From the NCBI GenBank assembly GCA_019635955.1, contig JAHBYL010000021.1, positions 1-42,745 on the forward strand: 42,745 nucleotides of DNA, written 5' to 3'. The notes under the pieces were generated by a model. That model had not been told where the DNA came from. It saw only the letters and a list, made by a program, of their open reading frames with translations, and made no database searches. Source of the stretch: Parvibaculum sp. GTDB lineage: Bacteria; Pseudomonadota; Alphaproteobacteria; Parvibaculales; Parvibaculaceae. Shown piece by piece: positions 1 through 42,745 of the stretch; the first letter of the stretch is position 1, and the number at the start of each line of letters is the position of its first letter. The translations under genes and the position numbers were made by a program.

Positions 1-1
1 C

Positions 2-682
2 GAAGTGGATCCGGTGAAGCGCCGCATCTCGCTCGGCCTCAAGCATTGCATGGACAACCCCTGGACGACCTTCGCCGAGCGCTTCCCGCCCGGCACCGTC
101 GTCGAAGGCGAGATCAAGAACATCACCGAATTCGGCCTCTTCGTCGGTCTCGACGCGGATGTCGACGGCATGGTGCATATGTCCGATCTCGACTGGAACC
201 GTGCTGGCGAAGAAGCCATGCAGGACTACCAGAAGGGCCAGGTGGTCAAGGCCGTCGTGCTCGATGTGGACACCGAGAAAGAACGCATCTCGCTCGGCAT
301 CAAGCAGCTCGGCGGCGATCCGATGGAATCGCTCGGCGAGATGCGCAAGGGCGCCGTCGTCACCTGCACGGTGACGGGTGTGACCGATAACGGCCTCGAA
401 GTGACGGTCGGCGAAGACAACATGCCGTCCTTCATCCGTCGCGCCGAACTCGCGCGTGACCGTGCCGACCAGCGCCCCGAGCGTTTCGCCGTGGGCGACA
501 AGGTCGATGCGCGCGTGACGCAGTTCGACCGCACCGCCCGCAAGATCCAGCTCTCGATCAAGGCGCTGGAAATCGCGGAAGAGAAGGAAGCGGTCGCCCA
601 GTACGGCTCGTCCGACTCGGGCGCCTCGCTCGGCGACATTCTGGGTGCGGCCCTCAACAAGGCCAATTCCGACGACAAATGA
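2..682 (+). CDS. rpsA: 30S ribosomal protein S1, C-terminal part
   Basis: This is the 3' end of the ribosomal protein S1 gene; the reading frame is open at the left edge, so the true start lies outside the window and the first GTG (position 5) is an internal Val codon. The visible 226 residues hold the end of one S1 repeat followed by two complete S1 (OB-fold) RNA-binding repeats. Each begins with a G-x-V-V or G-D-K-V strand and ends with an I-S-L-G or I-Q-L-S strand, and the first carries the typical F-G-L-F-V core. The tail is Ser/Gly/Asp-rich and ends in a short helix-like segment. S1 sits on the small ribosomal subunit and helps load mRNA. A strong terminator follows directly. The identification is secure. 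Confidence 0.95.
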   Translation, partial: EVDPVKRRISLGLKHCMDNPWTTFAERFPPGTVVEGEIKNITEFGLFVGLDADVDGMVHMSDLDWNRAGEEAMQDYQKGQVVKAVVLDVDTEKERISLGIKQLGGDPMESLGEMRKGAVVTCTVTGVTDNGLEVTVGEDNMPSFIRRAELARDRADQRPERFAVGDKVDARVTQFDRTARKIQLSIKALEIAEEKEAVAQYGSSDSGASLGDILGAALNKANSDDK

Positions 683-708
683 TCCGGCCTCAGGTCCGGA
701 TTTGCCAA

Positions 709-740
709 ACGGGGCGGCTTCGGCCGCCCCGTTTTCGTTT
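709..740 (+). terminator. Rho-independent terminator after rpsA
   Basis: A perfect 10-bp stem (709-718 paired with 723-732) closed by a TTCG tetraloop is followed by a T-rich tail (TTTCGTTT). It separates rpsA from sppA. Confidence 0.9.
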
Positions 741-770
741 CGGCGCCGATAAGCTGCCGCAGCGAAACCG

Positions 771-798
771 TTTACAGAATTTCCTGCGGCGTTAAGCT
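771..798 (+). promoter_or_regulatory. candidate sigma-70 promoter for sppA
   Basis: TTTACA (771-776) and TAAGCT (793-798) are separated by 16 bases, about 35 bases before the sppA GTG. It lies just after the rpsA terminator, where a new promoter is expected. The match is moderate. Confidence 0.35.
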
Positions 799-831
799 CC
801 CGGTCCTGACCGGATAGCTGGAGGAAACCCC

Positions 832-1776
832 GTGCCGCTCGACGCCGATACTCTTGCCGACCGGCGGCGCCTGAAGCGCCGTCTGTTTCTCTGGCGTGCG
901 GGCGCCGTTGCCGCGCTCGTCCTTGCGCTGATCGTCCTCACTGCCGATCGCGGCATGCCCTTCAAGCAGACCCATATCGCGCGCGTGACGATTGGCGGCA
1001 TCATCGTCGACGACCGCTATCAGCAGGACATGCTGGAAAAGATCGCCAAGGACAGCAGCGTCAAGGCGGTCATCCTCTCGATCGACAGTCCTGGCGGCAC
1101 GACGACGGGCGCCGAGGCGCTTTATGAGTCCGTGCGCGCCGTGGCACAGGAAAAGCCGGTGGTGGCGGTGCTCGGCACGGTGGCCGCTTCGGGCGGCTAT
1201 ATCGCCGCCCTTTCCGCCGACCATATCGTGGCGCGTGGCAACACAATCACCGGTTCGATCGGCGTGCTCTTCCAGTGGACCCAACTCGAGGAACTGCTCG
1301 GCAATATCGGCGTCGAGATGAAGGAGATCAAATCCTCGCCGCTCAAGGCCGAGCCCAGCCCCTTCCACAAGGCCGATCCCCGCGCCATCAAGGCGACGCA
1401 GGACATGATCGATACGTCCTATGCCTGGTTCCTGCGGCTCGTCTCGGAGCGGCGGGGCATGGACGAGGCGACGACGCGGCAAGTGGGCGACGGGCGGGTC
1501 TATACCGGCTGGCAGGCGGTCGAGAACGGGCTTGTCGACGGGCTCGGCGGCGAGGACGCCGCTCTTGCCTGGCTCGCCAGCGAGCATGGCGTGGATGCCT
1601 CGCTCCCCGTGACCGATTGGGAACCGACCTACCCGGTGCGTGGATTTGCGGGCTTCATGGGCCGGGCGGCAGGCGAGGCGGCGCTCTTTACCATTGAGGG
1701 TCTGGCCGGAAAAACGCAGCAGGCAAAAAGACTTACACTTGACGGTCTGACAAGCGTTTGGCAACCTGACCGCTAA
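832..1776 (+). CDS. sppA: signal peptide peptidase SppA (36K type)
   Basis: A membrane-anchored serine protease of the S49 family that degrades released signal peptides. The 314-residue protein has a short basic cytoplasmic N-terminus, one membrane segment (about residues 20-38) and a single protease domain, so it is the short SppA form rather than the duplicated 67K form. The nucleophile is Ser120 in the motif A-S-G-G-Y, and the general base is Lys172 in S-S-P-L-K; the D-S-P-G-G loop at 85-89 is also present. The start is a GTG preceded by a GGAGG-like ribosome site about 8 bases upstream. It lies 72 bases before ihfB, and the two may be co-transcribed. Confidence 0.92.
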   Translation: MPLDADTLADRRRLKRRLFLWRAGAVAALVLALIVLTADRGMPFKQTHIARVTIGGIIVDDRYQQDMLEKIAKDSSVKAVILSIDSPGGTTTGAEALYESVRAVAQEKPVVAVLGTVAASGGYIAALSADHIVARGNTITGSIGVLFQWTQLEELLGNIGVEMKEIKSSPLKAEPSPFHKADPRAIKATQDMIDTSYAWFLRLVSERRGMDEATTRQVGDGRVYTGWQAVENGLVDGLGGEDAALAWLASEHGVDASLPVTDWEPTYPVRGFAGFMGRAAGEAALFTIEGLAGKTQQAKRLTLDGLTSVWQPDR

Positions 1777-1848
1777 CACGACAAGGTTCCCGCCGCTTCC
1801 GGCCGGTGGCGGGCAACAAAATGAGGCGCAGCCGGGGGACGCAGGAAC

Positions 1849-2184
1849 ATGATCAAATCGGAACTTGTCGCCCGTCTCGCGCAAGCCAATCCCCATCTCT
1901 ATCAGCGCGACGTGGAACGGATCGTCAGCACGGTCTTCGACGAGATTTCCGCCGCGCTCGCCCGGGGCGACCGGGTGGAATTGCGTGGTTTCGGCGCCTT
2001 TTCGGTGAAGAGCCGGCCTGCGCGCACGGGACGGAACCCGCGGACCGGCGAGCCCGTTCATGTCGAGGAAAAGTCGGTGCCCTTTTTCAAGACGGGCAAG
2101 GAACTGCGCGAGCGCCTCAATAACGCCGACATTTCCGACGACAAGCTGATGAGCCATGATGGCGACGACGGCGACGAGGACTGA
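1849..2184 (+). CDS. ihfB: integration host factor beta subunit
   Basis: A DNA-bending HU/IHF-family protein of 111 residues that pairs with IHF-alpha, whose gene is not in this window. The family signature is complete: an N-terminal helical dimerisation body (M-I-K-S-E-L-V), the V-E-L-R-G-F-G-A-F turn, and the beta-arm with R[10 protein letters not shown] containing the intercalating Pro. The C-terminal G-K-E-L-R-E-R-L is typical of IHF-beta. An acidic tail of about 15 residues (D-D-G-D-D-G-D-E-D) extends past the usual end. The ATG has a GCAGGA ribosome site. The gene follows sppA and precedes the lapA-like gene, a neighbourhood common in alphaproteobacteria. Confidence 0.94.
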
Positions 2185-2232
2185 TCGCCGACTGCCGCCC
2201 TCGCCGGACCGTTCTGGACAAGGCCGACCAAG

Positions 2233-2520
2233 TTGAAACTCCTGCGCTGGATCATCCTGCCGCCCGTCATCGTCCTTGTGATGGCGCTCGCCATTGCCAA
2301 CAGGGGGGCCGTGACCTTCAGCCTCGACCCCTTCGACACGGCTGCGCCCGCGCTCGGCTTCGAGGTGCCGCTTTTTGCGGTCATCCTCGGTTCCGTTTTT
2401 CTCGGCATCCTGATCGGCGGCATGGGCGCCTGGGCGCAGGCCCGGCGCAAGAAATCCGCAAAAGCCGCGGAAATCCGCGATGCGGGCGCCCATCTTCCGG
2501 CGCTCCGCGGCGAGAGCTAG
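2233..2520 (+). CDS. lapA: LapA/DUF1049-domain membrane protein
   Basis: A small inner-membrane protein of 95 residues with two membrane segments (about 5-22 and 44-66), joined by an N-R-G-x-V-T-F-S-L linker that is characteristic of the LapA (DUF1049) domain, and a basic cytoplasmic tail. In enterobacteria LapA works with LapB to control lipopolysaccharide synthesis through LpxC turnover; that role here is inferred only from the family, and no lapB is seen. The start is a TTG with a weak AAGG ribosome site about 10 bases upstream; no better in-frame start was found. It follows ihfB by 48 bases. Confidence 0.75.
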   Translation: MKLLRWIILPPVIVLVMALAIANRGAVTFSLDPFDTAAPALGFEVPLFAVILGSVFLGILIGGMGAWAQARRKKSAKAAEIRDAGAHLPALRGES

Positions 2521-2546
2521 AAACTTATCCCCGGTCTGCGCCGATC

Positions 2547-2555
2547 TGTTATAAG
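2547..2555 (+). promoter_or_regulatory. candidate extended -10 promoter for pyrF-trp operon
   Basis: The sequence TG-T-TATAAG (TG at 2547-2548, TATAAG at 2550-2555) is an extended -10 element 52 bases before the pyrF ATG. No good -35 is present at normal spacing, which extended -10 promoters tolerate. The same TGTTATAAG string forms the ahcY -10. Confidence 0.4.
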
Positions 2556-2607
2556 GCGCGGAAACCACCCTCCGCCCCTATCCGGGCCCCAGGGAAGGCG
2601 ATATGGC

Positions 2608-3309
2608 ATGACCTCCAGGAACCCCATCTTCTGCGCCCTCGACACGACCGAACTCGGCCGGGCCATCGCGCTTGCCCGCGACCTCGAGGGCCGCGTCGGC
2701 GGGCTCAAGCTCGGCATGGAGTTCTTCAACGCGCTCGGGCCGTCCGGCTATCACGCGGTTGCGGAAGCGGGCCTGCCGATCTTCCTGGACCTGAAGCTCC
2801 ACGACATTCCGAACACGGTAGCGGGCGGCATCCGCGCGGTGCTGCCGCTGAAGCCCGCCATCGTCAATGTTCATGCCGCGGGCGGCAAGGCGATGATGCG
2901 GGCCGCCGCCGAGGCCGCGAAAGAGGCTGGCGACACCCGCCCCCTCGTCATCGCCGTCACCATGCTGACAAGCCTCGATGCCTCGGACCTTGCCGATACC
3001 GGCGTTACGGGCACGCCCTCAGACCACGTACGCCGGCTGGCGGGCCTTGCGGCCGAAGCGGGCCTCGACGGCGTCGTCTGTTCGGCCCATGAAATCGAGA
3101 TGCTGAAGCGCGACCTCGGGCGGGAGTTCAAGCTGATCGTGCCGGGCATCCGCCCCGCCGGCAGCGAACTCGGCGACCAGAAGCGCGTGATGACGCCGGC
3201 TGAAGCGCTGGCGCTCGGCGCCGATGTGCTCGTCATCGGCCGACCGATCACCGGCGCGGGGAGCCCGGCGGCGGCGGCCGATGAGATCGCCCGCTCGCTG
3301 GCGGCCTGA
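2608..3309 (+). CDS. pyrF: orotidine 5'-phosphate decarboxylase
   Basis: Catalyses the last step of UMP synthesis, decarboxylating OMP. The 233-residue protein is a TIM barrel of the usual bacterial length. The catalytic triad segment F-L-D-L-K-L-H-D-I places Asp61, Lys63 and Asp66 in the conserved D-x-K-x-x-D pattern. The phosphate-gripping loop V-P-G-I-R-P-A and the terminal V-I-G-R-P-I are also present. AGGGAAGG lies about 9 bases before the ATG. It is the first gene of the run pyrF-trpF-trpB-trpA-accD-folC and ends 7 bases before trpF, so pyrimidine and tryptophan synthesis genes appear to be co-transcribed. Confidence 0.96.
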   Translation: MTSRNPIFCALDTTELGRAIALARDLEGRVGGLKLGMEFFNALGPSGYHAVAEAGLPIFLDLKLHDIPNTVAGGIRAVLPLKPAIVNVHAAGGKAMMRAAAEAAKEAGDTRPLVIAVTMLTSLDASDLADTGVTGTPSDHVRRLAGLAAEAGLDGVVCSAHEIEMLKRDLGREFKLIVPGIRPAGSELGDQKRVMTPAEALALGADVLVIGRPITGAGSPAAAADEIARSLAA

Positions 3310-3316
3310 CAAGCCC

Positions 3317-3964
3317 ATGACGGTGCGCGTCAAAATCTGCGGTCTTTCGACGCCCGAAACGGTGGATGCGGCGGTGGCGGCAGGCGCCGACTATCTCGGC
3401 TTTACCTTCGTGGCAAAGAGCCCGCGCTTCGTCAGCTTCGACAAGGCCGGGCCGCTTGCCGCCCGTGTGCCCTCCTCGGTGCTCAAGGTGGCGCTCAGCG
3501 TGGATGCCGACGACACGGCCTTCGATGCGATGGTGCAGGCGATCCGCCCGGACATCCTGCAGCTCCATGGCGCGGAGACGCCGGAACGGCTCATGGAACT
3601 CAAGCGCCGCTACGGCATCACCCTGATGAAAGCCATCGGCGTCGCCGAGCCGGGCGATCCGGAAGCAGGCGATATTTACCGAGATTCCGCCGATTTGTTG
3701 CTGTTCGATGCCAAACCACCTAAATCTATGACGGGCGCGCTGCCCGGCGGAAACGGCCTTGTTTTCGACTGGTCGCTGATCGCCGGACACAGGCCCGACA
3801 TGCCCTGGATGCTGTCGGGCGGCCTCACCGCGGAGAATGTTGCCGAGGCGATCCGGATCACCGGCGCGGAAGCCGTGGATGTTTCCTCCGGTGTCGAAAG
3901 CGCGCCGGGGCAGAAATCGTCCGACCTGATCGAAGCCTTCATCAAGGCGGCGAAAGCCGCCTGA
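3317..3964 (+). CDS. trpF: phosphoribosylanthranilate isomerase
   Basis: Third step of tryptophan synthesis: Amadori rearrangement of phosphoribosylanthranilate to CdRP. The 215-residue barrel is a stand-alone TrpF, not fused to TrpC. The general base Cys8 lies in K-I-C-G-L and the general acid Asp131 in L-F-D-A-K-P-P; the phosphate-binding S-G-G-L-T and D-V-S-S-G-V-E motifs are intact. The frame stays open upstream into pyrF, but the ATG at 3317 gives the expected T-V-R-V-K-I-C-G start and lies 7 bases after the pyrF stop. No trpC, trpD or trpE is in the window; in alphaproteobacteria those usually lie elsewhere. Confidence 0.95.
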
Positions 3965-3989
3965 GAGGGCAGAGCGAAAGAGAGTTGTC

Positions 3990-5207
3990 TTGAGCCTGAG
4001 CAAACCAAACACGTTGAGAAGCGGCCCTGACGAGCGCGGGCGGTTCGGCATTTTCGGCGGGCGCTTCGTCGCCGAGACGCTGATGCCGCTGGTGCTCGAT
4101 CTCGAAAAGGCCTATGCGGCGGCGAAGGCCGATCCCGCCTTCCAGGCCGAGATCGACTTCATGCAGCGCGACTATGTCGGCCGGCCGAGCCCGCTCTATC
4201 TCGCCGAGCGGCTTACCGAACATTTCGGTGGTGCCAAGGTTTATCTGAAACGCGACGAGCTGAACCATACGGGCAGCCACAAGATCAACAACTGCCTCGG
4301 GCAGATCCTGCTTGCGCGGCGCATGGGCAAGACGCGCATCATCGCGGAGACGGGCGCCGGCCAGCATGGCGTGGCGACGGCGACGGTTTGCGCGCGCTTC
4401 GGCCTGCCCTGCGTCATCTATATGGGCGCGACCGATATAGAGCGGCAGAAGCCCAATGTCTTCCGCATGAAGCTGCTGGGCGCCGAAGTTATCCCCGTTA
4501 CGTCCGGCACGGGTACACTCAAGGACGCGATGAACGAGGCGCTGCGCGACTGGGTGACGAATGTCGAAAACACCTATTACCTGATCGGCACCGTCGCGGG
4601 CCCGCATCCCTATCCTGCCATGGTGCGCGACTTCCAGTCCGTCATCGGCAACGAGACGAAGGTGCAGATGATGGAACGCGAAGGACGGCTGCCGGATTCG
4701 ATCGTCGCCTGTATCGGCGGCGGCTCGAATGCGATGGGCCTCTTCCATCCCTTCCTCGACGACACGTCCGTGAAAATCTACGGCGTGGAAGCGGCCGGCA
4801 AGGGCATCGAGACGGGCGAGCATTGCGCCTCGCTCAAGGGCGGCACGCCCGGCGTGCTTCACGGCAACCGCACCTATCTGCTGCAGGACGATGACGGGCA
4901 GATCAAGGACGGGCATTCGATTTCGGCGGGGCTCGACTATCCGGGCATCGGGCCGGAACATGCCTGGCTCCATGAAACGGGCCGTGCGGAATATGTTTCC
5001 GCGACGGACAAGGAAGCACTCGAAGCCTTTCAGCTCTGCTCGAAGCTCGAGGGCATCATCCCCGCGCTCGAACCGGCACATGCGCTCGCCTTCGTGTCGA
5101 AGATCGCGCCGAAGCTGCCGAAGGATCACCTGATGGTGATGAACATGTGCGGGCGCGGCGACAAGGACGTGTTCTCCGTCGCCCACTATCTGGGGGTGAA
5201 GCTGTGA
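3990..5207 (+). CDS. trpB: tryptophan synthase beta chain
   Basis: The PLP-dependent subunit that condenses indole with serine; it forms an alpha2-beta2 complex with TrpA and receives indole through a tunnel. The 405 residues match the normal length. The PLP Schiff-base lysine is Lys98 in H-T-G-S-H-K-I-N-N, and the phosphate cradle G-G-G-S-N-A-M-G is present. The start is a TTG with an AGAGAG purine stretch just upstream; a downstream start would cut into the conserved N-terminal G-R-F-G-x-F-G-G-R-F segment. The stop overlaps the trpA start (GTGA), consistent with equal production of the two subunits. Confidence 0.96.
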
Positions 5208-6043
5208 CCACGCGGCTCGACAGGCGCTTCACGAAGCTGAAAGCGGAAGGCCGCGCCGCCTTCGTGACCTTCATCACAGCCGGCGACCCAGATTTCGATA
5301 CCTCGTTCGAGGTGTTGAAGGGTCTGCCCGCGGCGGGTGCCGATGTGATCGAACTCGGCATGCCTTTCACCGATCCGATGGCCGACGGGCCGGCGATCCA
5401 GGCCTCGTCGCAGCGCGCTCTCCGGAACGGCGCGACGATGAAGAAGACGCTCGAACTGGTCCGCCGCTTCCGCGAAGGCGACAATGAAACGCCGATCGTG
5501 CTGATGGGTTACTACAACCCAATCTATCATATGGGCGTCGACACGTTCCTCACGCTAGCCTGCGAGGCGGGCGTGGACGGGCTCATCGTCGTCGACCTGC
5601 CGCCGGAAGAAGACGACGAGCTTTGCGAACCGGCGATGCGGGCGGGACTCAACTTCATTCGCCTTGCGACGCCGACGACCGACGACCGGCGCCTGCCGGC
5701 CGTTCTCGCGAACACATCGGGCTTCGTCTATTACGTCTCGATCACCGGCATTACGGGCTCGGCGAGCCCGGAGGCACGCAATGTCGCCGAGGCCGTGGCG
5801 CGCATCAAGCGGCACACGCCGCTCCCCGTTGCGGTCGGCTTCGGCATCAAGACACCGGCGCAGGCGGCCGATATCGCCCGCACGGCGGATGGCGCGGTTG
5901 TGGGCTCGGCGATCGTCGATGCGATCTCAAAGGAACTCGACAGCAATGGCAAGGCGAAGCCCGGCGCCGCGGAACGCGTGCTCGGCTTTGTGCGCATGCT
6001 TGCGGATGGCGTCCACAAGGCGCGCGCGGCAGCGGCGGAATAA
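5204..6043 (+). CDS. trpA: tryptophan synthase alpha chain
   Basis: Cleaves indole-3-glycerol phosphate and passes indole to TrpB. The 279-residue barrel shows both catalytic acids: Glu50 in V-I-E-L-G-M-P-F and Asp61 in D-P-M-A-D-G-P. The substrate loop S-I-T-G-I-T-G and the phosphate loop G-F-G-I-K-T are intact. The frame is open upstream inside trpB, but the GTG at 5204 overlaps the trpB stop by four bases and gives the normal length. It is followed 12 bases later by accD. Confidence 0.96.
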
Positions 6044-6055
6044 GGGAGAGAGGGC

Positions 6056-6970
6056 ATGAACTGGATCAATAACGTCGTCCGTCCGAAGATCCAGCGGGTC
6101 TTCAAGAAGAAGGAAGAGACGCCGGACAATCTCTGGCACAAATGCCCTTCCTGCGGCGAGATGATCTTCCACCGCGATCTCGACGCGGCGCAGCGCGTCT
6201 GCCCGGCCTGCGACCATCACCTGCGCATCGGCACCAAGGAACGCTTCGCAGCGCTGTTCGACAATGGCGAGTATCAGACGGTGGATGTGGGCGGCGTGGT
6301 CGCCGATCCGCTGAAGTTCCGCGACCAGAAGAAATATCCCGACCGTCTGAAGGAAGCGCGCAACAAGACCGGCGCAGAGGACGCCGTGACCGTTGCGCAT
6401 GGTCCGCTTGATGGCGTCGAGACGGTGATTGCCGTCGAGGACTTCGCCTTCATGGGCGGCTCGCTCGGCATGGCGGCGGGCGAAGCGATCATCAAGGGCG
6501 CGGAGACGGCGCTCGAGAAGAAGGCGCCCTTCATTCTCTTCACGGCGGCAGGCGGCGCGCGCATGCAGGAAGGCATCCTCTCGCTGATGCAGATGCCGCG
6601 CACGACCGTGGCTCTGCAGCTTCTGCGCGAAGCAAGCCTTCCCTTCATCGTGGTCCTCACCGACCCGACGACGGGCGGCGTGCTCGCCTCCTACGCAATG
6701 CTTGGCGATGTCCATATTGCCGAGCCGAAGGCGCTTATCGGCTTTTCGGGCCGCCGCGTCATCGAACAGACGATCCGCGAAAAACTGCCGGAAGATTTCC
6801 AGTCGGCCGAGTTCCAGTTCGATCATGGCATGATCGACATGATCGTTCATCGCCACAAGATGAAGGAAACCCTGTCGCGCCTTGTCCGGCTTCTGACGCA
6901 TCGCCCGCGCAGCACGAAGCAGCAAAGCGCAAATGTGCCCGCGACCATGGCGGCACCGTCCGCATCGTGA
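6056..6970 (+). CDS. accD: acetyl-CoA carboxylase carboxyltransferase subunit beta
   Basis: Transfers the carboxyl group from biotin to acetyl-CoA to make malonyl-CoA; it works with AccA, whose gene is not here. The 304-residue protein carries the N-terminal zinc ribbon with Cys30, Cys33, Cys49 and Cys52 and then the crotonase-like fold with the [10 protein letters not shown] and G-G-V-x-A-S oxyanion-hole segments. The C-terminus has a short basic tail of about 20 residues past the core. It is placed between trpA and folC, a classic order in many proteobacteria. The stop overlaps the folC GTG by four bases. Confidence 0.96.
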
Positions 6971-8301
6971 GCGAAGGGACGCTTGCCCGCAGCGATGTCA
7001 TTCTCGAGCGGCTGACGAAGCTTCATCCGAAGCTGATCGATCTTTCGCTCGACCGCACCTGGCGGCTTCTTGCGGCGCTCGGCCATCCGGAAAGAAAGCT
7101 CCCGCCGGTCTTCCATATTGCGGGGACGAACGGCAAGGGCTCCGTTTCCGCCATGCTGCGGGCGATGCTCGAAGCGGGTGGTTATGCCGTTCACTCCTAC
7201 ACCTCGCCGCATCTGGTGCGCTTTCACGAGCGCATCCGGCTTGCCGGGCGGCCCCAAAGCGCCTTTATCGGAGAAGAGGAGCTTGCGGGCCTGCTCGATG
7301 AATGCGAGCGCGCCAATGCCGGCGAACCCATCACCTTTTTCGAGATCACGACGGCGGCGGCCCTGCTCGCCTTTTCGCGGCACCCCGCCGACGCGCTGAT
7401 CCTCGAAGTCGGCATGGGCGGACGGCTCGACACGACGAATGTGGTGGAGAAGCCCGCCGTCAGCATCATCACGCCGGTCGATCTCGACCATCAGGCTTTT
7501 CTCGGCGACACGCTGACGCTGATCGCGGGCGAAAAGGCAGGCATTCTGAAGCGTGGCGTGCCGGGAGTGATCGGCCCGCAGCATGATGAAGCACGCGTTG
7601 CCATCGAAATGGCGGCGGAGCGCGCAGGCACGCCGCTTTTCATTCATGGACAGGATTTCTCCGCGCATGAAGAGGCGGGCGCGCTCGTCTATCAGGATGA
7701 GCAGGGGCTGCTTGACCTGCCGCTACCGAGGCTCTCGGGCCGTCACCAGATCGGCAATGCAAGCATCGCCATTTGCGCGCTCCGGCGCGCGGGCATCCTG
7801 CCGCTCGACCGCGACGCAATCGCCCATGGGCTCACCCATGCGGAATGGCCGGCGCGAATGCAGCGGCTTTCGCGCGGGGCCCTGTTCGAGCATCTGCCGG
7901 AGGCCTGCGAAGTCTGGCTCGATGGCGGACACAATCCGGCAGCGGGGCGCGCCGTTGCCGAAACCATGGCCGATATTGCCCAGCACGATCCCGCCGCCGC
8001 TCCACGGCCGCTGCTGATGCTCACCGGCATGCTGGAGACGAAAGACGCGACCGGCTACTTCGCCGCCTTTCGCGGGCTTGCCGCGCACGTGGAAACGGTG
8101 ACGATCCCGGGCGCCGAAGCGAGCCTCCCCGCCGGGCGGCTCTGCGAGATGGCGTGCAATGCTGGCCTCAGCGCGAATGCCGCTTCCTCGATCGAGGAAG
8201 CCCTCGGCCGGCTCGTCATCGCCGCGGGGCGCGCGGCGCCGCGCATACTGATCTGCGGCTCGCTCTATCTCGCCGGACACATTCTCAAAGAGAACGGCTG
8301 A
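6967..8301 (+). CDS. folC: bifunctional folylpolyglutamate / dihydrofolate synthase
   Basis: Adds glutamate to dihydropteroate and polyglutamylates folates. The 444-residue Mur-ligase-family enzyme has the ATP P-loop G-T-N-G-K-G-S with Lys57, the Y-T-S-P-H motif that binds folate, the [12 protein letters not shown] motif, and the C-terminal D-G-x-H-N-P segment. The start GTG overlaps the accD stop (GTGA), so translation is probably coupled. It is the last gene of the operon and ends about 20 bases before a bidirectional terminator. Confidence 0.95.
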
Positions 8302-8321
8302 CAGAAACCCGCACAAAGAAA

Positions 8322-8345
8322 AAGGCCGGTCAAGCGACCGGCCTT
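8322..8345. terminator. bidirectional terminator between folC and trxA
   Basis: A perfect 10-bp stem (8322-8331 with 8336-8345) encloses a 4-base loop, with an A-run before it and a T-containing tail after it. It lies between the convergent folC and trxA genes and can serve both. Confidence 0.85.
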
Positions 8346-8365
8346 CTCTTCGGGTTGCGCTCTTC

Positions 8366-8686
8366 TCAGAGCGAGCTGTCGATCCATTCGACTATCTTGC
8401 CCTTGGGCAACGCACCGACCTTCGTCGCCGCGACCTGACCGTCCTTGAAGATCATCAGGGTGGGGATGCCGCGCACGCCATACTTGGTTGGCGTGTTCGG
8501 ATTCTCGTCGATGTTGATCTTGGCGATGGTCAGCTTGCCGCCGTAATCCTTCGCGATTTCCTCGAGCGCGGGGCCGATCTGCTTGCAGGGGCCGCACCAT
8601 TCCGCCCAGAAATCCACAAGGACCGGGCCGCTGGCATCGAGCACGTCGGATTCGAACGAGGCATCGGTCACTTTGCTGGTTGTCAT
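8366..8686 (-). CDS. trxA: thioredoxin 1
   Basis: A 106-residue cytoplasmic dithiol reductant. The active site W-C-G-P-C places the redox cysteines at 31 and 34; Asp25 in V-D-F-W-A and the cis-Pro of G-I-P-T-L are present. The ribosome site GAAAGGAAG stands about 6 bases before the ATG. It is downstream of addA on the same strand with a 140-base gap that contains its own good promoter, so it can be expressed apart from addAB. Confidence 0.96.
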
Positions 8687-8773
8687 GCTTTCTTCCTTTC
8701 AAGCCCGGCCACCGGAAATCCGGGGCGAGCCGCGCGAAAACGCGCAAGTCACACACGTGGTTTCGTTAGGTTC

Positions 8774-8802
8774 AATCTAGGAACGCCCCCCCGGGAGGTC
8801 AA
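8774..8802 (-). promoter_or_regulatory. sigma-70-type promoter for trxA
   Basis: Read on the minus strand, TTGACC (8802-8797) and TAGATT (8779-8774) are exactly 17 bases apart. The -10 is about 88 bases upstream of the trxA ATG, in the gap after addA. Confidence 0.65.
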
Positions 8803-8825
8803 GGCTGCCGCTTTGCCGCAGGGGC

Positions 8826-11800
8826 TCAGGCTTTCAACGCATTCTCCAGCATTTCCGCGGGCAATTGCATGAGATGCGCGGTTTCCGTCCAGAGCAGGGC
8901 GCAGCGAATCGTGCGCCCGGGATAGATATTCGCGAGCAGCGCCCGGTAAGCCGCCATCTGCGCGACATAGGCGGGCGCCACGCCGCCAGGTTCGGCCGGC
9001 GGCGGGCGGTTCGTCTTGTAGTCCACGATCGTGACGGTTTTCTCACCGATGCAGAGGCGGTCGATCTGGCCTCCGACGAGAAGGGGTTTCCCGCGGAACT
9101 CGATCATGCCCGTGACCGGCACTTCGGCGCGGCTGCCCGGCGCGAAGACATCGGCGAGCCTCTCGTCCTCCAGCACCTTGAAGACGGATTGTTCGATTTC
9201 ATGCTGCGCCTTCTCATCCAGTCCGTGGGCGGACAATGAAAGGAAACGGCGGGCCGCTTGGCGGCGGGCGGCGGGTTCGATATCCGGCAGGGTTTCGAGC
9301 AGGCGATGAATGAGGCTGCCGCGACGGAAGCGCGAGGCGGCATCCTCCGTCACGGGCGACGAAGGCGCGGGCTCCGCCATGTCTTCGGGCGGGAGGCGCG
9401 ACGGGGCGAGCGGGCGCGAGAGCGTGGGTTCACGGGGCGCATCCATCTGCGCCCAGGCTGGCAGCGGCGCGGGCTCCGCCTGCGCATCCGTCGGCGGCGC
9501 CTCGACGGTACGCTGCTGTCTGCCTTCGATCCGCCAGAGGCGGCGCCCATCCTCAAGCGCGATTTCCTGCGCCTGCGGAACCAGCGCCTCGCAGATCATC
9601 TCGTACCAGCACTCGGGCGACGGAGGGTTATAGCCGCGATAGCCGGCGACATAGAGCCGGTCGCGGGCGCGCGTCATGGCGACGTAGAGAAGACGGCGAT
9701 ATTCCGCTGCCTGCATTTCGCGCAGACGCTCACGGACGGCGGCGCTCAACTCGTCCTCATCCTTTTTGCGCACCGGCCAGAGGAGGAGCTTCGGCCCGTC
9801 TTCCTCAAGCGGCGGCAGGGCGAGCAAGGCCGGATCATGCGCGCCGCCTGGCGCCGCGCAGGTATCCGGCATGAAGACGATCTCCGCCTCCAGGCCCTTC
9901 GCGCCATGCACCGTCATCACGCGGACTTCGTTGCGGCCCCGATCCATGTCGCGCTTGATTTCGGCGGCGCCGCGCTCGACCCAGTGCAGGAAGGCTTCAA
10001 GCGAGGGCGCGTGATCGCGCTCGAATTCAAGTGCAAGGGAGAGAAACTCGTCGATCGGATCGGCGGCATCGGGACCGAGGCGCGCGAGCAGACGCTTGCG
10101 GCCCTCCTCCCCCGCCAGCAGATGCGCGAAGAACTCATAGGGCGGTTCGAAATCCGCACGGTCGAGCAGGCGGGAAAGAAGTGCTTCCGCCTCCGCATAG
10201 CGCGGGTTCTGTGCCGCTTGTTCTCTCAACGTCCGCCAGAGCGAAGTCTTGCGATCATAGGCAAGATCATAGAGTTCTTTATCCGTGAGGCCACAGAAGG
10301 GGCCCTTCAACACGGTGGCGAGGGTGAGGTCGTCTTCCGGCAGCAGCACGAAGCGGCCGAGCGCCACGAGATCCATCACCGCCATCTGCTCGGTCAGCAT
10401 CATGCGGTCCGCACCGGCAACGGCAATGTCGAGTTTCTTCAGGTGGCGCACCATCTCGCCGACAAAGGCATTGCGGCGGCGGACGAGAATGAGAATATCG
10501 CCCGGCTCTATCGGCCTGCCCTTGCCTGCCAGCATTTCCTTCGCATCGAGCCAACCGCGAATAGTGGCGGCAATGCGGGCGGCGAGACGCGCCATGGGCG
10601 CTTCGCCCGTCACGTAATCGAGCGGCGCATCCCAGGGGTCCGGCTCCTCGCCTTCATCCGGTTCCTCGAGGTCCCAGATTTCGACAAGCCCGGCATCGAG
10701 CGCGCGATGGGCGAGATGGGGATCGACATCGCCCGACGCCGTGAGACCCGCCCTTGCGCGCTCCAGTTCGAAAACGCGGTCGACCGCGGCAAGCACTTCC
10801 GGTACGGAGCGGAAGGAGCGAGTGAGCGGCACATAGTCCCAGCCGAGGGAAGCCGCCTTCACATGCTTTTCGAAATAGCGCTTCATCGCGTCGAAGCGCT
10901 GCGGGTCCGCGCCCTGGAAGGAGAAGATCGACTGTTTCTCGTCGCCGACGGCGAAGATCGTCCGGACCGTGTCGCGCGCGCCCTCGCCCGACAGAAACTC
11001 GTCTGCGATGCGCGCCACGACATCCCATTGTTCGGGGCTCGTGTCCTGTGCCTCATCCACGAGAATATGGTCGATGCCGCCATCGAGCTTGTAGAGCACC
11101 CAGGGCGCCATGGCGCTTGTCGTCAGCAGGGCGCGGCTCTTCTCGATCAGATCGTCATAGTCGAGCAGCGCGCGGTCGCGTTTCGCTCCGGAGAAGGCAT
11201 CGAGGATAGCAACGGCGATGGTGACGATCGCTTCCGTCGCCTCGGCAACGCGAATGGCGCGCAGGCGCGAGACGAGGCGATGAACGCGCGATTGTTCCTC
11301 TTCCAGAGCTCGGACCGCATCCGGATTTTCCTCGGCAAGCTTCTTGGTGATGAGGCGAGCGCGGGGCTGCATGTCCTTGGTCAGGAAGATCGAGAGATAA
11401 TCATCCACCGCGCCCGAGCGATCCGTAAGAGCGAGAATGGCGGCAAGCGCGTTCGCGCGTTCGATATCGGTTTTCGTGCCGCTGCCGAGCACCTTGGCGG
11501 CATGGCGCATGTTACCATCGGGCAGCGAGACGATCTCCGCGCGCAGCGCCGCGGCGCTCTCTCCTTCGCCTACGGACAAGGCTGCGCGAATGGCCTTGTG
11601 AATACCTTTGAGGCCGTCGAAGCGCGCAAGCATCTTCGCAAAATTACCGCGATTGCCGGTGATCTCGCCGATGAGCTTGCCGAAGGAGAGCTCATCGACG
11701 CGAGAGACGATATGAAGCAACGCCTGACCGAGCGGCGAGGCCGTATCCGCCATCGCATCGCGCAGAACCTCGTCGCGAATATCCGCCATCAATTCCGCGG

Positions 11801-12263
11801 CGCCGCGCTCATCCAGAATTTCGAATTGCGGCGGCACACCCGCCTCGAGCGGGAAGCGGCCGAGAAGACGCTCGCAAAAGGCATGGATCGTCTGGATCTT
11901 CAGGCCGCCGGGCGTTTCAACGGCGCGGGCAAAGAGGCGGCGCGCCGCCGCGCGCATCTCCGTGTCCGGCACCTTCCCGTCGATATCGGCAATGGCGGCG
12001 TCGAGTTCCCCGTCCGCCATGGTTGCCCATTGACCGAGCCGCGCATAAAGACGCGACGACATTTCGGCCGCCGCTGCCTTGGTGAAAGTGAGGCAGAGAA
12101 TACGTTCGGGCGCGGTGCCGGCAAGAAGCAGGCGGGTGACGCGCGTCGTCAGTGCATGGGTCTTGCCCGAACCGGCATTGGCCGAGACCCAGACCGATGT
12201 CGCAGGGTGCGAAGCGCGGCGCTGCGCCTCATCGGTCGAGACATGCGTGTGGGCATTACTCAT
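8826..12263 (-). CDS. addA: double-strand break repair helicase-nuclease AddA
   Basis: The helicase subunit of the AddAB complex, which resects double-strand breaks for RecA loading. The 1145 residues hold an N-terminal UvrD/Rep-type superfamily 1 helicase: Walker A A-N-A-G-S-G-K-T with Lys34, and Walker B V-D-E-A-Q-D-T with Asp403 and Glu404. Later helicase motifs V-M-T-V-H-G-A-K-G-L-E and V-A-M-T-R-A-R-D follow. A C-terminal RecB-type nuclease domain shows I-V-D-Y-K-T-N with Asp1081 and Lys1083. An ATG nine codons further upstream is possible, but the one at 12263 overlaps the addB stop (ATGA), which fits coupled translation. A Pro/Ala-rich linker precedes the nuclease domain. Confidence 0.94.
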   Translation of the reverse strand: MSNAHTHVSTDEAQRRASHPATSVWVSANAGSGKTHALTTRVTRLLLAGTAPERILCLTFTKAAAAEMSSRLYARLGQWATMADGELDAAIADIDGKVPDTEMRAAARRLFARAVETPGGLKIQTIHAFCERLLGRFPLEAGVPPQFEILDERGAAELMADIRDEVLRDAMADTASPLGQALLHIVSRVDELSFGKLIGEITGNRGNFAKMLARFDGLKGIHKAIRAALSVGEGESAAALRAEIVSLPDGNMRHAAKVLGSGTKTDIERANALAAILALTDRSGAVDDYLSIFLTKDMQPRARLITKKLAEENPDAVRALEEEQSRVHRLVSRLRAIRVAEATEAIVTIAVAILDAFSGAKRDRALLDYDDLIEKSRALLTTSAMAPWVLYKLDGGIDHILVDEAQDTSPEQWDVVARIADEFLSGEGARDTVRTIFAVGDEKQSIFSFQGADPQRFDAMKRYFEKHVKAASLGWDYVPLTRSFRSVPEVLAAVDRVFELERARAGLTASGDVDPHLAHRALDAGLVEIWDLEEPDEGEEPDPWDAPLDYVTGEAPMARLAARIAATIRGWLDAKEMLAGKGRPIEPGDILILVRRRNAFVGEMVRHLKKLDIAVAGADRMMLTEQMAVMDLVALGRFVLLPEDDLTLATVLKGPFCGLTDKELYDLAYDRKTSLWRTLREQAAQNPRYAEAEALLSRLLDRADFEPPYEFFAHLLAGEEGRKRLLARLGPDAADPIDEFLSLALEFERDHAPSLEAFLHWVERGAAEIKRDMDRGRNEVRVMTVHGAKGLEAEIVFMPDTCAAPGGAHDPALLALPPLEEDGPKLLLWPVRKKDEDELSAAVRERLREMQAAEYRRLLYVAMTRARDRLYVAGYRGYNPPSPECWYEMICEALVPQAQEIALEDGRRLWRIEGRQQRTVEAPPTDAQAEPAPLPAWAQMDAPREPTLSRPLAPSRLPPEDMAEPAPSSPVTEDAASRFRRGSLIHRLLETLPDIEPAARRQAARRFLSLSAHGLDEKAQHEIEQSVFKVLEDERLADVFAPGSRAEVPVTGMIEFRGKPLLVGGQIDRLCIGEKTVTIVDYKTNRPPPAEPGGVAPAYVAQMAAYRALLANIYPGRTIRCALLWTETAHLMQLPAEMLENALKA

Positions 12264-15200
12264 TCGCCTTCCTCCCCGGCGGAGGACCATTCCTTGACGC
12301 GAGCCAGATGATCGTAGTCGCCATAGCGGCCCCAGAACATGGGGCGCGGACGGGAGAGATAAGGTGTCTTCTCGCTTTCATACTGACGGAGCAGATCGAC
12401 CAGCGCTTCGTAAATTCCCTCGGCGAGGTCGCCACCTGCATCGGCGACGACGCGCTCCTCGCCTGCCGTTTCGCCGCCCGTCAGGCGAAGATAGACAAGG
12501 CGGCCGGGGCGCGCGGGCGGGACGGGGGCGCCCTCTCTTGTGCGGAAGCCGCCGCGCGCCGCCATCGCCGCTTCAAGTGGCAACTGCGGCGTGAGGCCGC
12601 TTTCCACCTGATTTACGCTTGGCGGCGCGCCGGTCTTGTAGTCCACGATGTCGAGCGTGCCGTCGGTGCGCATGTCGATGCGGTCGGCCTTGCCCGTCAG
12701 GGTGACGGGTCGCGCGAGCTCGCCGATCACGATTTCTCCCTTCGCCTCGGCGATGGAGCGGAGAAGGCCAGCGCGGTTCTCGAGCTCGTAATCGACGATC
12801 CAGCGCGCGATACGTTCGAAGCGCGGCCACCAGAACGCGGCGACGCCAGGACGATCCATCGCGGCCGCGAAAACGCCGCGACCGATTTCGAGAAGACGGT
12901 CGAGCGCGTTATCCGGCAGCTTTTCGGGGAACTCCTCCACGAAACGCTCCAGCGCTTCATGCACGATCGTGCCGCGCTCCGCTGCGGCGATATCGGCATC
13001 GAGCGGATCAAGCACGGGCAGCTTCAGGATTTTCCTTGCATAGATCGCGTAAGGATCGCGGATCAGCGTTTCGATTTCGGTGACGGAGAATTTTTGAGGC
13101 CGCGCATCGAGCGGCGGTGCGGGGCGCGGACGGACGGGATCAAGGAGACGCGCCGGCGCGTCGAGCGCACGCGCCCAGTGGCACCATTCGGGAGGCCCGG
13201 ACTTTTTCTCGTCCGTGCCTTCGATGATGCTTTCAAGACGCAGCCACCAGCGCGAGGCAACGGCGGGGGCTCCTTCCACCTTGAGCGCGCGGACGAGCAC
13301 AGCCTCGCGCGCGGACGCGCCTTCCACAAAATCATGCGCCGAGAGGCCGATGCGGCGCTCCGGCGGCTCAAGCCCCATGGCCGCGCGCATGGGCCGGTTC
13401 AGCCAGGGATCGATATTGGCTTCGGCAGGCCAGGCACCTTCATTAAGCCCGCCAAGGATCACCCGGTCGGCATGTTGCAGGCGCGCTTCAAGAGGCCCCC
13501 AGATGAAGAGACGCGGGTGCCGGCCCCAGCGGGGACGGAGGACGCGGCCGGAAAGAAGTTCCTCGAAGAAGCGGGGATAGGCCGCTGGATCGAGCAGCCC
13601 GAAGGAGGGTGCGGCCTCGATCAGCTCACGGATGAAAGTGGCGGTCGCTTCTCCCGCTTCCCCCTGCCAGAGACGCGCGGCGCCTGCCTCCCCGGCGGAT
13701 GCTGCAAGCGCCTCCGCGGCGGCGACATGCGCAAGGACGATTTCTTCCGCCGGTCGAGATGCCACCATACGGGCGATGAAGGGCGCGAGGCGTGCCTCCA
13801 GCCGGTCGAGAAGTTTATGGATGGCCGGAAGGCGGCTATCCGGCTTTCTGCCGTCAGGCCTTTCGCGGTTCAATTCGGCATCGAGCGCCTGCCGAAGGCC
13901 CGCCATGCCGGGCGCCGGACGCGGACCCCGCAGCAGCAATTCTTCCATGATGCGGATATGGGCGCGGAAGCGCGGCGTGTCTTCGCCTGCGCTCGCCAGA
14001 GGATGCTTGAGGCAGGCGAGGAGCGGCACGGGCGCGAAATCTTCCGCCACCATGCTCGCCACGAGACGCAGGAAAGCGGCGGGCGGCGTCTGGCCGAGAG
14101 GCTCACCGCCCGAATCGTCCACTTCGATATTCCAGCGGCGAAGCTCCATCGCAACACGGCGGGCAAGGCTGCGGTCCGGCGTGACGAGCGCGGCAGTCTT
14201 GCCCGGCGTTTCCAGCACCTCGCGCAGCAGGAGCGCGATGGCGCCCGCCTCATCGCGCTCTGCCGGTGCTTCGATCATCGACAGACCGCCCAAACCGCTT
14301 GCCGCTTCGCCTTTCAGGACCGCGAGGCGCGCGCGCCATTTGTCCGTCGTCTCGGCGGGGCGTAGCGCCTCAGAAAGGATGCGCGCGCGCACGGCGCTTG
14401 CAGGCTCTGCCTCCGCACCCGGCCAGAGCGCAACATCCGCGCGCTCGGCCCGAAGGCGGGAGAGAAGTTTCTTCATGCCATATTGCGGATGAGAGGCCGT
14501 GCCCGGACCGCCGATCGTTGCCCAACTTTCTTCATCGAGATCGAGATCGAGACCGGGCAGCACAACGGCGCCGAGCGGCAGATGCGCGACGGCATCGAGA
14601 AGATCGGCTGTCGCAGGGATCGAACCCGTCGAGCCTGCGGCGATGACGGGGGCGGCAGGCGGCTTCGCCTTCCAGGCTTCCGCCTGCGCGCGCAGGAGAA
14701 GATTGCGGCGCTCGGCCTGCTCCATGAAGCCGAGGCTCGTGAGTTCTTCCGGCCAACGCGCGGTCAGCACTTTCAGGAAATCGAGCGTCACCTGCCAGTG
14801 GTCGGCGAATTCCTGCGGCACGAGCGTTTCGAGCCTTGCGAAGTCGGCACCTTCCGTCAGCACCATGTCGAGAAAGCGGCCAAGATCGCCCGCCAGCCCG
14901 AGCGCACGCACTTCATCCGCGCCGCCTTCGACGGCGATCAGGCGGGCGAGGCGGAGCTGGCGCTCCATGGGCGGCATGGGCGGCGGGAGCGTGAGCGCCT
15001 CGGCGCCGAGACCTGACGGATCGAGGACAAGTTCTTCCTCATCGACATCGCCGAGCGCACGGATCGAGGGAAGAATGAGTGCACGGCCCTGCCCCGCGCG
15101 CAGAAAAGCTTCGCCGAGTCCGCGCACGGCACGGCGCGTCGGCAGGAGGATCGTCATGTCGGCAAGGTCGAAGCGGCCCGCAAACCGCCCGCCCAGCGAG

Positions 15201-15286
15201 GGATCGGCAAGGAGCGCCGAGGCCAGCCGCTTGAGAAACGGCGCGCCGGGCGGCATGGAGAAGATCGTCGGGGAATCGGCCCTCAT
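12260..15286 (-). CDS. addB: double-strand break repair protein AddB (alphaproteobacterial type)
   Basis: Partner of AddA. The 1008-residue protein is the alphaproteobacterial AddB: an inactive helicase-like body opening with T-I-L-L-P-T-R-R-A and no intact Walker A, ending in a RecB-family nuclease domain with I-V-D-Y-K-T-G (Asp882, Lys884). I did not see the four-Cys iron-sulphur staple of Bacillus AddB. The ATG at 15286 lies nine bases past the murU stop. The run murU-addB-addA suggests a shared transcript although cell-wall recycling and DNA repair have no evident functional tie. Confidence 0.92.
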   Translation of the reverse strand: MRADSPTIFSMPPGAPFLKRLASALLADPSLGGRFAGRFDLADMTILLPTRRAVRGLGEAFLRAGQGRALILPSIRALGDVDEEELVLDPSGLGAEALTLPPPMPPMERQLRLARLIAVEGGADEVRALGLAGDLGRFLDMVLTEGADFARLETLVPQEFADHWQVTLDFLKVLTARWPEELTSLGFMEQAERRNLLLRAQAEAWKAKPPAAPVIAAGSTGSIPATADLLDAVAHLPLGAVVLPGLDLDLDEESWATIGGPGTASHPQYGMKKLLSRLRAERADVALWPGAEAEPASAVRARILSEALRPAETTDKWRARLAVLKGEAASGLGGLSMIEAPAERDEAGAIALLLREVLETPGKTAALVTPDRSLARRVAMELRRWNIEVDDSGGEPLGQTPPAAFLRLVASMVAEDFAPVPLLACLKHPLASAGEDTPRFRAHIRIMEELLLRGPRPAPGMAGLRQALDAELNRERPDGRKPDSRLPAIHKLLDRLEARLAPFIARMVASRPAEEIVLAHVAAAEALAASAGEAGAARLWQGEAGEATATFIRELIEAAPSFGLLDPAAYPRFFEELLSGRVLRPRWGRHPRLFIWGPLEARLQHADRVILGGLNEGAWPAEANIDPWLNRPMRAAMGLEPPERRIGLSAHDFVEGASAREAVLVRALKVEGAPAVASRWWLRLESIIEGTDEKKSGPPEWCHWARALDAPARLLDPVRPRPAPPLDARPQKFSVTEIETLIRDPYAIYARKILKLPVLDPLDADIAAAERGTIVHEALERFVEEFPEKLPDNALDRLLEIGRGVFAAAMDRPGVAAFWWPRFERIARWIVDYELENRAGLLRSIAEAKGEIVIGELARPVTLTGKADRIDMRTDGTLDIVDYKTGAPPSVNQVESGLTPQLPLEAAMAARGGFRTREGAPVPPARPGRLVYLRLTGGETAGEERVVADAGGDLAEGIYEALVDLLRQYESEKTPYLSRPRPMFWGRYGDYDHLARVKEWSSAGEEGE

Positions 15287-15295
15287 GGGCCCATT

Positions 15296-16012
15296 CTAGA
15301 GCAGATCGCGCAGGAAGGCTTCGGCCTCCGCCAGATCGTCCGGCGCGCCGACATGCATCCAGACACCGCCCATGCGCTGGCCGAAGATGCGGCCCTGCTC
15401 TATCAGCCGATCCCAGATGAGGTTAGTCGAGAAGGGGCCTGCCGGGCCTTCGGCGAAGAGTTCCGGCTTCACGATCTGGACGCCCGCGAACATGAAGGGG
15501 ACGGTGGTTGCCGGTTCGCGGCGGCTGAGGCGGCCTTCGGCATCCATGTTGAAATCGCCCTTGCCGACATAGCCGATGGTGCGGGAGGCATCTGCGATCA
15601 TCAGCAGCGCGTCCATCCGCTCCGGGTCCCAGGCGGCAATGAGATTGCCGAGATTGGAGCCGAGGCCCTCGATCCAGACGGAGTCGGAATTGAAGGTGAT
15701 GATCGGATCCGCGCCGAGAAGCGGCAGGGCCTTTTTTGTGCCGCCGCCCGTGTCGAGCAACTCGGCGCGCTCGTCGGAGAGGACGATGCGAGGTTCGCCG
15801 CGCGAGGCGAGGTGAGCCTCCAGCATGTCGGCCAGATAGTGGACGTTCACCACCGCTTCCTCGATACCCGCTTCGGCCAGACGGTCGAGCACATGGTCGA
15901 TGAGGGGCTTACCCATGAAGGGCACGAGCGGCTTCGGCATCTTGTCCGTCAGCGGGCGCATGCGCGTGCCCTTGCCAGCGGCCATGACCATTGCCTTGCG
16001 GACGCTACTCAT
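15296..16012 (-). CDS. murU: N-acetylmuramate-1-phosphate uridylyltransferase, MurU-like
   Basis: A 238-residue nucleotidyltransferase of the GlmU/RmlA fold. The N-terminal signature M-A-A-G-K-G-T-R-M-R-P-L-T followed by M-P-K-P-L-V (residues 10-30) binds the nucleotide, and N-S-D-S-V (usually N-G-D) marks the metal site. In Pseudomonas putida MurU makes UDP-MurNAc from MurNAc-1-phosphate, bypassing fosfomycin-sensitive MurA. The assignment rests on the adjacent amgK gene, one base upstream, since the fold alone also fits sugar-phosphate nucleotidyltransferases of other specificity. Confidence 0.82.
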   Translation of the reverse strand: MSSVRKAMVMAAGKGTRMRPLTDKMPKPLVPFMGKPLIDHVLDRLAEAGIEEAVVNVHYLADMLEAHLASRGEPRIVLSDERAELLDTGGGTKKALPLLGADPIITFNSDSVWIEGLGSNLGNLIAAWDPERMDALLMIADASRTIGYVGKGDFNMDAEGRLSRREPATTVPFMFAGVQIVKPELFAEGPAGPFSTNLIWDRLIEQGRIFGQRMGGVWMHVGAPDDLAEAEAFLRDLL

Positions 16013-16013
16013 C

Positions 16014-17096
16014 TCAGGCCTTCTTCTGGAGATTGGCGTCGAGCCAGCGCGCGAGATCGCGGAGCGCGGGATGAGCGAGATTGCGATGGAGGTAATCCAT
16101 GGTACGGGGCATATGCGCCATATATTGCGGCTTGCCGTCGCGCTTCAAGAGGCGCGGCCAGAGGCCGATGAGGCGCAGCGCGCGTTCCGCACCGAGGACC
16201 GCATAGGACGCGCGAAACTCTTCCTCGTCGAAATTCGCGAGGTCCGATTTCGCGCGCTCGACATAGAGCGCGAGCATCGCCTCTTCCCGCGCCACCGGCA
16301 CATCGCGGCGCGCATCCTGCAGGAAGGAGACGACGTCATAGGCACGGGAGCCGATCAGCGCGTCCTGATAGTCGATAAGGCCGACACGCGCCGCACCTGC
16401 CCGCTCGCCCAGCCAGAGCATGTTGGGCGAATGATAGTCGCGCAGGAAGAGCGTATGCACGCCGGCATCGATCTGCGGGCGAAGTTCCGTCCAGAGCCCG
16501 TGATAATCCTCGCGCATGGCGGGCGAGGCTTCCGTTTCAAAAACCACGGGAAAATACCAGTCGAGCAGCACGTCGAGTTCGGCACGGAAAACGCTGTCGT
16601 CGAAATGCGGCATCTCATACGCGGTGCCGTCGCCGACCGGGAGCGAGGCGGGCGCCTCGACCGATTGCAGGCGGATGAGGGTTTCTATGCCGGCGCGGTA
16701 GAGATCGTCGAGATGTTCGCCGGCGGGCCCCGCGCCCTTCTCGATCAGCGCGCCATAAACATTGTCGCCGAGATCTTCGAGGAGCAGCAGGCCGCGATCG
16801 AGATCGCTCGCGATGATCTGCGGCGCGGCGAGGCCGAGACGGCGCAGATGCTCGCCCACAGCGACGAAGGGACGGACATCTTCGGCAAGATGCGCGATAC
16901 GGCTATAGGCGGCGCGGCCCGGCACCACCGGCGCATCGGGACCGGACGGCCAGTCCATCAGCACGGCGGGACGGCCCGAAAGCGACAGGCGCTCATAACG
17001 CCGCGAGGAGGCATCGCCCGCAAGCGGACGGCGCTCGGCCCTTTCCCAGCCCGCGGCTTTCAGGAAATCGCGGATCGTTTCTTCGCGTGGCGTCAA
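16014..17096 (-). CDS. amgK: anomeric MurNAc/GlcNAc kinase AmgK-like
   Basis: A 360-residue aminoglycoside-phosphotransferase-fold kinase that would phosphorylate MurNAc at C1 in peptidoglycan recycling. Visible motifs are the G-D-A-S-S-R-R-Y nucleotide loop, the L-L-L-E-D-L-G-D hinge, the Brenner-type F-L-R-D-Y-H-S-P-N-M catalytic loop (Asp as base) and V-G-L-I-D-Y-Q-D-A for metal. The start is TTG, overlapping the tsaE stop as TTGA; it gives the family's usual T-P-R-E-x-x-I-x-x-F-L N-terminus. Directly followed by murU, forming the AmgK-MurU pair. Confidence 0.85.
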   Translation of the reverse strand: MTPREETIRDFLKAAGWERAERRPLAGDASSRRYERLSLSGRPAVLMDWPSGPDAPVVPGRAAYSRIAHLAEDVRPFVAVGEHLRRLGLAAPQIIASDLDRGLLLLEDLGDNVYGALIEKGAGPAGEHLDDLYRAGIETLIRLQSVEAPASLPVGDGTAYEMPHFDDSVFRAELDVLLDWYFPVVFETEASPAMREDYHGLWTELRPQIDAGVHTLFLRDYHSPNMLWLGERAGAARVGLIDYQDALIGSRAYDVVSFLQDARRDVPVAREEAMLALYVERAKSDLANFDEEEFRASYAVLGAERALRLIGLWPRLLKRDGKPQYMAHMPRTMDYLHRNLAHPALRDLARWLDANLQKKA

Positions 17097-17587
17097 AGCG
17101 AAAGCCCCTCGAGACGCGCGGCCCAGCTTCCCCGGCCTTCAAGCCGCGCGCGACGCAAGCCTTCTGGCATGAGAGAGAGCGAAATGTCGAGACTGTCGGG
17201 CGAGAGGCGGCGGATTCCGGCTTCGGCGCGCTCCGGCCATTCGACCAGGACGGCGCCTTCATCGGCGATTTCGGCGAGGCCGAGCTCGCGCAGTTCCGAT
17301 GCATCCCCGATCCGGTAGAGATCGACATGGGCGATCAGAAGGTCCGGGCTCTCATAGGTCTGGACAAGGGTGAAGGTGGGGGACGGCACATCTTCCTCGA
17401 TGCCGTGGGCGGCGAGGTGCGACTGGATAACGGCCCGGGCAAGCGCCGTTTTCCCGGCGCCGAGGTCGCCCCTGAGCAATATGAGGTCGCCGATACGAAG
17501 GCGCGCGGCAAGCGCCTGCCCGAGGGCGCGGGTCGCCGCTTCGTCCTTCAGGTCGAGGGTCAGAATCGTGCCGGTTTCCGCGCTCAT
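17093..17587 (-). CDS. tsaE: tRNA t6A37 biosynthesis ATPase TsaE
   Basis: The ATPase that drives the TsaB-TsaD-TsaE complex making t6A at position 37 of ANN-decoding tRNAs. It has 164 residues, with Walker A G-D-L-G-A-G-K-T (Lys46), the conserved S-P-T-F-T-L-V motif, H-V-D-L-Y-R and the V-E-W-P-E-R segment. The ATG at 17587 is the only start that gives a normal length; the frame runs open further upstream only as an antisense-type extension. It heads the minus-strand run tsaE-amgK-murU-addB-addA. In S. meliloti and relatives divL lies directly upstream; here it lies 12 kb away. Confidence 0.93.
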   Translation of the reverse strand: MSAETGTILTLDLKDEAATRALGQALAARLRIGDLILLRGDLGAGKTALARAVIQSHLAAHGIEEDVPSPTFTLVQTYESPDLLIAHVDLYRIGDASELRELGLAEIADEGAVLVEWPERAEAGIRRLSPDSLDISLSLMPEGLRRARLEGRGSWAARLEGLSL

Positions 17588-17652
17588 GCGCGTTTGTAGC
17601 GCGGCGGGGCGCCGAGCGGAACCACTTGGCCCGGCGCCCTGCCCCTCTTGTG

Positions 17653-18123
17653 TCAGGCGGTCTTGCGGGCCGCCTCGGCCACGGGATGGAGCAGGCGGAA
17701 GGAGACCGCCAGCCGGTTCCATGTATTGATCATGCCGATGGCGACGGTGAGGTCGACAAGCTCCTTGTCGGAGAATTCGGCGCGGGCCGCTTCCCAGGCC
17801 TTGTCGGGCACATTGTCGACCGCAAGCAGGGTGACGGCCTCGGTCCATTCCAGCGCCGCGCGCTCGCGGGCCGTGTAAAGCGGCGACTCGCGCCAGGCAT
17901 TGAGGAGGTAAAGCCGGGCCTCGCTTTCGCCGGCCTCCCGTGCCTCGCGGGTATGCATCTCGAGGCAATAGGCACAGCCATTGATCTGTGAGGCGCGGGT
18001 CTTCACCAGCTCGAGCAGGGAATGTTCAATGCCGCAGCGGTCCACGTAAGCCTGGAGGCCGAGAAGGGGCTTGTAGGCTTCGGAAGATACCTTGTAGGGA
18101 TCGAGACGGGGGGTGAGGCTCAT
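17653..18123 (-). CDS. AhpD-like carboxymuconolactone decarboxylase-family protein
   Basis: A 156-residue protein of the CMD/AhpD fold. The core C-A-Y-C-L-E-M-H puts Cys50 and Cys53 as the redox pair and His57 behind them, the E-x-x-C-x-x-C-x-x-x-H-like pattern of alkylhydroperoxidase-type members. It ends with N-T-W-N-R-L-A-V-S-F-R, typical of the branch often annotated as peroxidase-related. A peroxide or disulphide-reductase role is inferred from the family; the substrate is unknown. The start at 18123 (M-S-L-T-P-R) is preceded by a GAGTACCCCC leader without a strong ribosome site. It opens the accessory block and is divergent from the ferredoxin reductase. Confidence 0.82.
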   Translation of the reverse strand: MSLTPRLDPYKVSSEAYKPLLGLQAYVDRCGIEHSLLELVKTRASQINGCAYCLEMHTREAREAGESEARLYLLNAWRESPLYTARERAALEWTEAVTLLAVDNVPDKAWEAARAEFSDKELVDLTVAIGMINTWNRLAVSFRLLHPVAEAARKTA

Positions 18124-18201
18124 GGGGGTACTCCATTCACGAGGGGGGGATGCTCTCCCCATCAAGACGAGAGGGAGCGGCAATTTGTGACCGCCCTGCC
18201 C

Positions 18202-18238
18202 GCCACAAAAAAGTTGACGCAAGCGTCATTTTTTGGCG
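18202..18238. repeat. imperfect inverted repeat upstream of the AhpD-like gene
   Basis: TGACGC-AA-GCGTCA (18215-18228) is a perfect 6-bp inverted repeat; outside it a run of six A (18207-18212) faces six T (18229-18234), and CGCC faces GGCG. It lies in the divergent intergenic region, about 92 bases from the AhpD-like start and 160 from the reductase start. It could be an operator or an RNA hairpin. Confidence 0.55.
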
Positions 18239-18316
18239 TGGTATGCTTCTCGCGCGGCGATCTGCCGCGAGACGGGGCAAGCCAAATCCGCGGATTTCGG
18301 GTATAAAAAAGCGGTG

Positions 18317-18344
18317 TTTGCGTAGTTTTACTCCGCAATAATGG
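18317..18344 (+). promoter_or_regulatory. weak candidate promoter for ferredoxin reductase
   Basis: TTTGCG (18317-18322) and TAATGG (18339-18344) are 16 bases apart, 46 bases before the ATG at 18391. The -35 match is poor. Confidence 0.25.
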
Positions 18345-18390
18345 GCGGTAAGGTCCGCGGCGCGGAGACGCGACCGGGCAAGGGAGGAAG

Positions 18391-19611
18391 ATGGCGGACG
18401 ACATCATCATTATCGGTGCGGGCCAGGCGGCGGCGCAGGCCGTGCAGAGCCTCCGTGCGGAGGGCTTCACCGGTCCGATCAAGCTCATCGGCGACGAGCC
18501 CTATGCGCCCTATCAGCGGCCGCCGCTCAGCAAGAAATATCTCGCCGGCGAGATCGGCTATGACCGCGTCGAGCTGAAGGCGCAGGATTTCTATGCGGAT
18601 GCGGGCGTGGAAACGCTGTGGAGCACCCGCGTGACGGAAATCGACCGCCGCGAGAAACGCATCCTCACCGGCGATGGCCGCGAATTTCCCTACGGCAAGC
18701 TTCTCATCGCAACGGGAAGCCGCGTGCGCGAGATCAACGTGCCGGGCTTCGACCTCGACGGCGTGCACTACCTGCGCAATATTGCCGATGTGGAAGCGAT
18801 CCAGGCGCATTTCAAACCGGGCGCGAAAATGGTCGTGGTGGGCGGCGGCTATATCGGCCTCGAGGTTGCCGCCGTCGCCGCGAAGCGCGGCATCGACGTC
18901 ACCGTGCTCGAGACGGCGGACCGCGTGATGGCGCGCGTCGTCGACCCCATCGTCTCGCATTTCTACGAGCGCGTGCACCGCGCCGAAGGCGTGAAGATCG
19001 AGACGGGCGTGACGGTTTCGGGCTTCGAGGGCACGGACAAGGTGACGGCCGTGACCTCCGGCGAGGGCAAGAGCTTCCCCTGCGATTTCGTCGTTGTCGG
19101 CATCGGCATTCTTCCGAATACGGAGCTTGCCATGGAAGCGGGGCTTAGCGTCGAAAACGGCATCGTGGTGGACGAGTTCTGCCGCACATCCGATCCCGAT
19201 ATCTGCGCGGCGGGCGACTGCACCAGCCATCCGAACGGCGTATACGGGCGGAGCCTCCGGCTTGAAAGCGTGCAGAACGCGATCGAGCAGGGCAAGACGG
19301 CGGCGGCGACGCTGGCCGGCAAGGAGAAGCCCTATAACCAGGTGCCGTGGTTCTGGTCGGACCAGTACGACCTGAAGCTGCAGATCGTGGGCCTGTCCGC
19401 GGGCTACAATCAGGCGGTGGTGCGGGGCGACCCGGAAGCGGGGCGCAGCTTTGCCGTGTTCTATCTGAAGGATGGCGTGCTGATCGCGGTCGATGCCGTG
19501 AACCGCGCGCCGGAATTCATGATGGCGAAGATACTCACCCAGAAACAGGCGGTGCTCGACCCGAAGCGCATCGCCGACGAGACGATCCCCGTGAAGGAAA
19601 TCGCCGGCTGA
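18391..19611 (+). CDS. ferredoxin--NAD(P)+ reductase, putidaredoxin-reductase type
   Basis: A 406-residue FAD/NAD(P)H oxidoreductase of the glutathione-reductase-like superfamily. It has the FAD Rossmann motif G-A-G-Q-A-A-A near residues 9-15, the Y-x-R-P-P-L-S-K segment, the second dinucleotide motif V-V-G-G-G-Y-I-G-L-E for NADH, and the A-A-G-D-C FAD loop. A C-terminal reductase domain contains W-F-W-S-D-Q-Y. Enzymes of this type pass electrons from NADH to a [2Fe-2S] ferredoxin and then to a class I cytochrome P450. The ferredoxin gene follows 63 bases later. AGGGAGGAAG lies directly before the ATG. No P450 gene is in the window, so the final electron acceptor is unknown. Confidence 0.9.
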   Translation: MADDIIIIGAGQAAAQAVQSLRAEGFTGPIKLIGDEPYAPYQRPPLSKKYLAGEIGYDRVELKAQDFYADAGVETLWSTRVTEIDRREKRILTGDGREFPYGKLLIATGSRVREINVPGFDLDGVHYLRNIADVEAIQAHFKPGAKMVVVGGGYIGLEVAAVAAKRGIDVTVLETADRVMARVVDPIVSHFYERVHRAEGVKIETGVTVSGFEGTDKVTAVTSGEGKSFPCDFVVVGIGILPNTELAMEAGLSVENGIVVDEFCRTSDPDICAAGDCTSHPNGVYGRSLRLESVQNAIEQGKTAAATLAGKEKPYNQVPWFWSDQYDLKLQIVGLSAGYNQAVVRGDPEAGRSFAVFYLKDGVLIAVDAVNRAPEFMMAKILTQKQAVLDPKRIADETIPVKEIAG

Positions 19612-19674
19612 TCAAGCCGCGCGAACGAGACAAACCGAAGGCAACAAACAAGAAAGTAGCGTGGAGGCGCGACC

Positions 19675-19995
19675 ATGGCGAAGGTGACTTATATCGAGCA
19701 TGACGGCAAGGAACACACGATCGACGTGGCGAACGGGCTGACGCTGATGGAAGCGGCGGTGAAGAACGCCGTGCCGGGCATCGACGGCGATTGCGGCGGC
19801 GCCTGCGCCTGCGCGACCTGCATGGTCTATGTGCCGGAAGAGTGGCTCGCGAAGCTGCCGGAAGTCGAGACGATGGAAGAAACGATGCTCGATTTCTGCG
19901 AGCGCCGCGAAGACAATTCGCGCCTCTCCTGCCAGATCGTCGCGAGCGACGCCATCGACGGCATCAGGCTACAGATGCCGGAGAGCCAGCATTAG
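19675..19995 (+). CDS. [2Fe-2S] ferredoxin, putidaredoxin/adrenodoxin type
   Basis: A 106-residue electron carrier. The cluster ligands follow the vertebrate-type spacing C-x5-C-x2-C and a distant fourth Cys: Cys40, Cys46, Cys49 and Cys86. An additional Cys44 lies between the first two ligands. The acidic helix E-E-T-M-L-D-F before the last ligand is typical of partners for P450-type reductases. The ribosome site GTGGAGGCG stands about 8 bases before the ATG. It is co-directional with the reductase and followed by a terminator, making a two-gene unit. Confidence 0.92.
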
Positions 19996-20024
19996 GTTTT
20001 CACGCAGAAGTGCAAAGAAATCAG

Positions 20025-20053
20025 AACGGCGCCTTTAGGGGCGCCGTTTTTTG
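20025..20053 (+). terminator. Rho-independent terminator after ferredoxin
   Basis: AACGGCGCC (20025-20033) pairs with GGCGCCGTT (20040-20048) around a 6-base loop and runs into a stretch of T. It closes the reductase-ferredoxin unit. Confidence 0.88.
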
Positions 20054-20114
20054 TTTTGGCCGGCACAAATAGCAAGTCCGTTCTGATTATGCCAATAATA
20101 ACGGATGCCTCGAT

Positions 20115-20131
20115 TCAGGATCACGTCCTGA
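20115..20131. repeat. short inverted repeat before the orphan gene
   Basis: TCAGGA-TCACG-TCCTGA is a perfect 6-bp inverted repeat with a 5-base centre, 50 bases upstream of the orphan gene's start. It may be an operator; nothing else supports this. Confidence 0.35.
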
Positions 20132-20180
20132 TTCTGGCTTTTCCAATTGCGCTTTCTTAGCAAGATGGGGAGTCATGATC

Positions 20181-21023
20181 ATGTCAATATCCGCTGAATA
20201 CTACGATGAACACGAGGTCGTCGCTCGTGGGCTCGGAAAGTGGTCTGATGTTGACATTCCAAAAGCGGGATGGAGTAGCGAACGTGTTTTTGACCTAGGC
20301 AAAGGCACCTATCGCACCTGCGAAATGTGCGAAACAGTTCAAATTCGTTTTGTGCATGTGATGGTACATAAAATCGGCCTTCGACTAGAGGCAGGATGTA
20401 TATGTGCGGGCCACATGGCCGAGGACATCGTTGGAGCCCGCGCCCGCGATGACGGCATTCAACGTGCTGCCAACCGGGTTTCCCGGAGAGCTGCTGCACT
20501 AGACAAAGCCCGCAGACAACTCGAACGAATTAAGCGCAGCACAAACTCGCTCTCAGAGACGCAGGAATCCACGTCGACTCTGGAACGACTAAGACGGTTG
20601 GCTATCCGTCGATGTGATGCTGCGAAGGCAGATGCGCTTCGCCACGATTGCTATGCTTCTGAAGTCGCTCAGTATCATATTTTCTTGCGCGATATAGATG
20701 CGGCGATCACCGCTCTGAACGAACAGGTCACGTCAACCCTGAGAGCACTGCATCAGGCAAAATTGGAAGAAGATATAAATTCTCCAAAGTGGCGGCGCAC
20801 AGACAGCGGATTCGGCTACACGTCCATTGATGGAGATCGGGCACAGGTTTTTTCGATACGCGGACAATATCACGCAATGTACAAGCTGAAAGGTGCAGAC
20901 AAACCAGTTTGGTCGCAGCGTAAATTTAGAAGCGCCGACGAGGCGCAAGAAATAGTTTTGGCGGTAATTGGTCAGCAATTGAGGAAGGCGGGTCGTTTAC
21001 CAAAAAGGCGAGACAGTAAATGA
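20181..21023 (+). CDS. orphan protein with Cys/His-rich N-terminus and coiled coil
   Basis: A 280-residue protein of unknown function. The N-terminal third carries a metal-site-like set of residues: Cys47, Cys50, His59, His63, Cys73, Cys75 and His78 (pattern C-E-M-C ... C-I-C-A-G-H-M). I recall this arrangement from uncharacterised proteins of genomic islands and plasmids, but cannot name the family. Residues of about 95-190 look like a charged coiled coil with many Arg, Glu and Ala. The C-terminal part contains W-S-Q-R-K-F-R-S-A-D-E-A-Q. Base composition differs: three 60-base lines counted by hand (20581, 20641, 20881) hold 33, 26 and 30 G/C, whereas line 19261 holds 42. ATA and TTA codons occur. 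GGGGAG at 20167-20172 suits the ATG at 20181 (8-base spacing) better than that at 20175. Confidence 0.75.
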   Translation: MSISAEYYDEHEVVARGLGKWSDVDIPKAGWSSERVFDLGKGTYRTCEMCETVQIRFVHVMVHKIGLRLEAGCICAGHMAEDIVGARARDDGIQRAANRVSRRAAALDKARRQLERIKRSTNSLSETQESTSTLERLRRLAIRRCDAAKADALRHDCYASEVAQYHIFLRDIDAAITALNEQVTSTLRALHQAKLEEDINSPKWRRTDSGFGYTSIDGDRAQVFSIRGQYHAMYKLKGADKPVWSQRKFRSADEAQEIVLAVIGQQLRKAGRLPKRRDSK

Positions 21024-21115
21024 CACTAGCCCAGCCCGCTCACACACAAGCGGAGAAGCGGTTTGGATGATCTGGGTAAGCCTACCAAAACGAACCAGGA
21101 AAGCTTGCATAACAC

Positions 21116-21553
21116 TCATATCACCTGCAGCGTCACGCCTGCGAGGATCGCGTAGCGGCCAAGTTTCGCGATTGTGACGAGGGCGAGGAAGCTCCAGAGG
21201 GGTTCGCGCATGACGCCGGCGGCGACGGTGAGCGGATCGCCGATGACGGGCGCCCAGCTCAAGAGCAACGACCAGCGGCCATACCGTGCGTACCAGCCGC
21301 TGGCGCGGGCAAGCGATGCGGGGCTTGCCGGGAACCAGCGGCGCTCCTGAAAGCGGAGCGCTGCGCGGCCGAGCACATAATTCACGAGCGAGCCGAGCAC
21401 ATTGCCGATGCCTGCGACGATGACGAGGGCCAGCGCCGGATGCTCGCCCGCGACGAGGAGACCGGCGAGCACGGCTTCCGACTGCGCGGGGAGAAGCGTC
21501 GCGGCGATGAAGGCCGCGAGGAAGAGCGCGGCGTAGGCTGACAATCCAGTCAT
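21116..21553 (-). CDS. YqaA-like VTT-domain membrane protein
   Basis: A 145-residue inner-membrane protein of the SNARE-associated/VTT (DedA-related) family, YqaA branch. It has about four hydrophobic segments; the signature E-A-V-L near the start, the G-N-x-L-G-S-L-V-N-Y motif (about residues 50-60) and R-Y-G-R-W-S-L-L-L-S-W-A-P-V-I-G-D-P loop with its re-entrant character are family hallmarks. DedA-type proteins act in lipid flipping or proton-coupled transport, but YqaA members are not characterised. The frame continues open upstream, yet the ATG at 21553 (M-T-G-L) gives the standard length. It is 70 bases downstream of the Usp gene on the same strand. Confidence 0.8.
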   Translation of the reverse strand: MTGLSAYAALFLAAFIAATLLPAQSEAVLAGLLVAGEHPALALVIVAGIGNVLGSLVNYVLGRAALRFQERRWFPASPASLARASGWYARYGRWSLLLSWAPVIGDPLTVAAGVMREPLWSFLALVTIAKLGRYAILAGVTLQVI

Positions 21554-21623
21554 GCGAGGCCCGGCAATGAAGACGACCGGGCTTTCATAAGGCCTGCGGG
21601 AGAGCGAGGGAAGGCCGCGCGGT

Positions 21624-22484
21624 TCAGGCGGAGGGCGGAACCACCAGCACGTCGCAGGTGATGTTCCGCAGCACGGCGTCGGCGACGCTGCCGAGGAGGA
21701 GCCGTTCGACGGCGTTGAGGCCACGGGCGCCGATGACGACAAGGTCTGCGGGGAGGGCATCGACCCACTGCGCGATCGCCGTGCAGGCATCTGTATCCAC
21801 GACCGCCACCTTGTCGGGCCGGCGGCCGAGGCGCGCTTCCGGCATCTCGACGGAGACGGCGCTCATGAGCTTCGATACATCCGTCTCCACCTGCTTCGCA
21901 ACGCTGTCGGCATCAAGACCGACATATTGCATCTGCGCCTTGGCGACATTCCGGTAGCTGTGCACCAGACAGAGGGGCAGATTATCGAGAAGCCCGAGCG
22001 CGCGGGCCGCATCGACCGCGTGGCGCGAGCCTTCCGAAAAATCGATACCGATCACCGCGCCCTTGTGCGGGCCCGCGGCTGCGGCCGATACCATGAGCAC
22101 CGGCTTGCCGCCCGTTCTGATCACGCGTTCGGCAGTCGTGCCGGTGAAGATATCGCGAAGGGCCTGTCTGCGATGCGCGCCGAGCACGACGAGATCGGCC
22201 GCTTCACGCGCCGCCGCATCGGCGATCGCCACGAAGGGATCGCCCCGCACGACAAGCGGGCGGGCGCGCGGCTGCAGGGCTTCCGGCAGGGCGCGACACA
22301 TGGCACCGAGGCGTTCCTCAGCGAGATTGACAAAGGTCGCGACATCGGAGGCCGGCTGATCGTCGTCCACAACATGGAGCAGAACGAGAGCAGCCTCGAA
22401 ACGGGTGGCAAGCTCCACCGCGCGTGCGAGCGCGACATCGGAACGGGCCGAGAAATCGGTGGCGAAAAGAATTGTCCGGATCAT
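21624..22484 (-). CDS. tandem-domain universal stress protein
   Basis: A 286-residue cytoplasmic protein made of two UspA domains (about 1-140 and 141-286). Both show the nucleotide motif: G-A-H-R-R-Q-A-L ... G-T-T-A-E-R-V in the first and G-A-R-G-L-N-A-V ... G-S-V-A-D-A-V in the second, close to the G-x2-G-x9-G-S/T ATP-binding consensus in the second domain only. Start chosen at M-I-R-T-I-L-F-A-T-D-F, with TAGGAGAGG about 8 bases upstream. It is divergent from the DUF1538 genes across a 119-base gap. A stress or envelope role with the neighbouring membrane proteins is inferred. Confidence 0.88.
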   Translation of the reverse strand: MIRTILFATDFSARSDVALARAVELATRFEAALVLLHVVDDDQPASDVATFVNLAEERLGAMCRALPEALQPRARPLVVRGDPFVAIADAAAREAADLVVLGAHRRQALRDIFTGTTAERVIRTGGKPVLMVSAAAAGPHKGAVIGIDFSEGSRHAVDAARALGLLDNLPLCLVHSYRNVAKAQMQYVGLDADSVAKQVETDVSKLMSAVSVEMPEARLGRRPDKVAVVDTDACTAIAQWVDALPADLVVIGARGLNAVERLLLGSVADAVLRNITCDVLVVPPSA

Positions 22485-22603
22485 GCCCGCGCCTCTCCTA
22501 ACCCGTAAATTTCGGACATCCGCGCAATTGGATGTAAACTGAATTTCTCCCATTGCGCATCCCTGTGCAACCGCCCCTTCCGGAGAAACAAGCGATCCAG
22601 CCT

Positions 22604-23338
22604 ATGGCCGCCGAACTCAGCAATATTCTCAGGGGAACGAGCGAGGCGCTGCGCGACATATTGCCCATTGTGGCGATTATCGCCGCTTTCCAGATTCTTG
22701 TGATCGGGGAGCCGATGGCGGCGTTCGGGACGAAGCTTACCGGGCTCGGCCTGATCGCGCTCGGACTTGCGCTTCTGCTTCGCGGTATTGCGCTCGTGTT
22801 GCTGCCTGCCGGGCAGGGAATGGCGGTGGACCTCGCGCGGCGGGGCAAGCTCGCCCTGCTTCTTGCTTTCGCTTTTGCGCTTGGCTTCGGCAGCACGGTG
22901 GCGGAGCCTGCTCTCTTCGCCGTTGCGGCGGAGGCCGGGCGGGCCGCCTCTCTCGAGGGGCTGATCGGCTCGAGCGCGGAAGCGCAGGAGGCCTTCGCAT
23001 CGTCCCTGCGATATGGCATTGCGGCGGGCGTCGGCCTTGGCATCGCCTTCGGCGCGTTGCGCATCGTTCTGGGCTGGCCGGTGACGCCTGTCATTCTCGG
23101 CGGATATGGCGTGGCGGCCATTCTCGCGCTGATCGGCGCCTCGCCTCTCTCAGCGCTCGCGCTCGACGCGGGAACGGCCGCCACATCGGTGCTGAACATT
23201 CCGCTCATCATGGCGCTCGGCATCGGGCTTGCCTCGACCATTGGCGGGCGCACGCCTCTCGTGGACGGCTTCGGGCTGGTGGCGCTTGCGAGCCTGATGC
23301 CGATGATCGTCATCATGGCGAGCGAGCTGTTGCTATGA
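22604..23338 (+). CDS. DUF1538 membrane protein, first subunit
   Basis: A polytopic inner-membrane protein of the DUF1538 family with 244 residues from the ATG at 22604. Conserved family motifs are G-F-G-S-T-V-A-E-P-A-L (with a membrane-embedded Glu), D-A-G-T-A-A-T-S, and G-G-R-T-P-L-V-D-G-F-G-L-V. Seven or so hydrophobic segments are visible. A DUF1538 pair named UmpAB has been reported as a two-component Na+(Li+,K+)/H+ antiporter in Halomonas; transport here is inferred from that. An in-frame TTG at 22553 would add 17 residues but lacks a ribosome site; GGAGAA at 22582 lies rather far from the ATG. The stop overlaps the next start (ATGA). Confidence 0.82.
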   Translation: MAAELSNILRGTSEALRDILPIVAIIAAFQILVIGEPMAAFGTKLTGLGLIALGLALLLRGIALVLLPAGQGMAVDLARRGKLALLLAFAFALGFGSTVAEPALFAVAAEAGRAASLEGLIGSSAEAQEAFASSLRYGIAAGVGLGIAFGALRIVLGWPVTPVILGGYGVAAILALIGASPLSALALDAGTAATSVLNIPLIMALGIGLASTIGGRTPLVDGFGLVALASLMPMIVIMASELLL

Positions 23339-24108
23339 TGGCGAACCTCGCAGCGGATATTTTGAACGCGCTCGGCCTGGTCCTGATCGATCTCGCGGCT
23401 ATCGCGCTGACGCTCGGGCTCTATTTCGCCGTCTTTGTCCGCCGCCTGCCCGTCGCGCCCGGCCCTCTTGTTCTTGGCAGCATCTACATCATCGCCGGAC
23501 TTACGCTGCTGCGGACCGGGCTCGATATATCGCTCATACCCGCCGGGCTGGAAATTGCCTCGCGTCTCGCCGGGGCGATGCGCGACGGCGCGAAGGGCGC
23601 GGGGCTCACCCATCTCATGCTTTTTGCCGGGCTTGCCGGATTTGCAGTAGCGCTTATCGAACCGGCGCTGACCATCATGGCGCGGCGGGCGGAGACCGCA
23701 TCGGGCGGCGCCATTCCCGAACTGCCGTTTCGCTTCGTCGTTGCATCCGGCGTCGGCGCCGGGCTTGCACTCGGCGTGCTTCGCATCCATTCAGGCCTTG
23801 CCTTCGACATTTTCTTTGCCGCACTGGTCGTGCTCATTGCGCTTCTTTCATGGGGCGCGCCGAAGCTCATCAGGCCTATCGCCTATGACAGCGGCGCGGT
23901 GGCGACATCCGTCGTCGTGGTGCCGCTCGTCGCTGCAATCGGCATCGGGATCGCATCGGCTTTGCCGGATCGCTCGGCGCTTGCCGATGGCTTCGGCATG
24001 GTAACCGGCGCCTTGCTGCTGCCGGTCTGCACCGTTCTGCTTTACGCGAGAATACAGGCATGGCGGGCCGCACAGCCGCAACAGGGAGGAACCCGTTATG
24101 GAGTTTAA
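23335..24108 (+). CDS. DUF1538 membrane protein, second subunit
   Basis: A second DUF1538 protein of 257 residues, distantly similar to its neighbour: it repeats the pattern of a membrane-embedded Glu (F-A-V-A-L-I-E-P-A-L), a D-S-G-A-V-A-T-S segment and A-L-A-D-G-F-G-M-V in the last part. Two non-identical subunits in tandem match the reported UmpAB arrangement. The start ATG overlaps the stop of the first gene; a second ATG follows at once. Its 3' end overlaps the start of the PII-like gene by 11 bases. The C-terminal tail (R-A-A-Q-P-Q-Q) is hydrophilic. Confidence 0.82.
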   Translation: MMANLAADILNALGLVLIDLAAIALTLGLYFAVFVRRLPVAPGPLVLGSIYIIAGLTLLRTGLDISLIPAGLEIASRLAGAMRDGAKGAGLTHLMLFAGLAGFAVALIEPALTIMARRAETASGGAIPELPFRFVVASGVGAGLALGVLRIHSGLAFDIFFAALVVLIALLSWGAPKLIRPIAYDSGAVATSVVVVPLVAAIGIGIASALPDRSALADGFGMVTGALLLPVCTVLLYARIQAWRAAQPQQGGTRYGV

Positions 24109-24445
24109 GTTGATCATGGCGATCGTCACCGATGATCGCTCCGAACGCGTGGTGCAAGCGGCACGCAAGGCCGGCGCGACAGGCGTCACCATCATTTCCG
24201 GTGCGCGCGGCGAAGGGCTCGTGCCGCACAAGACATTTCTCGGGCTTGACCTTCTCGGTCCGTGCGACGCTGTGGTGATCGTCGCCGAGCATCAGTTCGC
24301 GGCGGCGATCATGGAAGCCATTGCCGTGAGTGGGGAGTTCGACACATCGCCGGGCGCCGGAATCGCGATTCAGGTTCCCATCGAAGCGGCGGCCGGGCTT
24401 CAATCGCAGATCAGGGCGCTGCGGGACATGAAAGAGAAGAATTGA
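24098..24445 (+). CDS. PII-like regulatory protein
   Basis: A 115-residue protein with the PII/ferredoxin-like fold: a first strand F-K-L-I-M-A-I-V, a helix with E-R-V-V-Q-A-A-R-K-A-G-A-T-G-V-T, and a last strand ahead of G-I-A-I-Q-V-P-I-E. The T-loop region between strands two and three is short (A-R-G-E-G-L-V-P-H-K-T-F-L-G) and lacks the Tyr51 that is uridylylated in GlnB/GlnK, so it is not a classic nitrogen PII. GGGAGGA sits 7 bases before the ATG. It overlaps the second DUF1538 gene, which suggests it senses a nucleotide or ion state and gates that transporter; this is inference. Confidence 0.8.
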   Translation: MEFKLIMAIVTDDRSERVVQAARKAGATGVTIISGARGEGLVPHKTFLGLDLLGPCDAVVIVAEHQFAAAIMEAIAVSGEFDTSPGAGIAIQVPIEAAAGLQSQIRALRDMKEKN

Positions 24446-24450
24446 TGAAG

Positions 24451-24496
24451 AAATGCAAATGGCCGGTTCAAGCCCGGCCATGACGCATTTTGTTTT
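24451..24496. terminator. bidirectional terminator between PII-like gene and Mo-dehydrogenase
   Basis: ATGGCCGG pairs with CCGGCCAT around a short loop, and an outer AAATGC/GCATTT pair with a T-rich tail extends the structure. It lies between the convergent PII-like gene and the dehydrogenase large subunit. Confidence 0.8.
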
Positions 24497-24502
24497 CCTC
24501 TC

Positions 24503-26767
24503 CTAGTCCGCGGCCTGGGCGAACTGGTCGGAGACCGGCTTCAGGTCGTGCAGCTTGAAGGGGAGCTGGCGGATGCGCGTGCCGGTAGCGGCGTAGACCG
24601 CGTTTGCGACGGCGGCGGAGATGACGGGCGTCGAGGGCTCGCCGAGGCCGCCCAGCGCCTCCCCGCTGTCGATGAAGTGGACATCGATTGCCGGACATTC
24701 GGCGAGCTTCACCATTTCGTAGTCGGTGAAGTTCGTCTGGGCGACGCCGCCGCCTTCGATGCCGATCTCGCCATAGAGCGCGGCGGTGAGGCCATAGACG
24801 ATGCCGCTTTCGACCTGCTGCGCGGCGGTGTCCGGATGGATCACCTCGCCGCAATCGACGGCGGCGACGACGCGATGAACGCGGGGACTGCCGCCCTCGA
24901 TCGAGACTTCGGCGACTTCCGCGACGATGGAGCCGAAGCTCTGCTGCACGGCGATCCCATGGACATGGCCCTGCGGCAGCGGGCGGCCCCAGCCGGCCTT
25001 TTCGGCGGCGAGTTTCAGCACGGCGGCGTGGCGCGGCTTGTCCTTGAGCATGGCGAGGCGGAATTCGAGCGGGTCGTGCCCGCCGCGATGTGCGAGCTCG
25101 TCGATGAAGCTTTCCGAGAAGAAAGTGTGCTGCGTATGCGCGACCGAGCGCCAAGGGCCGCGCGGCACCGGGTTTTCAATGTCGATATAGCGGATCGACT
25201 GATGTGGCACGGCGTAAGGAATATGCGGCGCCTCGCCCGGCTCGTCCTTGTGGATGTAGCGGTTCTCGTAAGCGACGGGGAAGCCATCCGCATCGACCAC
25301 GGCGCGGATGCGCGCGGTGACGGCCGGGCGATAGGCATCGTGCTGGATATCGTCTTCGCGGGTGTAGATGAGCTTCACCGGCGCATCGACTTCCCTTGCG
25401 ATCATGGCGGCCCAGTCGATCTCGCTCGGGAAATCGAAGAAGCCGGCGCGGATCGGGATGCGCCGCCCGAAGCCGCCGCCAAGCAGAAGCGGATGGAGCG
25501 TGACATTGTCGAAGGGAATGCCCGTTACATCGGCAATGCGGGCGCGGGCGCCGAGCGCATCCTGACAGCCGACCCAGACATCGGCCTTGCCATCGCGGAT
25601 CCAGACCGTGCAGTTCACCGGCTCCATGCAGGCATGGGCGAGATAGGGCACGCGATATTCGGCGCTGACGATTTCCGCGCCGGGCGCGGCGAAGGCGGTC
25701 GCCGCATCGCCGACTTCCTTGTCCGTCTCGCTCTGGCCCGCATCGAGAGCGGCATCATGCGCGGCGAAGATCGTGTCCGAGGTGATGTTTGCCTTGTCGC
25801 CCGCGTCGAACTCGACGTCGAGGGCGAGTGCCGCTTCTTTCGCGCGCCAGTAATTGTCGGCGATGACGGCGATGCCGGCGGGGAACTCGACGACTTTCTT
25901 CACGCCGCGGCGGGCGAGAATATCGCTTGCGTCATAGGGCAGGATCTTCGAGCCGAAGACGGGGGCGAGGCGGACCGCCGCATAGAGCATGCCGGGCGCC
26001 TGCGCATCGACGCCATAGACGGCGCTGCCATCGACCTTGCCGGGAATATCGAAGCGGGGGCGGGCCGTGCCGATGATCTTCCATTCGGCTTTGGACTTGA
26101 GCGCGGGGCGCGCGGAGGGCGAATAGTTCGCGGCTTCGGCGGCAAGCTCGCCATAGGTCGCGCTTTCGCCGTTCGGGCCGGTGACCATGCTCATCGATGC
26201 CAAGCAATCGGATGCGGCGACGCCCCACCGGGCGGCGGCGGCTTTCACCAGCATTTCCTTCGCGGCAGCGCCCGTTACGCGCATGCCATGCTGGCCGGTA
26301 TAGCGCACCGCCATGGAGCCGCCGGTGATCTGCATGTTCATGAATTTCGCAACCTGGTGCCAGGCGGCGGCGGTGAGCCCCTTCAGCATGGGCGGCACGT
26401 CCTCGTTTGCGAGGAAGCGGTTGCCGAGCGCTTCGTTCGCGAAAGCGCGTTCGGCGGGAGCCTGCTCCGCAGTCACGAGCGACCAGTCGGCGTCGAGTTC
26501 TTCCGCCGCCATCATGGCGAGTGCGGTGATGGTTCCCTGCCCCATGTCGGAATGCGGCACATAGACGGTGACGCGATTATCCGGCGCGATCTTGAGCCAG
26601 GCGGTGACGAAACGCTCGCCCTCGCCTGCCGCGGCAGCTTCCGCCTGTTCGCGGCGCGAGGGGCCGGAGGCCGCGAAGCCGATGCCGAGGAGAAGGCCGC
26701 CGCCGGCGGCGGCACCACCCGCAATGAGGAACTGGCGGCGCGTGGGCTTCTTGATTTCGATTGCCAT
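24503..26767 (-). CDS. molybdopterin-dependent dehydrogenase large subunit (isoquinoline 1-oxidoreductase beta-like)
   Basis: The 754-residue catalytic subunit of a xanthine-dehydrogenase-family enzyme. The N-terminus is a twin-arginine signal (R10-R11-Q-F-L followed by a Gly/Ala-rich hydrophobic stretch), so the folded holoenzyme is sent to the periplasm or membrane. The body carries the moco-binding segments L-G-G-G-F-G-R-R and G-x-G-E-P-S-T-P, the latter with the presumed catalytic Glu710. The single-polypeptide large subunit with a Tat signal and no separate FAD subunit is typical of isoquinoline 1-oxidoreductase and related aldehyde dehydrogenases; electrons then leave via cytochromes. 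The actual substrate cannot be told. The start M-A-I-E-I-K-K follows the small subunit by 14 bases. Confidence 0.88.
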   Translation of the reverse strand: MAIEIKKPTRRQFLIAGGAAAGGGLLLGIGFAASGPSRREQAEAAAAGEGERFVTAWLKIAPDNRVTVYVPHSDMGQGTITALAMMAAEELDADWSLVTAEQAPAERAFANEALGNRFLANEDVPPMLKGLTAAAWHQVAKFMNMQITGGSMAVRYTGQHGMRVTGAAAKEMLVKAAAARWGVAASDCLASMSMVTGPNGESATYGELAAEAANYSPSARPALKSKAEWKIIGTARPRFDIPGKVDGSAVYGVDAQAPGMLYAAVRLAPVFGSKILPYDASDILARRGVKKVVEFPAGIAVIADNYWRAKEAALALDVEFDAGDKANITSDTIFAAHDAALDAGQSETDKEVGDAATAFAAPGAEIVSAEYRVPYLAHACMEPVNCTVWIRDGKADVWVGCQDALGARARIADVTGIPFDNVTLHPLLLGGGFGRRIPIRAGFFDFPSEIDWAAMIAREVDAPVKLIYTREDDIQHDAYRPAVTARIRAVVDADGFPVAYENRYIHKDEPGEAPHIPYAVPHQSIRYIDIENPVPRGPWRSVAHTQHTFFSESFIDELAHRGGHDPLEFRLAMLKDKPRHAAVLKLAAEKAGWGRPLPQGHVHGIAVQQSFGSIVAEVAEVSIEGGSPRVHRVVAAVDCGEVIHPDTAAQQVESGIVYGLTAALYGEIGIEGGGVAQTNFTDYEMVKLAECPAIDVHFIDSGEALGGLGEPSTPVISAAVANAVYAATGTRIRQLPFKLHDLKPVSDQFAQAAD

Positions 26768-26781
26768 GATGCTCTCTCCCC

Positions 26782-27249
26782 TCAGGCCGATGTCACGTCG
26801 CGGATGGCGGCACGGATGCGCGGATAGGTGCCGCAGCGGCAGATATTGGTGATCGCGGCGTCGATATCTTCGTCCGTTGGCTGAGGATTCTCTGCGAGCA
26901 GTGCCGAGACCGCCATCAGCATGCCGGACTGGCAGTAGCCGCATTGCGGCACCTGACGGGCGACCCAGGCGGCCTGCAATGCAGAAAGTTCGCCCTCGCC
27001 CGCGCCACGCGCGGCGGCAAGGCCTTCGATGGTGGTGATCTCCGCGCCATCGACCATTTCGACCGGCGTGACGCAGCTGCGCATCGCCATGCCATCGACA
27101 TGGACCGTGCAGGCGCCGCAGGCCGCGACGCCGCAGCCGAACTTGGTGCCGGTGAGGCCGATCTCGTCGCGCAGCGCCCAGAGGAGCGGCATTTCCGGCT
27201 CGACATCGAGCTCGTGGCGCTTGCCGTTGACAGTGAAGGAAATGGACAT
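26782..27249 (-). CDS. [2Fe-2S] small subunit of the Mo-dehydrogenase
   Basis: The 155-residue iron-sulphur partner of the large subunit. The plant-type cluster motif C-G-V-A-A-C-G-A-C plus a fourth Cys in R-S-C-V is followed by the four-helix domain with the second cluster motif C-G-Y-C-Q-S-G and C-R-C-G-T-Y. It lacks its own signal and would be co-exported with the large subunit by hitch-hiking on the Tat pathway. It is the first gene of a two-gene operon; a perfect palindrome lies 45 bases upstream. Confidence 0.92.
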   Translation of the reverse strand: MSISFTVNGKRHELDVEPEMPLLWALRDEIGLTGTKFGCGVAACGACTVHVDGMAMRSCVTPVEMVDGAEITTIEGLAAARGAGEGELSALQAAWVARQVPQCGYCQSGMLMAVSALLAENPQPTDEDIDAAITNICRCGTYPRIRAAIRDVTSA

Positions 27250-27293
27250 GAGAAGCGGCCTCGTCTGGCTGGAGGGCTGGGGCGAACGTCCGG

Positions 27294-27321
27294 AATGACC
27301 AAAAGTACCATTTTGGTCATT
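27294..27321. promoter_or_regulatory. 28-bp palindromic operator upstream of the Mo-dehydrogenase
   Basis: AATGACCAAAA (27294-27304) and TTTTGGTCATT (27311-27321) form a perfect 11-bp inverted repeat with a 6-base centre, ending 45 bases before the small-subunit ATG. Size and symmetry fit a TetR- or MarR-type dimer site. No regulator gene of these families is present in the window, so the protein that binds it is encoded elsewhere. Confidence 0.7.
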
Positions 27322-27440
27322 GGGTCGCCAGCGCGAATTTCCCGCTCACGGCTTCGTGAAGTGTCCGCGAAGGGTTTTCCGGCGGCGCGAATGGTCTAGT
27401 TTGTTCCGCAGCGATGACAGTTTTCCGACGGAGAGACCCC

Positions 27441-27980
27441 ATGAAATTCAAGCAGATCGCCCCGCTTGCGGCCCTTTTCGCACTCGCCTCGCTGCCCGCC
27501 ATGGCAGAGGTGCAGGCGACGGCGGCCGGCACGTTCCGGACGGCCGATCGCAACGAGGCGGGAACGGCCGATCTTACCGAGGGGCCGAATGGCGTTCTGC
27601 TCAGGATCGAGGTGGAGGGGCTTGAGCCCGGCTGGCACGGGATTCACTTCCATGCGGTGGGCGATTGTTCGGATGAAGGCTTCAAGAAGTCCGGCGCGCA
27701 TACGCACCACGAAGCGGAGAAGCCGCCGCATGGGCTTCTCAATCCCGAAGGGCCGGACGATGGCGACCTGCCGAACATCCATGCCGATGAAAACGGCGTC
27801 GCGAAGGCGGAGCTTTATTCGCCCTTCGTGACGCTGACGGGAGCCGAGGGCCGGGCCAATCTTCTCGACGAGGATGGCGCGGCGATCGTCATTCACGAGG
27901 GGCAGGACGATCACATGAGCCAGCCGATCGGCGGCGCGGGCGACCGCGTGGCCTGCGCTGTCATCGAAAAGGCGGAGTAG
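27441..27980 (+). CDS. sodC: Cu/Zn superoxide dismutase, periplasmic
   Basis: A 179-residue protein with a Sec signal peptide (cleavage after A-M-A, residue 22) and the Cu/Zn SOD fold. Copper ligands H-F-H (His69, His71) and a later H-E-G-Q-D-D-H are present, as are the bridging His87 region G-A-H, His97 in P-P-H-G and Asp109 in D-L-P-N. The zinc ligand usually written H-x-G-D-L-P-N appears here as D-D-G-D-L-P-N, so one His is replaced by Asp106. Cys76 and a later Cys (A-C-A-V) can form the disulphide. It scavenges superoxide in the periplasm. The gene is divergent from the Mo-dehydrogenase; GGAGAG lies 7 bases before the ATG. Confidence 0.85.
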   Translation: MKFKQIAPLAALFALASLPAMAEVQATAAGTFRTADRNEAGTADLTEGPNGVLLRIEVEGLEPGWHGIHFHAVGDCSDEGFKKSGAHTHHEAEKPPHGLLNPEGPDDGDLPNIHADENGVAKAELYSPFVTLTGAEGRANLLDEDGAAIVIHEGQDDHMSQPIGGAGDRVACAVIEKAE

Positions 27981-28016
27981 CTCCCGCGCGCTTTCCCGGC
28001 CTCCGCTCTCCCGGGC

Positions 28017-28760
28017 CTATCTGTCGAGCTCGGGATAGTGGCGGAAGATACCGCTCTCGTTGAAAGGCTGGCGGCGCTCGCTTTCGAGATAGCGGGCAAT
28101 CCGCGGCCGCGCACGCACCGAGGCGTGGAGGGCCGCGACGAGAGGGCGATTTCTCAGCAGGCGGGCCGATGCTTTCGGGAAGGCGTAGCGCAGCCCGTCC
28201 ACCGTGTGGAAGAGCGAGAGGTCGGCATAAGTGAGCGAACGGCCGATGAGATGCGGCTTCGTCTTCGTCGCGCCGTTCGCATCCATCACCGCTTCGAACC
28301 AGTCGAGAAATTTCGGCATGCGGGCGCCGCGGAAATCCTCCGCGCGGCGCACCGCCTCCTTCTTCTGATCCTCGTAATAGAGCCCGACGCCGACCGGATG
28401 ATGGACGTCATGTGCCTCGGCCACGAAGTCGGTGATGGTGAGTTCGATCTGGTGCGTCCAGAGCGCGCCCGCCTCGGACTTCGGTGCGAGTCCCAGGCGG
28501 GGACCGAGGTAGAAAAGGATCGCCGCGACCTGGCCGACCACCACGCGACCATCGCGCAGGAAAGGCGGCGCGAAGGAGGGGCGGCTGTTCCGGCCCGACT
28601 CCATCAATTCCATCATCTCGTCCATGCCACCCGCGCGCTCGCGGGCGACATCGACATAGGGGGCACCTGCCTCCTCAAGCGCGAGGCGGATAAATTCGCC
28701 CCGGCCGGGAATGCCCGGCCAATAGAAGAGTTCGTAGGGCTTCCGGCGGGTGGGGGACAT
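28017..28760 (-). CDS. glutathione S-transferase family protein
   Basis: A 247-residue GST with an N-terminal thioredoxin-like domain and helical C-terminal domain. The start Y-E-L-F-Y-W-P-G-I-P-G-R-G-E resembles the sigma/pi-type classes, with Tyr13 the candidate catalytic residue; V-V-G-Q-V-A-A-I matches the usual glutathione-binding Q-S region loosely. The C-terminal signature L-T-Y-A-D-L-S-L is clear. AGGAGGCG lies about 9 bases before the ATG. It converges with sodC over a 36-base gap and diverges from the small membrane-protein pair. Role in detoxification is inferred from the family. Confidence 0.85.
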   Translation of the reverse strand: MSPTRRKPYELFYWPGIPGRGEFIRLALEEAGAPYVDVARERAGGMDEMMELMESGRNSRPSFAPPFLRDGRVVVGQVAAILFYLGPRLGLAPKSEAGALWTHQIELTITDFVAEAHDVHHPVGVGLYYEDQKKEAVRRAEDFRGARMPKFLDWFEAVMDANGATKTKPHLIGRSLTYADLSLFHTVDGLRYAFPKASARLLRNRPLVAALHASVRARPRIARYLESERRQPFNESGIFRHYPELDR

Positions 28761-28852
28761 GATGGCGCCTCCTTTCGGAAGCGAGGTAGACCCTCATCCG
28801 CTGGCGGAAAGGCAAGAATTTCATGGAGTTGAGGCCATAGCGCATTTTTGGA

Positions 28853-28881
28853 TTGATAAATGATGATATTTTGATTATTTA
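28853..28881 (+). promoter_or_regulatory. candidate promoter in an AT-rich patch before the membrane/RHH pair
   Basis: TTGATA (28853-28858) and TATTTA (28876-28881) are 17 bases apart inside an A/T-rich stretch of about 50 bases that contrasts with the GC-rich surroundings. The -10 is weak. Confidence 0.4.
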
Positions 28882-28943
28882 ATGCTGCAGAAGATATGAG
28901 GCGGCCGCTCCATGGGGGAGTGGCGCCCTCCGGAGGACCGGAC

Positions 28944-29348
28944 ATGACAGACGAAACGCAGCAGGCGGGCGCGGAAGCCCCGCGCGCAACCCGCTACAAG
29001 GTGGGCGTGGGCGAGGATTTTCCATTGCTCGAGCAGGACCGGCATGGCCGGGTGGATTTCAGCGCCGAATGGCAGTGCGGCTATGGCCGCGACAGGCGGG
29101 ATGCGCGGGCGGCGCATCGCGGCGAGAGATGGGAAGAGTTTGGCGGCTACAGGCTGCCGCGGCTTTTCTATGTGCTGGCCGCCGTCGCCGTATTCGTGGC
29201 GTTGATATCGGCGGCGGTGAGCTATCCGCTGGCGACGCTCGGCGTGGTGGCGGTGCTCCTGCTTCTTGCGGGCGGCCCGCGGCGGCGGCGCAGCTTCGAC
29301 TATCGCGACTGGGATGGCCCGCGGCGCGGCCGGGGAGATGCAGCATGA
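28944..29348 (+). CDS. small membrane protein of unknown function
   Basis: A 134-residue protein I do not recognise. Residues 1-65 are hydrophilic and charged, with F-P-L-L-E-Q-D and D-F-S-A-E-W-Q-C-G-Y-G segments; about 71-111 form two close membrane segments; the tail is basic (R-R-R-R-S-F-D-Y-R-D-W). The reading frame is open for 16 codons upstream, but the ATG at 28944 has a strong GGAGGA 6 bases before it. Its stop overlaps the start of the ribbon-helix-helix gene (ATGA). Function cannot be given; the tight coupling suggests it works with that DNA-binding protein. Confidence 0.7.
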   Translation: MTDETQQAGAEAPRATRYKVGVGEDFPLLEQDRHGRVDFSAEWQCGYGRDRRDARAAHRGERWEEFGGYRLPRLFYVLAAVAVFVALISAAVSYPLATLGVVAVLLLLAGGPRRRRSFDYRDWDGPRRGRGDAA

Positions 29349-29656
29349 GCGGCGAGCGTATCGAAGAGACCGGCGAGGAACCGAAGCGCGGCCGGCGCGG
29401 ACACCGCCACAGCCGGCGGCATGGCCGCTGCGGCCCGGAAGAACGCGAGACGACGCGCGTGCAGCTCGAATTGCCGCCCCAGGCGATGGAGCGGCTGCAG
29501 CAGCTCAAGGAAAAGACGGAGGCCGCTTCCTATGCCGAAGTCATCCGCAATGCGCTGAGGCTCTACGAGGCGCTTATCGCGGAGGCGGAGCGCGGCGCAG
29601 AATTCCAGGTGAAGGAGCCGGACGGCACGAGCGTGCCTTACAGGATTTTCCTCTAG
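29345..29656 (+). CDS. ribbon-helix-helix transcription factor-like protein
   Basis: A 103-residue protein. The first 35 residues are very basic (R-G-R-R-G-H-R-H-S-R-R-H-G-R), and residues of about 36-78 form a ribbon-helix-helix domain: the strand T-T-R-V-Q-L-E-L, helix A Q-A-M-E-R-L-Q-Q-L-K and helix B Y-A-E-V-I-R-N-A-L-R-L-Y-E. Such proteins bind DNA as dimers through the strand. The ATG overlaps the membrane-protein stop. It converges with divL across only 8 bases. Target unknown; autoregulation would be usual. Confidence 0.78.
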   Translation: MSGERIEETGEEPKRGRRGHRHSRRHGRCGPEERETTRVQLELPPQAMERLQQLKEKTEAASYAEVIRNALRLYEALIAEAERGAEFQVKEPDGTSVPYRIFL

Positions 29657-29664
29657 CCGACGGA

Positions 29665-32208
29665 TCAACCCACTTCGAGCTTCGTCACCGTGAGGTCGCC
29701 GGCGAGCCCGCGCGAGGGCGGGGCAGCGCGGACAGGGAGGTGGCAGGTGACACGCGTGCCGACGCCCGGCGCGCTTTCGAGCGTCACCCAGCCGCCATGC
29801 AGTTCCACAAAGGAGCGCACGAGCGAGAGGCCAAGGCCCGCGCCGCGGTGGCGGTCGGAGCCGCCATGCGCCTCGAAGCGGTCGAAGACATTGCCCTGAT
29901 GTTCCGGCTTGATGCCGATCCCTGTGTCCTCGACATAGAGTTCGATGGACGCCTCGCGGCGAAGCGCGCCGACAACGATCGCATCCCCCGGCGAGGTGAA
30001 GGCCAGCGCATTCGAAAGCAGGTTGATCATGATCTGCTTGATGCGCTTCTCGTCGGCGCGGACGATGCCGATATCCTTCGGGCATTCGATCCTGAGCGTC
30101 ACCTTGTTCTTCTGCGCCGGGCGCTGGGCGAACTCCTCCGCCGCATAGACGACTTCCGTGAGCTCGACATCGGAGAGGTCGAGCGTCATGGCGCCCGCCT
30201 CGATCACCGCGAGGTCGAGAATGTCGTTCACGACGTCGATCAGCGTTTCCGAGCTTTCGAGAATGCCCTGCATATATTCATGCTGACGCGGGCTCAGCGG
30301 CCCGAACATTTCCGTTTCGAGAATTTCGCCGAAGCCCAGGATATTGGTGAGCGGCGTGCGAAGCTGATAGGAAACGTGGCTGATGAATTCGGATTTCAGC
30401 CGGTCCGCCGTTTCGAGCGCATCGTTCCTGTCGCGCAGCGCCTGCTCCATGCGCGTCGAATCCGTGACATCGACATAGGTCATCAGCGTCGCGCCGTCGG
30501 GCAGCGGCACCATGGCGTAGTCCACCACCGAACCGTCCGGCCGGTCGAGGCGGCCCGTCTGCTGTGTGCGGATGCCGGACATGCCGGTAATGCCGTTCTT
30601 CAGCGCTTCCCATTCGCTCTCGTCGTCCATCAGCGGGCGGCAGAGCGCGATCAGATCGTTGACATGGGGCTCGCCGCCGAGCTTGTCCGGATCGAGCGCC
30701 CAGATATTCGCATAGGCCGGGTTGAAGAGTTTGAGGCGGCCGTCGGACCCGAAAACGGCGACACCTTCATAGAGATGGTCGATCGTTTCGCGCTGCACGC
30801 GGGCCAGCGTGTTGTAGGAGCTTTCGAGATTGAGCCGCTCGGTGACGTTTTCATAGAGATAGATGACGCCGCCGAACGGATGCGCCTGGGCGAGTACCTT
30901 GACCGTGCGGCCATCCGGCAGGTGCCAATATTCCTCGAGCGGCTCCGTCGAGGTGTAGATTTCCATCCGCGTCTGCTTCCATGCAGGGAAGTTCGCCTGC
31001 TCCGGCAGGCGGCGGCGCGCGCGCAGCTCGTCCAGCACCTCGCCATCGGAGGGACCCTGATCGAGCCATTGGGGATCGAGACCCCAAAGCGCGTCATAGG
31101 CGCGGTTGTGAAAGGCAAGGCGCTTGTCAGGCCCGCAGATCGCCACCGCGGTCGTGACGCGGTCGAGCGTTGCGGCATGGCTGTCGATATGGCGACGGAG
31201 CTCCGCTTCCGCATCGTCGAGATCCGATACGTCGATCGCAATGCCCGCAATGCCATCCGAGAGGCGCTGCTCGACCACATCGAGGGCGCGGCGCGCGCCT
31301 TCCATGATGGCGTGGCTGCGCTCGCGTGCGCGATCCCGGTCGAAGAGGGCGCGGCGAAGCGCGCCCTGCACTTCCTCGCCCAGAAGTTCGATGCCGCGCG
31401 TAACGGCGGCTTCCGGCGAGTCCGCATCGACGGCGCGGGCATAGGCGGCATTCACCCAGACGAGATTGCCGTCTCCATCGCGCCGCCAGGCGGGGAACGG
31501 CGCTTCCATGAGATGTTCCTTGAAGCGGTCGCGCGCCCTTTCGGCCTGACGGAGCCTTTCCTTGAGGCGCGAGACCTCGGCACGCTCGCCCGTTACGTCG
31601 CGCAGCCAGAGAACGGCGAGCGCGCCGGCGGGGCGGCCTTCCGCCTCGAAAGTGCGGCCATCGATGGACTGCACGTGAAGCGAGAAACGGGCGCCGCGCG
31701 TGCGCAGCCGCTGCACCGCCGTATTCAGGCGGCCGGCGTTCTCCGGCTCGAGGCGCGAAAGGAGATAATTGAAGTCGAGATCGCCGGAGGAGGGATCGAC
31801 CAGCGTCGCAGTGGAACCGACGATCCGCGGGCGCGCCTGGAAGGTGCCGGGGGCGGCGCGGAGCGTTTCCGGCGTCCAGATGAAGACGGCGTCGGGCTCG
31901 GCTGCGAGGATGGCCTCCGCCGCATCGAGGCGTGCCTCGAGCGCGGTGAGGCTTGCCTCTCGCTCCAGCGCCTTGCGGCGGGCGAGGCGCGCGGCGCGAA
32001 GGCCGGTGATCGCGGCGAGGACGCCAGCGAATGCGATACCGATGGCAATGGCAAAAGTGGCGGCGAAGGCTGGATCGGCAGCGGCTTCGGCCGGGAAACC
32101 GGCGGCCGCAAGAGAGTCGATCACGCCTTTCGGCGTCTCGACGGCAAGAGCCGGCAGAGGCATCAGGGCAGCAGCAGCGGCACCCGCCATCAGGCGGGTG
32201 GCCAGCAT
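29665..32208 (-). CDS. divL: DivL-like PAS sensor pseudokinase with Tyr phospho-acceptor position
   Basis: An 847-residue membrane protein with an N-terminal hydrophobic signal-like segment, a membrane segment near residues 50-75, several PAS domains (about 100-590) and a histidine-kinase core. In the H-box the acceptor position reads V-S-Y-Q-L-R-T-P-L, with Tyr614 replacing His, the hallmark of Caulobacter DivL, a pseudokinase that modulates CckA and hence CtrA. The ATPase domain keeps its N-box (I-N-L-L-S-N-A-L), G1 D-T-G-I-G and G2 G-A-G-L-G-L. A start 43 codons upstream is possible; the ATG at 32208 has GGAAAGG 7 bases before it. Neighbouring ahcY is the usual alphaproteobacterial context. 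Confidence 0.85.
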   Translation of the reverse strand: MLATRLMAGAAAAALMPLPALAVETPKGVIDSLAAAGFPAEAAADPAFAATFAIAIGIAFAGVLAAITGLRAARLARRKALEREASLTALEARLDAAEAILAAEPDAVFIWTPETLRAAPGTFQARPRIVGSTATLVDPSSGDLDFNYLLSRLEPENAGRLNTAVQRLRTRGARFSLHVQSIDGRTFEAEGRPAGALAVLWLRDVTGERAEVSRLKERLRQAERARDRFKEHLMEAPFPAWRRDGDGNLVWVNAAYARAVDADSPEAAVTRGIELLGEEVQGALRRALFDRDRARERSHAIMEGARRALDVVEQRLSDGIAGIAIDVSDLDDAEAELRRHIDSHAATLDRVTTAVAICGPDKRLAFHNRAYDALWGLDPQWLDQGPSDGEVLDELRARRRLPEQANFPAWKQTRMEIYTSTEPLEEYWHLPDGRTVKVLAQAHPFGGVIYLYENVTERLNLESSYNTLARVQRETIDHLYEGVAVFGSDGRLKLFNPAYANIWALDPDKLGGEPHVNDLIALCRPLMDDESEWEALKNGITGMSGIRTQQTGRLDRPDGSVVDYAMVPLPDGATLMTYVDVTDSTRMEQALRDRNDALETADRLKSEFISHVSYQLRTPLTNILGFGEILETEMFGPLSPRQHEYMQGILESSETLIDVVNDILDLAVIEAGAMTLDLSDVELTEVVYAAEEFAQRPAQKNKVTLRIECPKDIGIVRADEKRIKQIMINLLSNALAFTSPGDAIVVGALRREASIELYVEDTGIGIKPEHQGNVFDRFEAHGGSDRHRGAGLGLSLVRSFVELHGGWVTLESAPGVGTRVTCHLPVRAAPPSRGLAGDLTVTKLEVG

Positions 32209-32328
32209 GGGCCGACCTTTCCGGCCGGACGCCCTGCCCGGCATGCCCTGTTTCGCCGCCCTCATCACGCGCACAACCCCTTCGGCGCCGAGCCTTGCGG
32301 CACGGCGCAAATCACCTGTCCCCGGGGG

Positions 32329-32358
32329 AGCATACACTACGGGGAAGTCATGGGTGAA
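32329..32358 (-). promoter_or_regulatory. candidate promoter for divL
   Basis: On the minus strand TTCACC (32358-32353) and TATGCT (32334-32329) are 18 bases apart, about 120 bases upstream of the divL ATG and downstream of the ahcY terminator. Confidence 0.35.
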
Positions 32359-32415
32359 ATTCGCGGCAGGCCCGGCCGGCGGCCGAGATTCACTTTTAAG
32401 CCGGTTATACCAATG

Positions 32416-32443
32416 AAAAAGCCCGGCGTTTCCGCCGGGCTTT
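32416..32443 (-). terminator. Rho-independent terminator after ahcY
   Basis: A perfect 11-bp stem (32418-32428 with 32433-32443) around a TTTC loop, followed on the minus strand by a run of five T. It separates ahcY from divL. Confidence 0.9.
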
Positions 32444-32464
32444 CCGATTTTCCTCGAGTGCCTC

Positions 32465-33883
32465 TCAGTAGCGGTAGGTATCCGGCTTGTAGGGGCCCTC
32501 GGCGGCGACGCCGATATAGTCGGCCTGCTTCTTGTTCAGCTTTTCGAGCTTCACGCCGATCTTTTCGAGGTGGAGACGGGCGACCTTCTCGTCCAGCGAC
32601 TTCGGCAGGACATAGACCTTCTTGTCGTACTCGCCGGGCTTCGTCCAGAGCTCGATCTGGGCGAGCGTCTGGTTGGTGAAGGAGGCCGACATGACGAAGC
32701 TCGGATGACCGGTGCCGCAGCCGAGATTCACGAGGCGGCCCTCGGCGAGCAGGATGATGCGCTTGCCGTCCTGGAACTCGATCTCGTCCACCTGCGGCTT
32801 CACATTGTGCCACTTGAGGTTTCGCAGGCCGCCGATCTGAATCTCGCTGTCGAAATGACCGATATTGCAGACGATGGCGCGATGCTTCATCTGGCGCATG
32901 TGGTCGACGGTAATGACGTCCACATTGCCCGTCGTCGTAACGAAGATGTCGCCGCGCGGCGCAGCATCGTCCATGGTCGTTACTTCATAGCCTTCCATCG
33001 CGGCCTGAAGCGCGCAGATCGGATCGATCTCGGTGACGATGACGCGGCAGCCCGCCTGACGGAGCGAGGCGGCAGAGCCCTTGCCCACATCGCCGAAGCC
33101 CGCGACGACGCCGACCTTGCCCGACATCATCACGTCGGTTGCGCGGCGGATGCCGTCGACCAGCGATTCACGGCAGCCATAGAGATTGTCGAACTTCGAC
33201 TTCGTCACGCTGTCGTTGACGTTGATTGCCGGCCAGAGCAGCGTGCCCTTCTTCTGCATTTCATAAAGACGGTGGACGCCGGTGGTGGTTTCTTCCGTCA
33301 CGCCCTTCACGGCTTTCGCGACCTGGCTGTACCAACCCGGCTTGTGCTTCAGGCGGCGCTTGATCGCGGCGAAGAGGATTTCCTCTTCTTCATTGCCCGG
33401 GGATTCGAGAAACGCCGTGTCGCCCTCCTCGGCGCGCTTGCCGAGATGGATGAGGAGCGTCGCGTCGCCACCGTCATCGAGGATCATGTTCGGCGTGCCG
33501 CCATCGGCCCATTCGAAGATGCGGTGGGTATATTCCCAGTAATCCTCGAGGCTCTCGCCCTTGATGGCGAAGACGGGAATGCCGCGGGCAGCGATCGCCG
33601 CGGCCGCGTGGTCCTGCGTCGAATAGATGTTGCACGAGGCCCAGCGGATGTCGGCGCCGAGATCGGCGAGCGTCTCGATGAGCACGGCCGTCTGGATCGT
33701 CATGTGGAGGGAACCGGCGATGCGCGCGCCCTTGAGCGGCTTCTTCGGACCGTATTCCTCGCGCGTGGCCATCAGGCCCGGCATTTCGGTTTCCGCGATA
33801 TCGATTTCCTTGCGGCCCCAATCGGCGAGATTGATGTCCTTGATCGCGTAATCGTGGGTATCTGTTTTTGCGGCCTGGCTCAT
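32465..33883 (-). CDS. ahcY: adenosylhomocysteinase
   Basis: Hydrolyses S-adenosylhomocysteine to adenosine and homocysteine, relieving product inhibition of methyltransferases. The 472 residues match the bacterial form with its roughly 40-residue insertion. Visible are the substrate region [10 protein letters not shown], the hinge region, K-S-K-F-D-N-L-Y-G, the NAD Rossmann loop G-F-G-D-V-G-K-G and the C-terminal P-D-T-Y-R-Y, which contributes Lys/Tyr to the neighbouring NAD site. A promoter, a palindrome and a leader hairpin lie upstream. HPr is the usual next gene in related genomes, but here a 2.7-kb insert intervenes. Confidence 0.97.
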
Positions 33884-33950
33884 AGGGCTGTCGCGCTCCT
33901 CTCGTAAAGTCGGGTTCGGAAATCTGGCCGCGCTCCAGGTGAGGCGGCGG

Positions 33951-33983
33951 GCCGGCGCGCAACGGCTTGTTGCGCCAGCCGGC
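33951..33983 (-). ncRNA. leader hairpin in the ahcY 5' untranslated region
   Basis: GCCGGC and GCGCAAC pair with GTTGCGC and GCCGGC around a 5-base loop, with a two-base bulge, giving a 13-bp hairpin in the transcript about 70-100 bases before the ahcY ATG. I did not recognise the SAH riboswitch consensus. It may be a leader structure or attenuator. Confidence 0.45.
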
Positions 33984-33999
33984 GCTGGCGTCGTGAGGC

Positions 34000-34028
34000 C
34001 TTATAACAAGCGGGGCCGGAGGCAGCAA
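34000..34028 (-). promoter_or_regulatory. sigma-70-type promoter for ahcY
   Basis: On the minus strand TTGCTG (34028-34023) and TATAAG (34005-34000) are exactly 17 bases apart, with TG-T just before the -10 (extended -10). It is 117 bases upstream of the ATG. Confidence 0.65.
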
Positions 34029-34032
34029 GGCC

Positions 34033-34054
34033 GATATAAAGAAATCTTTATATC
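34033..34054. promoter_or_regulatory. perfect A/T-rich palindrome next to the ahcY promoter
   Basis: GATATAAAGA-AA-TCTTTATATC is a perfect 10-bp inverted repeat with a 2-base centre, four bases upstream of the ahcY -35. Its shape fits an ArsR-family operator; SahR, an ArsR-type regulator responding to S-adenosylhomocysteine, controls ahcY in many proteobacteria. The assignment to SahR is inference. Confidence 0.6.
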
Positions 34055-34085
34055 TTTCTTTCCCGCGTTCCAGATGGCCCGGCAG

Positions 34086-34114
34086 TTTCCCGGAATTGGC
34101 CCCGGACTTCTTAC
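34086..34114 (+). repeat. 29-bp repeated upstream element, copy A
   Basis: This stretch matches 35737-35765 at 23 of 29 positions, sharing CCGG, ATTGG, CCG and CTTCTTAC in the same order. It ends 96 bases before the SnoaL-like start at 34210. It may be a promoter or regulator site. Confidence 0.5.
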
Positions 34115-34209
34115 CTCGGGGGTTATCGACCCGCGGAAGGGCGGCATCGGATGCTGCGGCGCGCTCGAGCCCGGGCGCCCTTGCCACCCCGAACTGAAAG
34201 ATGCTCGCC

Positions 34210-34662
34210 ATGAATCTACGCAAGATCAGAACAGAAGCCGATGCTGCCGCATATCTGGAGGCGTGGAACCGACACGACCCGGCCGGCATTCTCGACTTCC
34301 ACACCCCCGACACGATTTTCACCTCCGCCGCCTTCGGGCGGCGGGCGGCCGGACGGCTGGAAGTGCTGCAATCCCTCGAAACCGTATTCACCGTCTGGCC
34401 AGACCTGAAGCTCTCCCGCCGCCGCCAGCATCTCTCCGCCACCCTCATGGTTTTCGAGGGCATACTGGAAGGCACGCTGATGCATCCTCTGCCGCTGGAT
34501 GGCGAGGTTTTGCAGCCTTCCGGCCGGAAGGTCGCCTTTGAAGTGGTCGATATCTTCACGCTCGAAGATGGGTCGATACGCGAGAAGATCACCTATATCG
34601 ACAAACTGAGCTACCGCAGGCAGATGCTCGGCGACGAGGCCGCAGCGAGAGCTGCCGAATGA
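34210..34662 (+). CDS. SnoaL-like (NTF2-fold) protein
   Basis: A 150-residue protein of the SnoaL/NTF2 fold, with an N-terminal helix containing Y-L-E-A-W-N-R-H-D-P-A, the F-H-T-P-D region and the last strands F-E-V-V-D-I-F-T-L-E-D-G-S-I-R-E-K. Members range from polyketide cyclases to hydroxysteroid isomerases, so the reaction is open. An ATG at 34201 has its GAAAG directly adjacent; the ATG at 34210 has better spacing. It is the first gene of an accessory cluster inserted between ahcY and HPr and may share regulation with the thioesterase through the repeated upstream element. Confidence 0.75.
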   Translation: MNLRKIRTEADAAAYLEAWNRHDPAGILDFHTPDTIFTSAAFGRRAAGRLEVLQSLETVFTVWPDLKLSRRRQHLSATLMVFEGILEGTLMHPLPLDGEVLQPSGRKVAFEVVDIFTLEDGSIREKITYIDKLSYRRQMLGDEAAARAAE

Positions 34663-34668
34663 TGCGAA

Positions 34669-34694
34669 TGCCGGCCCTCTTTCGAGGGCCGGCA
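34669..34694. terminator. strong hairpin between convergent SnoaL-like and flavin-binding genes
   Basis: A perfect 11-bp stem (34669-34679 with 34684-34694) with a TTTC loop lies 7 bases after the SnoaL-like stop. No T-run follows on either side, so it may terminate weakly or protect the transcript ends. Confidence 0.6.
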
Positions 34695-34713
34695 CCGGTT
34701 GCCCGTCCGTAGA

Positions 34714-35185
34714 TCATCCGGCTGCAGGCAAGCGGCGGTAGCCCAGCTTTTCTTCCCATTTGCGGCGGACGGTTTCTTCCGATGCGCCGAACAGCGTGTA
34801 GATCGGCGAGATCAACGGGCGCACCGCTTCGACATCGATCCGCGCGGCGGCCCGTATCGGATATTGCTCGCCATGCCCTTCGCCGAGCAGCGCGATCAGG
34901 GCGGGGTCCTGCGAGATCGTGGCGCGGCCCCCGGAACCTGTAGCCGCGACGCAGGAATGGATCGAGGACATTGATTTCGATCGCGGGGTTTTGCGCGAGA
35001 TTGCGCATCGTCCCCGGCGATGCAATGTCGGCGAAGGCGAGCGCTGATTCACCGATGACTTTCAGCGTCCCTTTCGGGCTGAGGTTCGGGCTGCCATCGG
35101 GATTGACGGTCGCGACATAGGCAATCCCTGTCTCCTCGATCATCTTGCATGCTTCGGCGGGTAATTTTTCCAGAGGCCCCGTCAT
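34714..35185 (-). pseudogene. pyridoxamine 5'-phosphate oxidase-family protein, frameshifted
   Basis: The first frame reads from the ATG at 35185 as a PNPOx-like split-barrel protein: Y-V-A-T-V-N-P-D-G-S-P-N-L-S-P-K-G, then N-L-A-Q-N-P-A-I-E-I-N-V, then R-R-G-Y-R-F-R-G. It then breaks; a second frame continues as G-R-A-T-I-S-Q-D-P-A-L-I-A-L-L-G ... W-E-E-K-L-G-Y to 34714. Removing one base from the five-C run at 34928-34932 (five G on the coding strand) joins the two into a normal 156-residue protein. This may be a true frameshift mutation, a sequencing error in a homopolymer, or programmed slippage. The start overlaps the upstream SnoaL-like stop (ATGA), so it was once the second gene of that unit. 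Confidence 0.8.
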
Positions 35186-35601
35186 CGCGCCGTCTCCGAG
35201 CCTGCGGGCAGGTCCTTTCCGACGAGGTCGCGAAACAGCACGGTATCGAAGTACACCATGTTCTCGACGATGCGGCCGTCGCGAAAGCGCAGTCTGTCGA
35301 TGCCGGTCATCTCGAAAGGGCCTTTCGAACCGGTGCCGCGGCTTCGCCAGCGGATGAAGGCAAGATCGCCATTGATCGCATGTTCGATCACCTCAAGCTT
35401 CACATCGGGCATGAGGGCGATCACGCTGCGCAAATAGGCGTTATAAGCGTCGACGCCCTGCAGCGTGACACCGTTCGGCCAGCGCCCGACGACATCGGAC
35501 GCGAGGCGGCTGCCGGGACCGCCGGGATTGGGATCGGACCAGAAGGCGGCGAAATGTGTTTCCGGCGACCAACCGGACGCCGTCGCGGTTTGCTGCGACA
35601 T
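35182..35601 (-). CDS. SnoaL-like / NTF2-family protein
   Basis: A 139-residue NTF2-fold protein, not closely similar to the other SnoaL-like protein in the cluster. It shows F-A-A-F-W-S-D-P, G-V-D-A-Y-N-A-Y-L-R, L-M-P-D-V-K-L-E-V, A-F-I-R-W-R-S-R-G-T-G and the last strand G-I-D-R-L-R-F-R-D-G-R-I-V-E. GAGGAGA lies 8 bases before the ATG. Its stop overlaps the start of the frameshifted flavin-binding gene. It is divergent from the thioesterase. Substrate unknown. Confidence 0.8.
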   Translation of the reverse strand: MSQQTATASGWSPETHFAAFWSDPNPGGPGSRLASDVVGRWPNGVTLQGVDAYNAYLRSVIALMPDVKLEVIEHAINGDLAFIRWRSRGTGSKGPFEMTGIDRLRFRDGRIVENMVYFDTVLFRDLVGKDLPAGSETAR

Positions 35602-35736
35602 GATCTGTCTCCTCGGAGAATTGAACGAACTACCCGCTCGGGGCCGAGGAACCTTCCCGCCCGGGGCAGCGACCGTCGATTACCCGGCACGTAGCGAGGA
35701 GCAAGGTTTGCTTTCAACGGTCAGCTGTCCGGTTTC

Positions 35737-35765
35737 TTTTCCGGGATTGGTTCCGTTCTTCTTAC
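35737..35765 (+). repeat. 29-bp repeated upstream element, copy B
   Basis: Second copy of the element at 34086-34114 (23 of 29 identical), ending 73 bases before the thioesterase ATG. Same orientation and a similar distance to a start codon as copy A. Confidence 0.5.
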
Positions 35766-35838
35766 GCCGAAGGTCATGGACGGGCGGCGGGTAGCGATGT
35801 CATATGCCCGCATTGTCAGTTCTGAAATGAGACTTCCC

Positions 35839-36648
35839 ATGACTCACCCCCTCGACCTTGCAACACAGTTGACGCCCAGGGGCGATGGCCTGTTCGAAGG
35901 CCGGACCTCGCCGGACTACTGGAACATGATGGGCCCCTTCGGGGGAACGACGGCGGCGACGCTTCTGCGCGCTGCGCTGGAGGCGCCTGCGCGGCTCGGC
36001 GACCCGGTGGCGCTGACGGTGAATTTCTGCGCGCCGATCGCGGAAGGCATATTCGAGATCGAACTCATCGAGGCGCGCACCAACCGCTCGACGCAGCACT
36101 GGATGATCGTCATGCGGCAGGGGGAGGCGATCGTCGCGACGGCGAGCGCCGTCTTCGCCGCGCGGCGCGAAGGCTTCGAGCATCAGCCCGCAACGCTGCC
36201 CGTGCTCCCGCCCGCGGAGAGCCTGAAGCCGATGCGGACCGAGGGCCGCAATGCCTGGCTGCAGCGCTATGAGTTCCGCTTCGCCGAGGGGGAAATCCGT
36301 TTCGAGCCCAAGGCGGACGGCACGCCCGGCAGCGCCTATTCCTCGCTCTATATCCGCGACCTGCCGGAGCGCGAACTCGACTTCATCGCGCTTGCGGGAT
36401 TGAGCGATACGTTCCTTGTGCGGATTTTCCAGGTGCTCGGCACGCTGTTGCCGGCGGGCACGGTGTCGCTCACCACCTATTTCCATACCGACGCGGCGGG
36501 GCTTGCGGCGCAGGGTACGAAGCCGCTGATCGGCGTCGCCGATGCCCGGGTTTTCCGGAAAGGCTATTTCGAGCAGACGGCGGAGCTCTGGGGCATGGAC
36601 GGAACGCTGCTCGCGACGAGCGTGCAGACCGTATACTACAAGGCCTGA
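35839..36648 (+). CDS. acyl-CoA thioesterase-like, double hotdog
   Basis: A 269-residue protein with two hotdog-fold halves of the TesB-like / 4HBT_3 thioesterase family. The first half has the long helix P-F-G-G-T-T-A-A-T-L-L-R-A-A-L-E and strand V-N-F-C-A-P-I; the second has L-T-T-Y-F-H-T-D and D-A-R-V-F-R-K-G-Y-F-E-Q-T-A-E-L-W. It likely hydrolyses acyl-CoA; the chain length cannot be read from the sequence. The reading frame is open upstream to 35776; M-T-H-P-L was chosen since it gives the family start. Its stop is one base from the convergent HPr gene. Confidence 0.85.
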   Translation: MTHPLDLATQLTPRGDGLFEGRTSPDYWNMMGPFGGTTAATLLRAALEAPARLGDPVALTVNFCAPIAEGIFEIELIEARTNRSTQHWMIVMRQGEAIVATASAVFAARREGFEHQPATLPVLPPAESLKPMRTEGRNAWLQRYEFRFAEGEIRFEPKADGTPGSAYSSLYIRDLPERELDFIALAGLSDTFLVRIFQVLGTLLPAGTVSLTTYFHTDAAGLAAQGTKPLIGVADARVFRKGYFEQTAELWGMDGTLLATSVQTVYYKA

Positions 36649-36649
36649 G

Positions 36650-36952
36650 CTAGTCCCGCTCGCCGAAGCCGTCATCGACAAGGGCGGCAAGCGCCTCGAG
36701 CGCGGCTTCGGCCTCCGGCCCTTCGGCCTCGATCAGGATGCAGCAGCCCGGCGCGGCGGCGAGCATCATCAATCCCATGATGGAGGTGCCGGGCACCGTC
36801 TGCCCTTCGCGGGAGACGCGAATATCGGCGTCGAACTTTTCCGCCGTCTGGACGAATTTCGCCGAGGCGCGGGCATGAAGGCCGCGCGTGTTCACGATAT
36901 TGACGAGACGGCTTGCAGGACGCGGGCCGTCGTTCTCGACCCGAACCGTCAC
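36650..36952 (-). CDS. ptsH: phosphocarrier protein HPr
   Basis: A 100-residue phosphocarrier of the PTS. The EI phosphorylation site is His26 in G-L-H-A-R-A-S, and the kinase site is Ser57 in G-T-S-I-M-G-L-M-M-L, so both regulatory inputs are kept. The start is a GTG overlapping the EIIA stop (GTGA). No sugar permease or EI gene is in the window; in alphaproteobacteria this incomplete PTS is regulatory and linked to HprK and the ChvG/ChvI system. Its stop lies one base from the thioesterase stop. Confidence 0.94.
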   Translation of the reverse strand: MTVRVENDGPRPASRLVNIVNTRGLHARASAKFVQTAEKFDADIRVSREGQTVPGTSIMGLMMLAAAPGCCILIEAEGPEAEAALEALAALVDDGFGERD

Positions 36953-37356
36953 GCGCCGTCACCTGCCAATACGCGGCTCGCGATGGAGATGTATTTGCGG
37001 CCGGATTCCTGCGCCTGGTCGACCGCGTCGCCGAGCGAGGCGCTGTCGCGGACGGAGGCGAGCTTGATGAGCATGGGGAGGTTGACCCCGGCAATCACCT
37101 CGACGCGCGCCTTGTCCATGACCGAGATGGCGAGGTTAGAGGGCGTGCCGCCGAACATGTCGGTGAGGAGGATCACGCCCTCACCGGAATCGGAACTGGC
37201 GACCGCCTTCAGGATGTCCTTGCGGCGCTGCTCCATATCGTCGTCCGGCCCGATGCAGATCGAGGCGACCTGAGCCTGCGGTCCGACGACATGCTCCATC
37301 GCCGCGACGAACTGACTGGCCAGCTGACCATGCGTTACGAGTACCAAACCGATCAT
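36949..37356 (-). CDS. PTS EIIA component, mannose family
   Basis: A 135-residue stand-alone EIIA-Man domain. His9 in V-T-H-G-Q-L-A is the phosphorylation site; the D-M-F-G-G-T-P-S-N motif is complete. No EIIB or EIIC follows, so it receives phosphate from HPr as a regulatory output rather than for sugar uptake. The ATG has GAGG about 8 bases upstream; a promoter with an overlapping inverted repeat lies about 110 bases further upstream. Confidence 0.93.
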   Translation of the reverse strand: MIGLVLVTHGQLASQFVAAMEHVVGPQAQVASICIGPDDDMEQRRKDILKAVASSDSGEGVILLTDMFGGTPSNLAISVMDKARVEVIAGVNLPMLIKLASVRDSASLGDAVDQAQESGRKYISIASRVLAGDGA

Positions 37357-37454
37357 CCGACGACCTCAATGCCGCAAATTCCGGCAGCCCGGCGCCACAT
37401 TGCCCCTGAGCCGCCCACGCCCCCGCGAAGGGGCGTATCGTGACCCCAATCGCG

Positions 37455-37483
37455 CGCATAAAACAAGTGTTGCGATGCAACAA
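37455..37483 (-). promoter_or_regulatory. promoter with overlapping inverted repeat for EIIA-HPr
   Basis: On the minus strand TTGTTG (37483-37478) and TATGCG (37460-37455) are 17 bases apart. TGTTGC-GAT-GCAACA (37468-37482), a perfect 6-bp inverted repeat, overlaps the -35, a suitable operator position. Confidence 0.55.
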
Positions 37484-37537
37484 TCGGCAGTTCACCGGCG
37501 CTTTCGCCCAATTTAGATGCAACGAAACGGCGGGCGG

Positions 37538-38020
37538 TCAACCGCCGGGGCCAAAACGGCCGTCTTGCCCAGGAAATCCGGCATCCGGCAGGACTTCAAG
37601 CGCGAGGCGGAGCTTGACCGGCGCCGTGCCGTCGAAAGCATGCAGCGCCACCACGGGCAGCCGGACGCCGAGAACGCTTTCATAGCGCGGCTCGGCGAGG
37701 CGCGGCACGGAGACCCGGGCAACCAGGTCGCAGATGAGCGCGACGGGGGCCTCATCGACCGCCGGCATTGCCAGGAGACCGAGTCCCCGCAATTCGACAA
37801 GGCCAGCGAGAGCGGCAGGGGCGCTGGCAACGAGCTTTCCATCCGCCTCGCGCAACCCCACCTGATCGTCCGCGACGAGGCGCGTCTCGCCGCTCGCATC
37901 CTCGCGGATGAGGCGGAAGGCGAGATCGGACTTGCCGGCACCCGAAGGCCCGCGCAGCAAGACGGCACGCGCTCCGAGCGCGACGCAGGTGCCGTGAAGA
38001 TAAAGGGGAGCGGCGCTCAT
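37538..38020 (-). CDS. hprK: HPr kinase/phosphorylase, short alphaproteobacterial form
   Basis: A 160-residue HprK limited to the C-terminal catalytic domain, the normal form in alphaproteobacteria; it lacks the N-terminal domain of the Firmicutes enzyme. Walker A is G-P-S-G-A-G-K-S with Lys30, followed by L-V-A-D-D-Q-V and the capping region R-G-L-G-L-L. It phosphorylates HPr at Ser57. Start overlaps the chvG stop (ATGA). A second, out-of-frame open stretch covers the same bases but has no HprK content. Confidence 0.92.
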   Translation of the reverse strand: MSAAPLYLHGTCVALGARAVLLRGPSGAGKSDLAFRLIREDASGETRLVADDQVGLREADGKLVASAPAALAGLVELRGLGLLAMPAVDEAPVALICDLVARVSVPRLAEPRYESVLGVRLPVVALHAFDGTAPVKLRLALEVLPDAGFPGQDGRFGPGG

Positions 38021-39834
38021 CGGCTTTCCGCGACCGCCGCCGGCAACTCGACGGTGAAACGCGCGCCCGCAACGCGTCCATCGGGCCCCATCCGGTTTCC
38101 GGCGCGGATGGTGCCGCCATGCGCCTCCACGATCTGGCGCGAAATTGCGAGGCCGAGGCCCGAATGTTCGCCGAAACTGTCGGGGCGGTCGGTATGGAAC
38201 CGGTCGAAGATACGTTCGAAATTTTCCGGGGCGATGCCGGGACCTTCGTCCTCGACGCGGACAACGACAAGGCCCGGCTCGCGCAGGGCGATCACGCGGA
38301 CCACGCCGCCCGGCGGGCTGAAGGAAAGCGCATTGTCGATCAAATTGCGCATGACCTGACCGAGCCGCGTGTCGAAACCCTTCACGACCATCTTTTCCCG
38401 GCCGGGCGCGCCCGCGTCGATCTCGAGCTTTACCCGCACCGGGCCCGAAGCGCCCGTCTCGTTGAAGAGATCGCAGACCGTTTCGAGAAGCGTGGCGACA
38501 TTCACATCCTCACGCTCGGCGCGGGAAAGTTCGGCATCGAGACGCGAGGCATTGGAAATATCGCTGATGAGGCGGTCGATGCGGCGGACATCCTCCTGAA
38601 TGATCTGCATGAGCCGCTCCTTCTGTGCGCCATCCTTCGCCAGTGCGAAGGTTTCGATAGCGCTGCGCAGCGAAGTCAGCGGGTTCTTGATTTCATGCGC
38701 GACATCGGCGGCAAAGCTCTCGATCGCATCGATACGTTGATAGAGCGCATTCGTCATGTCGCGGAAGGCGCCGGAAAGTTCGCCGATCTCGTCGCGGCGT
38801 TCCGTGAAATCCGGGATCTGCACGCGGGCATTCTTGCCGCGGCGCACGGTTTCGGCCGCTTGCGCGAGGCGGCGGACGGGCTCCGCAATCGTGCCGGCAA
38901 GCAGAACGGAAAGGAGGATGTTGACGCTCAGCGCGACGAGAAAGACCTGCAGGATGGCGATGCGCTCCGCGCGGACGATGCGGTCGATATCGCCGCCGCG
39001 CGTGGAGAGCATGAGGGCGCCAAGCACCGCCCGGTAACGCTGGATCGGCACGGCGACGGAGATGATGAGTTCGCCGCGCTCGTTCACCCGCTCCATGCTC
39101 CAGGCTTCGCCCTGAAGCGCGTGGCGCACTTCGTCATACATGAGTCCGTTCTGACTGCCGGCCTCCCGGAAGCGCTCGAGGTTGCGGCCCGGCAGCAAGG
39201 CGAAGCCCCACTGCGAAAGGCGCGCGAAAAAGCCCCATTCCTCGGTGCCTTCCGGCGGTGGAAGCTCGAAGGCGACGACCTGGCCCGAGGCTGTGAGCTG
39301 ACGGGAATCAAGCACCAGCCAGCCTTCCTTGCCATAGAGCCGCGCGCGGGTGCGCGTGGGCAGCACGAGACGGCGCAGGATGGGCGCCGCCGTTTCCGGG
39401 TTGATCGGCAGGACGGCCGCGGTGCCGGATACAGGTCCGGAATCGGGCGGCGGCGCGAGAATGGCGCCTGCCACGAGCGGGTCGATCAAGGGCGCATCGG
39501 GCGAGGTCGTCGCACCTTCTTCGATGGCGCCGGCGATGATTTCGGCCTGGGTCAGCAGGCTCTGACGGCGCGCATCGATGAGACCTTCGCGAAACTGGTT
39601 CAGATAGAGAATGCCGGACAGAAGGACGAAAAGCGCGGCGACGTTGAAGGCGACGATGCGCCGGGTGAGGGTTGAAAAACGGCCGCGCGCGAGGAAGCCG
39701 CGAAAGGAGACGAGAAAGCGCATGACCGCCACGCGCAGGCGCACTCCCGCAGAGGGCGGCGAAGAGGCGCGGCCCCGCGATGCGGGTTCTCCTTCCGCAG
39801 CCTCGCGCGCCTCGTCATCCGTCAGGCTTGCCAT
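38017..39834 (-). CDS. chvG: sensor histidine kinase ChvG
   Basis: A 605-residue envelope sensor: a basic cytoplasmic start, membrane segments near 60-80 and 295-320 around a periplasmic domain, HAMP, and a kinase core. The H-box A-H-E-I-K-N-P-L-T-S-L-R holds the acceptor His380; N-box N-L-I-D-N-A-L and G-box D-E-G-P-G-I and G-L-G-L-A-I are intact. ChvG/ExoS pairs with ChvI and controls acid response, exopolysaccharide and symbiosis genes in rhizobia. It lies 49 bases downstream of chvI and overlaps hprK. Confidence 0.93.
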   Translation of the reverse strand: MASLTDDEAREAAEGEPASRGRASSPPSAGVRLRVAVMRFLVSFRGFLARGRFSTLTRRIVAFNVAALFVLLSGILYLNQFREGLIDARRQSLLTQAEIIAGAIEEGATTSPDAPLIDPLVAGAILAPPPDSGPVSGTAAVLPINPETAAPILRRLVLPTRTRARLYGKEGWLVLDSRQLTASGQVVAFELPPPEGTEEWGFFARLSQWGFALLPGRNLERFREAGSQNGLMYDEVRHALQGEAWSMERVNERGELIISVAVPIQRYRAVLGALMLSTRGGDIDRIVRAERIAILQVFLVALSVNILLSVLLAGTIAEPVRRLAQAAETVRRGKNARVQIPDFTERRDEIGELSGAFRDMTNALYQRIDAIESFAADVAHEIKNPLTSLRSAIETFALAKDGAQKERLMQIIQEDVRRIDRLISDISNASRLDAELSRAEREDVNVATLLETVCDLFNETGASGPVRVKLEIDAGAPGREKMVVKGFDTRLGQVMRNLIDNALSFSPPGGVVRVIALREPGLVVVRVEDEGPGIAPENFERIFDRFHTDRPDSFGEHSGLGLAISRQIVEAHGGTIRAGNRMGPDGRVAGARFTVELPAAVAESR

Positions 39835-39883
39835 TCACACCCTGCAGTGGCGGCCGCAGCGAAGCCGGGCCGCCGGCGCTCCT

Positions 39884-40588
39884 TCACATCTCGCGATAGC
39901 GATAGCCGACGCCGTAGAGCGTTTCGATGGCGTCGAAATTGTCGTCGACTTCCTTGAACTTCTTGCGCAGACGCTTGATGTGACTGTCGATGGTGCGGTC
40001 GTCCACATAGACCTGATCGTCATAGGCGGCGTCCATCAGAGAATCGCGGCTTTTCACATAGCCGGGGCGTTGGGCAAGGGCCTGCAGGATCAGGAATTCG
40101 GTAACGGTGAGCACGACCTGCTTGCTATCCCAGGTGCAGGTATGGCGCTCGGGATCGAGCACGAGCTTGCCGCGCTCGAGGACCTGCTGGACGGCGGCGC
40201 CATCCGCTGGCGCGCTTTCGCCGCGCGGCGCGGCGCGGCGCAGGACGGCCTTCACCCGCTCCACCAGAAGACGCTGCGAGAAAGGCTTACGGATATAGTC
40301 GTCGGCGCCCATCTTGAGGCCGAAGAGCTCGTCGATCTCGTCATCCTTCGAGGTGAGAAAGATCACCGGCAGATCGGATTTCTGACGCAGACGGCGCAGC
40401 AATTCCATGCCGTCCATACGGGGCATCTTGATGTCGAAGACGGCGACATCGGGCGGATTGGCCGACAGCCCGGCAAGGGCGGCAGCGCCATCCGTATAGG
40501 TCTGAACGTGGTAGCCCTCGGCCTCGAGCGCGATGCTCACCGAGGTCAGGATATTCCGGTCGTCATCGACCAGAGCAATGGTCGGCAT
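39884..40588 (-). CDS. chvI: response regulator ChvI
   Basis: A 234-residue OmpR/PhoB-type regulator. The receiver has the acidic pocket V-D-D-D and the phosphorylation site Asp52 in [11 protein letters not shown], with F-L-T-S-K-D and K-P-F-S downstream. The C-terminal winged helix shows L-T-V-T-E-F-L-I-L and [14 protein letters not shown], ending G-V-G-Y-R-Y. The open frame extends upstream; the ATG at 40588 with AGGGGC about 5 bases before it gives [10 protein letters not shown]. It heads the chvI-chvG-hprK operon. Confidence 0.95.
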
Positions 40589-40705
40589 TTGCCCCTGTCC
40601 CTTTTGGCCCAACTGGCCCTTGCGATCACTCCCGTCCTGGACCTCTTGCATGGCATACCCCGCTCGCAGAACGCCACCCAGCGCGGCGACGAGGCTTAGG
40701 CATGC

Positions 40706-40718
40706 TTTTGGCCCAAAA
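40706..40718. promoter_or_regulatory. palindrome in the chvI-M20 intergenic region
   Basis: TTTTGG-C-CCAAAA is a perfect 6-bp inverted repeat with one central base. On the plus strand TATAAG (40730-40735) follows 11 bases later and would serve as a -10 for the peptidase, with the palindrome at the -35. The -35 hexamer is poor, so a bound activator or repressor is possible. Confidence 0.4.
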
Positions 40719-40865
40719 TGTGGCGGCAGTATAAGGGGTTGAACCCGAAGGCGCCATGGCGCCGGATCGGCGCGATTCAGCCATTTGACAGGCGCGGCGA
40801 AGGCCGCCAAGAGTGAGGCAAAGCCGCGGCGCGGATCGCGGTCAGGGCTCCCGGGGGAACAAGAG

Positions 40866-42362
40866 ATGCTCAAGAAAATCCTGATCGGCGCAGGCGCCGC
40901 ATTGCTGCTGCTCATTGCAATCATCCTGGGTCGGACGGCGATGATTCCGGCGGCGGACCTCGCCGCGGCCGGCGCGCCTGCCAGCATCGATGCGGAAGGG
41001 GCGGCGGAGCGGCTGGCAGAGGCGATCCGGTTTCCGACGATCTCGCATCAGCGCGGCGCAGATGCCGCGGAGCTCGCCAGTTCCGAGGCCGCCTTTACCG
41101 GCTTCCGCGACTGGATGGACGCGACCTACCCTTCGTTCCGGCAGGCAACGTCGCGAGAGATTTTCGGCGGGCACACGCTTCTCTATCGCTGGGAGGGCGA
41201 AGATACCGCGCTCGACCCGGTGCTGCTGATGTCGCATATCGATGTCGTGCCGATTGCTCCGGGGACGGAGGATGATTGGGAATACCCACCCTTCTCCGGC
41301 GCGGTTGCGGAGGGCTATGTCTGGGGGCGCGGCGCGATCGACAACAAGGGCTCGCTGATCGCGATGGTGGAAGCAGCCGAGCTTCTCATCAAGCGCGGCT
41401 TCCGCCCGCAGCGCACCATCCTTTTCGCCTTCGGCCATGACGAGGAAGTAGGCGGCGGCGAAGGCAACAAGGCCATTGCGACAGCGCTTCAGGAGCGCGG
41501 TATCCGCCTTCACTGGGTGAAGGACGAAGGCGGCGTGATCGGTCATGGGCTGCTGCCGGGCATTTCCGTGCCTGTGGCGACCGTCGGCGTCGCCGAAAAG
41601 GGCTCGATTTCGCTCGACATCATCGCCTATTCGAAGGGCGGCCATTCCTCCATGCCTTCGCCCGCGGCGCAGACCGCCATCGGCAAGCTCGCGATAGCGC
41701 TTGAGCGGATCGGCGACCGGCCCTTCACGTCGCGCGTCGATGGCGCGACACGCAGCATGATCGAGAGGCTGGCGCCGGCCGTTCCGTTCCTGCAGCGAGC
41801 GGTTTACGCCAATCTCTGGCTGTTCGAGCCGGTGGTGAGGAACGTGATGGAGGGGAGCCCATCCGCCGCGGCGCAGCTCCAGACGACCATCGCGCCGACG
41901 ATCATCGAAGGCGGCAACAAGGAGAACGTACTGCCGCAGCAGGCGCGGGCCGTGGTCAATTTCCGTATTCACCCGCGCGACACCGCGGACGGCATCGTTG
42001 CCCATGTGAAGCAGGCGATCGGCGATCCGGAGATCAGCGTCGAGCCCATGGCGGGGATAAGGGAAGCTTCCGCCGTCTCCAGTATCGAGGGCGAGGGCTA
42101 TCGCCTGATCACGCAGGCGATCGGCGAGAATTTTCCGGGCACGATCTCGGTTCCCTATCTTGTGGTTGGGGGCACCGATTCCCGCCACTACCTGCCGCTG
42201 ACCGACAATGTGTTCCGCTTCATTCCGATCCATATGGGGCCGGAGGACACGGCCCGGTTCCATGGCACCAATGAGCGGGTTTCCGTCTCCAATATGGGTG
42301 AGGCGGTTGCCTTTTATGTGCGGCTCATGGAGATGATGGACGAGACCGACCGGGCGCGCTGA
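40866..42362 (+). CDS. M20 family carboxypeptidase, PM20D1-like, membrane-anchored
   Basis: A 498-residue zinc hydrolase with an N-terminal membrane segment (residues 4-24) placing it in the periplasm or membrane. The metal-binding set is intact: His124 in M-S-H-I-D-V-V-P, Asp159 in G-A-I-D-N-K-G, Glu193-Glu194 in H-D-E-E-V-G-G, and later G-G-H-S-S-M-P dimerisation-domain residues plus G-G-T-D-S-R-H-Y. The closest well-known homologues are PM20D1-type enzymes that cut or condense N-acyl amino acids. Start ATG at 40866; GGGGGAAC lies 7 to 13 bases before it. The open frame upstream (from 40785) lacks a ribosome site. Confidence 0.88.
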
Positions 42363-42745
42363 GGCTTTCTGCCCAAATCTGCGGCAGGACTGCCCCCTCT
42401 TAACCATAGGGAGGCGGCGAAACCCGCCCGGCGCCCCGCCAATCCCACAAGCGGCGAAGGGGTGTTTGCGGCGCAACATGCCCGCCCCGTGGACGCGTTG
42501 CCGCAGCCGCTGCGAGCCGCTTGCAAAGCGGTTGCGCCGGACAGGGTCGGGAACTATGTTGGCGCCGAATTTCCGGGGACATTGGGGCCGGCCCGAGACG
42601 GGCGCTGGCCCCGCTTTTGCTTTTCGTCATCGTGGAGCCCTCTTACGGACTCTGCGGGCGGCGGGGCCCCGTGATAGACTTCCGGCCCAGCGCGGGCGGC
42701 AAACAGGGATTTGGCCAAAGCGGCCATGAGGAGCACGAGGAGAGA
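42363..42745 (+). other. gene-poor end of window, probable leader of the next gene
   Basis: About 380 bases with no credible complete gene; short open frames here are Arg-rich and look like chance. It holds a TTAACCAT string (42400-42407), a candidate promoter TTGCGC (42532-42537) and TATGTT (42555-42560) with a 17-base spacer, and at the very end purine-rich GAGGAG and GAGGAGAGA that resemble a ribosome site for a gene that starts just past 42745. Confidence 0.5.

Follow-up and report, generated by a model that had tools for sequence, protein, structure and literature searches.

In this study, we analysed a gene trio within a 42,745-nucleotide stretch of Parvibaculum sp. DNA, the whole of which is referred to here as the window. 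Three genes follow one another on the forward strand at positions 22604–24445. The first, umpA-like gene (DUF1538-1; 22604..23338) encodes 244 amino acids when read from its ATG, and its frame is open from a possible TTG start at 22553; the second, umpB-like gene (DUF1538-2; 23335..24108) encodes 257 amino acids and its start overlaps the stop of the umpA-like gene by 4 bases (ATGA); and the third (24098..24445) encodes a PII-like companion of 115 amino acids and overlaps the umpB-like gene by 11 bases. The initial annotation had pointed to both stop-to-start overlaps, and both are seen in the open reading frames. It had also described the products as two DUF1538 proteins and one PII-like protein, which is borne out by Pfam matches that all lie over the curated cut-offs: PF07556 matches the umpA-like protein at 5.3e-47 (160.3 bits) and the umpB-like protein at 2.1e-42 (145.3 bits; cut-off 22.6), and PF00543 matches the companion at 1.4e-8 (35.5 bits; cut-off 25). 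In the host genome (201 contigs), the two DUF1538 matches are the trio's own pair, and there are two PII matches besides the companion, one of them partial.

As had been noted before, a divergent Usp gene (21624..22484, reverse strand; two-domain product, PF00582 1.1e-46) precedes the trio; its likely start is a Met at 22484, which leaves about 120 bases between the Usp and trio starts. This intergenic region (22485..22603) is the presumed site of the trio promoter, as judged from the sequence. A promoter scan of 22300–24600 gave no sigma-70-like site within 22485..22603, and its sole sigma-70-like match lies on the reverse strand at 22704–22676. Of 187 loci, two have the Usp gene next to the trio, a same-genus relative (L192) and, weakly, L039, and on this count it was ruled out as a component of the system; it is a genus-level neighbour of the trio. 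Between the PII stop and a convergent oxidoreductase gene lies a terminator-like inverted repeat of 8 pairs (24459..24481), which the consensus scan lists on the reverse strand. Since four terminator-like sites were found in the scanned region when 2.5 were expected from shuffles, this repeat is not evidence of function. Further downstream, the window contains convergent molybdenum-cofactor oxidoreductase genes (24506–27249; MoCoBD and 2Fe-2S proteins), and at 20175–21023 there is a 282 amino acid open reading frame without a Pfam match over the curated cut-off.

Recurrence of the DUF1538–PII linkage

Among 398 genomes of the window's phylum, DUF1538 was detected in 126 (E<=0.001), with one or two DUF1538 loci per genome examined, and in 117 of the 126 a PII domain is encoded no more than 1 kb from DUF1538 on the same strand (median gap between the domains, 79 bases). 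Four of the nine genomes without an adjacent PII stop at a contig edge (G140, G238, G256, G268), so that 5 of 122 assessable genomes are without one (G104, G113, G136, G176, G265). A companion-PII profile matches elsewhere in the genome in four of these five, in G104, G136 and G176 on another contig away from DUF1538, and the same profile has no match anywhere in G265. One genome scored as linked, G141, also has a second DUF1538 pair without a PII (L129). The companion-PII profile, which was built from 21 companion PIIs and applied in the co-occurrence test at E<=1e-10 as opposed to E<=0.001 for DUF1538, matches 125 of the 398 genomes. Both domains are present in 120 genomes, DUF1538 only in 6, the PII only in 5 and neither in 267 (phi 0.94). 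The corresponding Fisher p of 4e-87 is inflated by the relatedness of the genomes, and we therefore place weight on the agreement itself, that is, on concordant presence or absence in 387 of 398 genomes.

A search from the opposite direction, with the window PII in a species-genome collection, returned at least 27 loci, and DUF1538 lies beside the PII in 26 of the 27 listed; for one of these 26, L056, the matched PII is an additional copy and converges on a trio that is itself complete. The remaining locus, in Treponema lecithinolyticum (L060), holds a tandem PII gene at 4683–5309 in a genome in which no DUF1538 match was found. This PII-PII protein may be left over from a lost antiporter system, or it may have acquired a different target; judged by eye, the adjacent genes resemble luxS and a nucleosidase gene.

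Outside the window's phylum, DUF1538 was detected in 27 of 149 genomes of the Spirochaetota, 67 of 199 of the Bacillota, 9 of 121 of the Chloroflexota and 3 of 119 of the Planctomycetota, and in 111 of 139 genomes of the order to which the locus L059 belongs. The loci inspected were chosen from the matches listed and are not a random sample: 20 regions from 18 of the 27 genomes for Spirochaetota, 30 regions from 29 of the 67 for Bacillota, 8 of 9 for Chloroflexota, 2 of 3 for Planctomycetota, and for the order of L059 a further 20 regions from 18 of the 111 genomes, 8 of which were chosen for long frames, so that fusion frequency is not estimable from them. PII adjoins DUF1538 in every one of these loci (20/20, 30/30, 8/8, 2/2 and 20/20, respectively), giving 80 of 80 sampled loci in four other phyla. 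Furthermore, nine plasmid records match DUF1538, and all five that were examined (NZ_CP044330.1, NZ_CP120363.1, NZ_CP094934.1, NZ_CP007453.1 and NZ_AP023416.1) annotate DUF1538 followed by a 'P-II family nitrogen regulator'. One of the examined plasmids with this cassette is conjugative and comes from Chelativorans; its first DUF1538 gene is annotated at only 273 bases.

A neighbourhood survey of this kind had been named beforehand, in the initial annotation, as a test that could refute its reading of the trio, and the outcome did not refute it. The linkage of DUF1538 and PII is near-universal in the sampled genomes of five phyla and on plasmids, natural fusions included, and this recurrence (117 of 126 genomes, 80 of 80 loci, and 26 of 27 when approached from the PII side) excludes a chance arrangement.

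The window type of organization, two DUF1538 genes and one PII gene, accounts for 58 of 100 regions in the window's phylum and for 8 of 8 in Chloroflexota. A fused DUF1538-DUF1538 gene with two PIIs, either separate or joined as a PII-PII chain, is found in 20 of 100 regions of the window's phylum and, with tandem units counted separately, in 14 of 21 Spirochaetota units and 17 of 33 Bacillota units. Split DUF1538 genes with two PIIs also exist (6 Bacillota units), and thus DUF1538 fusion and PII doubling are not strictly tied. For the window's phylum we used the earlier of two tallies, as in the later one the profile had drifted and second PIIs of this phylum are undercounted (12 units of the 'D-D P' kind in the later tally, 5 in the earlier one); a second, diverged PII in L182 was seen by eye.

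Two arrangements provide three PII domains per antiporter. In seven loci (L243–L249) these form a single PII-PII-PII chain, and in the three of seven that were inspected by eye a T-loop motif is clearly recognizable in the middle domain, and the two outer domains appear degenerate. In L059, L369 and L371–L375, a PII-PII chain accompanies a DUF1538-DUF1538 protein that continues in frame into a C-terminal PII; L370 and L376 have a complete fusion, and there the contig ends within the second chain. The DUF1538-DUF1538-PII fusion is thus present in nine spirochaete genomes (L059, L369–L376). The nine proteins are 56–100% identical and at most eight are clearly distinct, as L373 and L374 round to 100%. 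Two of the fusion loci lie on contigs of more than 3 Mb, which argues against an assembly artefact.

Several further features of these loci were observed in passing. Some spirochaete DUF1538-DUF1538 proteins, among them those of L242–L248 and others with frames of 628–737 amino acids, are unusually long and lie beside two- or three-PII chains, and in several of these the DUF1538 domain matches span about 830–880 bases as opposed to 630–700. In L111, L122, L135 and L341, split-type and fused-type DUF1538 units occur near each other in one locus, the second unit of L122 being cut.

The DUF1538 subunits

The initial annotation noted that a DUF1538 pair has been reported as a two-subunit cation/H+ antiporter, and the basis of this assignment is one published pair. 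UmpAB of Halomonas zhaodongensis, the characterized DUF1538 pair, is described as a pH-dependent Na+(Li+,K+)/H+ antiporter, of which both subunits are needed for full function, co-precipitate as a heterodimer and have seven helices each (PMC5484666). The window pair resembles UmpAB in consisting of two homologous, overlapping DUF1538 genes, in matching the family profile and in its conserved charged residues. In contrast to the window trio, UmpAB was characterized without a PII, and this comparison is with the cloned Halomonas fragment; according to the published account the fragment holds no intact open reading frame after umpB, and the terms P-II, PII and 'nitrogen regulatory' have no occurrence in the main text of that paper (PMC5484666). 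The window pair also differs from UmpAB in being diverged and under the equivalog cut-offs. Against the NCBIfam models, the umpA-like protein scores higher with UmpA than with UmpB (211.8 and 131.9 bits), and the umpB-like protein higher with UmpB than with UmpA (125.9 and 111.7 bits); the equivalog cut-offs (NF041627/NF041628) are 490 and 500, and ten first-position relatives with an adjacent PII, at 352–390 bits, are likewise under the cut-off.

A tree of 80 DUF1538 domains places those of first and second position in separate groups within each of three large lineages, and by our reading of this tree the fusion of the two subunits (A-B) arose at least three times. The umpB-like protein falls in a second-position clade of 13 rows (support 99/96) with an end branch of 2.26, and the nearest rows to the umpA-like protein, whose branch is 1.33, are first-position subunits, at an unresolved fork. 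Three charged residues, E97, R138 and D174 in the numbering of L059, do not vary in any of the 21 aligned rows, which include both window subunits. In the AlphaFold2 model of L059 (pLDDT 81.7, pTM 0.78), helices are interrupted close to the AEP and D-GG motifs, as judged by secondary structure. As the fused PII part of this model is of low confidence (pLDDT mostly <60), no docking claim is made. Our searches turned up no solved relative of DUF1538.

To describe charge bias, Lys and Arg were counted outside the helices of the L059 model in units with exactly two DUF1538 domains, leaving out incomplete domains. First-position N-tails are positive (mean 2.68 in split subunits, n=101; 3.06 in fused ones, n=71) and the C-tails of first-position split subunits are neutral (0.14), whereas in second position the N-tails average 0.63 (split, n=101) and 0.90 (fused, n=70) and the C-tails 3.99 and 3.97. 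The loop charges swap between positions too in most groups; in the window's phylum the swap is weak for split subunits in second position (53% as expected, 14% the other way round), as it is in spirochaetes (70% expected, 30% opposite), and the umpB-like protein of the window lacks the expected loop-charge bias, with +1 where a negative value was expected. These counts point to opposite membrane orientations of the two subunits across the family, although the indication is weak for the umpB-like protein of the window. Combined with the published seven helices per subunit, the opposite charge bias would give an antiparallel pair in which the second subunit ends in the cytoplasm, and this is the end to which some spirochaetes attach a PII. 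The words topology, antiparallel and inverted are absent from the text of PMC5484666.

The companion PII

The AlphaFold2 model of the window PII (pLDDT 88.2) has a PII fold. Foldseek returned 206 matches at E<=0.001, and the best 50 of the 206 are PII, GlnK, SbtB, CPII and PII-like proteins. In the structure comparison canonical rows are ahead by about 1 Z for the window PII, and for the fused PII, whose model is of low confidence, SbtB and CPII rows come first. A tree separates 73 DUF1538-associated PIIs from 13 other PIIs of six DUF1538-carrying genomes by a branch with support 100/99, obtained from few columns and with a bootstrap that had not settled; SbtB and CPII were not included, and the degenerate rows L247 P3 and L230 P1 were left out. 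The window PII falls within the DUF1538-associated clade.

Five positions, Q39, Y51, K90, R101 and R103, which we take to be the 2-oxoglutarate and ATP binding and uridylylation positions of canonical GlnB/GlnK, have lost their canonical residues: these are absent among the five commonest letters of the 21 companions, except for one Tyr at 51. Tyr51 is thus missing in 20 of 21, and position 101 is Gly in all 21. The canonical nucleotide-pocket glycines and threonine are retained. A canonical nitrogen-signalling PII of the GlnB/GlnK kind is ruled out by these residues together with the 100/99 split in the tree. From the residues kept and lost we would guess that the ligand is perhaps an adenyl nucleotide other than MgATP/2-oxoglutarate.

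Some members of the clade lie away from DUF1538 (L323, L324, L326, L327, L329, L330 and L333–L336). In G104 and G136, which belong to one family, the companion-type PII (L323 and L324) adjoins a malic enzyme-phosphotransacetylase gene on a different contig from the DUF1538 pair. In the remaining eight loci, 7 of the 8 genomes of which also have DUF1538, the neighbours are ETF-QO (L329, L330), MutS (L327, L334) and SH3_3 (L326, L333, L335, L336) genes, and also Dus genes.

Proposed PII control of the antiporter

We consider it probable that the trio encodes a PII-controlled cation/H+ antiporter of the UmpAB type, in line with the initial annotation, which had suggested a ligand-gated antiporter. 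The operon structure, the linkage, the co-occurrence, the fusions, the retained charged core and the opposite charge bias are the observed part of this reading, and our confidence is slightly lowered by the departure of the umpB-like protein from the orientation rule and by the position of the umpA-like protein at an unresolved fork. According to the proposed mechanism, the three genes would encode one regulated transport unit, in which the two DUF1538 proteins, in opposite orientations, would pair as a heterodimeric monovalent-cation/H+ antiporter. The dedicated PII-like protein would bind the cytoplasmic side of the antiporter and, as a trimer or covalent trimer, would set its activity by its ligand state, the ligand being a small molecule. 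In this way cation/H+ exchange may be coupled to energy or carbon status. That the window pair performs cation/H+ antiport would follow from the behaviour of UmpAB, and the fusions, together with AmtB-GlnK and SbtA-SbtB as analogous pairs, suggest that the PII would bind the antiporter directly; ligand-dependent switching is likewise proposed. As UmpAB is active in E. coli without a cognate PII, the PII would be a tuning or inhibitory partner and not an essential one that enables transport.

The AmtB-GlnK system resembles the trio in that a PII gene is linked to a membrane transporter gene, and in Clo1313_2260 of Clostridium thermocellum AmtB and PII domains have been described in one protein (PMC4676874). 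AmtB and GlnK are described as trimers that meet 1:1 (PMC10710835), whereas UmpAB is reported to be a heterodimer, and unlike GlnK the companion PIIs miss the canonical ATP/2-oxoglutarate residues. As a PII target, a heterodimeric antiporter would depart from a homotrimeric build, except if three heterodimers came together in a trimer. A PII-like protein also lies beside a transporter in SbtA-SbtB, as outlined in PMC10710835, and PII-NG has been placed beside CzcABC (Sant'Anna 2009, as cited in PMC7726332). The latter case is similar to the trio in that a non-canonical PII adjoins a proton/cation antiporter, and CzcABC, a metal pump, differs from the DUF1538 pair. For Thioalkalivibrio, PMC9062515 gives GlnK as the P-II regulator, together with Amt.

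The initial annotation knew of no characterized example of the trio, and the literature that we covered on DUF1538, UmpAB, PII-antiporter links, PII superfamily neighbourhoods and tandem or fused PII, which mostly leaves subscription papers outside, likewise yields no report of the partnership; the passages on DUF1538 or UmpAB in PMC13255231, PMC10030654 and PMC12093952 make no link to PII. The link may well be visible, implicitly, in gene-neighbourhood databases. An antiporter family known as two-component from one paper is nearly always three-component in our sample and probably under metabolic control. The near-constant PII partner, sometimes fused, suggests that cells switch the pump according to their metabolic state.

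It is rather unlikely that the DUF1538 pair moves another substrate, be it an ion, bicarbonate or a metal, with the antiport of the Halomonas pair as a side activity and the PII gating the other flux. Such a role would be compatible with PII control, and it gains from the fact that antiport is known from one study of one pair, that no solved DUF1538 relative was found and that PII-like proteins are described beside bicarbonate and metal transporters (SbtA-SbtB, PMC10710835; PII-NG/CzcABC, PMC7726332). However, measurements in everted vesicles showed antiport of Na+, Li+ and K+ against H+ (PMC5484666), and UmpAB homologues have been tied, in cable bacteria and by genome comparison, to salinity adaptation (PMC10030654, PMC12093952).

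It also seems unlikely to us that the PII is a co-transcribed regulator which acts elsewhere, on an enzyme or a transcription factor, and does not bind the antiporter. The clade members found away from DUF1538, beside malic enzyme-phosphotransacetylase, ETF-QO, MutS or SH3_3 genes, would be in agreement with this; the in-frame fusion of a PII to the antiporter C-terminus in nine genomes speaks against it, and linkage in five phyla and on plasmids suits a physical partner better.

The tight linkage and the fusions would also be expected if the PII had a structural role in the transporter or in its assembly and were no ligand-operated switch. The loss of triphosphate-binding residues could mean that ligand binding has been lost, and the outer domains look degenerate in the 3 of 7 three-PII chains inspected. 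We regard this as quite improbable, however, as UmpAB is reported to work in E. coli without a PII (PMC5484666) and as the nucleotide-pocket glycines and threonine are retained. Finally, operons can preserve gene order, but neutral hitchhiking of an old operon without functional meaning, already disfavoured, is hardly credible when the order has, in different phyla, outlasted at least three A-B fusions, PII duplications and a PII-antiporter fusion, and when G104, G136 and G176 have a companion PII that is not adjacent and lies on another contig.

Returning to the PII-controlled antiporter, we put forward as a tentative extension that DUF1538 proteins might generally form three-component machines, in which an antiparallel heterodimeric cation/H+ antiporter is placed under one PII trimer. 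Some spirochaetes encode three PII domains per antiporter, which could assemble as a single-chain (PII-PII-PII) or a mixed (PII-PII plus fused PII) heterotrimer, with a T-loop motif not in all domains. Units with two PII domains per antiporter are commoner, and by themselves these do not fit a count of three. The tandem and triple chains are natural covalent PII assemblies, and with them the stoichiometry of PII to transporter becomes directly testable. In one further locus, L381, a single PII-PII gene lies between two antiporter genes.
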